Source: a virus. Taken from it: a stretch of 44,835 nucleotides of DNA. The translations under genes were made by a program, and so were the position numbers. The notes under the pieces were generated by a model. The model did no database searches, was not told the DNA's origin, and was given only the letters and a program-made list of their open reading frames with translations. Of the stretch, positions 1 to 44,835 are shown in pieces; position 1 is the stretch's first letter, and each line of letters starts with the position of its first letter. Location: positions 1 through 44,835 of the IMG/VR virus record IMGVR_UViG_3300028610_000676; one strand, 5' to 3'.

Positions 1-144
1 GCGGCGCGGCCCTTGTTGACGATCCAGACGCCGATCCGCGCGCTCGGCGGATACAGTTGAACCAGGGCGAGACCGATGAGGATCCCGATGATGAGGGTCG
101 TGAGGTTGAGGCCGAACATGAGCGTCTCCTGGTAGGTGTCGAAG
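1..144. repeat. Direct terminal repeat, left copy (assembly overlap)
   Basis: These 144 bases are identical to the last 144 bases of the window. The repeat lies inside an open reading frame that becomes complete only when the ends are joined, so it is best read as overlap from a circular or circularly permuted molecule rather than a biological long terminal repeat. The unit length is then about 44,691 bp. Confidence 0.95.
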
Positions 145-290
145 AAGTTGATCGCCGCGGCGAAGAGTATCATCCCGAGCCCCAGGGTCCAGACCCAGAC
201 GAGGATCGGGATCATCTCGGCGCGGTGTTCCGCCTTCCGCTTATAGTAGCCCGTCGGGTCGAAGTCCTCCGGCGCGCCGTCTGGTCTCAC
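1..290 (-). CDS. Small two-helix membrane protein (N-terminal part; gene crosses the circle junction)
   Basis: The gene starts with GTG at 290-288, whose G is shared with the TAG stop of the upstream gene (TAGTG overlap). It reads off the left end and, once the ends are joined, finishes at 44667 for a total of 104 residues. The product has a charged N-terminus (VRPDGAPEDFDPTGYY), one membrane segment at about residues 28-48 and a second at about 60-82, then a short basic tail ending WTWIRER. No family is recognised. The position just downstream of the spanins and other small membrane proteins suggests an envelope or lysis-associated role, which is inference. Confidence 0.75.
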   Translation of the reverse strand, partial: MRPDGAPEDFDPTGYYKRKAEHRAEMIPILVWVWTLGLGMILFAAAINFFDTYQETLMFGLNLTTLIIGILIGLALVQLYPPSARIGVWIVNKGRA

Positions 291-598
291 TAGCCGACTC
301 CCTCCGCCTCCGCGTCACGGGTCGGACCTTGTTCGCCGAGGACCTTCGAGAGGAAGATCTGGGCGTCGGTCTCGTCGTCGAAGCCGCCGCCGTCGACGGG
401 GTCGCCGGAGTTGTACTTCGCGAGGTTGCGCGTCTCGGCGTAGGCGATCCGGAAGAGCTTCCCCATCCGTTGAACCTTCAAGGCCGGGATCGGCGGGCGG
501 TCCTCTTCGGGAGCTGGTCGCGCGGCCTGGAGCTCGTCGCGTCGTTCCCGATCGCGCTCTCGCCGGCGGGCCTTCTGTTCTTCTGTTCTCGCCATCAT
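290..598 (-). CDS. Hypothetical 102-residue basic/acidic protein
   Basis: The reading frame starts with two ATG codons immediately after the TAG of the upstream 44-residue gene and ends in a TAG that shares its G with the next GTG start. The N-terminal third is highly charged and Arg/Glu-rich (EEQKARRRERDRERR), probably helical. The middle contains KVQRMGKLFRIAYAETRN and the C-terminus is acidic. No domain is recognised. Tight packing with its neighbours and strong G/C at third codon positions support it as real. Function unknown. Confidence 0.65.
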   Translation of the reverse strand: MMARTEEQKARRRERDRERRDELQAARPAPEEDRPPIPALKVQRMGKLFRIAYAETRNLAKYNSGDPVDGGGFDDETDAQIFLSKVLGEQGPTRDAEAEGVG

Positions 599-733
599 CT
601 ACTCCTTCGGGGCGCATTGGTAGAGCGCCAGAGTCCAGAGAAGCGCGCCGAGTAGCGCGGCGAGTAACATCGGGCGGGCCTCCTTCCAGGTCCGGAAGAC
701 GCCGGGCCGCTCGTTGAAGTCGCTCCTCTTCAT
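599..733 (-). CDS. 44-residue single-pass membrane protein
   Basis: This short gene translates to a soluble N-terminus (MKRSDFNERPGVF), a hydrophobic helix at about residues 22-39 (MLLAALLGALLWTLALY) and a short tail QCAPKE. Its TAG stop abuts the ATG of the next gene. It lies directly downstream of the spanin pair. No strong Shine-Dalgarno sequence precedes the ATG. A lysis-accessory or superinfection role is possible but not shown. Confidence 0.6.
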   Translation of the reverse strand: MKRSDFNERPGVFRTWKEARPMLLAALLGALLWTLALYQCAPKE

Positions 734-864
734 GACCGGCGAGCGTAACATCGCGCGGCGCGGCTCGCTACTCGGAAGGCGAGACCGGCGGCTCTAGGCC
801 GCGGTGACTGTTCCCGCAATGAGGCGGGCCTCGCTCCGCTTGCCGCCATACCTTCCGGCCTCGC
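734..864. other. 131-bp gap without a convincing gene
   Basis: The gap between the outer spanin gene and the 44-residue membrane gene carries a short imperfect hairpin on the minus strand (CCCGC/GCGGG around 805-825) without a T-run. No promoter is evident. Confidence 0.4.
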
Positions 865-1212
865 CTAATCTGGGGGAGGATCCTCGACGCTCGAGTTGTG
901 GTCGTCAATACAGGCGACGAGCTTCGAGCGGATCGCGCGGGACTGGGTCATCCAGGACCTCATCGCCTGGAGGTTCTCGGCGAGCGCGGCGTAGAGCTCG
1001 GAGTTGAACCAATAGCCCCAGACCTCGTTCGGATCCATGACCAGGGTCGGCGGCGTGTCCTTCAAGTTGAGCGGGTCGGGCCTGGGTGACGTGTCACAGA
1101 TGACCGGCGTCGCGCGCTCCTGGATCGTGACGTCCGGAGGCTTCGAGCTAAAAAGTGAGCAACCAGGGAGAACTCCCAGGAGGACCAGAGCGGCGGCCGC
1201 TTTACTGTTCAC
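865..1212 (-). CDS. Outer-membrane spanin subunit (o-spanin, Rz1-like lipoprotein)
   Basis: The 115-residue product begins with a lipoprotein signal peptide, MNSKAAAALVLLGVLPGC, with lipobox L-P-G-C and the lipidated cysteine at residue 18. The mature part is about 98 residues with a proline-rich stretch (DTSPRPDPLNLKDTPP) and a segment around VWGYWFNSELYAALAENLQAM. Its start overlaps the end of the upstream inner-membrane coiled-coil gene by 11 bp in a different frame, the usual arrangement of two-component spanins. Together they would span the periplasm and fuse the two membranes in the last step of lysis. Sequence families of spanins are diverse, so the call rests on topology and context. 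Confidence 0.82.
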   Translation of the reverse strand: MNSKAAAALVLLGVLPGCSLFSSKPPDVTIQERATPVICDTSPRPDPLNLKDTPPTLVMDPNEVWGYWFNSELYAALAENLQAMRSWMTQSRAIRSKLVACIDDHNSSVEDPPPD

Positions 1213-1582
1213 GGCTTTCGACTTCGATGTCGCTCCAGACCTTCGTCGTCGCCCTTCGCGCTTGTCGTTCGATCAAGCCGGGCTTCGCCTGGGTGAGGCG
1301 AGTGAGACGCTCACGGTCTTCGAGGACTTCCGTCGTCGTTGCTTCTAGGTCGCGGGCGGCCTGGAGCTCCGTCTGGAGTTCGGCCTGGCGCTCAAGTTCG
1401 TCTTCGATGTCCCTCTCGAGACGATCGCGTTCATGTTCGGCGAGATCCGCGCGGGTCCTTTCGGCGCTGGCGGAGACCTCGGCGGCGACTCTCATGTCGA
1501 TCTGGCCCTTGACGAGGAAGAAGCCGCCGGCCATCATTCCGCCACCTAATACCAGGACAACGAGGAGGGCCTGGATGTTCAA
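1202..1582 (-). CDS. Inner-membrane spanin subunit (i-spanin, Rz-like)
   Basis: The 126-residue protein has an N-terminal hydrophobic anchor (about residues 4-25, LLVVLVLGGGMMAGGFFLV) followed by a long charged coiled coil (about 35-100; many Glu, Arg and Ala, e.g. RADLAEHERDRLERDIEDELER). This N-in, C-out topology with a periplasmic coiled coil is that of an i-spanin. It overlaps the lipoprotein gene downstream by 11 bp and follows a holin-like gene by 3 bp. The partner o-spanin is the product of 865-1212. Confidence 0.8.
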   Translation of the reverse strand: MNIQALLVVLVLGGGMMAGGFFLVKGQIDMRVAAEVSASAERTRADLAEHERDRLERDIEDELERQAELQTELQAARDLEATTTEVLEDRERLTRLTQAKPGLIERQARRATTKVWSDIEVESREQ

Positions 1583-1585
1583 GCT

Positions 1586-1867
1586 CTACCCGCCATTCCC
1601 GCCGGCCTTGCCCGTTCGGAAGTAGTTGTTCGTGAGCGTCCCGAGGACGCCAGTCATCACTCCCAGGATCCCGACCGGAAAACCGGCAACAGCCAGGGCG
1701 ACCGCCTGGTTCTCAATTCCCGAGAAGTCGTAGTTGATGAACCAGTCGGCCAGGTAGAACGAGAACTTCGCAAAAAAGGCGTAGTAGAAGATGACCAGAG
1801 CGCGCGGAATTATTCGGAGGGCGTCGAGCCGCTCCGCGAAGTGGATGACCGGATCCTCCGAGGTCAC
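1586..1867 (-). CDS. Holin candidate (two membrane segments)
   Basis: The 93-residue product starts with GTG (MTSEDPVIHFAERLDALRIIPRALVIFYY), preceded by GGAG eight bases upstream; an in-frame stop lies a few codons before it. It has two hydrophobic segments, about 22-42 and about 55-78 (AVALAVAGFPVGILGVMTGVL), and a glycine-rich C-terminus. Size, topology and position between endolysin and spanins fit a class II holin that would form pores in the cytoplasmic membrane. The preceding 85 bases (1868-1952) hold no convincing gene. Confidence 0.65.
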   Translation of the reverse strand: MTSEDPVIHFAERLDALRIIPRALVIFYYAFFAKFSFYLADWFINYDFSGIENQAVALAVAGFPVGILGVMTGVLGTLTNNYFRTGKAGGNGG

Positions 1868-1952
1868 GGTCGAGCTCCAGCGCCTCGGCGTTCGTCACGC
1901 GCGCCTGGTGTGCGGGCGGCTTGAGTTCGTCGACGGCGACGGTCTCCTTCGT

Positions 1953-2405
1953 TCACGGCTCCGGATCCGCGGCGAGTAATCGGTCGAGGATGATCCCGCG
2001 CTGGCGCTCGAGATCCGAGAGGGATCTCTGGCGGTCGCGAAGGTTGCGTTCGTCTCGTTCGTTCCAGCCGGCGCCCTGGTCGCGCTTCTCCTTCTCGAGC
2101 GCCGAGACCTCGCTCTCGAGGTCGGTCATCTGGAGGCCGAGGACGACCAGGGTGAGCCCGTCGACCGAGCTCGCCGTGGCCTTGACGGTCGTCGTGTTCT
2201 CCTGGACGGTCGTCGTGAGGACCGTGACCTGGGCGCTCGTCGTCTGTTGAACGGCCAGGAGATCCGCGTCGGTCGCGTATTTTTCGTCGATCTTCGCGTC
2301 CGCGGCCCAGATCATGAAGGACCCGCCGACGCCGAAGATGAAGCCCATGACCCCGAGGATCTGGGCGAGCTGGATCCCGCCCGAGTGTTCCGAGAACTTC
2401 TTCAT
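1953..2405 (-). CDS. Membrane-anchored coiled-coil protein of the lysis cassette
   Basis: The 150-residue protein has one N-terminal membrane helix (about 14-34, AQILGVMGFIFGVGGSFMIW), a Thr/Val-rich linker (TTSAQVTVLTTTVQENTTTV) and a strongly charged coiled coil from about residue 90 (DLESEVSALEKEKRDQ). Its ATG overlaps the TGA of the endolysin gene (ATGA), implying translational coupling. It could be a one-helix holin, an antiholin or another lysis regulator. No specific family is recognised. Confidence 0.6.
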   Translation of the reverse strand: MKKFSEHSGGIQLAQILGVMGFIFGVGGSFMIWAADAKIDEKYATDADLLAVQQTTSAQVTVLTTTVQENTTTVKATASSVDGLTLVVLGLQMTDLESEVSALEKEKRDQGAGWNERDERNLRDRQRSLSDLERQRGIILDRLLAADPEP

Positions 2406-2845
2406 CCGCGTCTCCTCTGGATGTGGCCCCAGTCCTGGAGCTTATGCTCCTTCGTGTTGCCGTCGCCGTCCCAGTCGCCGCCCCAGTCGATCGCGACGCC
2501 GAGCTCGGCGGCGCAACAGAAGACGACGCCGGCGATCGCGGCGAAGATGTGAGTCTCGCCCCAGGGGATCTTCCCGTCGATGTAGGGCGCGAAGTCGACC
2601 GCGTCCGAGACCTCCTCGGGGTCCGGGATCGACGGGTCCGTTGTCTGGTTGTGATACGAGTCCGGGAACCTCTTCGTCGACGCGCCGGAGTCCTCGAGGG
2701 CGTTCTGGATCTCCTCGCCGCGCCAGCCGTGGACGATCGTGATGTCGTAGGGCGTCCGCGTGATCGCCAGGGCGAACACGTCGGCGAGGTCCGGGTGAAC
2801 GGTGTCGAGCTTCTTCTGGGATCCTGCGCCGTACTGGAAGGACAT
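2402..2845 (-). CDS. Endolysin, M15-family peptidase (L-Ala-D-Glu / D-Ala-D-Ala type)
   Basis: The 147-residue enzyme would cut peptide cross-links of peptidoglycan at lysis. The start was set at ATG 2845 (MSFQYGAGSQKKL) because AGGAGG lies five bases upstream; the longer upstream frame has no ribosome site. The N-terminal MSFQYGAGSQKKLDTVHPDL and the core ITIVHGWRG are typical of phage M15 endolysins. Likely zinc ligands are H65 (SYH), D84 (AVDFAPY) and H141 (QDWGHIQ). The spacing H65 to D84 is long (18 intervening residues) compared with the usual HxxxxxxD. There is no signal peptide, so export should need a holin. It begins the lysis cassette after a GTGAG-loop hairpin. Confidence 0.85.
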   Translation of the reverse strand: MSFQYGAGSQKKLDTVHPDLADVFALAITRTPYDITIVHGWRGEEIQNALEDSGASTKRFPDSYHNQTTDPSIPDPEEVSDAVDFAPYIDGKIPWGETHIFAAIAGVVFCCAAELGVAIDWGGDWDGDGNTKEHKLQDWGHIQRRRG

Positions 2846-2892
2846 GAGGGCCTCCTGGATTCGCGGCCCTGGGGCCGGCTTCGAGTGACTAA

Positions 2893-2907
2893 CGGCCCTC
2901 ACGGCCG
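2893..2907 (-). other. Intergenic hairpin, GTGAG loop
   Basis: On the minus strand CGGCC, loop GTGAG, GGCCG forms a perfect five-pair stem, about 48 bases before the endolysin start. It is one of six related hairpins in gaps or at starts of the minus-strand units. Confidence 0.5.
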
Positions 2908-2923
2908 AGCGCCGAGTCTATCG

Positions 2924-3568
2924 CTATTTTGCGAGACACTCCAGCCAGGCTTCCTCGGTCCGCTCGCCGGCTTCTTCCGCGGCCTGGCATCTCGAGACCA
3001 TGAGCTCGTGAGTCTCACGGAGCTCGCGCTCGAGCCGGTTCTTCTCGGTGAGAAGGAGCTGGTATTCCGACGACGCCGGGCTCGAGTCGTAGGTGATGCA
3101 AGCCAGCGCCGAGCCGAAGGCCGCGACGTTGTTCTCGAGGTTGCAATAGCGGAAGAGCGCGACCTCCTCGTGGCCGAGTAGATGGCCGAGCCGGATCTCT
3201 TCGCGCTCGACACAAGCCGAGTCGATCTTCCCGCCGCCGAACGAGAGCCCGACGCCGCCGCCCGACGCGCCGCCTCCGCCCGTTTTATAACAGGAGATCG
3301 TCGGCTGGATCGCCGGCGAGTAGACGTTCGGGTTGTTGCGGAACTTGACCTCGTAGTCGCCCTGGGCCTCCCGGTTCTGGTTGATCGTGACGGCTCCCTC
3401 GGCGATCGAGGCCTCGGTGATGACGGTCGTCTCCTGGCCCTGGTGCTGGCCTTGCTCCTGGCCTTGCTCCTGGCCCTGGTGTTGTTCCTGGTTCGGATCC
3501 GGATCTCCGCCGCCGGTCGACCATGCCGGCGACGCGATGAGGATGAGGGTGAGGGTGAGGATCTTCAT
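2924..3568 (-). CDS. Secreted protein with Gln/Gly repeats and conserved cysteines
   Basis: Translation was started at ATG 3568 (MKILTLTLILIASPAWS), preceded by AGGAGA, giving 214 residues with a classical signal peptide cleaved near WS/TGGG. Residues about 25-45 are a low-complexity run of QGQEQ-type units. The core continues with NNPNVYSPAIQPTISC, a glycine-rich GVGLSFGGG and four or more cysteines, then an acidic-basic C-terminal helix. It resembles signal-peptide proteins encoded near lysis genes in other proteobacterial phages, whose function is unknown to me. It is the first gene after a strong terminator. Confidence 0.7.
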   Translation of the reverse strand: MKILTLTLILIASPAWSTGGGDPDPNQEQHQGQEQGQEQGQHQGQETTVITEASIAEGAVTINQNREAQGDYEVKFRNNPNVYSPAIQPTISCYKTGGGGASGGGVGLSFGGGKIDSACVEREEIRLGHLLGHEEVALFRYCNLENNVAAFGSALACITYDSSPASSEYQLLLTEKNRLERELRETHELMVSRCQAAEEAGERTEEAWLECLAK

Positions 3569-3585
3569 GACGTTCTCCTGGCGCG

Positions 3586-3614
3586 AAAAAAAGGCCCCGC
3601 CGTTGAGCGGGGCC
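3586..3614 (-). terminator. Rho-independent terminator (minus strand)
   Basis: On the minus strand the perfect stem GGCCCCGC / GCGGGGCC (3614-3593) with a six-base loop is followed by seven T residues (3592-3586). It sits between the stop of the 86-residue membrane gene (3639) and the start of the secreted-protein gene (3568), separating the recombination block from the lysis block. Confidence 0.88.
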
Positions 3615-3638
3615 TCGAGGATACGCGAACGCCTGGAT

Positions 3639-3899
3639 CTAGTGGAGGTCCTTCTTCGGGGGAGGAAGAGGGGCCTCTTCGGTCGTGACCTCGAGCTCGC
3701 CGTCCTCGTCGTGAATTGTGACACGGATCTCGGTGACTTCCCGGACGTCCTGGAGGAGCTTGAGGATCTCGCTCTTCGCGGTCCGGAACGACTCGAGCGA
3801 CTGGATCCGCCGCTTCGCCTGGGACTTGTACGCCAGCCAGGAGGCGACGAAGAAGCCCAGGAGGAACCAGAAGCCGGCGGCCACGAGCTCGTCGCTCAT
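3639..3899 (-). CDS. 86-residue N-terminally anchored membrane protein
   Basis: The product has one membrane helix at about residues 6-24 (VAAGFWFLLGFFVASWLAY) followed by a basic then acidic cytoplasmic-type domain containing a predicted helix (SLESFRTAKSEILKLLQDVREV) and a C-terminal PPPKK tail. Its start overlaps the upstream stop by ATGA. It is the last gene before the terminator at 3586-3614. Function unknown. Confidence 0.65.
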   Translation of the reverse strand: MSDELVAAGFWFLLGFFVASWLAYKSQAKRRIQSLESFRTAKSEILKLLQDVREVTEIRVTIHDEDGELEVTTEEAPLPPPKKDLH

Positions 3900-4312
3900 A
3901 GGAGGAGCCGCTTGACGTAGCGGTCCCAGAGAACGACCGCGCCGGCCTGGCTCGGGAACAGATCGCCGGCCTCGATGTAGAGGGACTCGACGATCGTCTC
4001 GCCCAGGAGGTCGGCCTGGGAGAGCCTGGTCATCGAGCCGCCGAAGATGTAGATCGCCTCCTCCGGATGCTCGAACGAGACGAGCGCGCGCTGGCCCTGG
4101 ACGAAGTCGCCGTCGATCGCCGCGAGGACGACCAGGTCGGCTTCGTGGTAGTTCGCCAGGTCCGAGAGGGTCTCGATCTTGATCGACTTCTCGAGCGGCT
4201 GGCCGAGGCCTGGGAGCTCGTAGATCTCCGAGATCCGGAACGCCTCGAGGAGGCGCGTCCAGGCGGTCCGCTCGACCGAGTTGTCGACCTTGATGACGAC
4301 GCCGGCGCTCAT
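3896..4312 (-). CDS. Unknown protein; weak resemblance to SpoU/TrmH-type methyltransferases
   Basis: The 138-residue protein is compact and has no membrane segment. The C-terminal half contains AIYIFGGSMTRLS followed by LYIEAGDLFPSQAGAVVLWDRYVKR. The order and character of these two segments recall the last two motifs of SPOUT-class (SpoU) RNA 2'-O-methyltransferases, which read roughly VFGxExxGLS and IPMxGxxxSLNVSxAxxIxLYE. The key Glu, Pro and Asn of those motifs are absent or displaced, so any relation is remote and catalysis is doubtful. ATGA overlaps on both sides place it in a tightly coupled operon. Confidence 0.6.
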   Translation of the reverse strand: MSAGVVIKVDNSVERTAWTRLLEAFRISEIYELPGLGQPLEKSIKIETLSDLANYHEADLVVLAAIDGDFVQGQRALVSFEHPEEAIYIFGGSMTRLSQADLLGETIVESLYIEAGDLFPSQAGAVVLWDRYVKRLLL

Positions 4313-4641
4313 CGAGATCTCGCCATCGGGTCGCGGGTCTCCGTCTCCGGGCCTGGTCCGGGCCGGACCTCGAAGGTCCAGGTGTGCGCGAGAACGTCGT
4401 GAGCCTTCACGATGATCGCGTCCCAGGTTCCGGTCGAGTCGCGGTAGATGACGGAATACTCGGGAAGCGCGGCGTCGATCTGGAGCGAGACCTCGCGGAG
4501 GACGGCCTCGAGGTCGTTCGTGACGGACATCCCGCCGAGATCCTGGTCGATGATCCGGATGAGCTTCGCCGGCTCGTCGACCTGGAGGAGGAAGTCCGCG
4601 CGGACTGGTCCCCGCCTCTCGTTCGAGAACTGGCTCTTCAT
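4309..4641 (-). CDS. Hypothetical 110-residue protein
   Basis: A soluble protein containing PVRADFLLQVDEPAKLIRIIDQDLGG and, later, YSVIYRDSTGTWDAIIVK, an alternating pattern that suggests an alpha/beta fold. It overlaps its neighbours by ATGA at both ends and sits downstream of the annealing-protein pair. No family is recognised. Confidence 0.6.
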   Translation of the reverse strand: MKSQFSNERRGPVRADFLLQVDEPAKLIRIIDQDLGGMSVTNDLEAVLREVSLQIDAALPEYSVIYRDSTGTWDAIIVKAHDVLAHTWTFEVRPGPGPETETRDPMARSR

Positions 4642-5354
4642 CGGACGCTCGTCGTGACGTCTTCGTAGAAGCGGACGCCGTCGATCGTGCCGGGGTCCTT
4701 CTTCTCGCGGGCGATGTCGTTGAGGGCGGTCATGTTCGGCTCGAGGACGCGGGTCGGAAGTTTACCAGCCGCGACGGCTTTCGCGAGCTCGAGGATGTCG
4801 ACGACCTCGGCCTTCCAGGTCTTCGACACGATGACGCTCGACTCGCGTCCCCTGGTCGGGGCGACTCGCGCCGGAGCCGCCGCCTTCTCGACCTTCTTCT
4901 CGGCCTCCTCGACGACGACCTCGGCGACGACCTCGGCTTCGGGGCCGGCCTTCGCGCGTAGCGCGTCGGCGAGTTCCTGGGCCTCCCTCCGCTCGGTCTC
5001 CGCTTCCTCCCTCTCGATCCGCTTCTTCTCCGCCTCGAGGGCGACCTGGGCCTGGGCGAATCGGTTCATCTTCTTCTTCGCGATCTGGACGATCTCGTCG
5101 ATCCGATCGCGTGGCGGCTTGAAGAGCGCGTTGATGTCCTTCACGACGGCGTTGAGCGGCGCGACGAGCGAGGTCCGCTTGTCCTCGAGCTTCTTCCGTC
5201 TGTGGTTCATCATCTTCACCAGGTCGCCGACCTGGCCCTGGGTCTCTTCGTCGGCGACGTCGATCCCTTCGATCGTGCCGGCGAAGGCCGCGATGTCGGT
5301 GACGATCGGGTTGAGCTCGGCGATCGCGAGCGACTTCTGGGTGTTGGTTTCCAT
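4638..5354 (-). CDS. Coiled-coil protein accompanying the annealing protein
   Basis: The start was set at ATG 5354 (METNTQKSLAIAEL) because AGGAG lies six bases upstream. The 238-residue product has an N-terminal helical region, a segment RTSLVAPLNAVVKDINALFKPPRDRI, then a long charged coiled coil (about 90-160) and a C-terminal region ending VRFYEDVTTSVR. Proteins with the 'SLxxPLNxxxxxINxxFKPP' pattern and a following coiled coil are common next to phage recombinases, where their exact role is not established. A GTGAG-loop hairpin lies just upstream in the 31-bp gap after the recombinase gene. Confidence 0.7.
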   Translation of the reverse strand: METNTQKSLAIAELNPIVTDIAAFAGTIEGIDVADEETQGQVGDLVKMMNHRRKKLEDKRTSLVAPLNAVVKDINALFKPPRDRIDEIVQIAKKKMNRFAQAQVALEAEKKRIEREEAETERREAQELADALRAKAGPEAEVVAEVVVEEAEKKVEKAAAPARVAPTRGRESSVIVSKTWKAEVVDILELAKAVAAGKLPTRVLEPNMTALNDIAREKKDPGTIDGVRFYEDVTTSVR

Positions 5355-5365
5355 GTTGTACTCCT

Positions 5366-5380
5366 GGCCCCTCACGGGCC
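5366..5380 (-). other. Intergenic hairpin, GTGAG loop
   Basis: On the minus strand GGCCC, loop GTGAG, GGGCC makes a perfect five-pair stem immediately before the AGGAG ribosome site of the gene starting at 5354. It could modulate translation or stabilise a processed mRNA end. Confidence 0.5.
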
Positions 5381-5385
5381 GCTAA

Positions 5386-6393
5386 TTATTGCGGGCCGAG
5401 TTCGGCTTCGCGTTCGGTGATGAAGGCGCGAAGGCCTGGCTCGAACTCGTCGGGGAGCTCGTCGGTGATGGCGATGAGCTGGTCGAGTGTCTTCGCCAGC
5501 GAAAGCTCACGAGCGAAGTCCCCGATCTTCTTGTTCGTTCCCATTTTAGCAGAGACGCGACGCTCGGCGGCCTCGGGTGTCTCGACCGATCGGCTCTCGA
5601 GTTCCTTGAGAGCTCGGTCGCGGAGGTCGGGCTTGTCGTCGATCTTCGAGATGATCCAGTTGAGGAAGCCGTCGTCGACTTCTTCCCAGGGCGTCCCCTT
5701 CCACTCGCGCCCGATCGGGCAATGAGTCGAGAGCGGCTTCGCGTCCCTGGGGATCGCGGAGTCGACGCGCTCTTCGCCTGGCTGGAACGGGTCGCGCTGG
5801 CCTCCGAGTTGTTCGGGATCCATGTCCTCGAGGTCCTGGGTGAAGACCTCGGAGAGGCCTCCGACGTTGAGGACGGCGTCGATCTGGCCGGACTTCTTCG
5901 CCATCTTGAGCGCCTTGTTGAGGTCGCCGTCCTGTTGAATCAGGCGGCCGCCGATCCCCTCGGCGATGATGACGCCGTCGGAGTTCACGAGCTCGCAACG
6001 GAGGAGGACCTGGTTCACGTCCTGGCCCTGGATGATCCGGTCCTCGTAGGCGCGGAGGGTCGGCCAGGTGACACGGAGCCCGAGGATCCCGGCGATCTTC
6101 TCGGCGCCGGCTTTCCAGAGCGACGGCTTCGAGAAGTGGTAGGGGTTAGAACAGAAGGCGCCGTCGGGGCAGCGGTCCTTCTTGATGACGTGGATCCGGC
6201 CGAAGTCGGTCCCCTCGACCAGGGCCTCGCGGATGTGTTCGATGAGCGAGTCCCGGTTCTTCTTCCGGCGTTCGAGGCCGGCCTTGAAGAGCGAGGGCTT
6301 GATGTCGAGGGCCGAGCGGACCTCGAGGGCGTGGCCGTTATCCGAGACGGGAGTCTCGACCAGGACGACCGCCTGGTCTGTTTTTTCGTTCAT
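5386..6393 (-). CDS. Single-strand annealing (Rad52/Erf-like) recombination protein with DUF3820-like C-terminal domain
   Basis: The start at ATG 6393 (MNEKTDQAVV) has AGGAGA five bases upstream; the product is 335 residues. The N-terminal domain contains GTDFGRI, KPSLWKAGAEKIAGILGL and later NKALKMAKKSGQIDAVL with FTQDLED, a pattern shared by phage proteins associated with single-strand annealing. A linker leads to PIGREWKGTPWEEVDDGFLNWII, which matches the short DUF3820-type domain found at the ends of some nucleases and recombinases. It would act in recombination-dependent replication or repair together with the coiled-coil partner and the RusA-like resolvase. Family assignment is by motif only. 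Confidence 0.72.
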   Translation of the reverse strand: MNEKTDQAVVLVETPVSDNGHALEVRSALDIKPSLFKAGLERRKKNRDSLIEHIREALVEGTDFGRIHVIKKDRCPDGAFCSNPYHFSKPSLWKAGAEKIAGILGLRVTWPTLRAYEDRIIQGQDVNQVLLRCELVNSDGVIIAEGIGGRLIQQDGDLNKALKMAKKSGQIDAVLNVGGLSEVFTQDLEDMDPEQLGGQRDPFQPGEERVDSAIPRDAKPLSTHCPIGREWKGTPWEEVDDGFLNWIISKIDDKPDLRDRALKELESRSVETPEAAERRVSAKMGTNKKIGDFARELSLAKTLDQLIAITDELPDEFEPGLRAFITEREAELGPQ

Positions 6394-6424
6394 GTCGTTC
6401 TCCTGCAAAGGTCCGCCCAGTGTA

Positions 6425-6598
6425 TCAGGCGACGGGACGGACGTCTTCCCGGATGTTCGTCGAGAGACACTCGGGACACATGAAGAGCGACTGGGCGAAG
6501 CGGACGACCTTCTGGAGGTTCTCGTCCCAGGTCTTCGGACCTTCGGAGAAGCTCGGCTCGTCGAAGATGGCGCCGCAATCTCGGCAACGACCGGACAC
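6425..6598 (-). CDS. 57-residue zinc-ribbon protein
   Basis: Translation from GTG 6598 gives a protein with C5-x2-C8 and C41-x2-C44, enough for one zinc ribbon. The start G is shared with the TAG stop of the upstream gene (TAGTG). It immediately precedes the annealing-protein gene. A nucleic-acid-binding or adaptor role is likely but unspecific. Confidence 0.72.
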   Translation of the reverse strand: MSGRCRDCGAIFDEPSFSEGPKTWDENLQKVVRFAQSLFMCPECLSTNIREDVRPVA

Positions 6599-6882
6599 TA
6601 GAAGAGCGCCGCCTGGAACGGAACGCGCTCGACCAGGTGAACCGGCCGGCCGGTCTTCTTGCACGTCACGACGCGCGGATCCTGGAGGGCGTTCGTCTTG
6701 ATGAGGGAGTTGACCGCGCCGCACACGGCCGAGATCTCGAAGCCGGACCGCGCGGCGAGCTCGCGCCGAGATCCTGGTCCGGTCATCTCGACCAGGGCGG
6801 AGAGGGCGGCCTTCTGGCTGGCGTAGATCCCGCGCGCCAGGTTCTCGCGGAACGCCTGGACGCTCGTGTCGCGGACGGTCAT
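6598..6882 (-). CDS. Winged-helix DNA-binding protein
   Basis: The 94-residue protein (start ATG 6882, overlapping the upstream stop) contains SRRELAARSGFEISAVCGAVNSLIKTNAL at about 37-65, a clear helix-turn-helix with a following wing region (VVTCKKTGRPVHLVER). This pattern is common in small phage winged-helix proteins that act as regulators or replication accessory factors. Only its C-terminal part is a zinc-free basic tail. Confidence 0.72.
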   Translation of the reverse strand: MTVRDTSVQAFRENLARGIYASQKAALSALVEMTGPGSRRELAARSGFEISAVCGAVNSLIKTNALQDPRVVTCKKTGRPVHLVERVPFQAALF

Positions 6883-7187
6883 CCGTAGGGATCCCCGAAG
6901 CCGGCGGCGGCGATCCGGTCGCGGAAGAGCTCGACCTGGTTGATCGTGTCGTCGGCGCGGTTCGCGCGGAACATCTTCTTCGGCCGGCCCCAGGCGAACG
7001 AGCTCACGGTCTCGATCGACTCGAGCTTCGCCTCGATGACGAGCCAGGCGACGATCCTCCGGGTCCGCCGGCGGCCGACGCGGATCTGGGCGGCGACATG
7101 GTCCTCCGTGAAGAACTTGTCGGCGTGTTCGCGGAAGTAGAGGAAGACCTTCTCGGGATCCGTGGCGGCGCTCTTCCAGGCCCTCAC
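6879..7187 (-). CDS. Putative winged-helix protein
   Basis: The 102-residue product starts with GTG (MRAWKSAATDPEKVFLYF). The segment FFTEDHVAAQIRVGRRRTRRIVAWLVIEAKLESI resembles a helix-turn-helix with a long recognition helix, and the following SFAWGRPKKMFRA could form a wing. It overlaps the preceding gene by GTGA and the following winged-helix gene by ATGA, so the two are probably co-translated. Target unknown. Confidence 0.65.
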   Translation of the reverse strand: MRAWKSAATDPEKVFLYFREHADKFFTEDHVAAQIRVGRRRTRRIVAWLVIEAKLESIETVSSFAWGRPKKMFRANRADDTINQVELFRDRIAAAGFGDPYG

Positions 7188-7540
7188 GTCTTGAGCTCCG
7201 GAACTTCGACGGCTTCCCAGACGATCCTCTGGCCGGCTTCGGCGTCGCCGTCCTCGATCTGGACCTGGCGGCGGATCCTCCCGAAGTTCGACAAGACGAC
7301 CAGGAGCGGCGCATAGGTCCCGGAGTTGTCCGGCAAGGTCGCGACGCCGTAGACCTCGAACTGGACGGCGAACTCCTCGGCCTCGGCCTGGCCTTCGCGG
7401 ATCCTCTCGAGGACGATGTCCTCGCGCCAGTAGGCGACGACCTCGACGTCCTGGCCGATCTCCTCGGCGGCGTCGCTCTCGCTCGCCGGCATCCTGGCCG
7501 CGACCCGCTCATCCATGAAGACACGCTCGGGCGCGTTCAC
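7184..7540 (-). CDS. Hypothetical 118-residue protein
   Basis: I place the start at GTG 7540 (VNAPERVFMDERVAARM), where it overlaps the upstream TGA; an ATG at residue 9 is an alternative. The product is acidic with a probable beta-rich C-terminal half (EVYGVATLPDNSGTYAPLLVVLSNF). No motif is recognised. Confidence 0.6.
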   Translation of the reverse strand: MNAPERVFMDERVAARMPASESDAAEEIGQDVEVVAYWREDIVLERIREGQAEAEEFAVQFEVYGVATLPDNSGTYAPLLVVLSNFGRIRRQVQIEDGDAEAGQRIVWEAVEVPELKT

Positions 7541-7812
7541 AAGCTGGCCCCGAGTGTCGCGCCGATCCCCAGGGCGAGATCCTCTTCCATGTGGCGCTCC
7601 TTCGCCTCCTGGTTGAACGCCTGGGCCTGGCGGAAGGCCTTCGTCTTCGGGGTCTTCTCTGGCGCCGGCGGCGGCTGGATGGCCTCCCAGGCCTCCGTCC
7701 GGTCGCGCCCGCATTGCGCGCAAGCGTAGAAGGTCCGGGGCGGATCCTGGACGGTTCGGACCTCTCGGGATCCACACGCCGGACACGCCGGCAAGTCGGA
7801 CGAGCTCATCAT
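7537..7812 (-). CDS. Zinc-ribbon protein
   Basis: Three ATG codons cluster at the start; the one at 7812 is six bases from GAGGAG and is preferred, giving 91 residues. The N-terminus MMSSSDLPACPACGSREV and YACAQCGRD supply a C-x2-C ... C-x2-C zinc ribbon at about 10-36. The C-terminal half is helical and charged, with a PPPAPEKTP linker. It is the first gene of the minus-strand block after a terminator. Confidence 0.72.
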   Translation of the reverse strand: MMSSSDLPACPACGSREVRTVQDPPRTFYACAQCGRDRTEAWEAIQPPPAPEKTPKTKAFRQAQAFNQEAKERHMEEDLALGIGATLGASL

Positions 7813-7832
7813 CTTCATCTCCTCACGAGAAC

Positions 7833-7894
7833 AAAAAAACCGGAGACCGCCCCAGGAGCCCCTCACGGGCCCGCGCCAGCGGAACGGCCTCCGG
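7833..7894 (-). terminator. Probable intrinsic terminator (imperfect long stem)
   Basis: Beginning six bases after the stop at 7901, the minus strand has CCGGAGGCCG (7894-7885) pairing with CGGTCTCCGG (7849-7840) with one mismatch, followed by seven T (7839-7833). An inner GTGAG-loop hairpin (7872-7856) would stack inside the long stem. It should end the regulator operon, although the distance between arms makes it weaker than the other two terminators. Confidence 0.6.
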
Positions 7895-7900
7895 CGTCGT

Positions 7901-8200
7901 CTATCCGACGGGGAACTTCTCCCCGTCGAGCTTCTTGTGTGCGCCGGTCTCTTCGACCAGGACGGCGTCATCGTGCCCGAACATTATCCGGGCGAGGTCC
8001 TCGGTCGTCGGCGGCGCCTCCCCGTCGCGGATCGACTCGGTGTTCTGGACGAGAAGGATCTCGTCGGCGGTCGTTCTCACGAGGTCGATCTTGAACATCG
8101 AGAGCGCGCGCTCGAGCTCGGCGACGGTCGTCTCTTCGGACGGGTGCGCCCGCCAGGGCAACGAGCCGACCTTCGGCTGGACGGTCAAGGCGCGGCTCAT
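7901..8200 (-). CDS. Hypothetical 99-residue protein downstream of the HTH regulator
   Basis: The product (MSRALTVQPKVGSLPWRAHP) is mostly acidic and soluble, with ELERALSMFKIDLVRTTADEILLVQN and PPTTEDLARIMFGHDDAVLVEE. It is coupled by ATGA to the HTH gene and followed directly by a terminator, so the pair forms its own transcription unit. It could be a regulatory partner of the HTH protein. No family is recognised. Confidence 0.6.
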   Translation of the reverse strand: MSRALTVQPKVGSLPWRAHPSEETTVAELERALSMFKIDLVRTTADEILLVQNTESIRDGEAPPTTEDLARIMFGHDDAVLVEETGAHKKLDGEKFPVG

Positions 8201-8427
8201 GATGCCGCCCGGACTTCGCCGGCGAACTCGGGGTCGTAGATGTGAGCGAGCGGGACCTGGCCCTTGTAGATCCGGAAGAGCGCCCGAGCGAGCGGCCTCT
8301 TCGGCGTGACCTCGCCGGCTTCGACGCGGTAGAGCGTCGGCCGGGTGCATCCGGTCGCGACACAGATCTCCTCGGCCGTCTTGCCCGACGCCTTCCGCGC
8401 GCGGCGGAGAAGGTTCGAGTGTTTCAT
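8197..8427 (-). CDS. Cro/CI-type HTH transcriptional regulator
   Basis: The preferred start is ATG 8427 (MKHSNLLRRARKASG), nine bases from AGGAG; an ATG three codons earlier abuts the AGGAG directly. The 76-residue protein is a single XRE-like domain: KTAEEICVATGCTRPTLYRVEAGEVTP contains the helix-turn-helix. It faces the DNA-modification operon across a 234-bp gap with inverted repeats, so it probably represses or balances these divergent units. No peptidase or dimerisation domain follows, so it is closer to Cro than to CI. Confidence 0.75.
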   Translation of the reverse strand: MKHSNLLRRARKASGKTAEEICVATGCTRPTLYRVEAGEVTPKRPLARALFRIYKGQVPLAHIYDPEFAGEVRAAS

Positions 8428-8661
8428 GTGGAACATCTCCTGGGGTTCTCGTTCGTCACTGTAACACGACCCGAGACCAGTCCGCGAGCCGCGTCAAGAT
8501 CCGGACCGCCCAGGGCGACGCCCTGGTCGCCCTTTCCATAATCCGGGGAATAAGTCGCAACTCCTTGATCCCATTGAAGCGGATGTCGAAAACTGTGACC
8601 CAGGTCACGCGAGCCGTCCCGCGGTGTGAGACAATACGAGCTCGACTTCACGGAGGACGAC
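8428..8661. promoter_or_regulatory. Divergent control region with operator-like inverted repeats
   Basis: The gap between the leftward HTH gene and the rightward methyltransferase gene contains the perfect inverted repeat GTGACC-CA-GGTCAC at 8595-8608. It also has two overlapping inverted repeats, CAGGGC/GCCCTG (8511-8525) and GGGCGAC/GTCGCCC (8513-8532), which are mutually exclusive as hairpins. Divergent promoters must lie here, but I could not identify convincing -35/-10 pairs. A strong GGAGG precedes ATG 8662. Confidence 0.55.
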
Positions 8662-9366
8662 ATGAACAGAACGCGCCAGGACAACATGAGCTCGCTCACG
8701 GCCGACCAGGACGAAGACTGGCTGGAGTGGCGTGAGACTCACTTCGAGCGGATCGAGAACCGGGTCATCATCTCGCTCTTCGATCACTCGGGCGAGTGGT
8801 CGAAGCCGTACCGCGACGCCGGCTATCCGGTCATCCACTTCGACATCAAGGAGCCGGGCGGCTTCGGCTGGTGTCACGACATCGCCGACTTCTCGTGTGA
8901 GTATCTCCTGGAGGAGCTCGGCCTCGATACGATCTACGGCGTCATCGCCGCGCCGCCGTGTACTCACTTCTCCGGATCCGGCGCTCAATACTGGCCCGCG
9001 AAGGACGCGGACGGTCGGACGGCGGAGATGTTGGAGCTCGTCTACATGGTCTTCCGGACCGTCGAGCTCTTCGCTCCGAAGTTCTGGGTGTTCGAGAATC
9101 CGGTCGGCCGTCTTCCGAAGTTGATCGAGGGCCTCGGCGCTCCCTGGTACTTCCAGCCGCACCAGTTCGGCGACGCCTACACGAAGAAGACCGGGCTCTG
9201 GGGCTCGTTCTTCACGGACCTCGAGCGGAACGACGTCGAGCCCGTGAAGGCTTGCGACGCCGGGAGCTGGTTGATGAAGCTCGGCGGATCCTCCGAGAAG
9301 ACGAAGGCCCTCCGGTCGGTGACTCCGCCGGGGTTCGCCCAGGCCTTCTTCGAGGCGAACCGATGA
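8662..9366 (+). CDS. DNA (cytosine-5) methyltransferase, compact phage type
   Basis: The start at ATG 8662 (MNRTRQDNMSS) follows GGAGG; the product is 234 residues. It has a motif I-like SLFDHSGEWSKPYRDAGY, the catalytic IAAPPCTHFS (Cys100) and FWVFENPVGR (145-147 ENP in place of ENV), plus a C-terminal RSVTPPGFAQAFFEANR resembling the last conserved motif. It transfers a methyl group from SAM to carbon 5 of cytosine in DNA. It is shorter than bacterial enzymes (usually 300-400 residues), lacks an obvious QxRxR motif and has little room for a target-recognition domain. It heads the plus-strand operon and is coupled to the next gene by ATGA. Target sequence unknown. Confidence 0.8.
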   Translation: MNRTRQDNMSSLTADQDEDWLEWRETHFERIENRVIISLFDHSGEWSKPYRDAGYPVIHFDIKEPGGFGWCHDIADFSCEYLLEELGLDTIYGVIAAPPCTHFSGSGAQYWPAKDADGRTAEMLELVYMVFRTVELFAPKFWVFENPVGRLPKLIEGLGAPWYFQPHQFGDAYTKKTGLWGSFFTDLERNDVEPVKACDAGSWLMKLGGSSEKTKALRSVTPPGFAQAFFEANR

Positions 9367-9611
9367 ACGCGCGCTTCGTGAACGCCTGGGTCGACGGCGC
9401 CTTCCGCGCGGCGATCATGTTCGAGGGCCGCTCCCAGGTCCGGTTCGTGATCCAGACGCCGAAGGTCGTCGTCCGTCGCCAGGACAAGAAGGACATCCGG
9501 GTCACGGATGCCGGCCCGGTCGAGAAGGCCGCGTCGCGCTTCCGCGGATCCGCCAGGCGGAACGGCGCAACGAAGGAAGCCCGCCGGCTTCTCAACGGTG
9601 TCGGCCGATGA
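9363..9611 (+). CDS. Hypothetical 82-residue basic protein
   Basis: A small gene joined by ATGA overlaps to the methyltransferase and to the DpdA-like gene. The N-terminal half (FVNAWVDGAFRAAIMFEGRSQVRFVIQ) looks like beta strands, and the C-terminal half is strongly basic (RRQDKKDIRV, ASRFRGSARRNGATKEARRL). Its place between two modification enzymes suggests a DNA-binding accessory, which is inference. Confidence 0.62.
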   Translation: MNARFVNAWVDGAFRAAIMFEGRSQVRFVIQTPKVVVRRQDKKDIRVTDAGPVEKAASRFRGSARRNGATKEARRLLNGVGR

Positions 9612-10408
9612 ACTCCGACATCTTCAAGCCGAGGATCGTCGTCGGGACTCCGGTCACGCCGAAGGCCCTCTTCCCGTCGCTGGCCGGCTCGTCGTTTTGC
9701 GTGTCTCACGCGGCTCCTCGAGATCTCGATCGGGCGATCGAGTTCGTCGGCGAGGACGAGATCCTGGTCCTCGACAATGGCGCCTTCTCTCACTGGAAGA
9801 AGAAGAAGGGCGCGATCGACCGGAACAAGTTCTGGAGCTGGGCGAACGCCGCCCAGGCTCGGAGCTCCCAGGCCGTCGCCGTGATCCCGGACGTGATCGA
9901 GGGATCCGAGCGCGAGAACCTTCTCGAGATCTCCTGGGCGATCCGCGAGGAGCTGGCCGACTTCCCCGAGCGGACGATGTCGATCTGGCACTTGAACGAG
10001 AGCCTCGAGTTCCTCGAGACCCAGGCGCGGCTCATGAACTTCGTCGGCTTCGGATCTTGCGCCGAGTTCGACGTCCAGACGAAGCGCGCCGACTACCTGG
10101 CGCGGATCCGTGACGCCTCCCAGGTCCTCGACCAGGTTGAGGCCGATCACAATCGCCGGCCGTGGATCCACTTGATGAGAGGCCTCGGCGTCTTGTCCGA
10201 GCTCACGCGATTCGAGAGCGCCGACTCGACGAACATCGCCGTCAATCATTGCCGGCACAAGGCCGAACACGGCGACGATCGGGCGGCCTTCATGAAGCGC
10301 CGGATCCAGTCCCAGGTCGACGCCGGCCTGGACCTGGCCGAGGTCGAGACGGTGACGAGCTCGATCACGAACTTCGACGACGCGCCGACCGCGCGCCCCA
10401 AATTGTGA
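9608..10408 (+). CDS. dpdA-like: DpdA-family-like deazapurine DNA modification protein (TGT fold)
   Basis: The 266-residue product shows in order LVLDNGAFSHW (53-63), AVIPDVIEG (91-99), SIWHLNESLEFLE (125-137), VGFGSCAEF (146-154), IHLMRGLG (187-194) and ESADSTNIAVN (203-213). This is the motif order of the tRNA-guanine transglycosylase barrel as seen in phage DpdA-like proteins (DSGGF-like, substrate Asp, Gln/His loop, VGLGS, HGxG, SADS). DpdA enzymes exchange guanine in DNA for a 7-deazaguanine such as preQ0, protecting DNA from restriction. No preQ0-synthesis genes (folE, queD, queE, queC) are in the genome, so the base would come from the host. Identification is by motif recall only. Confidence 0.68.
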   Translation: MNSDIFKPRIVVGTPVTPKALFPSLAGSSFCVSHAAPRDLDRAIEFVGEDEILVLDNGAFSHWKKKKGAIDRNKFWSWANAAQARSSQAVAVIPDVIEGSERENLLEISWAIREELADFPERTMSIWHLNESLEFLETQARLMNFVGFGSCAEFDVQTKRADYLARIRDASQVLDQVEADHNRRPWIHLMRGLGVLSELTRFESADSTNIAVNHCRHKAEHGDDRAAFMKRRIQSQVDAGLDLAEVETVTSSITNFDDAPTARPKL

Positions 10409-10426
10409 ACCAGTAGGAGGAACGAC

Positions 10427-10633
10427 ATGACCAGAGAAGAGAAGCTCGACCACGAGATCCAGGAGGCCGCCGCGAAGGCGATCGACTCGCTCGCCCGGTA
10501 TAAGTTCGCGATGTTCGGATACTGGGCCGGGATCTGGGTCCACTTGAACCGGATCGAGGGAAGGAGACGGCCGTCGCCGTTCAAGGCCCTCGTCCATAAT
10601 GCGCGGGAGATCCGCGAGGGAGGACGATCATGA
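10427..10633 (+). CDS. Hypothetical 68-residue protein
   Basis: Starts with ATG after AGGAGG and ends overlapping the next start (ATGA). The N-terminal helix EEKLDHEIQEAAAKAIDSLARYKF is followed by a weakly hydrophobic segment MFGYWAGIWVHL and a basic tail. No family is recognised. Confidence 0.6.
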   Translation: MTREEKLDHEIQEAAAKAIDSLARYKFAMFGYWAGIWVHLNRIEGRRRPSPFKALVHNAREIREGGRS

Positions 10634-10866
10634 GGAAGAAGATCGAAGACACGGCGACCTTCGAGGCGCTCCTGGTTGAGCTCGAGCCGGACATCGTCCG
10701 GAGCCAGTTCAAGCGGGCCGTCGAACGTCTCCACAAGAAGCTCGAGGAAGAACTCGCTCGCGACGGCTCCCAGGCCGGCCGCGCGCTTCTCGAGAAGATG
10801 GCGTTGATCGCCGGGGACCGACGGACGAAGACGTTGAACGTCCAGGTCGAGAGGAGACGGACATGA
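10630..10866 (+). CDS. Hypothetical 78-residue helical protein
   Basis: A mostly helical, charged protein (VRSQFKRAVERLHKKLEEELARD) with a basic C-terminus VERRRT, coupled by ATGA to genes on both sides. No motif is recognised. Confidence 0.6.
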   Translation: MRKKIEDTATFEALLVELEPDIVRSQFKRAVERLHKKLEEELARDGSQAGRALLEKMALIAGDRRTKTLNVQVERRRT

Positions 10867-11084
10867 TCGGCCAGGTCCAGGTCAACGAGATCTCGAGCTG
10901 GATGTCCCAGGGCGGCCGCGTGAGGATCAAGTTCACGGTCGCGCATAGGTTCGGAGTCGAGACGGCGACGCGAGACGTCCGCAAGATCGACACGAAGACG
11001 GGCTGGATCCAGGTGAGGTTCCAGGGCTCGCTCGGCTTCATCATCAAGCCGACGGAGATCACCTTCGTCGACTACATCCGATGA
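10863..11084 (+). CDS. Hypothetical 73-residue beta-rich protein
   Basis: The alternating pattern (GRVRIKFTVAHRFGVETATRDVRKIDTKTGWIQVRFQ) suggests a small beta barrel or SH3/OB-like fold. It overlaps its neighbours by ATGA. Nucleic-acid binding is possible but unsupported. Confidence 0.6.
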   Translation: MIGQVQVNEISSWMSQGGRVRIKFTVAHRFGVETATRDVRKIDTKTGWIQVRFQGSLGFIIKPTEITFVDYIR

Positions 11085-11428
11085 ACCGGCCGAGGAAGAT
11101 GAGCTCGCCGCCGACCGATCTCTGGCCGGCGGACGAGCTCGCGCTTCTCCCGGAGATGAAGAAGACGAACTGGGAGGGCTTCGGCGACTCGGCCACGAAG
11201 GGCCGGCGCTACCAGTTGAGCGTCATGAGGTTCAACGGGGAGGGCCTCCTGGATCTCGACGTCTGGGTCATTCATTGCGGGCATCCGACCGCGCTCTGGC
11301 CGTACTACATCGAGGCCTTCTTCGCGGACGACATCATCGTCTCGCCGAACGGTCACGGCTTTCGCTACCTGGAGGACGCGAAGCTCGGAGCCTGGAAGGC
11401 GTACTGGGAACACGTCGAGGGCCGGTAG
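11081..11428 (+). CDS. Hypothetical 115-residue protein, last gene of the modification operon
   Basis: An aromatic-rich soluble protein (NWEGFGDSATKGRRYQL, HPTALWPYYIEAFF, GAWKAYWEHVEGR). It ends 33 bases before a strong terminator, so it closes the plus-strand operon beginning at 8662. No family is recognised. Confidence 0.62.
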   Translation: MNRPRKMSSPPTDLWPADELALLPEMKKTNWEGFGDSATKGRRYQLSVMRFNGEGLLDLDVWVIHCGHPTALWPYYIEAFFADDIIVSPNGHGFRYLEDAKLGAWKAYWEHVEGR

Positions 11429-11461
11429 TTGTAACGCGCCGCGGTCCGGCGTATAAAGAGA

Positions 11462-11498
11462 AGCCCCGCCAGGCGAAGATCCCGGCGGGGCTTTTTTT
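11462..11498 (+). terminator. Strong rho-independent terminator (plus strand)
   Basis: A perfect nine-pair stem, AGCCCCGCC (11462-11470) with GGCGGGGCT (11484-11492), and a run of seven T (11492-11498). It ends the 8662-11428 operon and its stem resembles that of the minus-strand terminator at 3586-3614. Confidence 0.93.
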
Positions 11499-11784
11499 CG
11501 GTCGGAATCTTTGCAGGAAGACGACCGGGCTCCGCGATTCTGCCACGAGCCCGAGCCTCCCGCAAGATCTCCCGGAACCGGCGACCCACTGGTCCGTCCG
11601 GCTTCGGTCCCGTCTCACAGTTGTCCGGAGCTTGTGGCCCTTCCCTCCGGACCCGTGACTGGCCCGTTGTGAACGGTTAAAACCTTCTAACAGTTGTTAG
11701 ACGGAAGGGCCTCCCGTCGTCAATCCCAGGGGATGACCAGGGGGGAAGCTGTTGATAAGCTGGGGATAAATCGAGGAGGAAGAG
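11499..11784 (+). promoter_or_regulatory. Control region / candidate origin with palindromes and DnaA-box-like pair
   Basis: This 286-bp non-coding stretch has several short elements: TCTCACAGTTGT at 11613-11624, related to TCTAACAGTTGT at 11686-11697; the perfect palindrome TCTAACA-GT-TGTTAGA at 11686-11701; GGTT-AA-AACC at 11675-11684; and two nine-base elements in direct orientation, TGTTGATAA (11750-11758) and TGGGGATAA (11761-11769), 11 bases apart. Each of the last two is one mismatch from the reverse complement of the DnaA box TTATCCACA. The region is more AT-rich than the genome and ends in GAGGAGG before ATG 11785. It must carry the promoter of the downstream pair and may be an origin. 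Confidence 0.6.
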
Positions 11785-12084
11785 ATGGCGAACGGATCGA
11801 GGTCTTCGTGTAAGGATTGCGGGGCGGCTATTAAATGGCGACAAGACGGCGGGCGCTGGATCCCGGAAGACCCGACCACGGGATCCCGTCATCGTTGCGA
11901 GATCGAGCGGACGTGTGAGGGCCCAGGGTGCGGGAAGGCGTTCAAGGGTGCGCCCTGGATGTCGTTGTGTCCGTCTTGTTACCGCGGCCAGGGAGGCGGC
12001 CGGAACCGGCCCCAGGAACCAGCCAGTCCGCCCAGGGCGAAGGAGAAGCTCGGGGAGGTAGGAGATGACGACGTCCCCTTCTAG
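11785..12084 (+). CDS. Zinc-ribbon protein with SSB-like acidic C-terminal tail
   Basis: The 99-residue protein has an N-terminal zinc site (C9-KD-C12 ... RHRC) and a second one (CEGPGCGKAF ... LCPSC). A disordered Gly/Pro linker leads to the C-terminus GDDDVPF. Bacterial SSB proteins end in DDDIPF, the tip that recruits host repair and replication enzymes, so this tail may hijack the same partners. Start chosen at ATG 11785, ten bases after GAGGAGG-type sequence. Its end overlaps the next gene by 20 bp. No OB-fold is present, so it is not a classical SSB. Confidence 0.72.
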   Translation: MANGSRSSCKDCGAAIKWRQDGGRWIPEDPTTGSRHRCEIERTCEGPGCGKAFKGAPWMSLCPSCYRGQGGGRNRPQEPASPPRAKEKLGEVGDDDVPF

Positions 12085-12514
12085 CCCAGGAGACGGCGAC
12101 CAGGGCGGGCTCTTCGATGAGCCGAAGCCGGTCGTCCAGGACGACGACGAGCCGAAGCCGAACTCGCCCGAGGATCTCGGACTCGGTCCGCCCAGGGGCG
12201 GATCCTATGGCAAGCGGAGCGAGCCGAGCGGCGGAGAGGAGCGCGCGAGCCAGCGCGTGAACGTCGCGGCGGGAACGATCGGTCGAGATGAGGCGAGGAA
12301 GTTGATCGCCTGGTTGAACGACCAGGAGATCCCGGTCCACGAAGACGTCACGGTCGGCCACGTTCTCGTCGACCTCTCCGGATCTACGCCGAAGGACTTC
12401 GCCTGGTTGTGTCGGGCGGTGAAGCAAGCCGGCCAGGCGCCGGAGCCCTGGAGGATGAACAAGGCCCTCCGGGCTCGCGACGTGTCGCTCCTTCGGGAGC
12501 GGCCGGACGACTAG
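12065..12514 (+). CDS. Hypothetical 149-residue protein with disordered acidic N-terminus
   Basis: Residues 1-60 are low-complexity, acidic and proline-rich (EPKPVVQDDDEPKPNSPEDLG). A folded C-terminal part carries GRDEARKLIAWLNDQEIPVHEDVTVGHVLVDLSGSTPKDFAWLCRAVKQ, an alpha/beta pattern I cannot assign. It overlaps the zinc-ribbon gene by 20 bp. Its TAG stop shares the tetranucleotide CTAG (12511-12514) with the TAG of the convergent minus-strand gene. Confidence 0.65.
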   Translation: MTTSPSSPGDGDQGGLFDEPKPVVQDDDEPKPNSPEDLGLGPPRGGSYGKRSEPSGGEERASQRVNVAAGTIGRDEARKLIAWLNDQEIPVHEDVTVGHVLVDLSGSTPKDFAWLCRAVKQAGQAPEPWRMNKALRARDVSLLRERPDD

Positions 12515-13095
12515 CTGGTCGGGACGCCCGCGTCCTCGTAGGTGTCCGAGCTGTTCTCGTCGTTGCGATAATCTCGCGCGGCCTTCCTGGTCGGGATCGT
12601 GCCGGCGATGTTCAAGCGCGAACGAAGTCCCGCCAGGAGCTCGGCGGCGGTGACGCCCGAGACCGCGCTCGTGATCCCGTCGTTGATCGTCAAGCCGGTC
12701 CCGGCCGCTGGCGCTCCGTTCTTCCTACGGATGACAGTCGTCGGAGATGCCGGCGGCGTGACGACCGTGTAGACGCCCCGCTCGATGAGCTTCGCCGTGA
12801 GGACGACGCCGCTCCCGTCGACCGTCCGAACCATGCCGACCGCGGGGACCGAGAAGGTCCCGCCGGTGATGTCGAACTGGTCGTTCGGCGCGTAGCCGGT
12901 CCCGCCGGCCGCGATCGCCTCGCCGACCAGGCGGAGCGGGCTCGCGTTCGCCCTGGTCGCCTCGCGGGTGAGGAAGTTGTCGAAGCCGGCCAGGCGTGAA
13001 CGGAAGCGCGGGTCGGTCGTGAGAAGGCGGCGTCGGTGTCGGATCCTCCGCGCGTGGATGTTGACGGTCTTCTGGAGCTGGAGGTTCTGGGACAT
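12511..13095 (-). CDS. Putative virion or tail-associated protein, end of the late block
   Basis: The 194-residue protein has a basic N-terminus (NIHARRIRHRRRLL) and a middle beta module, GYAPNDQFDITGGTFSVPAVGMV ... GVYTVVTPPASPTTVI. The same pattern, GY-x4-FDI-x-GG ... G-x-YT-x2-P, occurs in the tail protein at 21995-23338, and related GSGY modules are frequent in phage fibre and tip proteins. AGGAGA precedes the ATG. A promoter-like TATACT lies at 13127-13122 on this strand, so it may be transcribed separately from the tail genes. Confidence 0.6.
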   Translation of the reverse strand: MSQNLQLQKTVNIHARRIRHRRRLLTTDPRFRSRLAGFDNFLTREATRANASPLRLVGEAIAAGGTGYAPNDQFDITGGTFSVPAVGMVRTVDGSGVVLTAKLIERGVYTVVTPPASPTTVIRRKNGAPAAGTGLTINDGITSAVSGVTAAELLAGLRSRLNIAGTIPTRKAARDYRNDENSSDTYEDAGVPTS

Positions 13096-13136
13096 GATGA
13101 TCTTCTCCTGGTTGCTGTTCGAGTATAGTCCGAGGG

Positions 13137-13292
13137 GTGCGCGACTTCATCTTCATCACGATCCTCCTCGGCCTGGCTGGCCTGGTCGTCTTCCACGTCT
13201 CGACCGCGGCCTGGGTCGCGCTCTCGATCGACGCCTCCCTCATGTTCTTCGCCTGGCGAACCTGGAACCCGCGCCGGATCCGCCGGCGCTAG
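13137..13292 (+). CDS. 51-residue two-helix membrane protein on the opposite strand (small gene)
   Basis: This plus-strand frame lies in the only sizeable gap between the minus-strand tail genes. Translation from GTG 13137 gives VRDFIFITILLGLAGLVVFH, a second hydrophobic segment (AAWVALSIDASLMFFAW) and a basic end RTWNPRRIRRR. Third codon positions are almost all G or C and codon style matches the rest of the genome, while the minus strand here has no sensible product. The TAG stop shares CTAG (13289-13292) with the stop of the convergent tail-tip gene. GAGGG touches the GTG without spacing, and TATAGT lies eight bases upstream, so the mRNA could be nearly leaderless. Function unknown; a superinfection or envelope role is possible. 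Confidence 0.6.
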   Translation: MRDFIFITILLGLAGLVVFHVSTAAWVALSIDASLMFFAWRTWNPRRIRRR

Positions 13293-16200
13293 AAGTCCGG
13301 CGAGCTCGGCCTGGTGTAGGGCGCGACCTCCGGCGTGAAGGTCGCCGTGTGGTCGTTGCGGTTCAAGATCCGGAGCTCGTCCAGGTGTCCGTCGAAGTCG
13401 CGGTCGGTCCCGGCCGTGTCGTTCATCCGCCCGACCCAGATCTCGTTCGCCGCGTCATCGAGCGGCTCGTGAATCACGTCGCCGGCGATCGAGTCGCTCG
13501 CGCCGTCGAGTGTCTGGAGGACGCCGTCGATGAAGAAGCGGAGCGTCCCGCCTTCGCGGCTGACCTCGAAGTGGATGAAGGTCCCGATCGCGAGGTCGCC
13601 GATGTTGTTGATGAAGGCCGTCTGGATGGCCGTCCCGTCGATCGACCAGGCGAAGACCAGGTCGTTCTCGACGCCGGCGTCGTCCAGGTAGAAGGCGAAC
13701 TGGCGGTCGTTGCTCGGGCCGTCCCATTGCGACACGAGCGTCATCCCGCCATTCCCGGAGGCGTGAGGCTGGGCGTCGAAGTCCGCCCAGACGTCGATCG
13801 TGAAGTCGTCGCCGCGAAGATTGTGTTGAAGCCTGGAGAGCGTGATCGCGAGGTTGTCGCTCACGCCATCGAGCAACAACGACGAGCTCCCGAAGTGGAA
13901 GTTCGCGGTGTCGATCTGGGCGTTGTTGTCGAACCAGAGCCTCGAGCGGATGAGATCCTCGGACCTCATGACGTTATCGGTCGCGAAGGCGTCGGTGTTC
14001 TCGAAGCCGGAGAGGAAGAGGAACTCGTTCCGATCGGCCAGGGTGAGGACGCGCCGCGGCGGCGTGATCGAGCTCGTCGGGATCGTGTAGGTCGCGCCGT
14101 CGTACTTCGCGACCAGGGAGATCGAGACCTCGTCGATCCAGCCGTTGAGCGCGCGCTGGCGGGTCGTGACGCTCGAGTCGTAGAAGCGGCCGATCGTGAG
14201 CGGGACGTTCGAGAGCTGGTCGTTCCTCATGTCCGGCTGGCCGTCGTAGAAGGTCAAGTTCTGGCCGACGCGGTTCCCCTCGAAGAAGAGCGAGAGCCCG
14301 TTCCCGAGCCTCACGGCCGCGGCGTGATACCAGACGCCCGTGACCAGGACGCCGAGGTCGCTCGATGTGATGACGACCTGGCTCGAGATGTTCCCGACGG
14401 GCGAGTAGACGAAGACCAGGTCGTCGGACGGGTTGAAGTAGAACCACCAGTCGACCGCGTTCCCGCCGCCTGGGCGGTCGTATTTTGCGACGATCGCCAT
14501 CCCGTCGGTCGTCGATGACGGGAGCGCGTTGAAGCGGACGAAGGCTTCCATCGTGAACGGCTTCCGGAGGAGGTCGAACTGGAAGAGCTTCGAGCCGACC
14601 GTCTCCTGGATCCAGGCGCCGTCATTGTTCGCGAGCGTCGCGTTGTCGTTCACGCCGTCGCAACGGAGCGAGGCGGATCCGAACATCGACTGGGCCGTGT
14701 CGATCTCCGAGGTCCCCGTGATGTTCAAGTCGAAGCCGGTGAGGTCGTCGGTCGGATAGTTGACGTCGGTGTCGGCGCCTTCCATGAGGGCGAGGAGCGG
14801 ATAGCCGCCGCGGGCGTCCTCGAAGGCGGCCGTCGCGATCGTGTAGTCGGCCTGGTACAGGCTCTTCGCGGTGACGCGGAGCTCGTCGATGTGACCGTCG
14901 AACAAGTTCGCCGGCGCTCCGGAGTGGTGGATCGAGCCGATGAGGAGGTCCTGGGTCGACGAGAACGGGGTCGCGACGAGGATCAAGCTCGTCCCGATCC
15001 GGACGCCGTCGATGAACGTGTGGAAGGTCCCGTCGGGATCCTTCGAGAGCGCGAAGGCGTAGAACGTGCCGGCGACGGGGACGAAGGTCCCGGTGTGGAC
15101 GTCGATCGTCGTCGGGCCGTTCGAGCCGGTCGTCGAGTAGGCGAACTGGAACTGGTCCGCGGTCCCGTCGTAGAAGACCGCCCAGGAGTTCCGGCTCAAG
15201 CCGTCCATCTGGGAGACGATCCCGACCGAGATCACGGGGTCGGCGGTGAAGCGGATCCGACACTCGACCGTCCATTCGTCGTTCACGTCGAAGCCGTCCG
15301 GGAACGGTGTCCGGACGAACGAGTCGACGCCGTCGAGGAGGAGGCTCGAGCCGCCGAAGACGCTCTCGGCCGTGTCGATCTCCGCGCCGCCGTTGAACTC
15401 GAGGAAGCCGTTCAAGCTCGAGACCTCGTCGGCCACGGTCGCCAGGTCGACGCCGTCGAAGTGAGACTGGCGCGCGGCCGCGTTCGCCAGGACGGAGAAG
15501 GTCCCGGTCGCGATGAAGTCGAAGAAGCCGGGAAGGTGCGAGACGTTGTTCGCGATCGAGCCGCTCGGCGAGTGTCTGGTCTCGATCTCGAGGCGCGCGT
15601 TGAATGAGAAGCCGATCGCGCCGCCGGCGATCATGTCCGCCCGCGGGATCTTGATCTCGTCGGTCGCCGTGATGACGCTCACGTTGAGGAGCTCGAAGAC
15701 CGCGTCGACCCTGGCCGCGCTCGGGTTCTGGTCGATGTCATGGACCCAGACCGAGACGTCCAGGTTCTCCGCGACGATCTCGGAGGGGTTGAGTCCGCCG
15801 CCGCCGATGTCGAGGCCCTGGACGCTCCAGAGGATGTCCTGGGTCCTCCAGAGTCGATGCTGGGGGAGGAGTCGCTGGCCGATGTAGTCGCCGCCCGTTG
15901 TCGGCGAGATGAGCGCGTCGAAGCTCGAGGTCGACGGCCAGAAGCCCTCGGCCTCGAACGAGATCTGGGCCGGGAGGAGCGGCTTGTTCTGGCGGTTCCC
16001 CGTGTTGTCGTCGATCGTGACGACCGGGAGCGCGACCGCGGAGGCCTCGAGGACCTCGTCGTCCGGCGACCTGGGGAGGAACTTCATCTCGACGCCGAGG
16101 CCTTGCGCGTAGGTCTCGAAGCCCATCCCGAGCCCGCCCGTCCAGATGAACCAGATCCGCTCGCCGGCGTTGTGCGACTTCCAGAAGGTGTCCATGACGG

Positions 16201-18157
16201 CGCGGTAGACGTTCTCGAGCCGGATCCCCGCGAGGTCGTCGACGATCTCGTCGAAGAGGATGAACTCCTCGGTCGCCAGGCCTGGGCCGATCACGGCGAC
16301 GCCGGCGAAGTTCCCGATCGAGGGCGAGTAGGCCTGGATGAGCCCGTCGAGCGACTCGGCGCCGATCGGGTCGATCTGGATCGAGAAGCCGGCCTGGCCG
16401 GAGATCGGTCCGCTCTCGTTGTTGCGAAGCGTCCCGACGCTGGCGAAGGACTCACGGACGAAGTCGGTCGAGACGTAGGCGCCCGCCGGCGGGTTGCCGG
16501 TCCGGCGAAGAACTTCGTATTCGATCGCGGCGTTCCCAGGGATCCGCCGGGCGATCGTCGCGACCCTGGGGACGGTGTTCGGCTGTTCGTCGGCCCTCAT
16601 GAGGATGAACGGCGCCTCGAAGGCCGCCTGGTCCGCGGCGAGGAACGGCGAGACGGTCTGGATCGGCGGGACGAAGTCGGAGTCGGGCGTCGGCTCGACG
16701 GTCGCCGGCTCGTTGCCGAAGATGTCCTCGACGACGGAGAGCTCGAGCGATTGCTTGACCGTGTCCCCGAGCGACATCTTCGTCACGCGGACGGGGAGGT
16801 CGGTCGTCTGGGACTGGTTCGACGTGAGCCGGAAGACCTGGCCGGGGCGGAGCTCGTAGGCGGTCCGGTTCACGAGGATCGTCCCCTTCTGGAGCGGGAG
16901 CGAGAGGCCGCGCTTCTCCCTGGCGGCGATGACCTGGGCGACGGCTTTCGTGTGGCAACCAGGGAAGCGGACCTCCTCGGTCTGGGTCCGGCCCTGGATG
17001 ATCCGGTTCCCGGCGGCGGTCTCGACGGCGTGTGTCTCCTTCCAGTCCTTCGAGCGGGACGTGTAGCGGATCCGGATCCGGTTCTTCGTGTTGCTCCAGT
17101 CGCCTTGATCCCATTGCTTGACCTCGATGAGGTTCGCGGCCATGCCGACGTCCGTGACCAGGGGGAGGTCGAGGACGACGTAGTCGGGCCGCGCGAGCGT
17201 GACCTCGATGAGGCCGGTGAGCGGGTTCGGTCCGATGTAGCCGTCGACGTGTTGCTCGACGAGGTCCTGGATCGCGCCGGTCGTTGTCTGTTCGTCCTGG
17301 ACGTTCGTCCAGCCGATCCCCTCGGTGAAGCAAGTCTCCGCGGCGGCCCGGAAGCTCGCGATGTCGACGTCCCCGAGACCGAAGCCGCGGCCCCAGCGCG
17401 TGTTCGTCCAGACGTCCCAGGCGGTGACGATCGGGTTCAAGTCCGGGCCGATGAAGTGGTGATCGTTCGCCAGGCCCAGGGAGTCGCCGAGGCCGGCGTG
17501 GCCGGCGGTCCCCGCCAGGTCGTCGAAGGTCTGGAGCTCGACGCGGATGTAGCGGAGCTGGTTCGCCTCGCCGATGTTCGCGCCGGTCGTCTCCGAGATG
17601 TCCGTGACCATGATGTAGGTCGTCCCGCGATAGGCCGGGAGAGGATCCAGGCGGGCGTCGAGGAAGCCGCTCACGGCCTGGCTCTCGGTCCCGTCGAAGA
17701 GCCGGATCCGGCCGACGAAGCCGCCGCCGTTGTCCAGGCCGCCGAAGAGATCGTCGCGGTCGACGTCGACGACCTCCTGGGGGATCCCGCCCGCGTCGAC
17801 GACATGGTCGAAGACTCGGTCGTCCCCGATCCAGACGCCGGTGATCCCGGCGCTCGGGCCCTTATAAAGCGCGTATTGAAGCGCCAGGAGATACTCGAAG
17901 CCGATGACCTCGTCGCGCTTGAAGATGACGCCGGTCTCGACGGTCCGCTCTACCGCGACGAAGTCGCCGTACCAGATACAGTTCGGAGCCTCGAAGCGGA
18001 CCGTCCCGCCGGTACAGATCGGAACCGGCCGGCCTTCGGTCGCGGTCGGGATGTTGAAGTCGCCGAGCCCGCTCGCCGTCTGGCTGGGGAGGCGCTCGCG
18101 GAAGTAGTCCGTCAAGATGAACGAGACGACCCACATGAGGAGCTGGACCCAGATCAT
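13289..18157 (-). CDS. Tail-tip (central fibre, J-like) protein with three LamG-like lectin domains
   Basis: The 1622-residue protein is the largest in the genome. The N-terminal 600 or so residues follow the pattern of siphovirus tail-tip proteins encoded after a DUF2163 gene: a hydrophobic start (WVQLLMWVVSFIL), DNIP-like tip region, WTNTRWGRGFGLGDVD, and FPGCHTKAVAQVIAAREKRG. The C-terminal part has three concanavalin/LamG-like domains at about residues 926-1100, 1148-1353 and 1410-1601. Each opens with IDTA-x2-x-FG-x-(S/A)SL-x2-DGV and closes with G-(H/W)-(I/L)-DE-(L/V)-x-(I/V). They probably bind host surface glycans. The stop shares CTAG with the plus-strand small gene. The start abuts the upstream stop. 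Confidence 0.85.
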   Translation of the reverse strand: MIWVQLLMWVVSFILTDYFRERLPSQTASGLGDFNIPTATEGRPVPICTGGTVRFEAPNCIWYGDFVAVERTVETGVIFKRDEVIGFEYLLALQYALYKGPSAGITGVWIGDDRVFDHVVDAGGIPQEVVDVDRDDLFGGLDNGGGFVGRIRLFDGTESQAVSGFLDARLDPLPAYRGTTYIMVTDISETTGANIGEANQLRYIRVELQTFDDLAGTAGHAGLGDSLGLANDHHFIGPDLNPIVTAWDVWTNTRWGRGFGLGDVDIASFRAAAETCFTEGIGWTNVQDEQTTTGAIQDLVEQHVDGYIGPNPLTGLIEVTLARPDYVVLDLPLVTDVGMAANLIEVKQWDQGDWSNTKNRIRIRYTSRSKDWKETHAVETAAGNRIIQGRTQTEEVRFPGCHTKAVAQVIAAREKRGLSLPLQKGTILVNRTAYELRPGQVFRLTSNQSQTTDLPVRVTKMSLGDTVKQSLELSVVEDIFGNEPATVEPTPDSDFVPPIQTVSPFLAADQAAFEAPFILMRADEQPNTVPRVATIARRIPGNAAIEYEVLRRTGNPPAGAYVSTDFVRESFASVGTLRNNESGPISGQAGFSIQIDPIGAESLDGLIQAYSPSIGNFAGVAVIGPGLATEEFILFDEIVDDLAGIRLENVYRAVMDTFWKSHNAGERIWFIWTGGLGMGFETYAQGLGVEMKFLPRSPDDEVLEASAVALPVVTIDDNTGNRQNKPLLPAQISFEAEGFWPSTSSFDALISPTTGGDYIGQRLLPQHRLWRTQDILWSVQGLDIGGGGLNPSEIVAENLDVSVWVHDIDQNPSAARVDAVFELLNVSVITATDEIKIPRADMIAGGAIGFSFNARLEIETRHSPSGSIANNVSHLPGFFDFIATGTFSVLANAAARQSHFDGVDLATVADEVSSLNGFLEFNGGAEIDTAESVFGGSSLLLDGVDSFVRTPFPDGFDVNDEWTVECRIRFTADPVISVGIVSQMDGLSRNSWAVFYDGTADQFQFAYSTTGSNGPTTIDVHTGTFVPVAGTFYAFALSKDPDGTFHTFIDGVRIGTSLILVATPFSSTQDLLIGSIHHSGAPANLFDGHIDELRVTAKSLYQADYTIATAAFEDARGGYPLLALMEGADTDVNYPTDDLTGFDLNITGTSEIDTAQSMFGSASLRCDGVNDNATLANNDGAWIQETVGSKLFQFDLLRKPFTMEAFVRFNALPSSTTDGMAIVAKYDRPGGGNAVDWWFYFNPSDDLVFVYSPVGNISSQVVITSSDLGVLVTGVWYHAAAVRLGNGLSLFFEGNRVGQNLTFYDGQPDMRNDQLSNVPLTIGRFYDSSVTTRQRALNGWIDEVSISLVAKYDGATYTIPTSSITPPRRVLTLADRNEFLFLSGFENTDAFATDNVMRSEDLIRSRLWFDNNAQIDTANFHFGSSSLLLDGVSDNLAITLSRLQHNLRGDDFTIDVWADFDAQPHASGNGGMTLVSQWDGPSNDRQFAFYLDDAGVENDLVFAWSIDGTAIQTAFINNIGDLAIGTFIHFEVSREGGTLRFFIDGVLQTLDGASDSIAGDVIHEPLDDAANEIWVGRMNDTAGTDRDFDGHLDELRILNRNDHTATFTPEVAPYTRPSSPDF

Positions 18158-19072
18158 CTACTGGGGCCCTCGGAACTTCGACTCGGAGGTCCTGGATCCC
18201 GACGGGAGCTCGGTGTTCGCTGGGTCGATCTCCGGGATGTAGGGGTAGCCCTGGAAGTTGATCGCGTTGTTGAATTTACGGTGACAGATGTCCAGGGTGA
18301 GCCGGCAACCCGCGAAGACGCTCGCGCCCTGGCCGGCGATGAAGGCCCGGAACGGGAGCGGGATCCGGACCGTGTCGGGATCTCCGCCGACGTTCCCCTC
18401 GATGATGTCGCGGATCTCGCCGTCGCCGGTTCGGATGTGTCCGCCTTGCCAGTAGGTGTCGAGCTCGGCCGACGAGAGGGTTCCGGGTCCGCCCTGGGCG
18501 AGATCCAGGGCGGCCGCCTGGACGCGGAGCCCGTTGAACGTGAGCTCGAGCCCGTCGGGCGTGATCGACGTCGCCGTGGCGACGAACTTCCAGTCGTCCG
18601 CCGGGAGAACGCAGCCGGGAGACTCGAAGAGGAAGGCGTTACATTGAGCCGAGAAGGTGTCGGGCGGCGTTGTCTCGGTCCCCTTCGTGAGGGGTTCCAT
18701 GAGGAACTCGACGTCGTCGCCGGAATACTGGAGCGACACGATCTGGCCCTTCCAGGCGACTTGAATCTCGGGGACCGGAAGGTCGTCCGCGTGGAATCTC
18801 TGGATCATGACCGTCGTGACGTTCGACGTGAGCGTCCCCTGGTAGAGCTGGGCGACGACGAAGTCCTTCGGCGCCGTCATCCGGACGTTGTTGTCGTCCT
18901 GGTCCTTCGATTGCGACCAGGCGCTCCGGACGTAGGCGAGCGGCGCGAACGTGAACGAGCCGAAGACGACGGGCTCGATCTGGTTCGTGAAGCGGAAGTT
19001 GAGGAGCCCGTTCGAGAACGTGAGGAGCTCGACGGGCGAGCCGTCGCCGGTCTCAAAGGCGTCGAAGGTCAC
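18158..19072 (-). CDS. Tail-tip/baseplate hub protein, DUF2163 / phage_BR0599 family
   Basis: The 304-residue protein starts with GTG overlapping the upstream stop (GTGA). The N-terminal half shows the DUF2163 pattern (tail-hub strands such as TVMIQRFHADD and WKGQIVSLQYSGDDVEFLMEPLT), and the C-terminal half the BR0599 cysteine pattern: CNAFLFESPGC, then GCRLTLDICHRKFNNAINFQGYPYIPEIDP. The pair of cysteine-bearing segments may bind an iron-sulfur cluster, as in related tail-tip proteins. It links the distal tail ring to the tip protein encoded next. Confidence 0.85.
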   Translation of the reverse strand: MTFDAFETGDGSPVELLTFSNGLLNFRFTNQIEPVVFGSFTFAPLAYVRSAWSQSKDQDDNNVRMTAPKDFVVAQLYQGTLTSNVTTVMIQRFHADDLPVPEIQVAWKGQIVSLQYSGDDVEFLMEPLTKGTETTPPDTFSAQCNAFLFESPGCVLPADDWKFVATATSITPDGLELTFNGLRVQAAALDLAQGGPGTLSSAELDTYWQGGHIRTGDGEIRDIIEGNVGGDPDTVRIPLPFRAFIAGQGASVFAGCRLTLDICHRKFNNAINFQGYPYIPEIDPANTELPSGSRTSESKFRGPQ

Positions 19073-20751
19073 AGCGCGATAACTCCTTGAACGCGGAACC
19101 GGAGCTCGGCGTTCCCGGTCCGCAAGTGGTTGAAGGTCGCGGTGTCGTTCTCGATCCGGACCAGGTAGAGCCAGGAGATCTTAACATCGGCGACGGGGAC
19201 CGTCCCGGCTCCTGGGATGACCGAGTCGAGCGTGACCGTCTCGTTCGGTCCGGCGTCGATGACGCTCGTGATCCGGCGGATGTGGTCGACGCCGAGGACG
19301 GTGATCTTGAGATCCCGCCGAGGGGCCGCGGTCGTGTCGACCTCCTCGAGGCCCTGGTTCACGATCTGGAGCGTGTTCCCGCCCAGGGAGAGGTCGACGC
19401 CCAGGGGGAGGTCATCGGTCCCGGTCGGAACGTAGAACGGACGCCAGCCGCCGCGGACGTAGTAGAGGAACTGGCGCCAGGCGTGAGCGTCCGCCAGGCT
19501 CTCGAGATGAACCAGGACGTCGAAGCCCTGGCGGGCGAGGACCTCGTTCCGCCGGCTGGCGACGTCGCCGGTCCTGGAGTCCAGGATGTCGAGCGCCTGG
19601 ACGATGTTCCCGGTCCGCGTTCCGCCACGGAGGAAGAGCGGCTGGATCATGACCGGGAGGAGCGTGTCGATCGGGTGCGTGTCGAAGTAGGCGAGATTGA
19701 GCGCCGCGATGTCGCGGTACTCGATGACGATGAAGTCGAGCTTGAGGCTCTCGGCGTTGATCGGCCAGGTCTGGATCCCGCCCTTCGGTCTCAAGAAGCC
19801 GTACTTGACCGGCATCCCGACGGAGCCGAGCGGGAGCTCCAGGCCGACCGCGCTCTCCAGGGTGACGTCGGTCGCCGTGAAGGAGGAGACCGTGATCGCG
19901 CTCGTCGGGATCCCCGCCGGCGTCACGAAGGACATCTCCTGGCCGATCGAGATCTCCATGTCGAGGGTCGAGATCTGGACGACCGTGTCGATCGCGGCGG
20001 CCGCGGCCGAGATCTCGCGGGCCTCGAACCAGAGCTGGATCCCGACGCGGAGGAAGCCGGCGGCGTTGATGACGTTGAGCTGGCTCGAGCGCCGGACGTC
20101 GTCCGTGAAGAGCTCGGTGATCTGGATCGTCGAGCGCGGGAGCTGGCGGAGTTCCATGACTTGTTCGATCCCGTTGAGCGCGGTCATCCGATCGGTCAAG
20201 AAGGCGATCGTCTCCTTGATCGGCTTCTGGGGGAGCGTGTTGTAGATGATGAGCCGGCGGCCGGTGAAGCGGACGGCGATCGGCCCGCCGTCGACCGTGA
20301 AGATGACGTCGTCGTTGATGACCGCGTCGCCGGAGGTCGTGACCTCGAAGGTGACGATGATCGAGGAGAAGGAGGGGATCGTGATCGGCGGAGCCGGCGA
20401 GGTCACGGAGAGCCCAGGGATCGCCGAGACGTCGATCGCGGTGAGGTCGACCGCGTTCCGCCTGGTGTTGTGAAGCGTGACGTCGCGGCTCTTCGTGGCC
20501 GTGATGTTCCCGAACTCGACCGGCGCCGGCGAGACCCAGGTCGTCCCGACGAACCAGTCGGCGAAGAGATCCGCCGGCGTGGCGCTCCGCGTGTCGAGGA
20601 CGATCACGACGCCCTTCTCGAAGGTGAGCGAGGCCGAGGAGAAGAACTCGTCGAGCGTCCCCTGGATCGCCCCGGTCGGGAGGACCGGGAACTGGGGGTT
20701 CCCTGGAGAGTATTCCAGGACCCCGAACGAGAAGGCGCCCTTGTCCGCCAC
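19069..20751 (-). CDS. Distal tail protein-like minor tail protein
   Basis: The 560-residue protein starts with GTG 20751. The N-terminal third contains an Ig-like segment (RDVTLHNTRRNAVDLTAIDVSAIPGL ... IIVTFEV). The centre has LTDRMTALNGIEQVMELRQLPR, a hallmark of the tail protein encoded just before the DUF2163 gene in many siphoviruses, and later SLADAHAWRQFLYYVRGGWRPFYVPT. It probably forms or binds the distal tail ring. Coupled by GTGA to the downstream hub gene. Confidence 0.75.
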   Translation of the reverse strand: MADKGAFSFGVLEYSPGNPQFPVLPTGAIQGTLDEFFSSASLTFEKGVVIVLDTRSATPADLFADWFVGTTWVSPAPVEFGNITATKSRDVTLHNTRRNAVDLTAIDVSAIPGLSVTSPAPPITIPSFSSIIVTFEVTTSGDAVINDDVIFTVDGGPIAVRFTGRRLIIYNTLPQKPIKETIAFLTDRMTALNGIEQVMELRQLPRSTIQITELFTDDVRRSSQLNVINAAGFLRVGIQLWFEAREISAAAAAIDTVVQISTLDMEISIGQEMSFVTPAGIPTSAITVSSFTATDVTLESAVGLELPLGSVGMPVKYGFLRPKGGIQTWPINAESLKLDFIVIEYRDIAALNLAYFDTHPIDTLLPVMIQPLFLRGGTRTGNIVQALDILDSRTGDVASRRNEVLARQGFDVLVHLESLADAHAWRQFLYYVRGGWRPFYVPTGTDDLPLGVDLSLGGNTLQIVNQGLEEVDTTAAPRRDLKITVLGVDHIRRITSVIDAGPNETVTLDSVIPGAGTVPVADVKISWLYLVRIENDTATFNHLRTGNAELRFRVQGVIAL

Positions 20752-20753
20752 GT

Positions 20754-21992
20754 CTAGCTCGCGTCGGCCGTGATTTTCTTGTAGGCGAGGCCCTCGTGGC
20801 CGGTGTAGCCCTCATTGTCGAGCGTGTTCTGGCTGTCCTCGTTCGTCATCGGGAAGACGACGTAGGTGTCGGAGCCGACCAGGATCTCCTCCTCCGGGTC
20901 GAGGTTGCTCATGTTCACGCGGAAGACGTCCGGGATCCTGGCGACCGGCGCCATCCGTCGATCGCTCTCGAAGTCGACCGTGACGCCGACGATGATCGGG
21001 ATGAGCGGCGTCGAGTTCGCCGTGAAGGTCGGGTCGGCCGAGAACATGGTCGCCCCGAAGCCGTCGTTGTAGCCGGAACAATTCGCGACGCCGAAGAGGA
21101 CCGCGTCGCTCGTGTTGTTCACGTCGCCGACCGTCTTCTCGGTCGTCGTGAGGTCGCTCATGTTGCCGCTCGTCGTCCCGTTGCGGCTTCCCGAGTCGGC
21201 GTTCCCCTCGATGCTCAAGTTGTGATACCAGTCGAAGCCCAGGGCGCCGAGGTTCGGGATGTGGAGGAGGAGCCCTCTCATCCGGAGATTATTCCCGGAG
21301 AACTGGAGGTTGTTCTTGTTCATCGGCGCGAACGGGTAACGGTGATTCGCGTGGTAGGGCTGGTGCTCGATGTTGTTCCCGTTCAAGGTCGAGAGGCCGT
21401 TCCCGGTCAAGTCGTCCGGGTTGAGGAAGCTGACGTTGTGCGCCGTGACGTAGAACGAGCCGGCGTCGAGGTCCGGGTGGAGCGGCGTCAACATCCCGAC
21501 GTGGAAGTGGCGGTATTGTCGCGAGTTGACCTTGAGAACGACGTGAAGATACTCCGCCGACGCTCCGCCGAAGAGCCAGTAGGAGTCATAAGGGCCGACG
21601 ACCGTCGTGAGCGCCTGGCAAGCGAGCGAGGCGTAGCTCGTGACCGGGTCCGAGTATGGCTGGCTCGCGTTCGGCGGGTGATTCATCGGGTTCCCTGGCT
21701 GGTCGTAGGCCTCCTGGGCCGTGTTGACGTCGTCGCCGGTGAAGATGAAGAGCGTCTTGAGCGTCGTCGCTGGGAACCAGAACGGCGGCGCCTCGGTCCC
21801 GACTCCGCCCCTCGAGAAGAGGTAGTTGAAATTCGGGTGAGCTCCGGCGCCCTCGGTCGGGACTTGCAGGATCCAGGCGAGGCCGCCGGCGACGAAGGAG
21901 TCGGTGAGGAACGGCGAGACGATGTCGTTCATGAAGTCGGCCATGTCGTCATCGCCAGGCTCGAAGCCGCCGGTGTTAGTTCGGAAGGGCAT
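20754..21992 (-). CDS. Minor tail protein, family not recognised
   Basis: The 412-residue protein (MPFRTNTGGFEPGDDDMADFMNDIV) is rich in Asn, Gly, aromatic residues and beta-type alternation (SRQYRHFHVGMLTPLHPD, NNLRMRGLLLHIPNLG). It lies between tape measure and distal tail protein together with the next gene, so it is likely a tail-tip or tail-surface component. No catalytic motif is visible. Genes with similar placement occur in pairs in marine siphoviruses; I infer a structural role. Confidence 0.7.
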   Translation of the reverse strand: MPFRTNTGGFEPGDDDMADFMNDIVSPFLTDSFVAGGLAWILQVPTEGAGAHPNFNYLFSRGGVGTEAPPFWFPATTLKTLFIFTGDDVNTAQEAYDQPGNPMNHPPNASQPYSDPVTSYASLACQALTTVVGPYDSYWLFGGASAEYLHVVLKVNSRQYRHFHVGMLTPLHPDLDAGSFYVTAHNVSFLNPDDLTGNGLSTLNGNNIEHQPYHANHRYPFAPMNKNNLQFSGNNLRMRGLLLHIPNLGALGFDWYHNLSIEGNADSGSRNGTTSGNMSDLTTTEKTVGDVNNTSDAVLFGVANCSGYNDGFGATMFSADPTFTANSTPLIPIIVGVTVDFESDRRMAPVARIPDVFRVNMSNLDPEEEILVGSDTYVVFPMTNEDSQNTLDNEGYTGHEGLAYKKITADAS

Positions 21993-21994
21993 GG

Positions 21995-23338
21995 TCAGAG
22001 CTTCTCCATAGCAACGAATCGCCAGATGTCGGCCGAGTTCGTGTCGTTGAATACCAGGAAGCGGCGACCGTCGAACGAGATGATCTCATCGAAGGCGTCA
22101 AGGCCGCGGCCGTGGACGTGTTCCCAGCCGTCGACGATCCCGATGACCTCGACGTTCCCTGGCTGGTTGCGGATGATGTGGAGCTGGCCCGTGAAGGCGA
22201 GCCGGGAGCCAGGCCCGAGAGGCGCGGGCCCCTGGGGCATCTTCGCCGAGGCCGCGTTCTGGAACCATTCCGGGTCGCTCATCGTGCCGGCGCTCTGGGA
22301 GAAGGGGATCATGTCGGCGGCCGGCGCCAGGGATCCGGACGGGACCGGGGCGTCGTTGAAGCTGTACTGGTTGCCAGGTCCCGACGACGAGATCGGCCAG
22401 AGCTGGCTCGTCTGGTCCTCCGCGCCGTCGTTGTTGTCGAGCGCGATCCCCAGCCAGGCCGGGCTCACGTTGTCGCGATACTGGACCGGGCCGAGCTGGC
22501 CGGCGATCGTGTACGAGTTGAGGTTCACGATCCCCGAGTTCGTTGTCGACCTGGCGGCGTTGATCGCCGGGACGCCGCGCGCCTGGGCGTGGACGATCGC
22601 CGGGAAGGGATAGTTGAGGTCGGAGTTCGTGAACGGGATGAAGAGCCCGAAGCCGGCGTATTGTTTATTCGTGCCATCGGCGACGAGGACGTTCACACGG
22701 CGCTCGGTCGTCGAGATGAAGATGTCCGGGTCCTGGTTCGGGCATCCCATGAACATCTCGTTGTCGGGCGGCGCGCCTGGCTGGGTGAGGAAGGTCGCGC
22801 CCGAGTTGAAGCTCGAGGCCGTCATGAACTGGAAGCCGTCGTCGGCGCCCGAGAGGATCGTGTTGACGCCGGAGGTCGGCGCGTTCGTCGCCTTGATCGA
22901 GGTCGCGATCCACTCGAAGTCGGTCGTCAAGTCGACGAAGGTGTTCCGGTCCTCGGTCCACTGGGCGACCTGGGTCGTGAGGTCGACCTGGAGGAGATCA
23001 TCGCCGACGCCCGAGGCGTTCGTTGTGGCGACGTCGGTCGTCCCAGGGAGCGACGTGTAGATCCCCGAGCTCGTGATCTTGACCTCGGTGACGTCATCGC
23101 CAGAGATCGCGACGACTACGCCGCGCGCGACGATCGCGACGCCGTTGATCGAGACGACGGACCCGCCGACGATGTCGAAGGTCTCGCCGACGACGTAGCC
23201 CGAGCCGTTGTTCGCGCCGACCGCGTCCAGGCTCAAGACGTTCGCGTTCTTCATGTGTTCGATCATCGCCAGCGAGGCGACGATCCGGCCGTCGGCCGTG
23301 ACGCCGTCCGCGACGAGAGCCTGTTCGAGGTAGCTCAT
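21995..23338 (-). CDS. Minor tail protein with GY-type beta module
   Basis: The 447-residue protein begins MSYLEQALVADGVTADGRI. Residues about 45-100 are a beta module (GSGYVVGETFDIVGGSVVSI ... GIYTSLPGTTDVAT) that recurs in the protein at 12511-13095. The rest resembles its 412-residue neighbour in composition and includes YPFPAIVHAQARGVPAINAARSTTNSG and a C-terminal FDGRRFLVFNDTNSADIWRFVAME. It directly follows the tape measure. Likely a tail-tip or adhesion-related virion protein. Confidence 0.7.
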   Translation of the reverse strand: MSYLEQALVADGVTADGRIVASLAMIEHMKNANVLSLDAVGANNGSGYVVGETFDIVGGSVVSINGVAIVARGVVVAISGDDVTEVKITSSGIYTSLPGTTDVATTNASGVGDDLLQVDLTTQVAQWTEDRNTFVDLTTDFEWIATSIKATNAPTSGVNTILSGADDGFQFMTASSFNSGATFLTQPGAPPDNEMFMGCPNQDPDIFISTTERRVNVLVADGTNKQYAGFGLFIPFTNSDLNYPFPAIVHAQARGVPAINAARSTTNSGIVNLNSYTIAGQLGPVQYRDNVSPAWLGIALDNNDGAEDQTSQLWPISSSGPGNQYSFNDAPVPSGSLAPAADMIPFSQSAGTMSDPEWFQNAASAKMPQGPAPLGPGSRLAFTGQLHIIRNQPGNVEVIGIVDGWEHVHGRGLDAFDEIISFDGRRFLVFNDTNSADIWRFVAMEKL

Positions 23339-23339
23339 C

Positions 23340-25580
23340 TTAAACTCCTAACGCCTGGCGGAACGCGGTCCGCCTGGCGCCGATACGATTGAGGAGGACC
23401 GTGTCGCCCTCGCCGGAATTGAAGGCCCCGGTGATCTCCGCGGCGTCGATCGTGTTGATGACTTGAACCATCGGGGGAGACTGGGCCGCCTGGTTGATGT
23501 TGACGTTCGGCGTAATGGATCCCGATCCCGGAGGCCGGAAGATCTCTGGACCCGCTTCCCCGACGAGAATGTTCTGGCCGCCGCGGACCTGGCCGCCGGC
23601 CTGGAAGCCGCCGCCGAAGAGCCCGCCGACGAACTGGAGGAAGCCGCCGGCGCCGCCGCCCGAGGCGTTCGAGCCGAAGCTCCGGAGGATCTCGAAGATC
23701 TCGCTCGCCAGGGCGTCCGCCGCCATCTGTTGAAGGAGGCGCGCGAAGCGTCCGGGGAGCTCGTCAAGGCCGTCGCTCAACGGATCCGCCAGGAAGCCGG
23801 AGAGCTCGCGCTGGGCGCTTGCCCCGACCTCCTCGAAGAAGCCCTCGAGGGTTGCTTGTGTCTTCTTGAGCTCGTCGGTCTCGTTGAGGAGGACCTCGGT
23901 GAGCTTGCCGATCTCGGCGGCTTGCTCGACCGTAGCGCCGGCCGCCAGGGCCCGGAGCTCGGCGTTCGCGGCGAGCGCCTGGTTGTCGGCCCCGAGGAGT
24001 TCGATCTCGGTCATGAGCGCGAGGATCTGTTCGTCGAAGGTCGCCGCAAGATCGGCTTCCGCGAGCTCTTCGGTGAAGAGGCGGATCGACTCCTGGGCGT
24101 CTTCCCCGAGTTCCAGGAAGGCCGCGCGGAGCGCCTCGACCTCGGGCGTCGGAGCCAGGTCGCCGAAGATGGCGGCCTCCGCGCCGGCGAGGACGATCGA
24201 GTCCTTGAACTCGGAGATCGCGGCGCCGGCTTCGTCTCCGAGCTTCGCCTGGAGCGCGAGGATCTGTTCCTCGTTCTCGAGGGCGGTGATGAACTCGAGG
24301 ACGGCGTCCTCGGCGTCGGCGAAGTCCTCCGGATCTACCGCGAGACCGCCGCCGGTTCCTCCTCCGGCCGCGGCGGCTACGCCGGACGAAGCCGCGAAGG
24401 CGACGTCGCGCGAGCCGCTCGACCAGAGCTCGACGAGGGCCTCGATCGTTCCCGAGGTCTCGTTGACCAGGTCGTCGCGGAGGTTCCGGAAGTTCCCGGT
24501 GATCGTCTCCAGGTTGCGCGCGTCGAGGTCGTCGAAGATCGCGGCGGCCTCGGTGAAGTTCCCGCGAAGGAATTGTTCGATCCCGGCGACGGACGCGCCC
24601 AGGGTCTCGCCGACGACCGTGAAGAGCGTCGAGCCGAGGTTGAAGAGCGAGGAGACCAGGGCGTCGACGACGCGGATCGCGACCAGGGCGATCGAGACGA
24701 AGAGCTGGAGCGCGCCGTTGAGTTCCTGGCCTGGTTCTAGTGAGCCGCTGAAAGCGTCCCCGAGGTCGTCGATCGTGTCCGAGACCCCGATGAGAACGCC
24801 GGCCAGGCCGGAGCCGGCCCCGGTCGCCTCGGAGATCCCTCCGACGAACTTGATGAGGGAGTTGTTGATCGCGGTGAGCGCCTGGGAGATCGTCGCCTCG
24901 CTCCTGGCGAAGGCGGTCGCGATCCCGTCGCTCCCGGCCAGGATCGCCCGGAAGAACTCCTCGGAGGAGACCTTCCCCTCGACGACCAGGTTCCGGAGCT
25001 TGCCGACGGATCCGCCGGCCTCCTCGAATCCACGGGCCGCGGCCTGGGCGAGAGGGAACGCGCCCTCGAGGATCGAGTTGAACTCCTCCGCGCGGACTAC
25101 GCCGGACGCGAAGGACTGGGAGAGCTGGCGGAGGGCGCCGGCCGACTCGGCCGCGCTGGATCCCTGGACCGCGAGCGCCTGGCCCGTGATCTCGGTGAGC
25201 TGGAAGAGCTCCTCCTGGCTGGCCCCGAGTTCGCCGGCGGCGATCGACGCGCTCGAGAAGAGCTTCGTGACGGCCTCGAGCGGGGCTCGTGTTTGCTGGG
25301 CGATCGTGAAGAGCTCCTCCGAGACCGTGTTGAGCTCGGCCTGGGAGTCGGTGACGACGCGGAGCGAGTTCTGGAGCGACTGGTAGGTGTTCGTGAGCTT
25401 GATGACTTCGCGGATCGCAAGGGCCGCCGCGAACGCCGAGGCCGCCCTGGCGGCCGCCTTGAACTGGCCCTGGACGTTCTTCGCCGCGCCCTGGATCCCG
25501 GTGAGTTGTTTCTTCGTCTGGCGCGCGCCACGGGTGACGCCGGAACCGTCCAGGACGACTCGGATGACGCGGTCGGTCAT
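23340..25580 (-). CDS. Tape measure protein
   Basis: The 746-residue protein fixes tail length by spanning the tail tube lumen. Residues about 60-210 match the tape-measure N-terminal domain (LTNTYQSLQNSLRVVTDSQAELN ... EELFTIAQQTRAPLEAV ... LGASQEELFQLTEITGQALAVQG ... EEFNSILEGAFPLAQAAARGFEE). The middle is long, helical and Ala/Glu-rich with a hydrophobic stretch (ALQLFVSIALVAIRVVDALV, about 285-305). The C-terminus is glycine-rich (GGGAGGFLQFVGGLFGGG). At about 1.5 angstrom per residue it predicts a tail near 110 nm. It overlaps the chaperone frameshift product by ATGA. Confidence 0.9.
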   Translation of the reverse strand: MTDRVIRVVLDGSGVTRGARQTKKQLTGIQGAAKNVQGQFKAAARAASAFAAALAIREVIKLTNTYQSLQNSLRVVTDSQAELNTVSEELFTIAQQTRAPLEAVTKLFSSASIAAGELGASQEELFQLTEITGQALAVQGSSAAESAGALRQLSQSFASGVVRAEEFNSILEGAFPLAQAAARGFEEAGGSVGKLRNLVVEGKVSSEEFFRAILAGSDGIATAFARSEATISQALTAINNSLIKFVGGISEATGAGSGLAGVLIGVSDTIDDLGDAFSGSLEPGQELNGALQLFVSIALVAIRVVDALVSSLFNLGSTLFTVVGETLGASVAGIEQFLRGNFTEAAAIFDDLDARNLETITGNFRNLRDDLVNETSGTIEALVELWSSGSRDVAFAASSGVAAAAGGGTGGGLAVDPEDFADAEDAVLEFITALENEEQILALQAKLGDEAGAAISEFKDSIVLAGAEAAIFGDLAPTPEVEALRAAFLELGEDAQESIRLFTEELAEADLAATFDEQILALMTEIELLGADNQALAANAELRALAAGATVEQAAEIGKLTEVLLNETDELKKTQATLEGFFEEVGASAQRELSGFLADPLSDGLDELPGRFARLLQQMAADALASEIFEILRSFGSNASGGGAGGFLQFVGGLFGGGFQAGGQVRGGQNILVGEAGPEIFRPPGSGSITPNVNINQAAQSPPMVQVINTIDAAEITGAFNSGEGDTVLLNRIGARRTAFRQALGV

Positions 25581-26433
25581 GACTTAGCTCCCGCGGCGAG
25601 CGACGCCGGTGACTCACTCGAGGCGATGGCCGGCTTCGCCGCCTGGGCGAGCTCGGCCTGGCGCTTCTCGGACTCGTCGACGCCCTTCCAGTGAGCGAGG
25701 AGGACCTGGTCGGTCTTCCAGACGATCCGCTTCAAGGTGTCCGGGTCGAGCCCGTAGCGGTCGGCGTATTCGATGATCTTCCCGATCGGGATCGTCGAGC
25801 GCGCGTTGAGGCGCTCGGTCTGGAGATCCGTGAAGGCCTCCCAGTAGACCAGGAAGCGGAGCTCGATCTTCGGCGGGTCGGTGAGATGCTCGGGCGGAGT
25901 GAGGCCTCGCTCGCGGTGTGCGGCGATGACCTTCTCCTGGGTTTCCGAGTCTCCGAGCCGAAGGGTGTGATCGAGGACCTCGGCTAGTTTCCCGCCGCTT
26001 CCTCTTCGTGAGTCGAGCGGAACTGGGACCACTGGCGCGCGACCTCCTGGATCCCCTGGAAGAACTTCGGGACGCGCTGGAACAATGCGATCGCGTTCTT
26101 CTCTCGGGTCGCCGGCGCGAGCTGTTGGTTGAACTTGAGCTTCGGGTCCTTCTGGTCCGCGGGATCCGTCCAGAGGATCTTCAAGATGACGCTCCGGGCG
26201 TAGACCTTCCAGAGAAGGAGCCGATCGGTCTCCTCGTCGATGACGTTGATGTTCCCGTCCTTTAGGATCCCGACCGAGAGCTCGGCGAGCTCGCGACGAT
26301 AGTCGGCATTGAGAACCGGGTCCGCGGGCCGGACCCAGATCTTGCAGATGACTCTCCCGCCGAACTCGATCTCGCACTCTCGCCCCTCACTTATCAGCCG
26401 TTCCGATGTTTCAAAGGCCTCGTAGACTCTCAC
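25577..26433 (-). CDS. Tail assembly chaperone fusion (gpGT-like, by -1 frameshift)
   Basis: Ribosomes that slip back one base on GGGAAAC (25993-25987) while translating the 149-residue chaperone continue in the -1 frame for another 136 residues to the stop at 25577, giving about 285 residues. The extension reads KLAEVLDHTLRL ... PPEHLTDPPKIELRFLVYWEAFTDLQTERL ... IIEYADRYGLDPDTL and ends in SLAAGAKS, overlapping the tape-measure start. By analogy with lambda gpG/gpGT, the extension would bind the tail tube protein while the shared part coats the tape measure. The coding sequence is the join of 26433-25987 and 25987-25577 on the minus strand. Confidence 0.88.
25984..26433 (-). CDS. Tail assembly chaperone (gpG-like, unshifted product)
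   Basis: The 149-residue protein (MRVYEAFETSERLISEGRECEIEF) ends STHEEEAAGN followed by TAG right after the slippery site. It sits between tail tube and tape measure, the invariant place of siphovirus chaperones, and is not expected in the virion. The mid-part includes LLLWKVYARSVILKILW and TREKNAIALFQRVPKFFQGIQEV. The extended form is made by -1 frameshifting. Confidence 0.88.
   Translation of the reverse strand: MRVYEAFETSERLISEGRECEIEFGGRVICKIWVRPADPVLNADYRRELAELSVGILKDGNINVIDEETDRLLLWKVYARSVILKILWTDPADQKDPKLKFNQQLAPATREKNAIALFQRVPKFFQGIQEVARQWSQFRSTHEEEAAGN
25987..25993 (-). other. -1 programmed frameshift site, GGGAAAC
   Basis: On the minus strand the heptamer G-GGA-AAC fits X-XXY-YYZ exactly in the chaperone frame (codons GCG GGA AAC then TAG). 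Slippage yields GGG AAA CTA GCC, entering the long open -1 frame. Lambda uses GGGAAAG at the equivalent place. Confidence 0.9.
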
Positions 26434-26472
26434 GGTCTTCCTCCTGGGCCCCTGGCCCGTTGTCGTTGATGA

Positions 26473-27987
26473 TTACCTGGCGAAGTTCACGCGCTGGGCC
26501 GACATGGTATAGCCGAACGTCGCGTCGAGGATCGCCTGATAGGTTCCGGGGATCGTGACGTCGGCGTTCTTGCCTGGTACGTCTGGCGCTCCTCCGGAGA
26601 ACTTGATCCGGGGAAGATCGAAGACCATGCTCCGGCCGTCTCCTCCCTGGGTGATGAGGTCGAGCGAGGTCTCCGCGTTCGTGAGGATGATCTGGAGGAT
26701 CTCGTCATTGTCGAAGTAGGTCGACAAGGTTCCCGTCACGGAGAGCTCGCCGACGCCGATCCCGCTCGCGCCGAAGACCCCGACCGCTGGCTGGCGGCGG
26801 AGGTTGTTGTTGATCTCGATCGTCGCCTCGAGGACGAAGTTCACGCCGGCGGCGTCAATCGGATCCACTCCTCGGCCGAGCCGGCCGATGTCGTTCGATG
26901 TGTTGTAGACGTCGAACTGTTCGGCGGCCACGTCGACCGGAAGGGCCGCGTATAACTCCGGATAGCTCGGCGAGTTGTCCGAGACGGCGGAGTTGAAGCC
27001 GAACCAGGTCAAGGAGCCGACCGCGATCGCCTGGGGCGCGAGGGTGATGTTGAAGTTGTTGAGCGCCATCCCCAGGAAGAGCTCGCGCGTGATCGGGGAG
27101 TGATCCTCGAAGCGTCGCTCGACCGCGTTCTGGTGTGCGCTGATCGCCTCCGCGCCGTTCTCGACTCGCGAGCCATAGAAGGCGATGACCTGTTCGGTCG
27201 CCGCGGCATCCGTGACCATGCCGGTCTGAGCGTCCGCGGTGATCGTGTCGGCCGTGAGGTCGACCTCGCGCGCGCGGATCCAGACGTTGTTCGCCCCGGT
27301 CGCGAAGTCGGCGAACTTGAACCACTGGCCGATCAAGATCGGAACGCCAGGGCCGAAGGCGTCGTCGAGCGCGCCAGTCGGGAACGAGAAGACCGCGTCG
27401 GATCCGGAGACGACGAGCGAGATGTCGCCGTTCCCCTGGGCCGCGAAGCCCGTGACGTTGATCCGCGTGTCCGCGTCCGCCGTCTCTGTTCCGGCGATGG
27501 CCGTCGTCGACGTGCCGGCGAGCGGGTTCGCGGTGAGGACGTTCACGGCGATCCCGGTGATCTCGAAGATCCCGGCGCCGACGTCTCCCGTCGCGAGCTT
27601 CTGGAGTCGGATGACCTGGCCGACGATGAAGTCGGTCCCGGCGTCGACGTCGATCGTCCCCGCGCCGAACGCGGTGATCTCGCCGGTCCCGAGCTTCTGG
27701 ATCGTCGAGACGTAGGTCGAGAAGAGTGAGTCCTCGATGAGGGCGTCGAAGGCCTCGAACGAGAGCTCGATCCCCGTGTCGCCGCCGGCTTCGGCGCCGA
27801 CCAGGATGAGGTCCGAGATCTGGCGGTCTGGCCGGATCTCTTCCGAGACGATCGTGTTCGGCTCGAAGGCGAGGTTCGGCGTCCCGGTGAAGCGGAGCTG
27901 GTTGAGGTTGAACGGGCCGCCAGGGATCGGGGCCGTCCGTTGTGAGCTCCTGAAAAAACGAAGCCCGACTCGATTTGTGTCAGACAT
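26473..27987 (-). CDS. Major tail tube protein
   Basis: The 504-residue protein starts MSDTNRVGLRFFRSSQRTAPIPG. Features such as TIVSEEIRPDRQISDLILVG, FEAFDALIEDSLFSTY and the C-terminal TYQAILDATFGYTMSAQRVNF are typical of the larger siphovirus tube-protein family. The N-terminal half contains inserted beta modules (about 100-260), which explain the length compared with 150-300 residues in simpler tubes; these may decorate the tail surface. It follows the tail terminator and precedes the chaperones, as expected. Confidence 0.85.
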   Translation of the reverse strand: MSDTNRVGLRFFRSSQRTAPIPGGPFNLNQLRFTGTPNLAFEPNTIVSEEIRPDRQISDLILVGAEAGGDTGIELSFEAFDALIEDSLFSTYVSTIQKLGTGEITAFGAGTIDVDAGTDFIVGQVIRLQKLATGDVGAGIFEITGIAVNVLTANPLAGTSTTAIAGTETADADTRINVTGFAAQGNGDISLVVSGSDAVFSFPTGALDDAFGPGVPILIGQWFKFADFATGANNVWIRAREVDLTADTITADAQTGMVTDAAATEQVIAFYGSRVENGAEAISAHQNAVERRFEDHSPITRELFLGMALNNFNITLAPQAIAVGSLTWFGFNSAVSDNSPSYPELYAALPVDVAAEQFDVYNTSNDIGRLGRGVDPIDAAGVNFVLEATIEINNNLRRQPAVGVFGASGIGVGELSVTGTLSTYFDNDEILQIILTNAETSLDLITQGGDGRSMVFDLPRIKFSGGAPDVPGKNADVTIPGTYQAILDATFGYTMSAQRVNFAR

Positions 27988-28016
27988 GGCGGTCTCCTAA
28001 GTAGATCAAGGCCGTC

Positions 28017-28451
28017 TCACACGGTCCGAAAAGCATCGTATTCGATCAAGGCGGTCACGGTCGCCGTGAACCATTGCTGGACTCGGCCGGTCTCCGTGAG
28101 CGTCTGATCGCGGAAGCGGATCCCCGTGAGGTGAGTCGACTCGACAAAATCGAGAAGGATCTCCGCCAGGGCGTCCGCTCGCGCCTGGCCGGTATTATGC
28201 CGGACGAAGAGCTGGGCCGCGAATACTACGCCCTTCCTCGTCTGGATTGTGTTCCCGGCGCCCAAGCTCGCGAGCTCTCCGGTCGAGTGAGCGAGGCCTA
28301 GATGAACATAGTCGTCGAGGCCCGCCGTGTCGAAGTCGAGGTTGTCCCAGGCGACGACCGCGAGGTCCTCGCCGGCGGCGGTCCAGTGAGCGCCGAACGC
28401 CGTCCGAACGGCGTCGCGGAACTGGGCGGCGGTTCGTGTCGTTGCGCCCAT
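28017..28451 (-). CDS. Tail terminator protein (DUF4128/gpU-like)
   Basis: The 144-residue protein (FRDAVRTAFGAHWTAAGEDLAVVAWDNLDFD) has the mixed alpha/beta pattern of tail-terminator and tail-completion proteins: an N-terminal helix, strand VVAWDN, later GVVFAAQLFVRHNTGQARADALAEILLDFVE, and a C-terminal strand ATVTALIEYDAF. It lies between the neck protein and the tail tube. It would cap the tail and join it to the neck. Confidence 0.78.
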   Translation of the reverse strand: MGATTRTAAQFRDAVRTAFGAHWTAAGEDLAVVAWDNLDFDTAGLDDYVHLGLAHSTGELASLGAGNTIQTRKGVVFAAQLFVRHNTGQARADALAEILLDFVESTHLTGIRFRDQTLTETGRVQQWFTATVTALIEYDAFRTV

Positions 28452-28903
28452 TATCGGAGGACCTTCGTCCCGCCTGGGATCGTGAGCGCGGCGTCGATCT
28501 CTTCGTCGACCCAGCCGGCCTTCGCGATTGTCGAGTGTCCGAGCGCGAGTCGGTTCGCGTATGGGACGTTATTCTGGATGACAAGACGGAGGGCTCGGCT
28601 CGCCTTGAACTGGAGGATCTTCGCGCGACCTTCGGCCAGGGGGACGGCGACCGAGGCGCCGGCGCCTTCTTGCGTCGAGAGATCCAGGGCGCGGACCGAG
28701 ACGAGCCAGTTCCGACGGAAGTGTCCGCCGACGTAGCCCTCCGGCGCGCTTGTCGGGTTGCCCCAGCGCGTCGGGTCGCCGACGGGCGAGCGGATGATGA
28801 GGTTCCGCAAGATCGCGAACGCGGTCTCGCCGACGTCGTCGAAGAGCGCGCCCGTGAGGGCGTCGGAGATCTCGGTCGCGTTGAAGGGCTTCCCGATCGC
28901 CAT
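28451..28903 (-). CDS. Neck / tail completion protein (HK97 gp10-like)
   Basis: The 150-residue protein contains RSPVGDPTRWGNP, GYVGGHFRRNWLVSV and VPYANRLALGHSTIAKAGWVDEEI, the characteristic motif series of the phage minor structural (gp10-like) neck family. It is encoded between the head-closure and tail-terminator genes, sharing one base with the latter. Confidence 0.85.
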   Translation of the reverse strand: MAIGKPFNATEISDALTGALFDDVGETAFAILRNLIIRSPVGDPTRWGNPTSAPEGYVGGHFRRNWLVSVRALDLSTQEGAGASVAVPLAEGRAKILQFKASRALRLVIQNNVPYANRLALGHSTIAKAGWVDEEIDAALTIPGGTKVLR

Positions 28904-29272
28904 CTAGGGAGCCCTCACTTGTAGCTTGAAGAGGAAGTCGGTCTTCCCTGGGCGGATCCGATCGAGCGAGACGATGTTCTTCTCGATCCCCTCGTCGAAG
29001 ATCTTGTCGGCCGTTGTCGGGACCGTCGAGCCCAGCGAGAGCGCGGCGATGAGAACGGTCTCGTCGCCCTGGCGGACCGAGTTCCCGTCGATCATTGAGC
29101 GGCGGATCGGGACGACGACCGCCGGGGCCGTGACCTTCGTCTCGGTCGCGGTCGGGTCGACCTCCCAGGGCTTCGTCGGATCCGCCGGCGCCGTGTTCGG
29201 GATCCGGAGCTCGACCTGGCGGTCTTCTCCGAACCGGCGGATCAAGGCGAGGGCGGTGTCTTCGAGCGCCAT
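28904..29272 (-). CDS. Head-tail adaptor / head closure protein
   Basis: The 122-residue protein reads ALIRRFGEDRQVELRIPNT, PWEVDPTATETKVTAPAVVVPI, a middle IDGNSVRQGDETVLIAAL and a C-terminal NIVSLDRIRPGKTDFLFKLQVRAP. This is the compact beta-barrel head-closure pattern of siphoviruses. It is packed one base from the connector gene upstream and directly against the neck gene downstream. Confidence 0.78.
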   Translation of the reverse strand: MALEDTALALIRRFGEDRQVELRIPNTAPADPTKPWEVDPTATETKVTAPAVVVPIRRSMIDGNSVRQGDETVLIAALSLGSTVPTTADKIFDEGIEKNIVSLDRIRPGKTDFLFKLQVRAP

Positions 29273-29273
29273 C

Positions 29274-29828
29274 TCAACCAGCCCGGAGCGTCAAGCCGGC
29301 GGTCCCGCGCTTGAGCCAGCGACGAAGGACGAGCTCGGCCCGCGGATACTTGCGGAACTTCGGCGTCGACACGTCGCGATAAGTTCGAGAGGTCTCGAGG
29401 ACGTCGACCTTGTCGCGCGCCTGGACGACCTCGCGGCCGGTGTCGTCGAGGACTGGGGTCGGGGCGAGCGGCGAGCTCGCGGCCTCGAAGGCGTACTCGA
29501 TCGAGGCGTTCCCGATCTCTTCGGGGATCGAGCCGGCCAGGCCTGGGTCGGGCTCGGTGAGGTTCCCGAGCTCGTCGCGGACCTCGATCCGCGGCCACTC
29601 GAGCCTCTGTTCCGAGCTGAATCGCTGGCCCTTGTATCGGTTCCGGAAGGTCTGGTCGATGTAGTCCGCGCCCTGGATGAGCGCCGTCTGGCGCTCCTTC
29701 GACGAGAAGACCCTCCAGGCCGTCTTCCGGTCGGAGTTCTCGAGATACTGGTCGGCGCCGTCGAGGTCGGCGTAGGCCGTCGCGTCCGTCTTGCCGGTCC
29801 CGTCTTCGATGATGAACTGGATCGCCAT
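29274..29828 (-). CDS. Head-tail connector (DnaT-like family)
   Basis: The 184-residue protein begins MAIQFIIEDGTGKTDATAYADLDGADQYLENS, followed by KERQTALIQGADYIDQTFRNRYKGQRFSSEQRLEWPR. This matches the family labelled 'DnaT-like ssDNA-binding' in databases, which in phage head-neck clusters acts as a connector adaptor below the portal. The N-terminal FVVEDGTGxxDAxxY pattern and the conserved LEWPR support it. The ssDNA-binding label is probably misleading here. Confidence 0.83.
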   Translation of the reverse strand: MAIQFIIEDGTGKTDATAYADLDGADQYLENSDRKTAWRVFSSKERQTALIQGADYIDQTFRNRYKGQRFSSEQRLEWPRIEVRDELGNLTEPDPGLAGSIPEEIGNASIEYAFEAASSPLAPTPVLDDTGREVVQARDKVDVLETSRTYRDVSTPKFRKYPRAELVLRRWLKRGTAGLTLRAG

Positions 29829-29837
29829 GTTCCGCTC

Positions 29838-30221
29838 CTACTTCGTGAGGTCTTGCTGGAAGATGTACCTCTCCTTCGCGATCGTGAGGATCCTCCCGGC
29901 GGTGTCTGTTTGCTGGATGTCGTAGAAGTAAGCCTCCGGGACCTGGTCCGCGTCGCCTGGCGTCCAGGGGAAGTCGACCTCGCCGCCTGGGCCGTCGACG
30001 ATCGTCCCGGTGATCTGGGCGAGCTCGGCGCCGACGATCGGCGGACCGACTGGATCCGGATCTTGTTCCGTGTTGACCGTCATGACGAAGCCGAAGCCGG
30101 TCACGTCGAGGGGCGTCCCCGCGACGGCTTCCGGATCGGTGACGAAGATCTTGTCGGGCGCGGTGTCGCCTCGTTTGCGAGCGATACAGATCCCCGCGAG
30201 GTCGGTGTCACATGAGGCCAT
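29838..30221 (-). CDS. Small virion protein with RGDT motif (baseplate/fibre-adaptor-like)
   Basis: The 127-residue protein reads ICIARKRGDTAPDKIFVTDPEAV, VTGFGFVMTVNTEQDP, GGEVDFPWTPGDAD, EAYFYDIQQTDTAGRILTIAKERYIFQQDLTK. The pattern of an RGDT turn, 'TGxxFxMTV' and 'YDIQxTD' is shared by small Ig-like proteins near fibre genes (BppU N-terminal-like). It lies directly after the repeat-protein gene, so it may attach that protein to the virion. Confidence 0.68.
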   Translation of the reverse strand: MASCDTDLAGICIARKRGDTAPDKIFVTDPEAVAGTPLDVTGFGFVMTVNTEQDPDPVGPPIVGAELAQITGTIVDGPGGEVDFPWTPGDADQVPEAYFYDIQQTDTAGRILTIAKERYIFQQDLTK

Positions 30222-30233
30222 CGGGTCGTCCTC

Positions 30234-33200
30234 CTATTGGCTCGAGTTCGTCACGCCGGCCTCGATCGTCTGGATCGAGTTGAACGCGCCGTCGATGATC
30301 TGGGTCGCGTTGTCGGTTCCGGTCGCGAGATCTTGCCGCGAATTGTCCAAGAATACTATGAATGATTGGAGCGAGTTCGGGATCCTTCTCGCTCCCTGGT
30401 CGAACATGATCCCGGAGAGCGTGAACGCGAGCTCGGCCAGGCCGGCGAGATCTCCGACTCCGCGGAGAGTTCCGTCCGCCGAGATCGTGAGCGCCGCGGA
30501 TCCCTGGATCGCCGTCATCCCTTGAAGGACGCCGGCGGGCGTGAGTGTCATGTCGATCGAGCCCTGGGCGAGGGCCTTCGCGATCATTGCGCCCTGGGCG
30601 TCGATCGTGATGTCGATCGAGCCGGAGAGCTTGCCCTCGGACACGAGCGTCCCGGTCGGCGTGAATACCAGGGCCGCCGCGCCAGCCAGCGCGCCGAGCC
30701 CGACGATCGTCCCGGTCGGCGTCAAGATGAGCGAGAGAGATCCGGCGAGAGTTCCGCGCGCAACCAGGGCGCCGGCCGCGTCGAGGGTGATCGGGATGAC
30801 GCCGGCAAGCGGACCGACGCCTCGGGCATTGCCGGCGACGTCGAAGACCAGGGCGGCGGATCCCGCGAGGGCTCCGGCTCCGGCCAGGTTGCCGGCGGCC
30901 GTGATCGTGAGGGGGATCGAGCCGGAGATCCCGACCATTCCCGCGAGGATCCCGGTCGGCGTGAGGACTAGGTCGACCGAGCCCAGGAGCTCGCCGACGG
31001 CCTCGAGGATCCCCGCCGGCGTGATCGTGAGGGGGATCGTCCCCGCCAGAGCGCCGTCGCCCGTGAGGTCGCCCGTCGGTGTGAGAACCAGGTCGGAGGA
31101 TCCCAGGAGCGCGCCCAGGGCCTCGAGGTTGCCGGCGAGGGTGAACGACAAGGCCGAGGAGCCCAGGAGCCCGCCGGTCGCCTGGAGAGTTCCCGAGGGT
31201 GTGATGACCAGGCTCGCCGCGCCGGAGATCTGGGCGAGGGCCTCGAGGGTTCCGGTCGCGACCAGGGTGAGCGGGATGACGCCACGAAGGCCTCCCGCCG
31301 CGACGAGGTCGCCCGTCGGGGTGATGACCAGGGCCGCGGATCCGAGGAGCTCGCCCCTCCCCTGGATCGTTCCCGTCGGTGTCAGAAGGAGCGCCACGGC
31401 TCCCGAGAGCTCGCCCAGGCCGGCCACGGTTCCGGCTGGTGTGATCGCAAGGGCCGCCGCTCCGGCCAGTTCCCCGCGCGCCTGGATCGTCCCGTCTGGG
31501 GTGATCGCAAGGGCCGCGGATCCAGCGAGAGCTCCGACGCCCTGGAGGGTTCCGTCCGGCGTGAGGATCATCGCCACGGTCCCCGCCATGCCGGCGACGC
31601 CCTGGAGGTTCGCGCTCGGCGTCAAGATGAGCGCCGCGGATCCAGCCAGAGCTCCGAGCCCGCGGAGTGTCGCCGCTGGCGTGATGACCAGGTCGGCGGA
31701 TCCAGCCAGAGCTCCCCGCGCGACCAGGTCGCCGGCTGGGGTGATGACGAGGTCGATCGTCCCCGCGACTCCGCTCGTCGCGACGAGAATCCCGTCCGCC
31801 GTGAACACGAGCGGGATCGTCCCCGCGAGGTCGCCGATCCCTCGGATCGTGGCGGTCGGTGTGAGAACGAGATCCGCGGATCCGGAGATGGCCGCGTCCG
31901 CTCGGATCGTTGCCGTCGGCGTGATGAGGAGGGCCGCGTTGCCGGCGAGCTCTCCGCGCGCGACCAGGTTCCCGTCCGGCGTGATGAGGATGTCGACCGT
32001 CCCGGCGATGAGGGAGTTCCCTCCGGCGATGACGCCGTCGACCGTGAAGACGAGCGGGATGTTCCCGGCGAGATCTCCGAGGCCGCGGAGGTTGCCCGCT
32101 GGCGTGAGGGCGAGGTCGGCGCTCCCGGAGATCTCCGCGTCCGCGCGGATCGTCCCCGCTGGCGTGAGGGTGAGCGCGATCGACCCCGCGACGCGCCCGG
32201 TCGAGGCGAGCGCGTAGAAGCCGATGATCTCGGCCTGGTTCGTGTTCGGGTCGAAGATGATCTGGGGAAGTTGGTCGACGATCGGCTGGGCCTCGCCCAT
32301 GCTTTGCACGTTCCCGCCGTCGAAGTCCTGGCCCATGAGGATCACGTTGATCGACGAGCTCAAGGAGTCGCGCGGCGTGTTGACGTCCGGCGTGACGATC
32401 GCGTTGATTGAGTGGCCCGTCCCGGCTCCGTCGAACGAGCCGAAGGATCCCCTCATCGCCTGGTTGACGTCGATGTCCTCGCTCACGTCACTCGCCGAGG
32501 CGATCGAGTAGCCCTGGGCGACGAAGCCCAGGTCGGGGAAGGTGTGAGTCGCCGGCGTCGCGCCGGTCGTCTTCGTCATCGTCCCGACGGCGACATCCAG
32601 GCCGCCGAGGTCGAGGATCATGTAGGCGAAGTGGTCCCCGTTCGAGCCGGCCCAGTTGAAGCCGTCCCCGGTGAGCGACGTGATCTGGATCGTCCAGTTC
32701 GCGAAGTCGACGTCGTATTGTCCCATGAAGTCGCCCGAGGCCAGGCCGGAGCCCGTCTCGTCCTCGTCGTTGTCTCCCATGTACTTGAAGAGCGCCCACT
32801 GGTCGATCCCGATCCCGTTGAAGTGGGCGACGCCGTAGGTCTGGAAGGCGAACTGGGAGCTCGCCGGGAATTGTTCGCCGGATGTGAAGCCCAGGAGGAG
32901 GTCGCCGTTCGCCAGGCCGAGCCCGGTGACGGGAGCGGCGTCCGCGCCGACGTCGGCCACGATCGCCGCGCCGGATCCGCCGAAGACCTCGTAGTGGATC
33001 CGGAAGCCAGCCGCGACCGTCGTGAAGACGAGCGTGAAGGTCGTCGCCTGGAAGGTGACGGAGCCCTCGACGAGGATCGTGTCATCGGTCGGATCGACGA
33101 CCAGGATCGCCGCGGTGATGCTCGACTGGCGGAGGTTGTTGCTCGCGCCGTCCTGGGCGTTGTGCATCACGGCCCTATGGTTCGTTCCGTCGCTGAACCC

Positions 33201-34196
33201 GTGGCCGAGCTCGGCGTGTGTCTGGATCGTCTGGTCGGCGGTGTTGTCCGTCCATGAGAGATGAATCCCGAACGGGTCCTCGCCCTTGTCGGTGACGTCG
33301 ACGACGGAGTTCCCCGAGGCGGGCGTGACGACCTCCCCGGACTTGTACCAGATCGACGGAGGCGGCTCGCCGGAGAGGACGGCCGAGGGCGTGAGGACCA
33401 TGTCGGAAGATCCGGCGATCGGGACCGTCACGGCGACGGCTCCGGTCGCCGTGATGACGAGGTCGGACGAGCCCTGGATGTTCGCCAGCGCCTCGAGCGC
33501 GCCGGTCGGTGTGAGCGCGAGCGCGATCGAGCCGGAGAGGTTCCCGTCCTCGGTCGGAGCGAGTTCGATCGCAATGACGGCCGCGCGGTTCTGGCTCGCC
33601 CAGGTTGCCTCGACGTCGACGTTCTGGCCGGTCGCGAAGAGCCCGTCGGCGAGCGAGCCGGTACACGTCGCCGTCCCGGCGTTGATCTGTTCGGTCTGTT
33701 CGGTGAGATCCGCGCCCCAGGTCGCGGTCGTTGCGTTACCGACGCCAGCCAGGGCGACGACGGCCGCGCCATCGCCGGCGACGATGTCGGAGGTCGTGAG
33801 CGGGTTCGGTGTTGCGCCAGTCGTCCCGGCCGAGTTCGTCTCGGGGACGGAGTCGGTCCCGCCGCCCTGGTTGACGTTCTCGTAGCTGGCCGCGTGGATC
33901 GTGAAGTTGACCGCCTCCCCGGTGACGACGATCGTCGTCCCAGCGCCCGCCGCGATCCCCGCCTCGAGGAGGAGGAACAAGACGACCTCCTGGTCGTTGC
34001 CGGCGGCTTCGACGTGTTCGGTGACGAGCTGGGTCATCGCCTGGCCGCCCCAGGTGATGCTCACGGAGTCGGGCGTGATCGCGCCCTCGTGTTCGAGGCC
34101 GACGATGAGGCCGCGGTCCGTCCCCGCGCCGACCGGATAGCTCGGCGAGTCGGCGTTGAAGGAGGCGGCGGTGTCTAAGCGGAGGACGTCGGCCAC
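30234..34196 (-). CDS. Giant repeat virion protein (fibre or decoration) with about 33 twenty-residue repeats
   Basis: The 1320-residue protein has an N-terminal beta domain (residues 1-215: VGAGTDRGLIVGLEHEG, SITWGGQAMTQLV, NDQEVVLFLLLEAG) of a type seen in secreted and phage surface proteins. Three short repeats follow (about 218-276), then a beta-rich globular middle (about 280-665) and 30 near-perfect tandem repeats (about 670-1265). The repeat consensus is AGSA-x-LVITP-x-GTL-x-x-x-G-x-L. The C-terminus QSFIVFLDNSRQDLATG is unlike the repeats. Strict 20-residue periodicity with two hydrophobic strands per unit suggests a beta-solenoid or stacked beta-hairpin shaft. It lies between head-neck and head genes, so it could decorate the neck, head or tail. 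Confidence 0.78.
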   Translation of the reverse strand: MADVLRLDTAASFNADSPSYPVGAGTDRGLIVGLEHEGAITPDSVSITWGGQAMTQLVTEHVEAAGNDQEVVLFLLLEAGIAAGAGTTIVVTGEAVNFTIHAASYENVNQGGGTDSVPETNSAGTTGATPNPLTTSDIVAGDGAAVVALAGVGNATTATWGADLTEQTEQINAGTATCTGSLADGLFATGQNVDVEATWASQNRAAVIAIELAPTEDGNLSGSIALALTPTGALEALANIQGSSDLVITATGAVAVTVPIAGSSDMVLTPSAVLSGEPPPSIWYKSGEVVTPASGNSVVDVTDKGEDPFGIHLSWTDNTADQTIQTHAELGHGFSDGTNHRAVMHNAQDGASNNLRQSSITAAILVVDPTDDTILVEGSVTFQATTFTLVFTTVAAGFRIHYEVFGGSGAAIVADVGADAAPVTGLGLANGDLLLGFTSGEQFPASSQFAFQTYGVAHFNGIGIDQWALFKYMGDNDEDETGSGLASGDFMGQYDVDFANWTIQITSLTGDGFNWAGSNGDHFAYMILDLGGLDVAVGTMTKTTGATPATHTFPDLGFVAQGYSIASASDVSEDIDVNQAMRGSFGSFDGAGTGHSINAIVTPDVNTPRDSLSSSINVILMGQDFDGGNVQSMGEAQPIVDQLPQIIFDPNTNQAEIIGFYALASTGRVAGSIALTLTPAGTIRADAEISGSADLALTPAGNLRGLGDLAGNIPLVFTVDGVIAGGNSLIAGTVDILITPDGNLVARGELAGNAALLITPTATIRADAAISGSADLVLTPTATIRGIGDLAGTIPLVFTADGILVATSGVAGTIDLVITPAGDLVARGALAGSADLVITPAATLRGLGALAGSAALILTPSANLQGVAGMAGTVAMILTPDGTLQGVGALAGSAALAITPDGTIQARGELAGAAALAITPAGTVAGLGELSGAVALLLTPTGTIQGRGELLGSAALVITPTGDLVAAGGLRGVIPLTLVATGTLEALAQISGAASLVITPSGTLQATGGLLGSSALSFTLAGNLEALGALLGSSDLVLTPTGDLTGDGALAGTIPLTITPAGILEAVGELLGSVDLVLTPTGILAGMVGISGSIPLTITAAGNLAGAGALAGSAALVFDVAGNARGVGPLAGVIPITLDAAGALVARGTLAGSLSLILTPTGTIVGLGALAGAAALVFTPTGTLVSEGKLSGSIDITIDAQGAMIAKALAQGSIDMTLTPAGVLQGMTAIQGSAALTISADGTLRGVGDLAGLAELAFTLSGIMFDQGARRIPNSLQSFIVFLDNSRQDLATGTDNATQIIDGAFNSIQTIEAGVTNSSQ
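30403..32190 (-). repeat. Tandem 60-bp repeat array, about 30 copies
   Basis: Thirty consecutive units, nearly all exactly 60 bp, encode a 20-residue motif beginning AG(S/T/N) and containing LTP or ITP. Units diverge in sequence but keep length and frame; one copy is 63 bp and one has a one-codon change. On the plus strand each unit begins near GTGAT or GTGAG, giving visible 60-bp periodicity. Confidence 0.95.
33370..33545 (-). repeat. Short outlying array, three copies of the same 60-bp repeat
   Basis: Three further copies (SGSIALALTPTGALEAL, QGSSDLVITATGAVAV, AGSSDMVLTPSAVLSG) precede the globular middle domain of the same protein, so that domain looks inserted into a once continuous repeat tract. 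Confidence 0.85.
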
Positions 34197-34205
34197 GGTC
34201 GGATC

Positions 34206-34523
34206 CTAGTCCTCGGTCACGACGAACGAGAAGCCGTCGACGGCTTCGCCCTGGGTCCTCTTCGTGAAGCCGGCGCCCAGCGCCGCGACAATCGTGTCCG
34301 CCTGGGCCTCGGTCTTACAGATACAGACGGGCGAGCTCGTGAAGTCCTCGATCCGGCGGAAGCGGCCCTGGGTGATGACCTCGTCGCCGTCGTTCGTGAG
34401 GGAGTTGAGAGCGGTCCGAAAGGCCGCGCGATCGCCGAAGGCGAGCGTCAAGGCCGGGCCGTTGCGGTCGATGTTCTCGCGGAAGACTAGGCGCCCTCCG
34501 CGGAGCTTGATCTGGATCGCCAT
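34206..34523 (-). CDS. Hypothetical 105-residue structural-region protein
   Basis: The start is set at the second of two ATGs (34523, MAIQIKLRGGRLVF), five bases from GGAGG. The protein is soluble and alpha/beta (ALTLAFGDRAAFRTALNSL, SSPVCICKTEAQADTIVAALGAGF). It precedes the giant repeat gene. No family is recognised. Confidence 0.6.
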   Translation of the reverse strand: MAIQIKLRGGRLVFRENIDRNGPALTLAFGDRAAFRTALNSLTNDGDEVITQGRFRRIEDFTSSPVCICKTEAQADTIVAALGAGFTKRTQGEAVDGFSFVVTED

Positions 34524-34577
34524 CATGTCCTCCTTCGGACTTCTGGGCCCGGATGTCGGAGGCCATCACGTCCTCAC

Positions 34578-35042
34578 TCAATTCGCGAGCCGGCGGTTCT
34601 CCTCCGCGTCGGTCAAGATGCCGGCGATCCGGAGCGTCTTCGAGGTATCTCCGGCCCAGTTCTTCGCCTGGCGTCCGCCTTCGCGGATCCAGCCGGCGAT
34701 CGTCAAGGCCGCCGGAACTTCCCAGCGCGCGGTCACAAGGCCCAGGCGGACGGCGACGATCTCGCCCTCGTTCCAGACGTCCCAGGGCGCGCTCGAATCC
34801 CTGGGCGGCGCGTTGTTGATCGGGGTGAGGTTCGACTCGTCGGCCTTCCGCTTGAGCTCGGCCGTGACGGCGGAGCTCACGCCAGCGATCCGTCCGGCCA
34901 TGTTCGACACGAGCCTCATCCGTTGCGCGACCATGAAGGCGGACGTGTACGAGAAGCGCGCGATCTTGTCGCCGACCCGAAGGACGACGACGTCGTTCTC
35001 GACGTCCACGGAGACGCCGGTCGACTCGAAGATCTCGCTCAC
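34578..35042 (-). CDS. Hypothetical 154-residue protein
   Basis: Starts at GTG 35042, sharing a G with the preceding TAG (TAGTG). It contains a beta N-terminus (VSVDVENDVVVLRVGDKIARFSY), a helix AFMVAQRMRLVSNMAGRIAG and WDVWNEGEIVAVRLGLVTARW. It lies in the structural block and may be a minor virion or assembly protein. No family is recognised. Confidence 0.6.
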   Translation of the reverse strand: MSEIFESTGVSVDVENDVVVLRVGDKIARFSYTSAFMVAQRMRLVSNMAGRIAGVSSAVTAELKRKADESNLTPINNAPPRDSSAPWDVWNEGEIVAVRLGLVTARWEVPAALTIAGWIREGGRQAKNWAGDTSKTLRIAGILTDAEENRRLAN

Positions 35043-35365
35043 TAGCCGGCGGCTTCGGCGGCTGGCGCGGCGGTCCCTTTCATGATCGCCTTCGCGGCGG
35101 CGGATCCTCGGCTTCCGGCCAGAACGGCTTCTCGTAGAGCCTCGGCTTCCGCCAGGCCCGCTTCATCGAGATCCTCCAGGTCGGCCTCACAACGGAGCGA
35201 CAAGTAGTTCGCCTCCGCGGCGCGGCGCTTGAGTTCCTTGTCGTACTTCGCGACGAGCTCGGTGTTCCCGGCCTCGGTCGCGCGAGCGGTCAAGGTCTGG
35301 ATCCGGGCGCCCCGGAGTTCAAGCCGGGCAAGCCGGCGGACGTTTTTCGCGAGTGACTGGTTCAC
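35042..35365 (-). CDS. Hypothetical 107-residue helical protein
   Basis: GTG start after AGGAGA. The sequence is helical and charged (RRLARLELRGARIQTLTARATEAGN, VAKYDKELKRRAAEANYL, EAGLAEAEALREAVLAG), with an alanine-rich tail. Possibly a small coiled-coil assembly factor. No family is recognised. Confidence 0.58.
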   Translation of the reverse strand: MNQSLAKNVRRLARLELRGARIQTLTARATEAGNTELVAKYDKELKRRAAEANYLSLRCEADLEDLDEAGLAEAEALREAVLAGSRGSAAAKAIMKGTAAPAAEAAG

Positions 35366-35394
35366 GTTTTTCTCCTATGGCACAAGGCCAGAAT

Positions 35395-35838
35395 TTAGTC
35401 GAGGGAGACGTCGAGATCTCCGGGAGCAAATTCCGGCGTGATCCCGGTCGAGATCGCGAGCGAGCTCGCGAGGACGCCGACCATGTTGAGGAACCCGGCG
35501 CCGGACGCGGCGAAGCCGAGCCCGAAGTGGGTCACGGTATCCGAGCCCGAGGTCGCCTGGGGGAAGGTGATCGCGGCGTCGTTGTCTACGACTCCCGCGG
35601 CTACCGTCCAGCCGGCCAGGGAACGCGCGACGGCGACCCGAGCGTATGGCGTGTAGGTTGCCTCGTTCGTTGTTTGATCCGAGACGGACTCGGCGGGGAG
35701 GGCCGTCATGAGGGACGTGTGGAAGTTCCCGGCCCCGACTGAGGGGAGGAGACCGCCCGCGTCCCCGACATTCGGGGCGGCGACGTTCGTGAAGATAAGG
35801 TCGAGGAGGTCGTCCTCGAAGAAGTCCTGGGCTGACAT
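35395..35838 (-). CDS. Small phage tail-fibre-associated protein family
   Basis: The 147-residue protein has the recognisable motif series LDLIFTNVAAPNVGDAGGL, GNFHTSLMTALP, SDQTTNEATYTPYARVAVARS, GWTV, AITFPQATSG and a C-terminal ITPEFAPGDLDVSLD. This family is widespread in phages and often annotated as tail fibre protein, although its role is not well defined. It is encoded close to the capsid genes, so a fibre role at the head or neck is equally possible. Confidence 0.75.
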   Translation of the reverse strand: MSAQDFFEDDLLDLIFTNVAAPNVGDAGGLLPSVGAGNFHTSLMTALPAESVSDQTTNEATYTPYARVAVARSLAGWTVAAGVVDNDAAITFPQATSGSDTVTHFGLGFAASGAGFLNMVGVLASSLAISTGITPEFAPGDLDVSLD

Positions 35839-35911
35839 GGGTGAGCTCCTTCCTAGTTGCTGGCGCTGGCGCGGTGAAGATTACAAGAAACACGGGGCGA
35901 GGTCGATGTTG
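35839..35911. other. 73-bp gap
   Basis: Non-coding, with a ribosome site for the downstream gene. I see no clear promoter or terminator. Confidence 0.4.
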
Positions 35912-36343
35912 TCATGAGAACACTCCCGTCCCGATGAGGATCCGCTGGCTCTTCGGCCCGAAGAAGTAGACCTGGAGAGTCCCGCTCGAGACGGCCGGGC
36001 CGCGGGTGATCGTCAAGCTCCGGCTCTCGATGAAGAGGGCGCGGATCGTCGTGAGGTTCGCCAGGTCTTCGGAGTTCCGAGCCTGGGCCGTTCCGTCCGA
36101 GAAGAGCGTGTCGCCGGCGGGGATCGCGCCGCTCGCGGCGAGGACCTCCGCCAGGATCCGGGCGTTCGCCGGAAGGGTCAAGGCGTTCGGGAAGGCCGCG
36201 GACGGAGCGGCCGAGCCGAAGTCGTGAGGCGAGTCGACGAGCCCCGCGATGTCGAAGTCGCTCTGGTCTTGTTTCTTCCGTCGTCTCACACGAGCGAAGA
36301 AGCCGCGCGCCTCCTGGGCGGGGCGTCCCGTCGGCGTCGCCAT
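35912..36343 (-). CDS. Hypothetical 143-residue structural-region protein
   Basis: The N-terminus is basic (RGFFARVRRRKKQDQ); the rest is beta-rich (LTIRTRGPAVSSGTL-type strands and LQVYFFGPKSQRILIGTGVF). Position between the capsid gene and the fibre-associated gene suggests a minor virion or decoration protein. No family is recognised. Confidence 0.6.
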   Translation of the reverse strand: MATPTGRPAQEARGFFARVRRRKKQDQSDFDIAGLVDSPHDFGSAAPSAAFPNALTLPANARILAEVLAASGAIPAGDTLFSDGTAQARNSEDLANLTTIRALFIESRSLTITRGPAVSSGTLQVYFFGPKSQRILIGTGVFS

Positions 36344-36346
36344 GCT

Positions 36347-37018
36347 CTACTCCGAGCCGGCGTTCGCGTCGGAGCCGCCTCCCTGGTCGTCGGCTGGCTT
36401 CGCCTGGGACCTGGTAGGGCGCGCCATCCCTCGGGCGCGTTGAACGGAGAAGGCCTGGTCGATCGGAGACCTCCCGGCCGCCTTCAAGATCTCGGCGATC
36501 CTGGCGGGACTCGAGGCCCGGTTCGCGCGGATCTTCTTCTGGGCCTTGATGTGTCCGCGGACCGCGTCGACGAGCTTGTCGCTCCCGGTCGTGTGAGGGT
36601 AGAGCTCGGCCATGAGATCACGGGCTCGGCCCTTGCAGGACTCGACGGCGGCCAGGGCCTCCTCGAGGTCCGCCTGGACCTTCTCGAGCTCGTCGTAGAT
36701 CCCCGCCTTCCGCTTCTCCTCGTCTTCGTCGACTGGGAGGTCGGGCGTCGCGGAGTCGGCGATGAGCTTCTTCCGCCTGGATCCGTCCGCGGCCTTCTTG
36801 TCGGCCTGGGCGGCGCTCCTCACTGGCGGGGCGATCGTCTTCTCGGGTTCGGGTTCCGGATCCGCTGGGGGATCCGCTGGCGGATCCGAGTCGGCCGGAG
36901 TATCCGCTGGCGCTTCCGGCTCCGCTGGAGCTGGATCTGGGGCGGTCTCTGGGCTCTCGGTCTCCGTGGCCGCGAGCTCGTTCGCGAGCTCCTCGGTCGT
37001 CGGTGTCTCTTCGCTCAT
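36347..37018 (-). CDS. Pro/Glu/Ala-rich coiled-coil protein next to the capsid gene
   Basis: The 223-residue protein has a disordered, acidic, proline-rich first third (ETPTTEELANELAATE ... DPPADPPADPEPEPEK), a central coiled coil (EEKRKAGIYDELEKVQADLEEALAAVESC), a helical domain and a disordered tail. It lies directly downstream of the major capsid gene after a strong GTGAT-loop hairpin, a common place for decoration or assembly proteins. Function unknown. Confidence 0.6.
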   Translation of the reverse strand: MSEETPTTEELANELAATETESPETAPDPAPAEPEAPADTPADSDPPADPPADPEPEPEKTIAPPVRSAAQADKKAADGSRRKKLIADSATPDLPVDEDEEKRKAGIYDELEKVQADLEEALAAVESCKGRARDLMAELYPHTTGSDKLVDAVRGHIKAQKKIRANRASSPARIAEILKAAGRSPIDQAFSVQRARGMARPTRSQAKPADDQGGGSDANAGSE

Positions 37019-37043
37019 GTTCGTCGGGCCTCCTGGTTAAATG

Positions 37044-37069
37044 GGAGCCGGCCATCACGGCCGGCCTCC
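37044..37069 (-). other. Intergenic hairpin, GTGAT loop
   Basis: On the minus strand GAGGCCGGCC pairs with GGCCGGCTCC around loop GTGAT, mostly perfect. It lies between the capsid stop (37091) and the next start (37018) and lacks a T-run, so it may stabilise the 3' end of the capsid mRNA rather than terminate. Confidence 0.6.
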
Positions 37070-37090
37070 GACACGGTGTTCAAGGGTGAA

Positions 37091-38152
37091 CTAGAACTCG
37101 GTCGTCACAAGGCGCGCGGCCTTGATCTGTTTCCTCTCGGGGAAGGTGCGGGCCCAGTTGTTCACGCCGTCGCCGATCTCGACATTCGTCGGACCGCCGT
37201 CGGGGTTGCCAACAGAGCCGGCGAGGAAGTTGTGGCCGACTGGGTGCATCGACCATTCGATCCTCGAGAAGAGCTCCTCGCCTCCGCCGCCGTTGCCTTG
37301 TCCTGGCTCACGGTCTACCTCGGCCGGGACCTTCGGGTTCCCGACGCCCCAGCGCGAGGCCATCGCGCCGAAGATCCAGGTGTCGAAGACGCCCGCGGCG
37401 TTCGGCATGGAATCATCGACGATAACGCGCCGGCCGAGGAAGGTCGGGATGTCCGCGGCGAGGGCGTTCGATGAGTCCGGGATGAAGTCGATCAAGTTGT
37501 TCTTCTGGGCTTTCGAGAACACGATCGAGTGCATCATGACGGCGACGAAGTCGCTCTGGGAATCGCCGGCGGTCGTGATGGCGTCGATGAACGCCTCCGC
37601 GGAGAAGTCGGTCACGCCAGGCGTGAACGCGCCCGAGATGTCGACGGTGAGGTCGTCCTGGGCGGCGTTGTTGGTGATGCCGGCGCGCGGGTCGTCGTTC
37701 GGTGTGACCTGGGCGTTGTCGGCGAAGATGCCGGTCCAGGTTGCCACGAAGACGGCCTGGAGGCGGCGGCGCCAGTAGGCGGCGACGTTCGCCGCGATTG
37801 AGTTCGCGGGGTCGTCTCCCGCAAGCGCGGCGGCGAGGTCCATAGTCTTCCAGGACTGGTTCCGCGAGAGGCGTCTCGCGATCTCCTGGTTCGACTGGAT
37901 GTTCGCCGGGGTTGCTACGGTCGCCGGGTTATCGCTCGAGACTCGATCGGCGAGGATGTTCGAGTCGTCGTCGTTGTCTCGCCATGAGGGCGCATTGAAT
38001 GATGTCCCGCCGCCCGCAAGGAACCCGTCGAGAGCTGGATCCCGAACAACGACGCCCGATTCGATCAAGGCGGTCTTCTGTTCGGTGAGGGTTCGGACGT
38101 AGGGGGCGAAGATCTCGGGGACTACGACGTCCGCGACTCTTACTTCGGCCAT
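37091..38152 (-). CDS. Major capsid protein
   Basis: The 353-residue protein begins MAEVRVADVVVPEIFAPYVRTLTEQKTALIESGVV and contains SFNAPSWRD, NQEIARRLSRNQSWKTMDLAAALAG, DFVAVMMHSIVFSKAQKNNLIDFI and FLGRRVIVDDSMPN. This pattern is of the HK97-fold coat-protein families found downstream of a scaffold gene. The scaffold-capsid order and the flanking hairpins fit a highly expressed gene. It lacks an obvious N-terminal prohead protease region, consistent with a separate scaffold protein. Confidence 0.88.
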   Translation of the reverse strand: MAEVRVADVVVPEIFAPYVRTLTEQKTALIESGVVVRDPALDGFLAGGGTSFNAPSWRDNDDDSNILADRVSSDNPATVATPANIQSNQEIARRLSRNQSWKTMDLAAALAGDDPANSIAANVAAYWRRRLQAVFVATWTGIFADNAQVTPNDDPRAGITNNAAQDDLTVDISGAFTPGVTDFSAEAFIDAITTAGDSQSDFVAVMMHSIVFSKAQKNNLIDFIPDSSNALAADIPTFLGRRVIVDDSMPNAAGVFDTWIFGAMASRWGVGNPKVPAEVDREPGQGNGGGGEELFSRIEWSMHPVGHNFLAGSVGNPDGGPTNVEIGDGVNNWARTFPERKQIKAARLVTTEF

Positions 38153-38180
38153 GAGGGTCTCCTTCTCGTTACGTTGAGCC

Positions 38181-38195
38181 GAGCCCTCACGGCCT
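38181..38195 (-). other. Intergenic hairpin, GTGAG loop
   Basis: On the minus strand GGCC, loop GTGAG, GGCT (with one G-T pair) lies about 30 bases before the capsid start. Confidence 0.4.
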
Positions 38196-38217
38196 GGCGG
38201 TGTTTACTTGCGCGAGT

Positions 38218-39054
38218 CTACCTTACAGGAGCGACCGCGCCTAGTTCTACGCCGGCGGCCTTCATGAGGCGCTCGGCTTCGGGCTTGTTGGCGGTGTAGA
38301 TCTTGCCCTGGTTCGTCATGTTCCAGCCGGCCTTCGAGAAGGGGTTCCCCTTCCCGAGATCTCCGCCGGCGCCAGGGCCTCCCGCCCCGTCGCCATCCGC
38401 TCCGGCTCCGGCCGACTTCGGCCAGAACATCCGGAAGTCCTTCTGACGCGCGACCGCCGCCAGGAAGTCCTCGGGCTTCTGGTTCGGACTCACTCCGGCC
38501 CCGGCCTCGAGCTTCGTGACGACGCTCCCGTCTTGAGCGACCTCGAAGTTCGTCTCGATCAACGAGACGAGGTTCGTGACTCCCTCCGGCGTCGCGCCGG
38601 CGGCGTTGGCGGCCTGGGTTAGCTGGTTTCGTATTGTTGTGTCTTTCGATTTTCCCAGGGCGTCGTCGCGTTCCTTCTTCGCGGTGTCGAGCTCCTTCGT
38701 GACCGAGGCCAGGTTCCGCTCGAGATCGTGGAGGCGTCCGTCGACGTCCCCGCCTTCCCCGTTGCCGGCTCCGTTGCCGTCGCCAGGCTTCGCGCCCGGC
38801 TTGATGAACTTCTTCATCGAGCCCTCGATGATCTCGAGGACATCGTCGCGCGATAGTCCGGCCCCTTGCTTCCTGGCGAAGTCGGCGCCGGCGTCGGTGA
38901 GCCGCTTCTTCAAGGCCTCGGCGTAGTCGTCGAAGTCCTTCTGGGTCTTCATCCCCTTCACGTCCAGGGTGAAGACGCCGTCGGCTTCGACGTAGTGAGC
39001 GGCGAGCCCTTCCGGGATCTTCGCCTTGTCTTGAATTGTGGCTTCGAGGGTCAT
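38218..39054 (-). CDS. Capsid scaffolding protein
   Basis: The 278-residue protein is highly charged and helical, with coiled coil LHDLERNLASVTKELDTAKKERDDALG (about 107-135), a glycine-rich disordered link (KPGDGNGAGNGEGGD) and a second one near AGADGDGAGGPGAGGD. It lies immediately before the major capsid gene. Composition, length and order match phage scaffold proteins, which guide procapsid assembly and then leave. Confidence 0.8.
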   Translation of the reverse strand: MTLEATIQDKAKIPEGLAAHYVEADGVFTLDVKGMKTQKDFDDYAEALKKRLTDAGADFARKQGAGLSRDDVLEIIEGSMKKFIKPGAKPGDGNGAGNGEGGDVDGRLHDLERNLASVTKELDTAKKERDDALGKSKDTTIRNQLTQAANAAGATPEGVTNLVSLIETNFEVAQDGSVVTKLEAGAGVSPNQKPEDFLAAVARQKDFRMFWPKSAGAGADGDGAGGPGAGGDLGKGNPFSKAGWNMTNQGKIYTANKPEAERLMKAAGVELGAVAPVR

Positions 39055-39083
39055 CTCGGTCTTCCTCTCACAGGATCGCGCCG

Positions 39084-39107
39084 ACTATAACGCGAGACTT
39101 ATGTCAA
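39084..39107 (-). promoter_or_regulatory. Possible late promoter before the scaffold/capsid genes
   Basis: The 66-bp gap before the scaffold gene holds TTGACA (39107-39102) and TATAGT (39089-39084) on the minus strand. The 12-base spacing is too short for standard sigma70, so either only the TATAGT matters or this is coincidence in an unusually AT-rich patch. Confidence 0.3.
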
Positions 39108-39120
39108 AGCCAGAAGAGGA

Positions 39121-40284
39121 TCATCGCGCCGGCCTGGGAGCGTCCAGCGCCGGCGGCGCGGGGACGCCGGACCGCTGGAAGGCGCCGGGGTCCGTGTCGT
39201 AGAGCTGGCGAAGCGTGAGGCGCTGGCCGGAATTGTCGACGAAGCCCTTGAGGTCTATCTCGCCAGAGCGGAAGAGCTTCCCGCGAGCTGGCCCCAGGAC
39301 GTCGTCCTGGAAGCTCGCCTTCGAGTTCTTGAGGAAGTCCTGATAGGTCGTCGTTCCAGGGACCGGCCCGACGAGCTTCTCGACGGCGCGCCGGCGGGCT
39401 GGACCTCGAAGTCCGCGAAGTTCGCGCTCCGTTGCGCGGCTCGCCGGGCGCTTCCCGAGCTTGCGCCCGTCGATGACCGGGACGCGGATGCTCCGACAGT
39501 TGATGTGGATCGGCGGGATCGGCCCGGTCCCCGTCTTGAAGACGTCGCCGTCGAGCGACTGACAGATCGGCGTCGTCCTCGAGTCCAGGGTCGCGACGTA
39601 TTGTTCGCGCCGGATGAATCTCTTGTTCGCCTTGTAGAGCGCCGAGCGGACGCCGTTCGAGATCGCGGAGGTCGCGGTCTGGGCGAGCGTCTGGGCTCCG
39701 CGCCTGGTGATCGCCCGGACGCCGTCGGCGCCGCCGAGGGCCCGCGTCCCGAAGATCCGCTTCCCGATCTGGGTCGGCGTCTCGTTGAAGAGGAGGCCCT
39801 GGCGGATCTCGTCCATCATGCGCCGGCGGTCGCCGAGCTGGAAGGTCCCGGTCCAGTCTCGGAGGATCCGGTTATTGAACGGCCGAGCGAAGACGATCCC
39901 GCGGAGCTCCTTCGGTGACGGGATCGCCGGCGTGACCAGGACGGGAAGCGCGTCGGAGACGACGCCCTGGATGAAGAACGTCTCGCCGAACGCCAGGCCG
40001 ACGAGCTCCCTCCGGATGATCTCGTTGATCGACTTCCAGGTCGGGTCGAGGATCCCCTTGATGAGGCGCTGGGTGACGATGAGCCGGCGGGTCGTTGCCG
40101 GGCCTGGGTCGTTGTTGAGCGCGGCGATCCGATCGAGCCGGGCCTTGAGCCTGGCCGCGAGCTCGGGTTCGGACCGATTGAGGAGCGCGATGATCCGGCC
40201 CGAGAGCCCCTTCGAGAAGCGGAGGAGCCCGATCTGGTGCGCGATGAGCTGGTCGCGGATGTCGGTGTTCGACGTGTGCGCCAC
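39121..40284 (-). CDS. Minor head protein (SPP1 gp7 / Mu F-like head morphogenesis)
   Basis: The 387-residue protein starts with GTG. Its diagnostic segment is YVATLDSRTTPICQSLDGDVF followed by GPIPPIHINCRSIRVP at about 235-275, typical of the head-morphogenesis domain encoded after the portal gene. The N-terminal half is helical and basic. The product is probably injected or lies inside the head near the portal. Confidence 0.88.
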   Translation of the reverse strand: MAHTSNTDIRDQLIAHQIGLLRFSKGLSGRIIALLNRSEPELAARLKARLDRIAALNNDPGPATTRRLIVTQRLIKGILDPTWKSINEIIRRELVGLAFGETFFIQGVVSDALPVLVTPAIPSPKELRGIVFARPFNNRILRDWTGTFQLGDRRRMMDEIRQGLLFNETPTQIGKRIFGTRALGGADGVRAITRRGAQTLAQTATSAISNGVRSALYKANKRFIRREQYVATLDSRTTPICQSLDGDVFKTGTGPIPPIHINCRSIRVPVIDGRKLGKRPASRATERELRGLRGPARRRAVEKLVGPVPGTTTYQDFLKNSKASFQDDVLGPARGKLFRSGEIDLKGFVDNSGQRLTLRQLYDTDPGAFQRSGVPAPPALDAPRPAR

Positions 40285-40287
40285 GTT

Positions 40288-42009
40288 CTACTCCTCGGCG
40301 TCGCCCTGGTCTCCTCCGGCGCCTGGCTGGGCTGGGTCGCCTTCTGGCGCTCCGCCGGCGGCTTCGATCGCCGCCGCGCGCTGGGCGACCATTGCCGGGT
40401 TGTTGAGATCTCCAGCCGGCGCTCCTGGTTCTCCTGGTTCGCCCAGGAAGGCGTCGCCGCCCGTGTCGAAGGCGTCCATGTCGGCCTCCTCGTCGATCTG
40501 TTCGAGCTCCTCCTCGAAGGTGAGCTCGGTGAAGTCCTTCTGGCGGAGCCAGTTGTGGACCGACTTCCAGGAGAGCGGGACCTTCGACTTCTTCGCCGTG
40601 GCGAAGGCGATGAGGTCCGCGGGATCCTGGTCCTCGGTGATGAAGTCCAGGTTCGGCTCGACCTTGACCTCCTCGGGATCCGCGCCGACCCAGACCGCCG
40701 CCTGGCGGAGGGCCGTCTCGAGGCCGGTCGCCGAGGTCATGGCGATCGTCTGGAGCGTGGCCGTCCGGCCCGCGACTCGGATCCGGAGAGTCTCGGCGGC
40801 TTCCGCGCCGGCGCCACTCGAGAGGAGCTTGATCCCCTCCTCGCCGGCTCGCCTGTAGTCGTCCTCGAGGCTCGTCCGTTGTTCGCTCAAGGCGTTCGAG
40901 TCGGGCCCGATGAACTTCGCGTCGCCCTCCGGGTCCGGGATGTTCAAGTAGGCGCCCGAGCCGATGATCGGGGCCTCGTTGTCGCCGGGGTTCTCCGAGG
41001 ATCCGGCCGAGATGTCGTAGCCCGTGATGACGAGCGTGTCCTGGCCGGACATGAAGAGCGCGCTCCGGTGATCGGCTTCGCCGCGGTAGATGGCGAGCCC
41101 CAGGTTCGCGAGGTTGATGAGCGGGACCTCGCCCGGCTGGGTCGCGAGGTCGGTCGTGTTGATGAACGTGAAGGGGATCTCCTCGAAGGTCTTCCCGCGG
41201 ATCGACGGCTGGACCGCCGCCTGGAGAGCTCCGTCGCGCTCGACTTGCGTCGTGTAGACGTTCGCCTCGGCCTCGCCCAGGTTGAGGACGCGGTAGCGCG
41301 GGACGAGGTTCCAGGTGTAGGTGTTGCCGGTGTCGCGCTCGAAGCGCGTCTCGTCGAGGACGACCATGAGAAGCCGGCGGACCGCCTCGCTCCGCTTCGC
41401 GTCGTCTTGTTGCTTGATGTCGTTCGTGACCGTGAGGTCGTCCCAGTTGAGGATCTGGGGCGCGGGGTAGCGGACGATGAGCGGGAGGTCCCGGTTCGCG
41501 TCGACGTCCAGGAGGAGACCGAGCCGACCGTAGAGGAGCTGGTTGATGTGGATCTGGACGAGGAGATCGTTGAGCGACTCGCCCTTCGGCGTGGCGAGCT
41601 CCCTCATGTCCTCGAGGGCCTCGGGGAGTTCGATGTTCGCGGGCTCCCGGTCGAGGATCCCGGTGAGGGCCCGGACGGTCTCCTTCACGAGATCCGGGAA
41701 GAAGGCGCGCGTCAAGTAGGCGGTATAAAGCGCGAGCCCCTCCTGGTCGAGCTTCGTCGCCGAGCTCGAGAGCGCCCTCATCCCCGAGGTCGCGGGCAAG
41801 TATTGGGTCGTCTTCGACTTGATGTGTCGCTGGCCTTCGTTCGCGTCGAACATGACGACCCAGTCCGAGCGCCTGGCGTTGTGATCTGGGTGAGGGTCGG
41901 AGATGTTCGAGCCGCCCTGGGCGGACTGGGGCGGTGTCGTGATCCCCGCCTGGAAGGGCGCGGTCGCGTTCGGAAGGATCAAGCTCGTCGGCTGGTCTTG
42001 TGTACTCAT
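40288..42009 (-). CDS. Portal protein (DUF4055-type)
   Basis: The 573-residue protein starts at ATG 42009, which shares one base with the terminase stop (TGATG), with GGAG seven bases upstream. The core includes YLPATSGMRALSS, QEGLALYTAYLTRAFFPDLVKETVRALTGILDREP, GLLLDVDANRDLP and GAEAAETLRIRVAGRTATLQTIAMTSATGLETALRQ. These match the DUF4055 portal family. The C-terminal 70 residues are acidic and Pro/Gly-rich. It forms the dodecameric DNA gate of the head. Confidence 0.87.
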   Translation of the reverse strand: MSTQDQPTSLILPNATAPFQAGITTPPQSAQGGSNISDPHPDHNARRSDWVVMFDANEGQRHIKSKTTQYLPATSGMRALSSSATKLDQEGLALYTAYLTRAFFPDLVKETVRALTGILDREPANIELPEALEDMRELATPKGESLNDLLVQIHINQLLYGRLGLLLDVDANRDLPLIVRYPAPQILNWDDLTVTNDIKQQDDAKRSEAVRRLLMVVLDETRFERDTGNTYTWNLVPRYRVLNLGEAEANVYTTQVERDGALQAAVQPSIRGKTFEEIPFTFINTTDLATQPGEVPLINLANLGLAIYRGEADHRSALFMSGQDTLVITGYDISAGSSENPGDNEAPIIGSGAYLNIPDPEGDAKFIGPDSNALSEQRTSLEDDYRRAGEEGIKLLSSGAGAEAAETLRIRVAGRTATLQTIAMTSATGLETALRQAAVWVGADPEEVKVEPNLDFITEDQDPADLIAFATAKKSKVPLSWKSVHNWLRQKDFTELTFEEELEQIDEEADMDAFDTGGDAFLGEPGEPGAPAGDLNNPAMVAQRAAAIEAAGGAPEGDPAQPGAGGDQGDAEE

Positions 42010-43460
42010 CAAGCGGCTCCTCTAATCGAGCCCGATCTCGGGCGTCGTGGTTGTCTGACGGCGCGATGATACGCTCTCGAGAAGGCGTCGACCTGGTCCT
42101 TGAACGTGGACCCAGGGAAGGCCGCGGCCTCATCCAGGAACACGCCGTTCCAGGCGCCGCGAACGAGGTACACGTTCCCGGCCTCGACTTGAGCCGCGGG
42201 AGCCTCGGCTCGGACCTCCTTCGCTCCGCTCTCGGGCGAGTAGAAGATCCGACGGTCTGGGAAGTCCGCGGCGATGTCCTCCGCCTGGGCCTTGCCAGCC
42301 TGGCCGGGATCCTGCGGGAAGTCGATGATGACGACCTTCCCGTCGTTGTTCCCCGCGGTTCTCATTGTTGTCCGGACTTTATGCGGGGAGCCTCGGAGAC
42401 GAATCACGTCCTCGATGTAGATCTTGCGCCCGACGTAGCGGAGACGCAAGCCGACCGTCCAGGCGGCCTTCTTCGCGTCTTGCGCCTTCGCGTCGGTCGC
42501 CGCCAGGTCCCAGCCCCGGACGATCGTCCCGCCCTTCGGAACGTCGCCGGCGTCGATGATCTTGAAGTCGTCGCGCTTCATCATTCCGCCCTCGCGCGGA
42601 TGAGGACGTTGTTGAAGCTGGCCCGCGACGCCGTACTCGGTGAGGCCGGTCTCGAGCTCGTCGAGCCTGGTCGAGTTGAAGAGCTCCGGGAAGAGGAGCT
42701 CGCCAGGTTGCCGGCGCCAGTCGAACGGACACGGGTGAGGATGATCGGGCTCGAAGCGCGCGGGAAGACACAAGTGAGTCCAGAGCTCGCCCTCCTCGTC
42801 CAGGAAGACGCCGGTGAGATCTTGCGGGTGTAACCGTTGCATGATGATGACGATCGCGCCGGTCTTCGACCGGACCCTGGTCGGGAGCGCGAGGCGGATC
42901 TTCCGGACGGTCTCGTCGCGGACCGAGTCGCTCTCGGCTTGCTCGACGTTGTGAGGATCGTCGAGGACGACGATGTCGCCGCCTTCTCCCATGATGCCGG
43001 CGACCGCGCTCGAGAACCTGTAGCCGCCCTGGTTGTTCGCGAAGCGGCTCTTCGTGTCCTGGCCGGTTCGGAGGAGCGCCCACTTCTTCGGCCGGCCCAG
43101 GAGGAGCTCCTGATAGAACTCCGAGCGGATGAGATCCCGAGAGCGATCGGCGTCTCGAAGCGCCAGGTCGCCACGGTAAGACGTGAAGGCGAAGCGGATC
43201 TCGGGCTTCATGAGCCAGGCCCAGGCCGGCCAGAAGACCGACACGGTGAGGCTCTTCATGTGACCGGGCGGGACGTTGATGATGAGCCGGCGGATCCGGC
43301 CCTGGAGGACTTGCTCGAGGGTCCAGCAGAGCGCCCGCGTGTAGCGGCCGAAGACGCCCTCGATCGGGTCGACCCACTTCCAGGCGTCGCGGATGAAGTC
43401 GTGGAGGCCGAGGCCTCGGCGAGCTCGTTCGGCTCTAATCCGCGCGAGAGCCGAGCTCAT
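42009..43460 (-). CDS. terL: Terminase large subunit
   Basis: The 483-residue packaging motor has the Walker A motif NVPPGHMKS (62-70), Walker B DIVVLDDPH (162-170), a coupling motif AIVIIMQRLHPQD (202-214), and the RNase H-like nuclease with RGWDLAATD (315-323, Asp318), VVIIDFPQDPGQAGKAQAED and FLDEAAAFPGSTFKDQVDAFSRA. All catalytic acids expected for the nuclease are present. It overlaps the small-subunit gene by 26 bp. Confidence 0.95.
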   Translation of the reverse strand: MSSALARIRAERARRGLGLHDFIRDAWKWVDPIEGVFGRYTRALCWTLEQVLQGRIRRLIINVPPGHMKSLTVSVFWPAWAWLMKPEIRFAFTSYRGDLALRDADRSRDLIRSEFYQELLLGRPKKWALLRTGQDTKSRFANNQGGYRFSSAVAGIMGEGGDIVVLDDPHNVEQAESDSVRDETVRKIRLALPTRVRSKTGAIVIIMQRLHPQDLTGVFLDEEGELWTHLCLPARFEPDHPHPCPFDWRRQPGELLFPELFNSTRLDELETGLTEYGVAGQLQQRPHPREGGMMKRDDFKIIDAGDVPKGGTIVRGWDLAATDAKAQDAKKAAWTVGLRLRYVGRKIYIEDVIRLRGSPHKVRTTMRTAGNNDGKVVIIDFPQDPGQAGKAQAEDIAADFPDRRIFYSPESGAKEVRAEAPAAQVEAGNVYLVRGAWNGVFLDEAAAFPGSTFKDQVDAFSRAYHRAVRQPRRPRSGSIRGAA

Positions 43461-43956
43461 CGGCTCCCGCCTTCACGAGGATCCGCTCGAGCGTCTCGAG
43501 TTCCTGGTCGTCGAGCTGGGTGAGGTCCGCGGTCTCCGGGAGGAGGGTGTCGGCCGGGACGTCATCCCCTCGGCCTGGCTTGAACTCCTGGAAGTAGCCG
43601 GCGACCAGGATCGCCAGGAGACGATCGGACGGCGGCGCGACGTGGAGGGTCTTCTTCGTGTCGGTGTACTCGGCCCAGGTCACGGCGCGCTTCCAGGCCT
43701 CGCCGACCAGGAGCTCACGGCCTTCGGTGAGCGCCTCCCTCATCGCCTCGCGGAAGCTGGGGTTCTTGCCGGCGAAGGCGTAGACGGTCGAGCGACTCCA
43801 GCCGATCATCCGGGCGGAGAGCGAGACGTTCCCGTTCTGGCGGAGGGCTTCGAGGAACTGGACGAGATGAAGCGGAACGACGGAACGGTTCCCAGGCGTC
43901 GCGCGCGCGTGTTGATCGTGTCCGCTGGGTGTCTCTTCTTCGGGTTGCGCGGCCAT
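43435..43956 (-). CDS. terS: Terminase small subunit
   Basis: The start at ATG 43956 (MAAQPEEETPSG) follows GGAGG; the longer upstream frame is less likely. The 173-residue product has an N-terminal helix-turn-helix (QFLEALRQNGNVSLSARMIGWSRSTVYAFAGKNPSFREAMREAL), a central region and an acidic C-terminal stretch (ADLTQLDDQELETLERILVKAGADE). It would recognise the packaging site and recruit the large subunit. The start codon lies in the loop of a GGCC-GTGAT-GGCC hairpin. Confidence 0.82.
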   Translation of the reverse strand: MAAQPEEETPSGHDQHARATPGNRSVVPLHLVQFLEALRQNGNVSLSARMIGWSRSTVYAFAGKNPSFREAMREALTEGRELLVGEAWKRAVTWAEYTDTKKTLHVAPPSDRLLAILVAGYFQEFKPGRGDDVPADTLLPETADLTQLDDQELETLERILVKAGADELGSRAD

Positions 43957-43963
43957 CACGGCC
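43951..43963 (-). other. Hairpin containing the terS start codon
   Basis: On the minus strand GGCC, loop GTGAT, GGCC puts the AT of the terS ATG in the loop and the G in the stem. It might tune terminase translation. Confidence 0.4.
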
Positions 43964-43975
43964 TCCGGGGTCGTC

Positions 43976-44419
43976 TCACACGACGGGCTTCCGATCGTAC
44001 ACTTCCCAGGATCCCCGAACCAGTTCGGCAAGATCGACGGGGAGCTCGTAGAACGGGAGGAAGTCGTCGGAGATCAAGATCGCGCCGGTGTAGCCCCAGA
44101 GCTTCGTCGTCGCATAGTTCCAGACCTGGGAGTCCTCTCGGTCACGATAGACGGCGTCGATGAGCGCCTTGACCAGGTTGTCCGCGTCCGGCTTGAGCTC
44201 GTGAGGCTGGCCGACGAACTCGCGCTTCTTCTTCTCCGACCAGGAGGCCGACATCGGGATCACGAACACGACATGGAAGAAGTCCGCGGGGAGCTCCTGG
44301 AGCTTGTAGCCGATCTCGTCACGGAAGGCGCGGTAGATCTGGACGGCCTTCGAGGGCGCCCACTTGTCGCGCTGGCTTTGCCTGGGCGCCGGCGTCGGTC
44401 GGACGTCGAGGACCTTCAT
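43976..44419 (-). CDS. rusA-like: RusA-like Holliday junction resolvase
   Basis: The 147-residue enzyme contains HVVFVIPMSASWSEKKKREFVGQPHELKPDADNLVKALIDAVYRD at about 48-92, where KPDADNLVKALIDA is the RusA signature with catalytic aspartates. It resolves branched DNA, which would debranch replication or recombination intermediates before packaging. It lies directly upstream of the terminase genes, as is common, and is coupled by ATGA to the 48-residue gene. Confidence 0.9.
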   Translation of the reverse strand: MKVLDVRPTPAPRQSQRDKWAPSKAVQIYRAFRDEIGYKLQELPADFFHVVFVIPMSASWSEKKKREFVGQPHELKPDADNLVKALIDAVYRDREDSQVWNYATTKLWGYTGAILISDDFLPFYELPVDLAELVRGSWEVYDRKPVV

Positions 44420-44562
44420 CGGTTCCGCTTCTTCGAGGCCTTCGCGATCTTGTCGCGCCGGCGCTTCTTGAGCCGGTTCTTCTTGAACCAGTCCGTCTCG
44501 CCGTGTCGGCTTGACGCGCTGGAGCGGTCGCCCTTGTTCGCCTGGCCCTTCGGCCCGGCCAT
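44416..44562 (-). CDS. 48-residue very basic protein (small gene)
   Basis: Translation from ATG 44562, which directly follows the TAG of the 35-residue gene, gives MAGPKGQANKGDRSSASSRH ... FKKNRLKKRRRDKIAKASKK with a TGA overlapping the RusA start. It has roughly 18 Lys/Arg in 48 residues and is probably disordered and nucleic-acid-binding. Function unknown. Confidence 0.6.
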   Translation of the reverse strand: MAGPKGQANKGDRSSASSRHGETDWFKKNRLKKRRRDKIAKASKKRNR

Positions 44563-44670
44563 CTAAGGGTCGAACCCGCCGCCGAAGATGATCCCCAACA
44601 GAGGAGCGGCGGCGAGAACGACAAGCGCCAGAAGTAAGACGACGACGAAGATGATCGCGCCCTTCCTCAT
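44563..44670 (-). CDS. 35-residue single-pass membrane peptide (small gene)
   Basis: Translation gives MRKGAIIFVVVLLLALVVLA followed by APLLGIIFGGGFDP. A basic start and one long hydrophobic helix mark a membrane peptide. Its ATG overlaps the stop of the junction-spanning membrane gene (ATGA), and its TAG abuts the next ATG, so it is embedded in a coupled chain. Possibly an accessory holin or toxin-like peptide; unproven. Confidence 0.6.
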   Translation of the reverse strand: MRKGAIIFVVVLLLALVVLAAAPLLGIIFGGGFDP

Positions 44671-44835
44671 CGTTCGCGGATCCAGGTCCAGGCGGCGCGG
44701 CCCTTGTTGACGATCCAGACGCCGATCCGCGCGCTCGGCGGATACAGTTGAACCAGGGCGAGACCGATGAGGATCCCGATGATGAGGGTCGTGAGGTTGA
44801 GGCCGAACATGAGCGTCTCCTGGTAGGTGTCGAAG
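44667..44835 (-). CDS. Small two-helix membrane protein (C-terminal part of the junction-spanning gene)
   Basis: This is the right-hand copy of the gene beginning at 290. Within the window it enters from the right edge, repeats the 144 bp shared with the left end, and finishes WTWIRER with TGA at 44667-44669 overlapping the next ATG. See the left entry for the whole protein. Confidence 0.75.
   Translation of the reverse strand, partial: FDTYQETLMFGLNLTTLIIGILIGLALVQLYPPSARIGVWIVNKGRAAWTWIRER
44692..44835. repeat. Direct terminal repeat, right copy (assembly overlap)
   Basis: Exact second copy of positions 1-144. A true short terminal redundancy at the packaged ends cannot be excluded from the sequence alone, but the uninterrupted gene across the junction favours a circular map. 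Confidence 0.95.

Follow-up and report, generated by a model that had tools for sequence, protein, structure and literature searches.

Phage fibres are usually anchored to the virion by their N-terminus, and viral fibre shafts made of short repeats are often trimers. The neck fibre of A-1(L) is made of trimers (PMC10966104), and head fibres are present in RcGTA (PMC7296036) and in phage 7-7-1 (PMC12796354). The tail fibres of the Ralstonia podophage GP4 (PDB 8jou) include the fibre I protein gp80 (PF23140). In bacteria, a repeat related to the one described here forms a monomeric rod (Makhov 1994, as cited in PMC5422565). Here we describe a 1320-residue repeat protein encoded in a 44,835-nucleotide stretch of viral DNA (the window).

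The gene has a GTG start, at a position where the relatives L002 and L003 have ATG (Table 1). Orthologues are found in L002, the nearest relative (73-75% identity), L003 (52%) and, in part, L004. Because the gene lies on the minus strand, the block of three repeat units is N-terminal and the block of thirty is C-terminal. In comparison with L002, dN/dS was 0.41 in the main array, 0.46 in the middle domain and 0.47 in the N-terminal domain, indicating that the gene is under purifying selection. Antisense open reading frames across the array (e.g. 558 aa, 30541-32217, plus strand) were treated as by-products of GC-rich coding. The whole protein had no credible match in Pfam, PHROGs, NCBIfam or PDB. 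A tblastn search of named phages (50,697 records) gave no match to the repeat proteins of the window, L003 and L005, and only weak matches to the repeats of L018 (E 0.4 or worse).

Table 1. Features of the predicted fibre locus, in window coordinates.
Feature	Position	Strand	Basis or relatives
gp80-like gene, 147 aa, homologous to gp80, the fibre I protein of podophage GP4	35395..35838	-	PF23140
Cassette gene, 107 aa	35042..35365	-	L002 78%, L125 53%, L115 61%
Cassette gene, 154 aa	34578..35042	-	Between gp80-like and fibre genes in relatives
Cassette gene, 106 aa, adjoining the fibre gene upstream	34206..34526	-	L002 85%, L003 61%
1320-residue repeat protein gene (predicted fibre)	30234..34196	-	ORF; orthologues in L002, L003, L004
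N-terminal domain, aa 1-219 (putative exchangeable head)	33540..34196	-	Common to L002, L003
Short array, three 20-residue units, aa 220-279	33360..33539	-	Position-specific segmentation
Middle globular domain, aa 281-667, mobile module	32196..33356	-	Identity to L002/L003, L018, L024-L027
Main array, aa 669-1269, thirty units of 20 residues (shaft, predicted beta-solenoid)	30390..32192	-	Segmentation; AF2
C-terminal tail, five N(S/A)xQ motifs, spacing 10-11 residues	30237..30389	-	Motif comparison
127-aa gene directly downstream (candidate tail partner)	29838..30221	-	PHROG 1084, E 1.3e-7

Position-specific segmentation resolved exactly 33 units of 20 residues, where an earlier note on this DNA had counted about 33 and had placed the two blocks at 33370-33545 and 30403-32190, correct to within ~15 bases. 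The one irregular step in the window arrays is of 21 residues, at aa 729 (a one-residue insertion). Self-similarity at lags of 20, 40, 60 and 80 residues was 1.85, 1.69, 1.69 and 1.79 BLOSUM62 units per residue, against -0.15 for the best lag in 200 shuffles. Across 20 proteins, 428 of the 478 unit steps measure 20 residues exactly, and no step falls below that length. All 434 units have Gly or Ala at position 3, and at least 98% have a hydrophobic residue at position 9. These two positions belong to a hydrophobic or small pattern at positions 1, 3, 7, 9, 13, 15 and 17, and the unit also has a glycine- and proline-rich turn. Within the window protein the mean identity between units is 40% (55% in DNA), and DNA-level repeat tools detected just two weak 60-bp arrays. 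Adjacent units are no closer in sequence than remote ones (0.41 at lag 1 against 0.40 for all pairs), which rules out recent slippage in the window array. As matching units of the window and L002 are 76% identical, compared with 40% between units of one protein, the spacing must be old and constrained, just as the note had proposed. In L005 some units are identical in DNA, so slippage does operate in other family members. The short array has three units in the window, L002 and L018, four in L003 and at least two in L024.

We favour the view that the protein is a virion fibre, probably a single-chain solenoid rod held on the virion by its C-terminus and carrying an exchangeable N-terminal head. 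Virion location and receptor binding (both from gene context and modularity), polarity and attachment site are all inferred. Each of the thirty units would make one coil of a parallel beta-solenoid with three sides; at the beta-solenoid rise of ~0.48 nm per coil, and assuming a monomeric chain, the main array would be ~14 nm long. The two N-terminal globular domains would form the exchangeable head, most likely touching the host surface, and domain swapping among close relatives suggests that such heads bind receptors. The C-terminal tail, which carries the NSxQ motifs, most likely attaches the rod to the virion near the head-neck junction, on a base probably formed by the gp80-like protein and the 127-aa protein encoded downstream. 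Rod length would then be set by unit number, and the bound target by head swapping.

The gene context bears on where such a fibre would sit. The 147-aa protein matches PF23140 over aa 38-145 (57.4 bits, cutoff 27 bits; E 2.4e-15), belongs to PHROG 240 ('head protein') and has a profile match to PDB 8jou_a (E 8.5e-5). Its gene lies upstream of the repeat gene in all 12 of 12 loci; in the reverse test, a 20-residue-repeat gene was found downstream in 36 of 69 gp80-like loci, compared with 10 periodic ORFs in 287 upstream. When 21 contigs were picked by capsid protein alone, ten carried both the gp80-like and the repeat gene, eleven neither, and none only one. Between capsid and adaptor, no such gene is present in PaMx25, a related Nipunavirus (capsid 54%). 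In the cultured Microcystis phage Mae-JY04, the gene that follows the gp80-like one shows a 20-residue period. The 154-aa gene recurs in L002, L003, L018, L019, L143, L135, L125 and L115 (24-79%). The fibre gene is part of a cassette between capsid and neck genes; in the window, L002, L003 and L019 it sits between the major capsid and head-tail adaptor genes, and the L003 capsid protein is assigned to a different PHROG than that of the window. This position, the PHROG label of the gp80-like neighbour and the precedents in RcGTA (PMC7296036) and phage 7-7-1 (PMC12796354) would also suit a head fibre on the capsid surface, or a decoration of the capsid, and not a neck or tail fibre, and we give this reading a substantial chance, somewhat short of even. 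Against it, GP4 gp80 is called a fibre protein in Pfam, the GP4 paper mentions tail fibres, at least in its title (cited in PMC11784390), and on contig MW202657 the gp80-like gene comes after the neck genes. The location is not fixed by gene order.

The two ends of the protein behave differently among relatives. The N-terminal domain is shared with L002 and L003 and has a stand-alone relative in L005 (6040-6765, 27%); it had no Pfam match and no credible PDB profile match. In other relatives unrelated heads sit directly on the shaft, with at least six types on one shaft. The middle domain, also without a Pfam match or a credible PDB match, is 75-77% identical in L002 and L003 and 39-52% in L018 and L024-L027; it is a mobile module, forming a 413-aa protein on its own in L027 and joined in L026 to a repeat shaft of another kind. 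The note had suggested that it is a receptor- or carbohydrate-binding domain inserted in a repeat shaft: it does lie between two repeat blocks, but it is not the sole head, as relatives carry others. Copy number, which according to the note could vary between isolates, indeed ranges from 19 to 30 units among phages with capsid proteins at least 83% identical, and reaches 46 in the main array of L003. At the other end, every complete tail of the window clade has three to five NSxQ motifs, one every 11 residues (10-11 in the window); the tail is absent from L003 and from more distant repeat proteins. The 127-aa gene lies 10-14 bp downstream of every NSxQ-tailed fibre gene and is absent near 18 repeat genes that have no such tail, the exceptions being L003 and L017, which carry the gene without the tail. 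The tail tracks the 127-aa gene, and the variable end is the N-terminus, the conserved end the C-terminal tail.

In a conventional fibre the N-terminal domain would be on the virion, the C-terminal tail or the array would bind the host, and the variable N-termini would reflect different docking partners. N-terminal anchoring is the rule for most known phage fibres, which counts against the polarity that we propose, and L003 has N-terminal and middle domains of the window type despite its other capsid PHROG and different tail. We nevertheless regard this arrangement as rather unlikely, since N-terminal domains are unrelated between phages whose capsid proteins are 83-94% identical, whereas the tail is kept in all complete genes and tracks the adjacent 127-aa gene.

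For the array, AF2 predicts regular coils of short parallel strands, a beta-solenoid with three strands per 20-residue unit (central pLDDT 70-81, pTM 0.63); confidence in this model is moderate, and the alignment of paralogous units aided the prediction. Of the earlier suggestion of a solenoid or stacked hairpins, the solenoid is supported, and the three-stranded coil speaks against hairpins as it does against a disordered chain, which the note had likewise not expected. Confidence for the C-terminal tail was below 50. For aa 1-749, predicted from four sequences, pLDDT was 31, so that the heads have no predicted fold. A PDB fold search with the array model gave no match at E 0.001 or better; the match with the best probability was the secretion domain of HxuA, a right-handed beta-helix (probability 0.96, TM 0.44), and left-handed beta-helices reached TM 0.13-0.2. 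The shaft might instead be a trimer, as short-repeat viral shafts often are, for example a triple beta-spiral built of short beta-repeats, and the glycine- and proline-rich turn would fit. The A-1(L) neck fibre is trimeric (PMC10966104), and a monomer AF2 prediction is blind to trimers. However, 20-residue units of three strands, each strand with both large and small residues pointing inward, suit a triangular coil, and the rod formed by the related repeat of bacteria is monomeric in the work cited in PMC5422565, which makes a trimeric shaft fairly improbable next to the single-chain solenoid.

That bacterial repeat is the filamentous haemagglutinin repeat (Fil_haemagg, PF05594). The window array scored 11.1 bits (E 0.68), below the 21.5-bit Pfam cutoff; the arrays of L003 (E 3.9e-36), L017 (6.2e-31) and L019 (5.7e-7) were above it. 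None of four decoys of the L003 array (one reversed, three column-permuted) matched Fil_haemagg, and it is the motif register, not composition, that yields the L003 match. The decoys did match other families (best E 3.4e-9), which shows that E-values are inflated for such repeats; matches of arrays to FliM and Polyketide_cyc2 were rejected as compositional, decoys scoring alike. Pfam searches with the N-terminal 219 residues (E up to 10) and with the whole protein (E up to 1) gave no match to a two-partner-secretion (TPS) domain. Despite the likeness to a two-partner-secretion adhesin repeat, a secreted or cell-surface adhesin made by the infected or lysogenic host is very improbable, as the gene lies within the late structural operon and is gained and lost together with a fibre-family gene, and neither the whole protein nor the middle domain had a relative in peptide scans covering 84,980 cellular genomes.

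These proteins represent a widespread and hitherto unnamed class, probably of virion fibres, in which front domain and rod length vary and the short tail and neighbour genes are constant. Dozens of environmental phages in the analysed set carry them, and none of Pfam, PHROGs and NCBIfam gives the window protein a functional name; the gp80-like neighbour provides a handle for finding such genes. Cassette gain and loss, head swaps and changes in unit number at a near-constant capsid offer a natural series for relating rod length and head type to host contact. More tentatively, this may be a common class of inverted polarity, in which the C-terminus of a single-chain beta-solenoid rod is held by a multivalent tail (up to five NSxQ motifs) that occupies the subunits of a symmetrical ring on the virion, heads are exchanged at the N-terminus, and gp80-like base, small proteins, rod and 127-aa protein move as one unit between unrelated phages. 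If true, the C-terminal polarity reverses the usual rule of N-terminal anchoring.

Like the PF05594 and TpsA beta-helices (FHA, HxuA), the window protein has long arrays of ~19-20-residue beta-repeats, with three strands per coil and inward residues alternately large and small; in contrast to them, its units have 20 residues instead of 19, no TPS secretion domain was detected, and the gene lies in a phage structural operon. With the GP4 fibres the locus shares the gp80 homologue, but the 20-residue-repeat protein has no credible PDB match, and GP4 is a podophage, whereas the tail module of the window phage is of siphovirus type. The neck fibres of A-1(L) are likewise multi-gene fibres with a large distal domain, extending from the neck region, but derive their length from a separate bead protein present in ~14 copies (PMC10966104), while here the repeats lie inside one chain. 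The head spike fibre of RcGTA, Rcc01080, docks by its N-terminus, whereas the window fibre would do so by its C-terminus, and no likeness in sequence is implied; still, Rcc01080 is a flexible surface fibre in which a short repeated hydrophobic peptide docks on a five-fold base (PMC7296036), and the tail described here repeats one motif as many as five times.

The reading best supported by the data is a virion fibre with a solenoid shaft and an exchangeable head, and taken as a full statement we consider it moderately probable. The repeat gene of the window encodes 33 units of 20 residues, with a sole extra residue in the segmentation, and the self-similarity of the protein at a lag of 20 residues is far above that of all shuffles, bearing out the tandem twenty-residue repeats described in the earlier note. 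The units share 40% identity among themselves vs 76% with the corresponding units of a related contig, L002, and adjacent units are no more alike than other pairs; thus, the units are old. In the arrays of both the window and the related contig L019, the similarity of units at a distance of four exceeds chance (0/2000 permutations in both), which suggests a weaker super-period of four units (80 residues).

Locations of the features discussed (L-numbers denote related viral contigs; -, minus strand)
Feature	Location	Size or content
Repeat gene	window 30234-34196 (-)	1320 residues
First array	aa 220-279	3 units
Second array	aa 669-1269	30 units
Extra residue	aa 729	
Arrays with four-unit signal	window 30390-32192; L019:4456-6810	
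1622-aa tail protein	window 13289-18157	Phage-tail_3, three Laminin_G_3 stretches
Repeats with DNA-identical units	L005:8004-8933	60-bp units
Genes with another repeat	L026:2-4548	DSIELIDNHIELRNR type
Periodic gene, Microcystis phage Mae-JY04	L028:6448-8325	Gly/Ala/Ser-rich
Endopeptidase-domain protein, Sphingomonas phage MMDA13	L021:4221-5003	

Across 20 proteins the step is exactly 20 residues in 428 of 478 cases, the remainder being one to three residues longer. The relatives carry 3 + 29 units (L002, 74% in its best segment), 4 + 46 (L003), 3 + at least 22 (L018), at least 2 + 29 (L024), 39 (L019) and at least 40 (L017), and L005 and L009-L014 encode 20-residue repeat proteins whose flanking domains differ. 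In L005 some units are identical at the DNA level, and therefore slippage still adds units in some members.

AlphaFold2 modelling of the last ten units plus the C-terminal tail gave three strands per unit (centre pLDDT 70-81, pTM 0.63), with the tail at pLDDT <50. Pooled units have large hydrophobic residues at positions 1, 7, 9 and 15 and small ones at 3, 13, 17 and 19, a pattern that fits the needs of a three-sided coil with inward-facing residues. No PDB entry matched the model at E 0.001 or better; since the highest-probability match was HxuA (4i84; probability 0.96, TM 0.44) and left-handed beta-helices fitted poorly, the modelled solenoid appears to be right-handed. A viral library yielded a fold match to A0A6J5RH99, an uncultured phage protein (TM 0.56, 26% identity).

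By BLAST, phages with 83-94% identical capsid protein have six or more types of N-terminal head, mounted on shafts of 19-30 units: the domain pair of the window, the type shared by L115, L117, L127, L041 and L019, and those of L125, L135, L142 and L143, where L041 and L142 reach contig ends and L019 differs in its capsid type. In L027 the middle domain stands free, and in L026 it sits on a different 20-residue shaft, one of two genes with another repeat being fused to it.

The repeat gene is linked to a homologue of gp80 of podophage GP4, named fibre I in Pfam (PF23140); the GP4 structure paper (Zheng 2023), as cited in PMC11784390, describes three tail-fibre types. Of the loci whose sequence extends far enough, all 12 (11 distinct) have this gp80-like gene upstream of the repeat gene, at a distance of 0.5-3.4 kb. 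Conversely, among the best 80 of at least 545 gp80-like relatives in IMG/VR, 69 loci, some of them near-duplicates, extend at least 1.5 kb downstream, and 36 of these have a periodic gene on that side, its period nearly always 20, vs only 10 periodic ORFs of 287 upstream. Contigs selected by capsid protein with at least 5 kb downstream (n = 21) carried both genes (10) or neither (11), never one only; with near-duplicates merged (8 vs 7), the chance of such a split is about 1 in 6400, kinship otherwise ignored. In Mae-JY04 the gene right after the gp80-like gene has a 20-residue period and a very different sequence.

The window, a virus record of 44.8 kb, carries a structural operon of siphovirus type, in which terminase, portal, head morphogenesis, scaffold and major capsid genes precede the cassette and adaptor Ad1, head closure, tail completion, terminator, tail protein, chaperone, tape measure and tail-tip genes follow it. 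Its capsid protein and that of Nipunavirus PaMx25 share 54% identity; in PaMx25 the capsid-to-Ad1 interval holds three genes only and no repeat protein. As L003 shares a 77% identical middle domain despite a capsid protein of another family and an adaptor only 27% identical, the gene moves between phages. The capsid-adaptor slot seems to take different cargo; in MMDA13 an annotated peptidoglycan endopeptidase-domain protein occupies this position. The 1622-aa tail protein is another candidate, independent of the repeat protein, for contacting the host at the tail tip.

The constant end of the repeat protein is the C-terminus, where all complete members of the clade have three to five NSxQ-type motifs at a spacing of about 11 residues. 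This tail is found only where the 127-aa gene sits 10-14 bp downstream; the gene is absent next to 18 tail-less repeat genes, and in L003 and L017 it is present and the tail absent. Because the tail co-varies with the 127-aa gene while the N-terminus is swapped, we propose from these sequence comparisons that the fibre may be anchored by its C-terminus.

For the shaft, the Pfam haemagglutinin repeat matches the arrays of L003, L017 and L019, with no match in decoys or in the window array. TpsA proteins are described as right-handed helices in which each coil has three short strands (PMC5422565), and FHA, according to the title of Makhov 1994 cited there, is a 50-nm monomeric rod with a 19-residue motif. 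On the basis of the modelled coil, the Pfam matches of the relatives and these descriptions, we liken the working of the window array to that of the haemagglutinin repeat, rather than assigning it as a member. For the anchor, there is a precedent in RcGTA, in which a repeated peptide docks a single fibre chain onto a five-subunit base; there the docking peptide is at the N-terminus, in contrast to the C-terminus proposed for the fibre of the window (PMC7296036).
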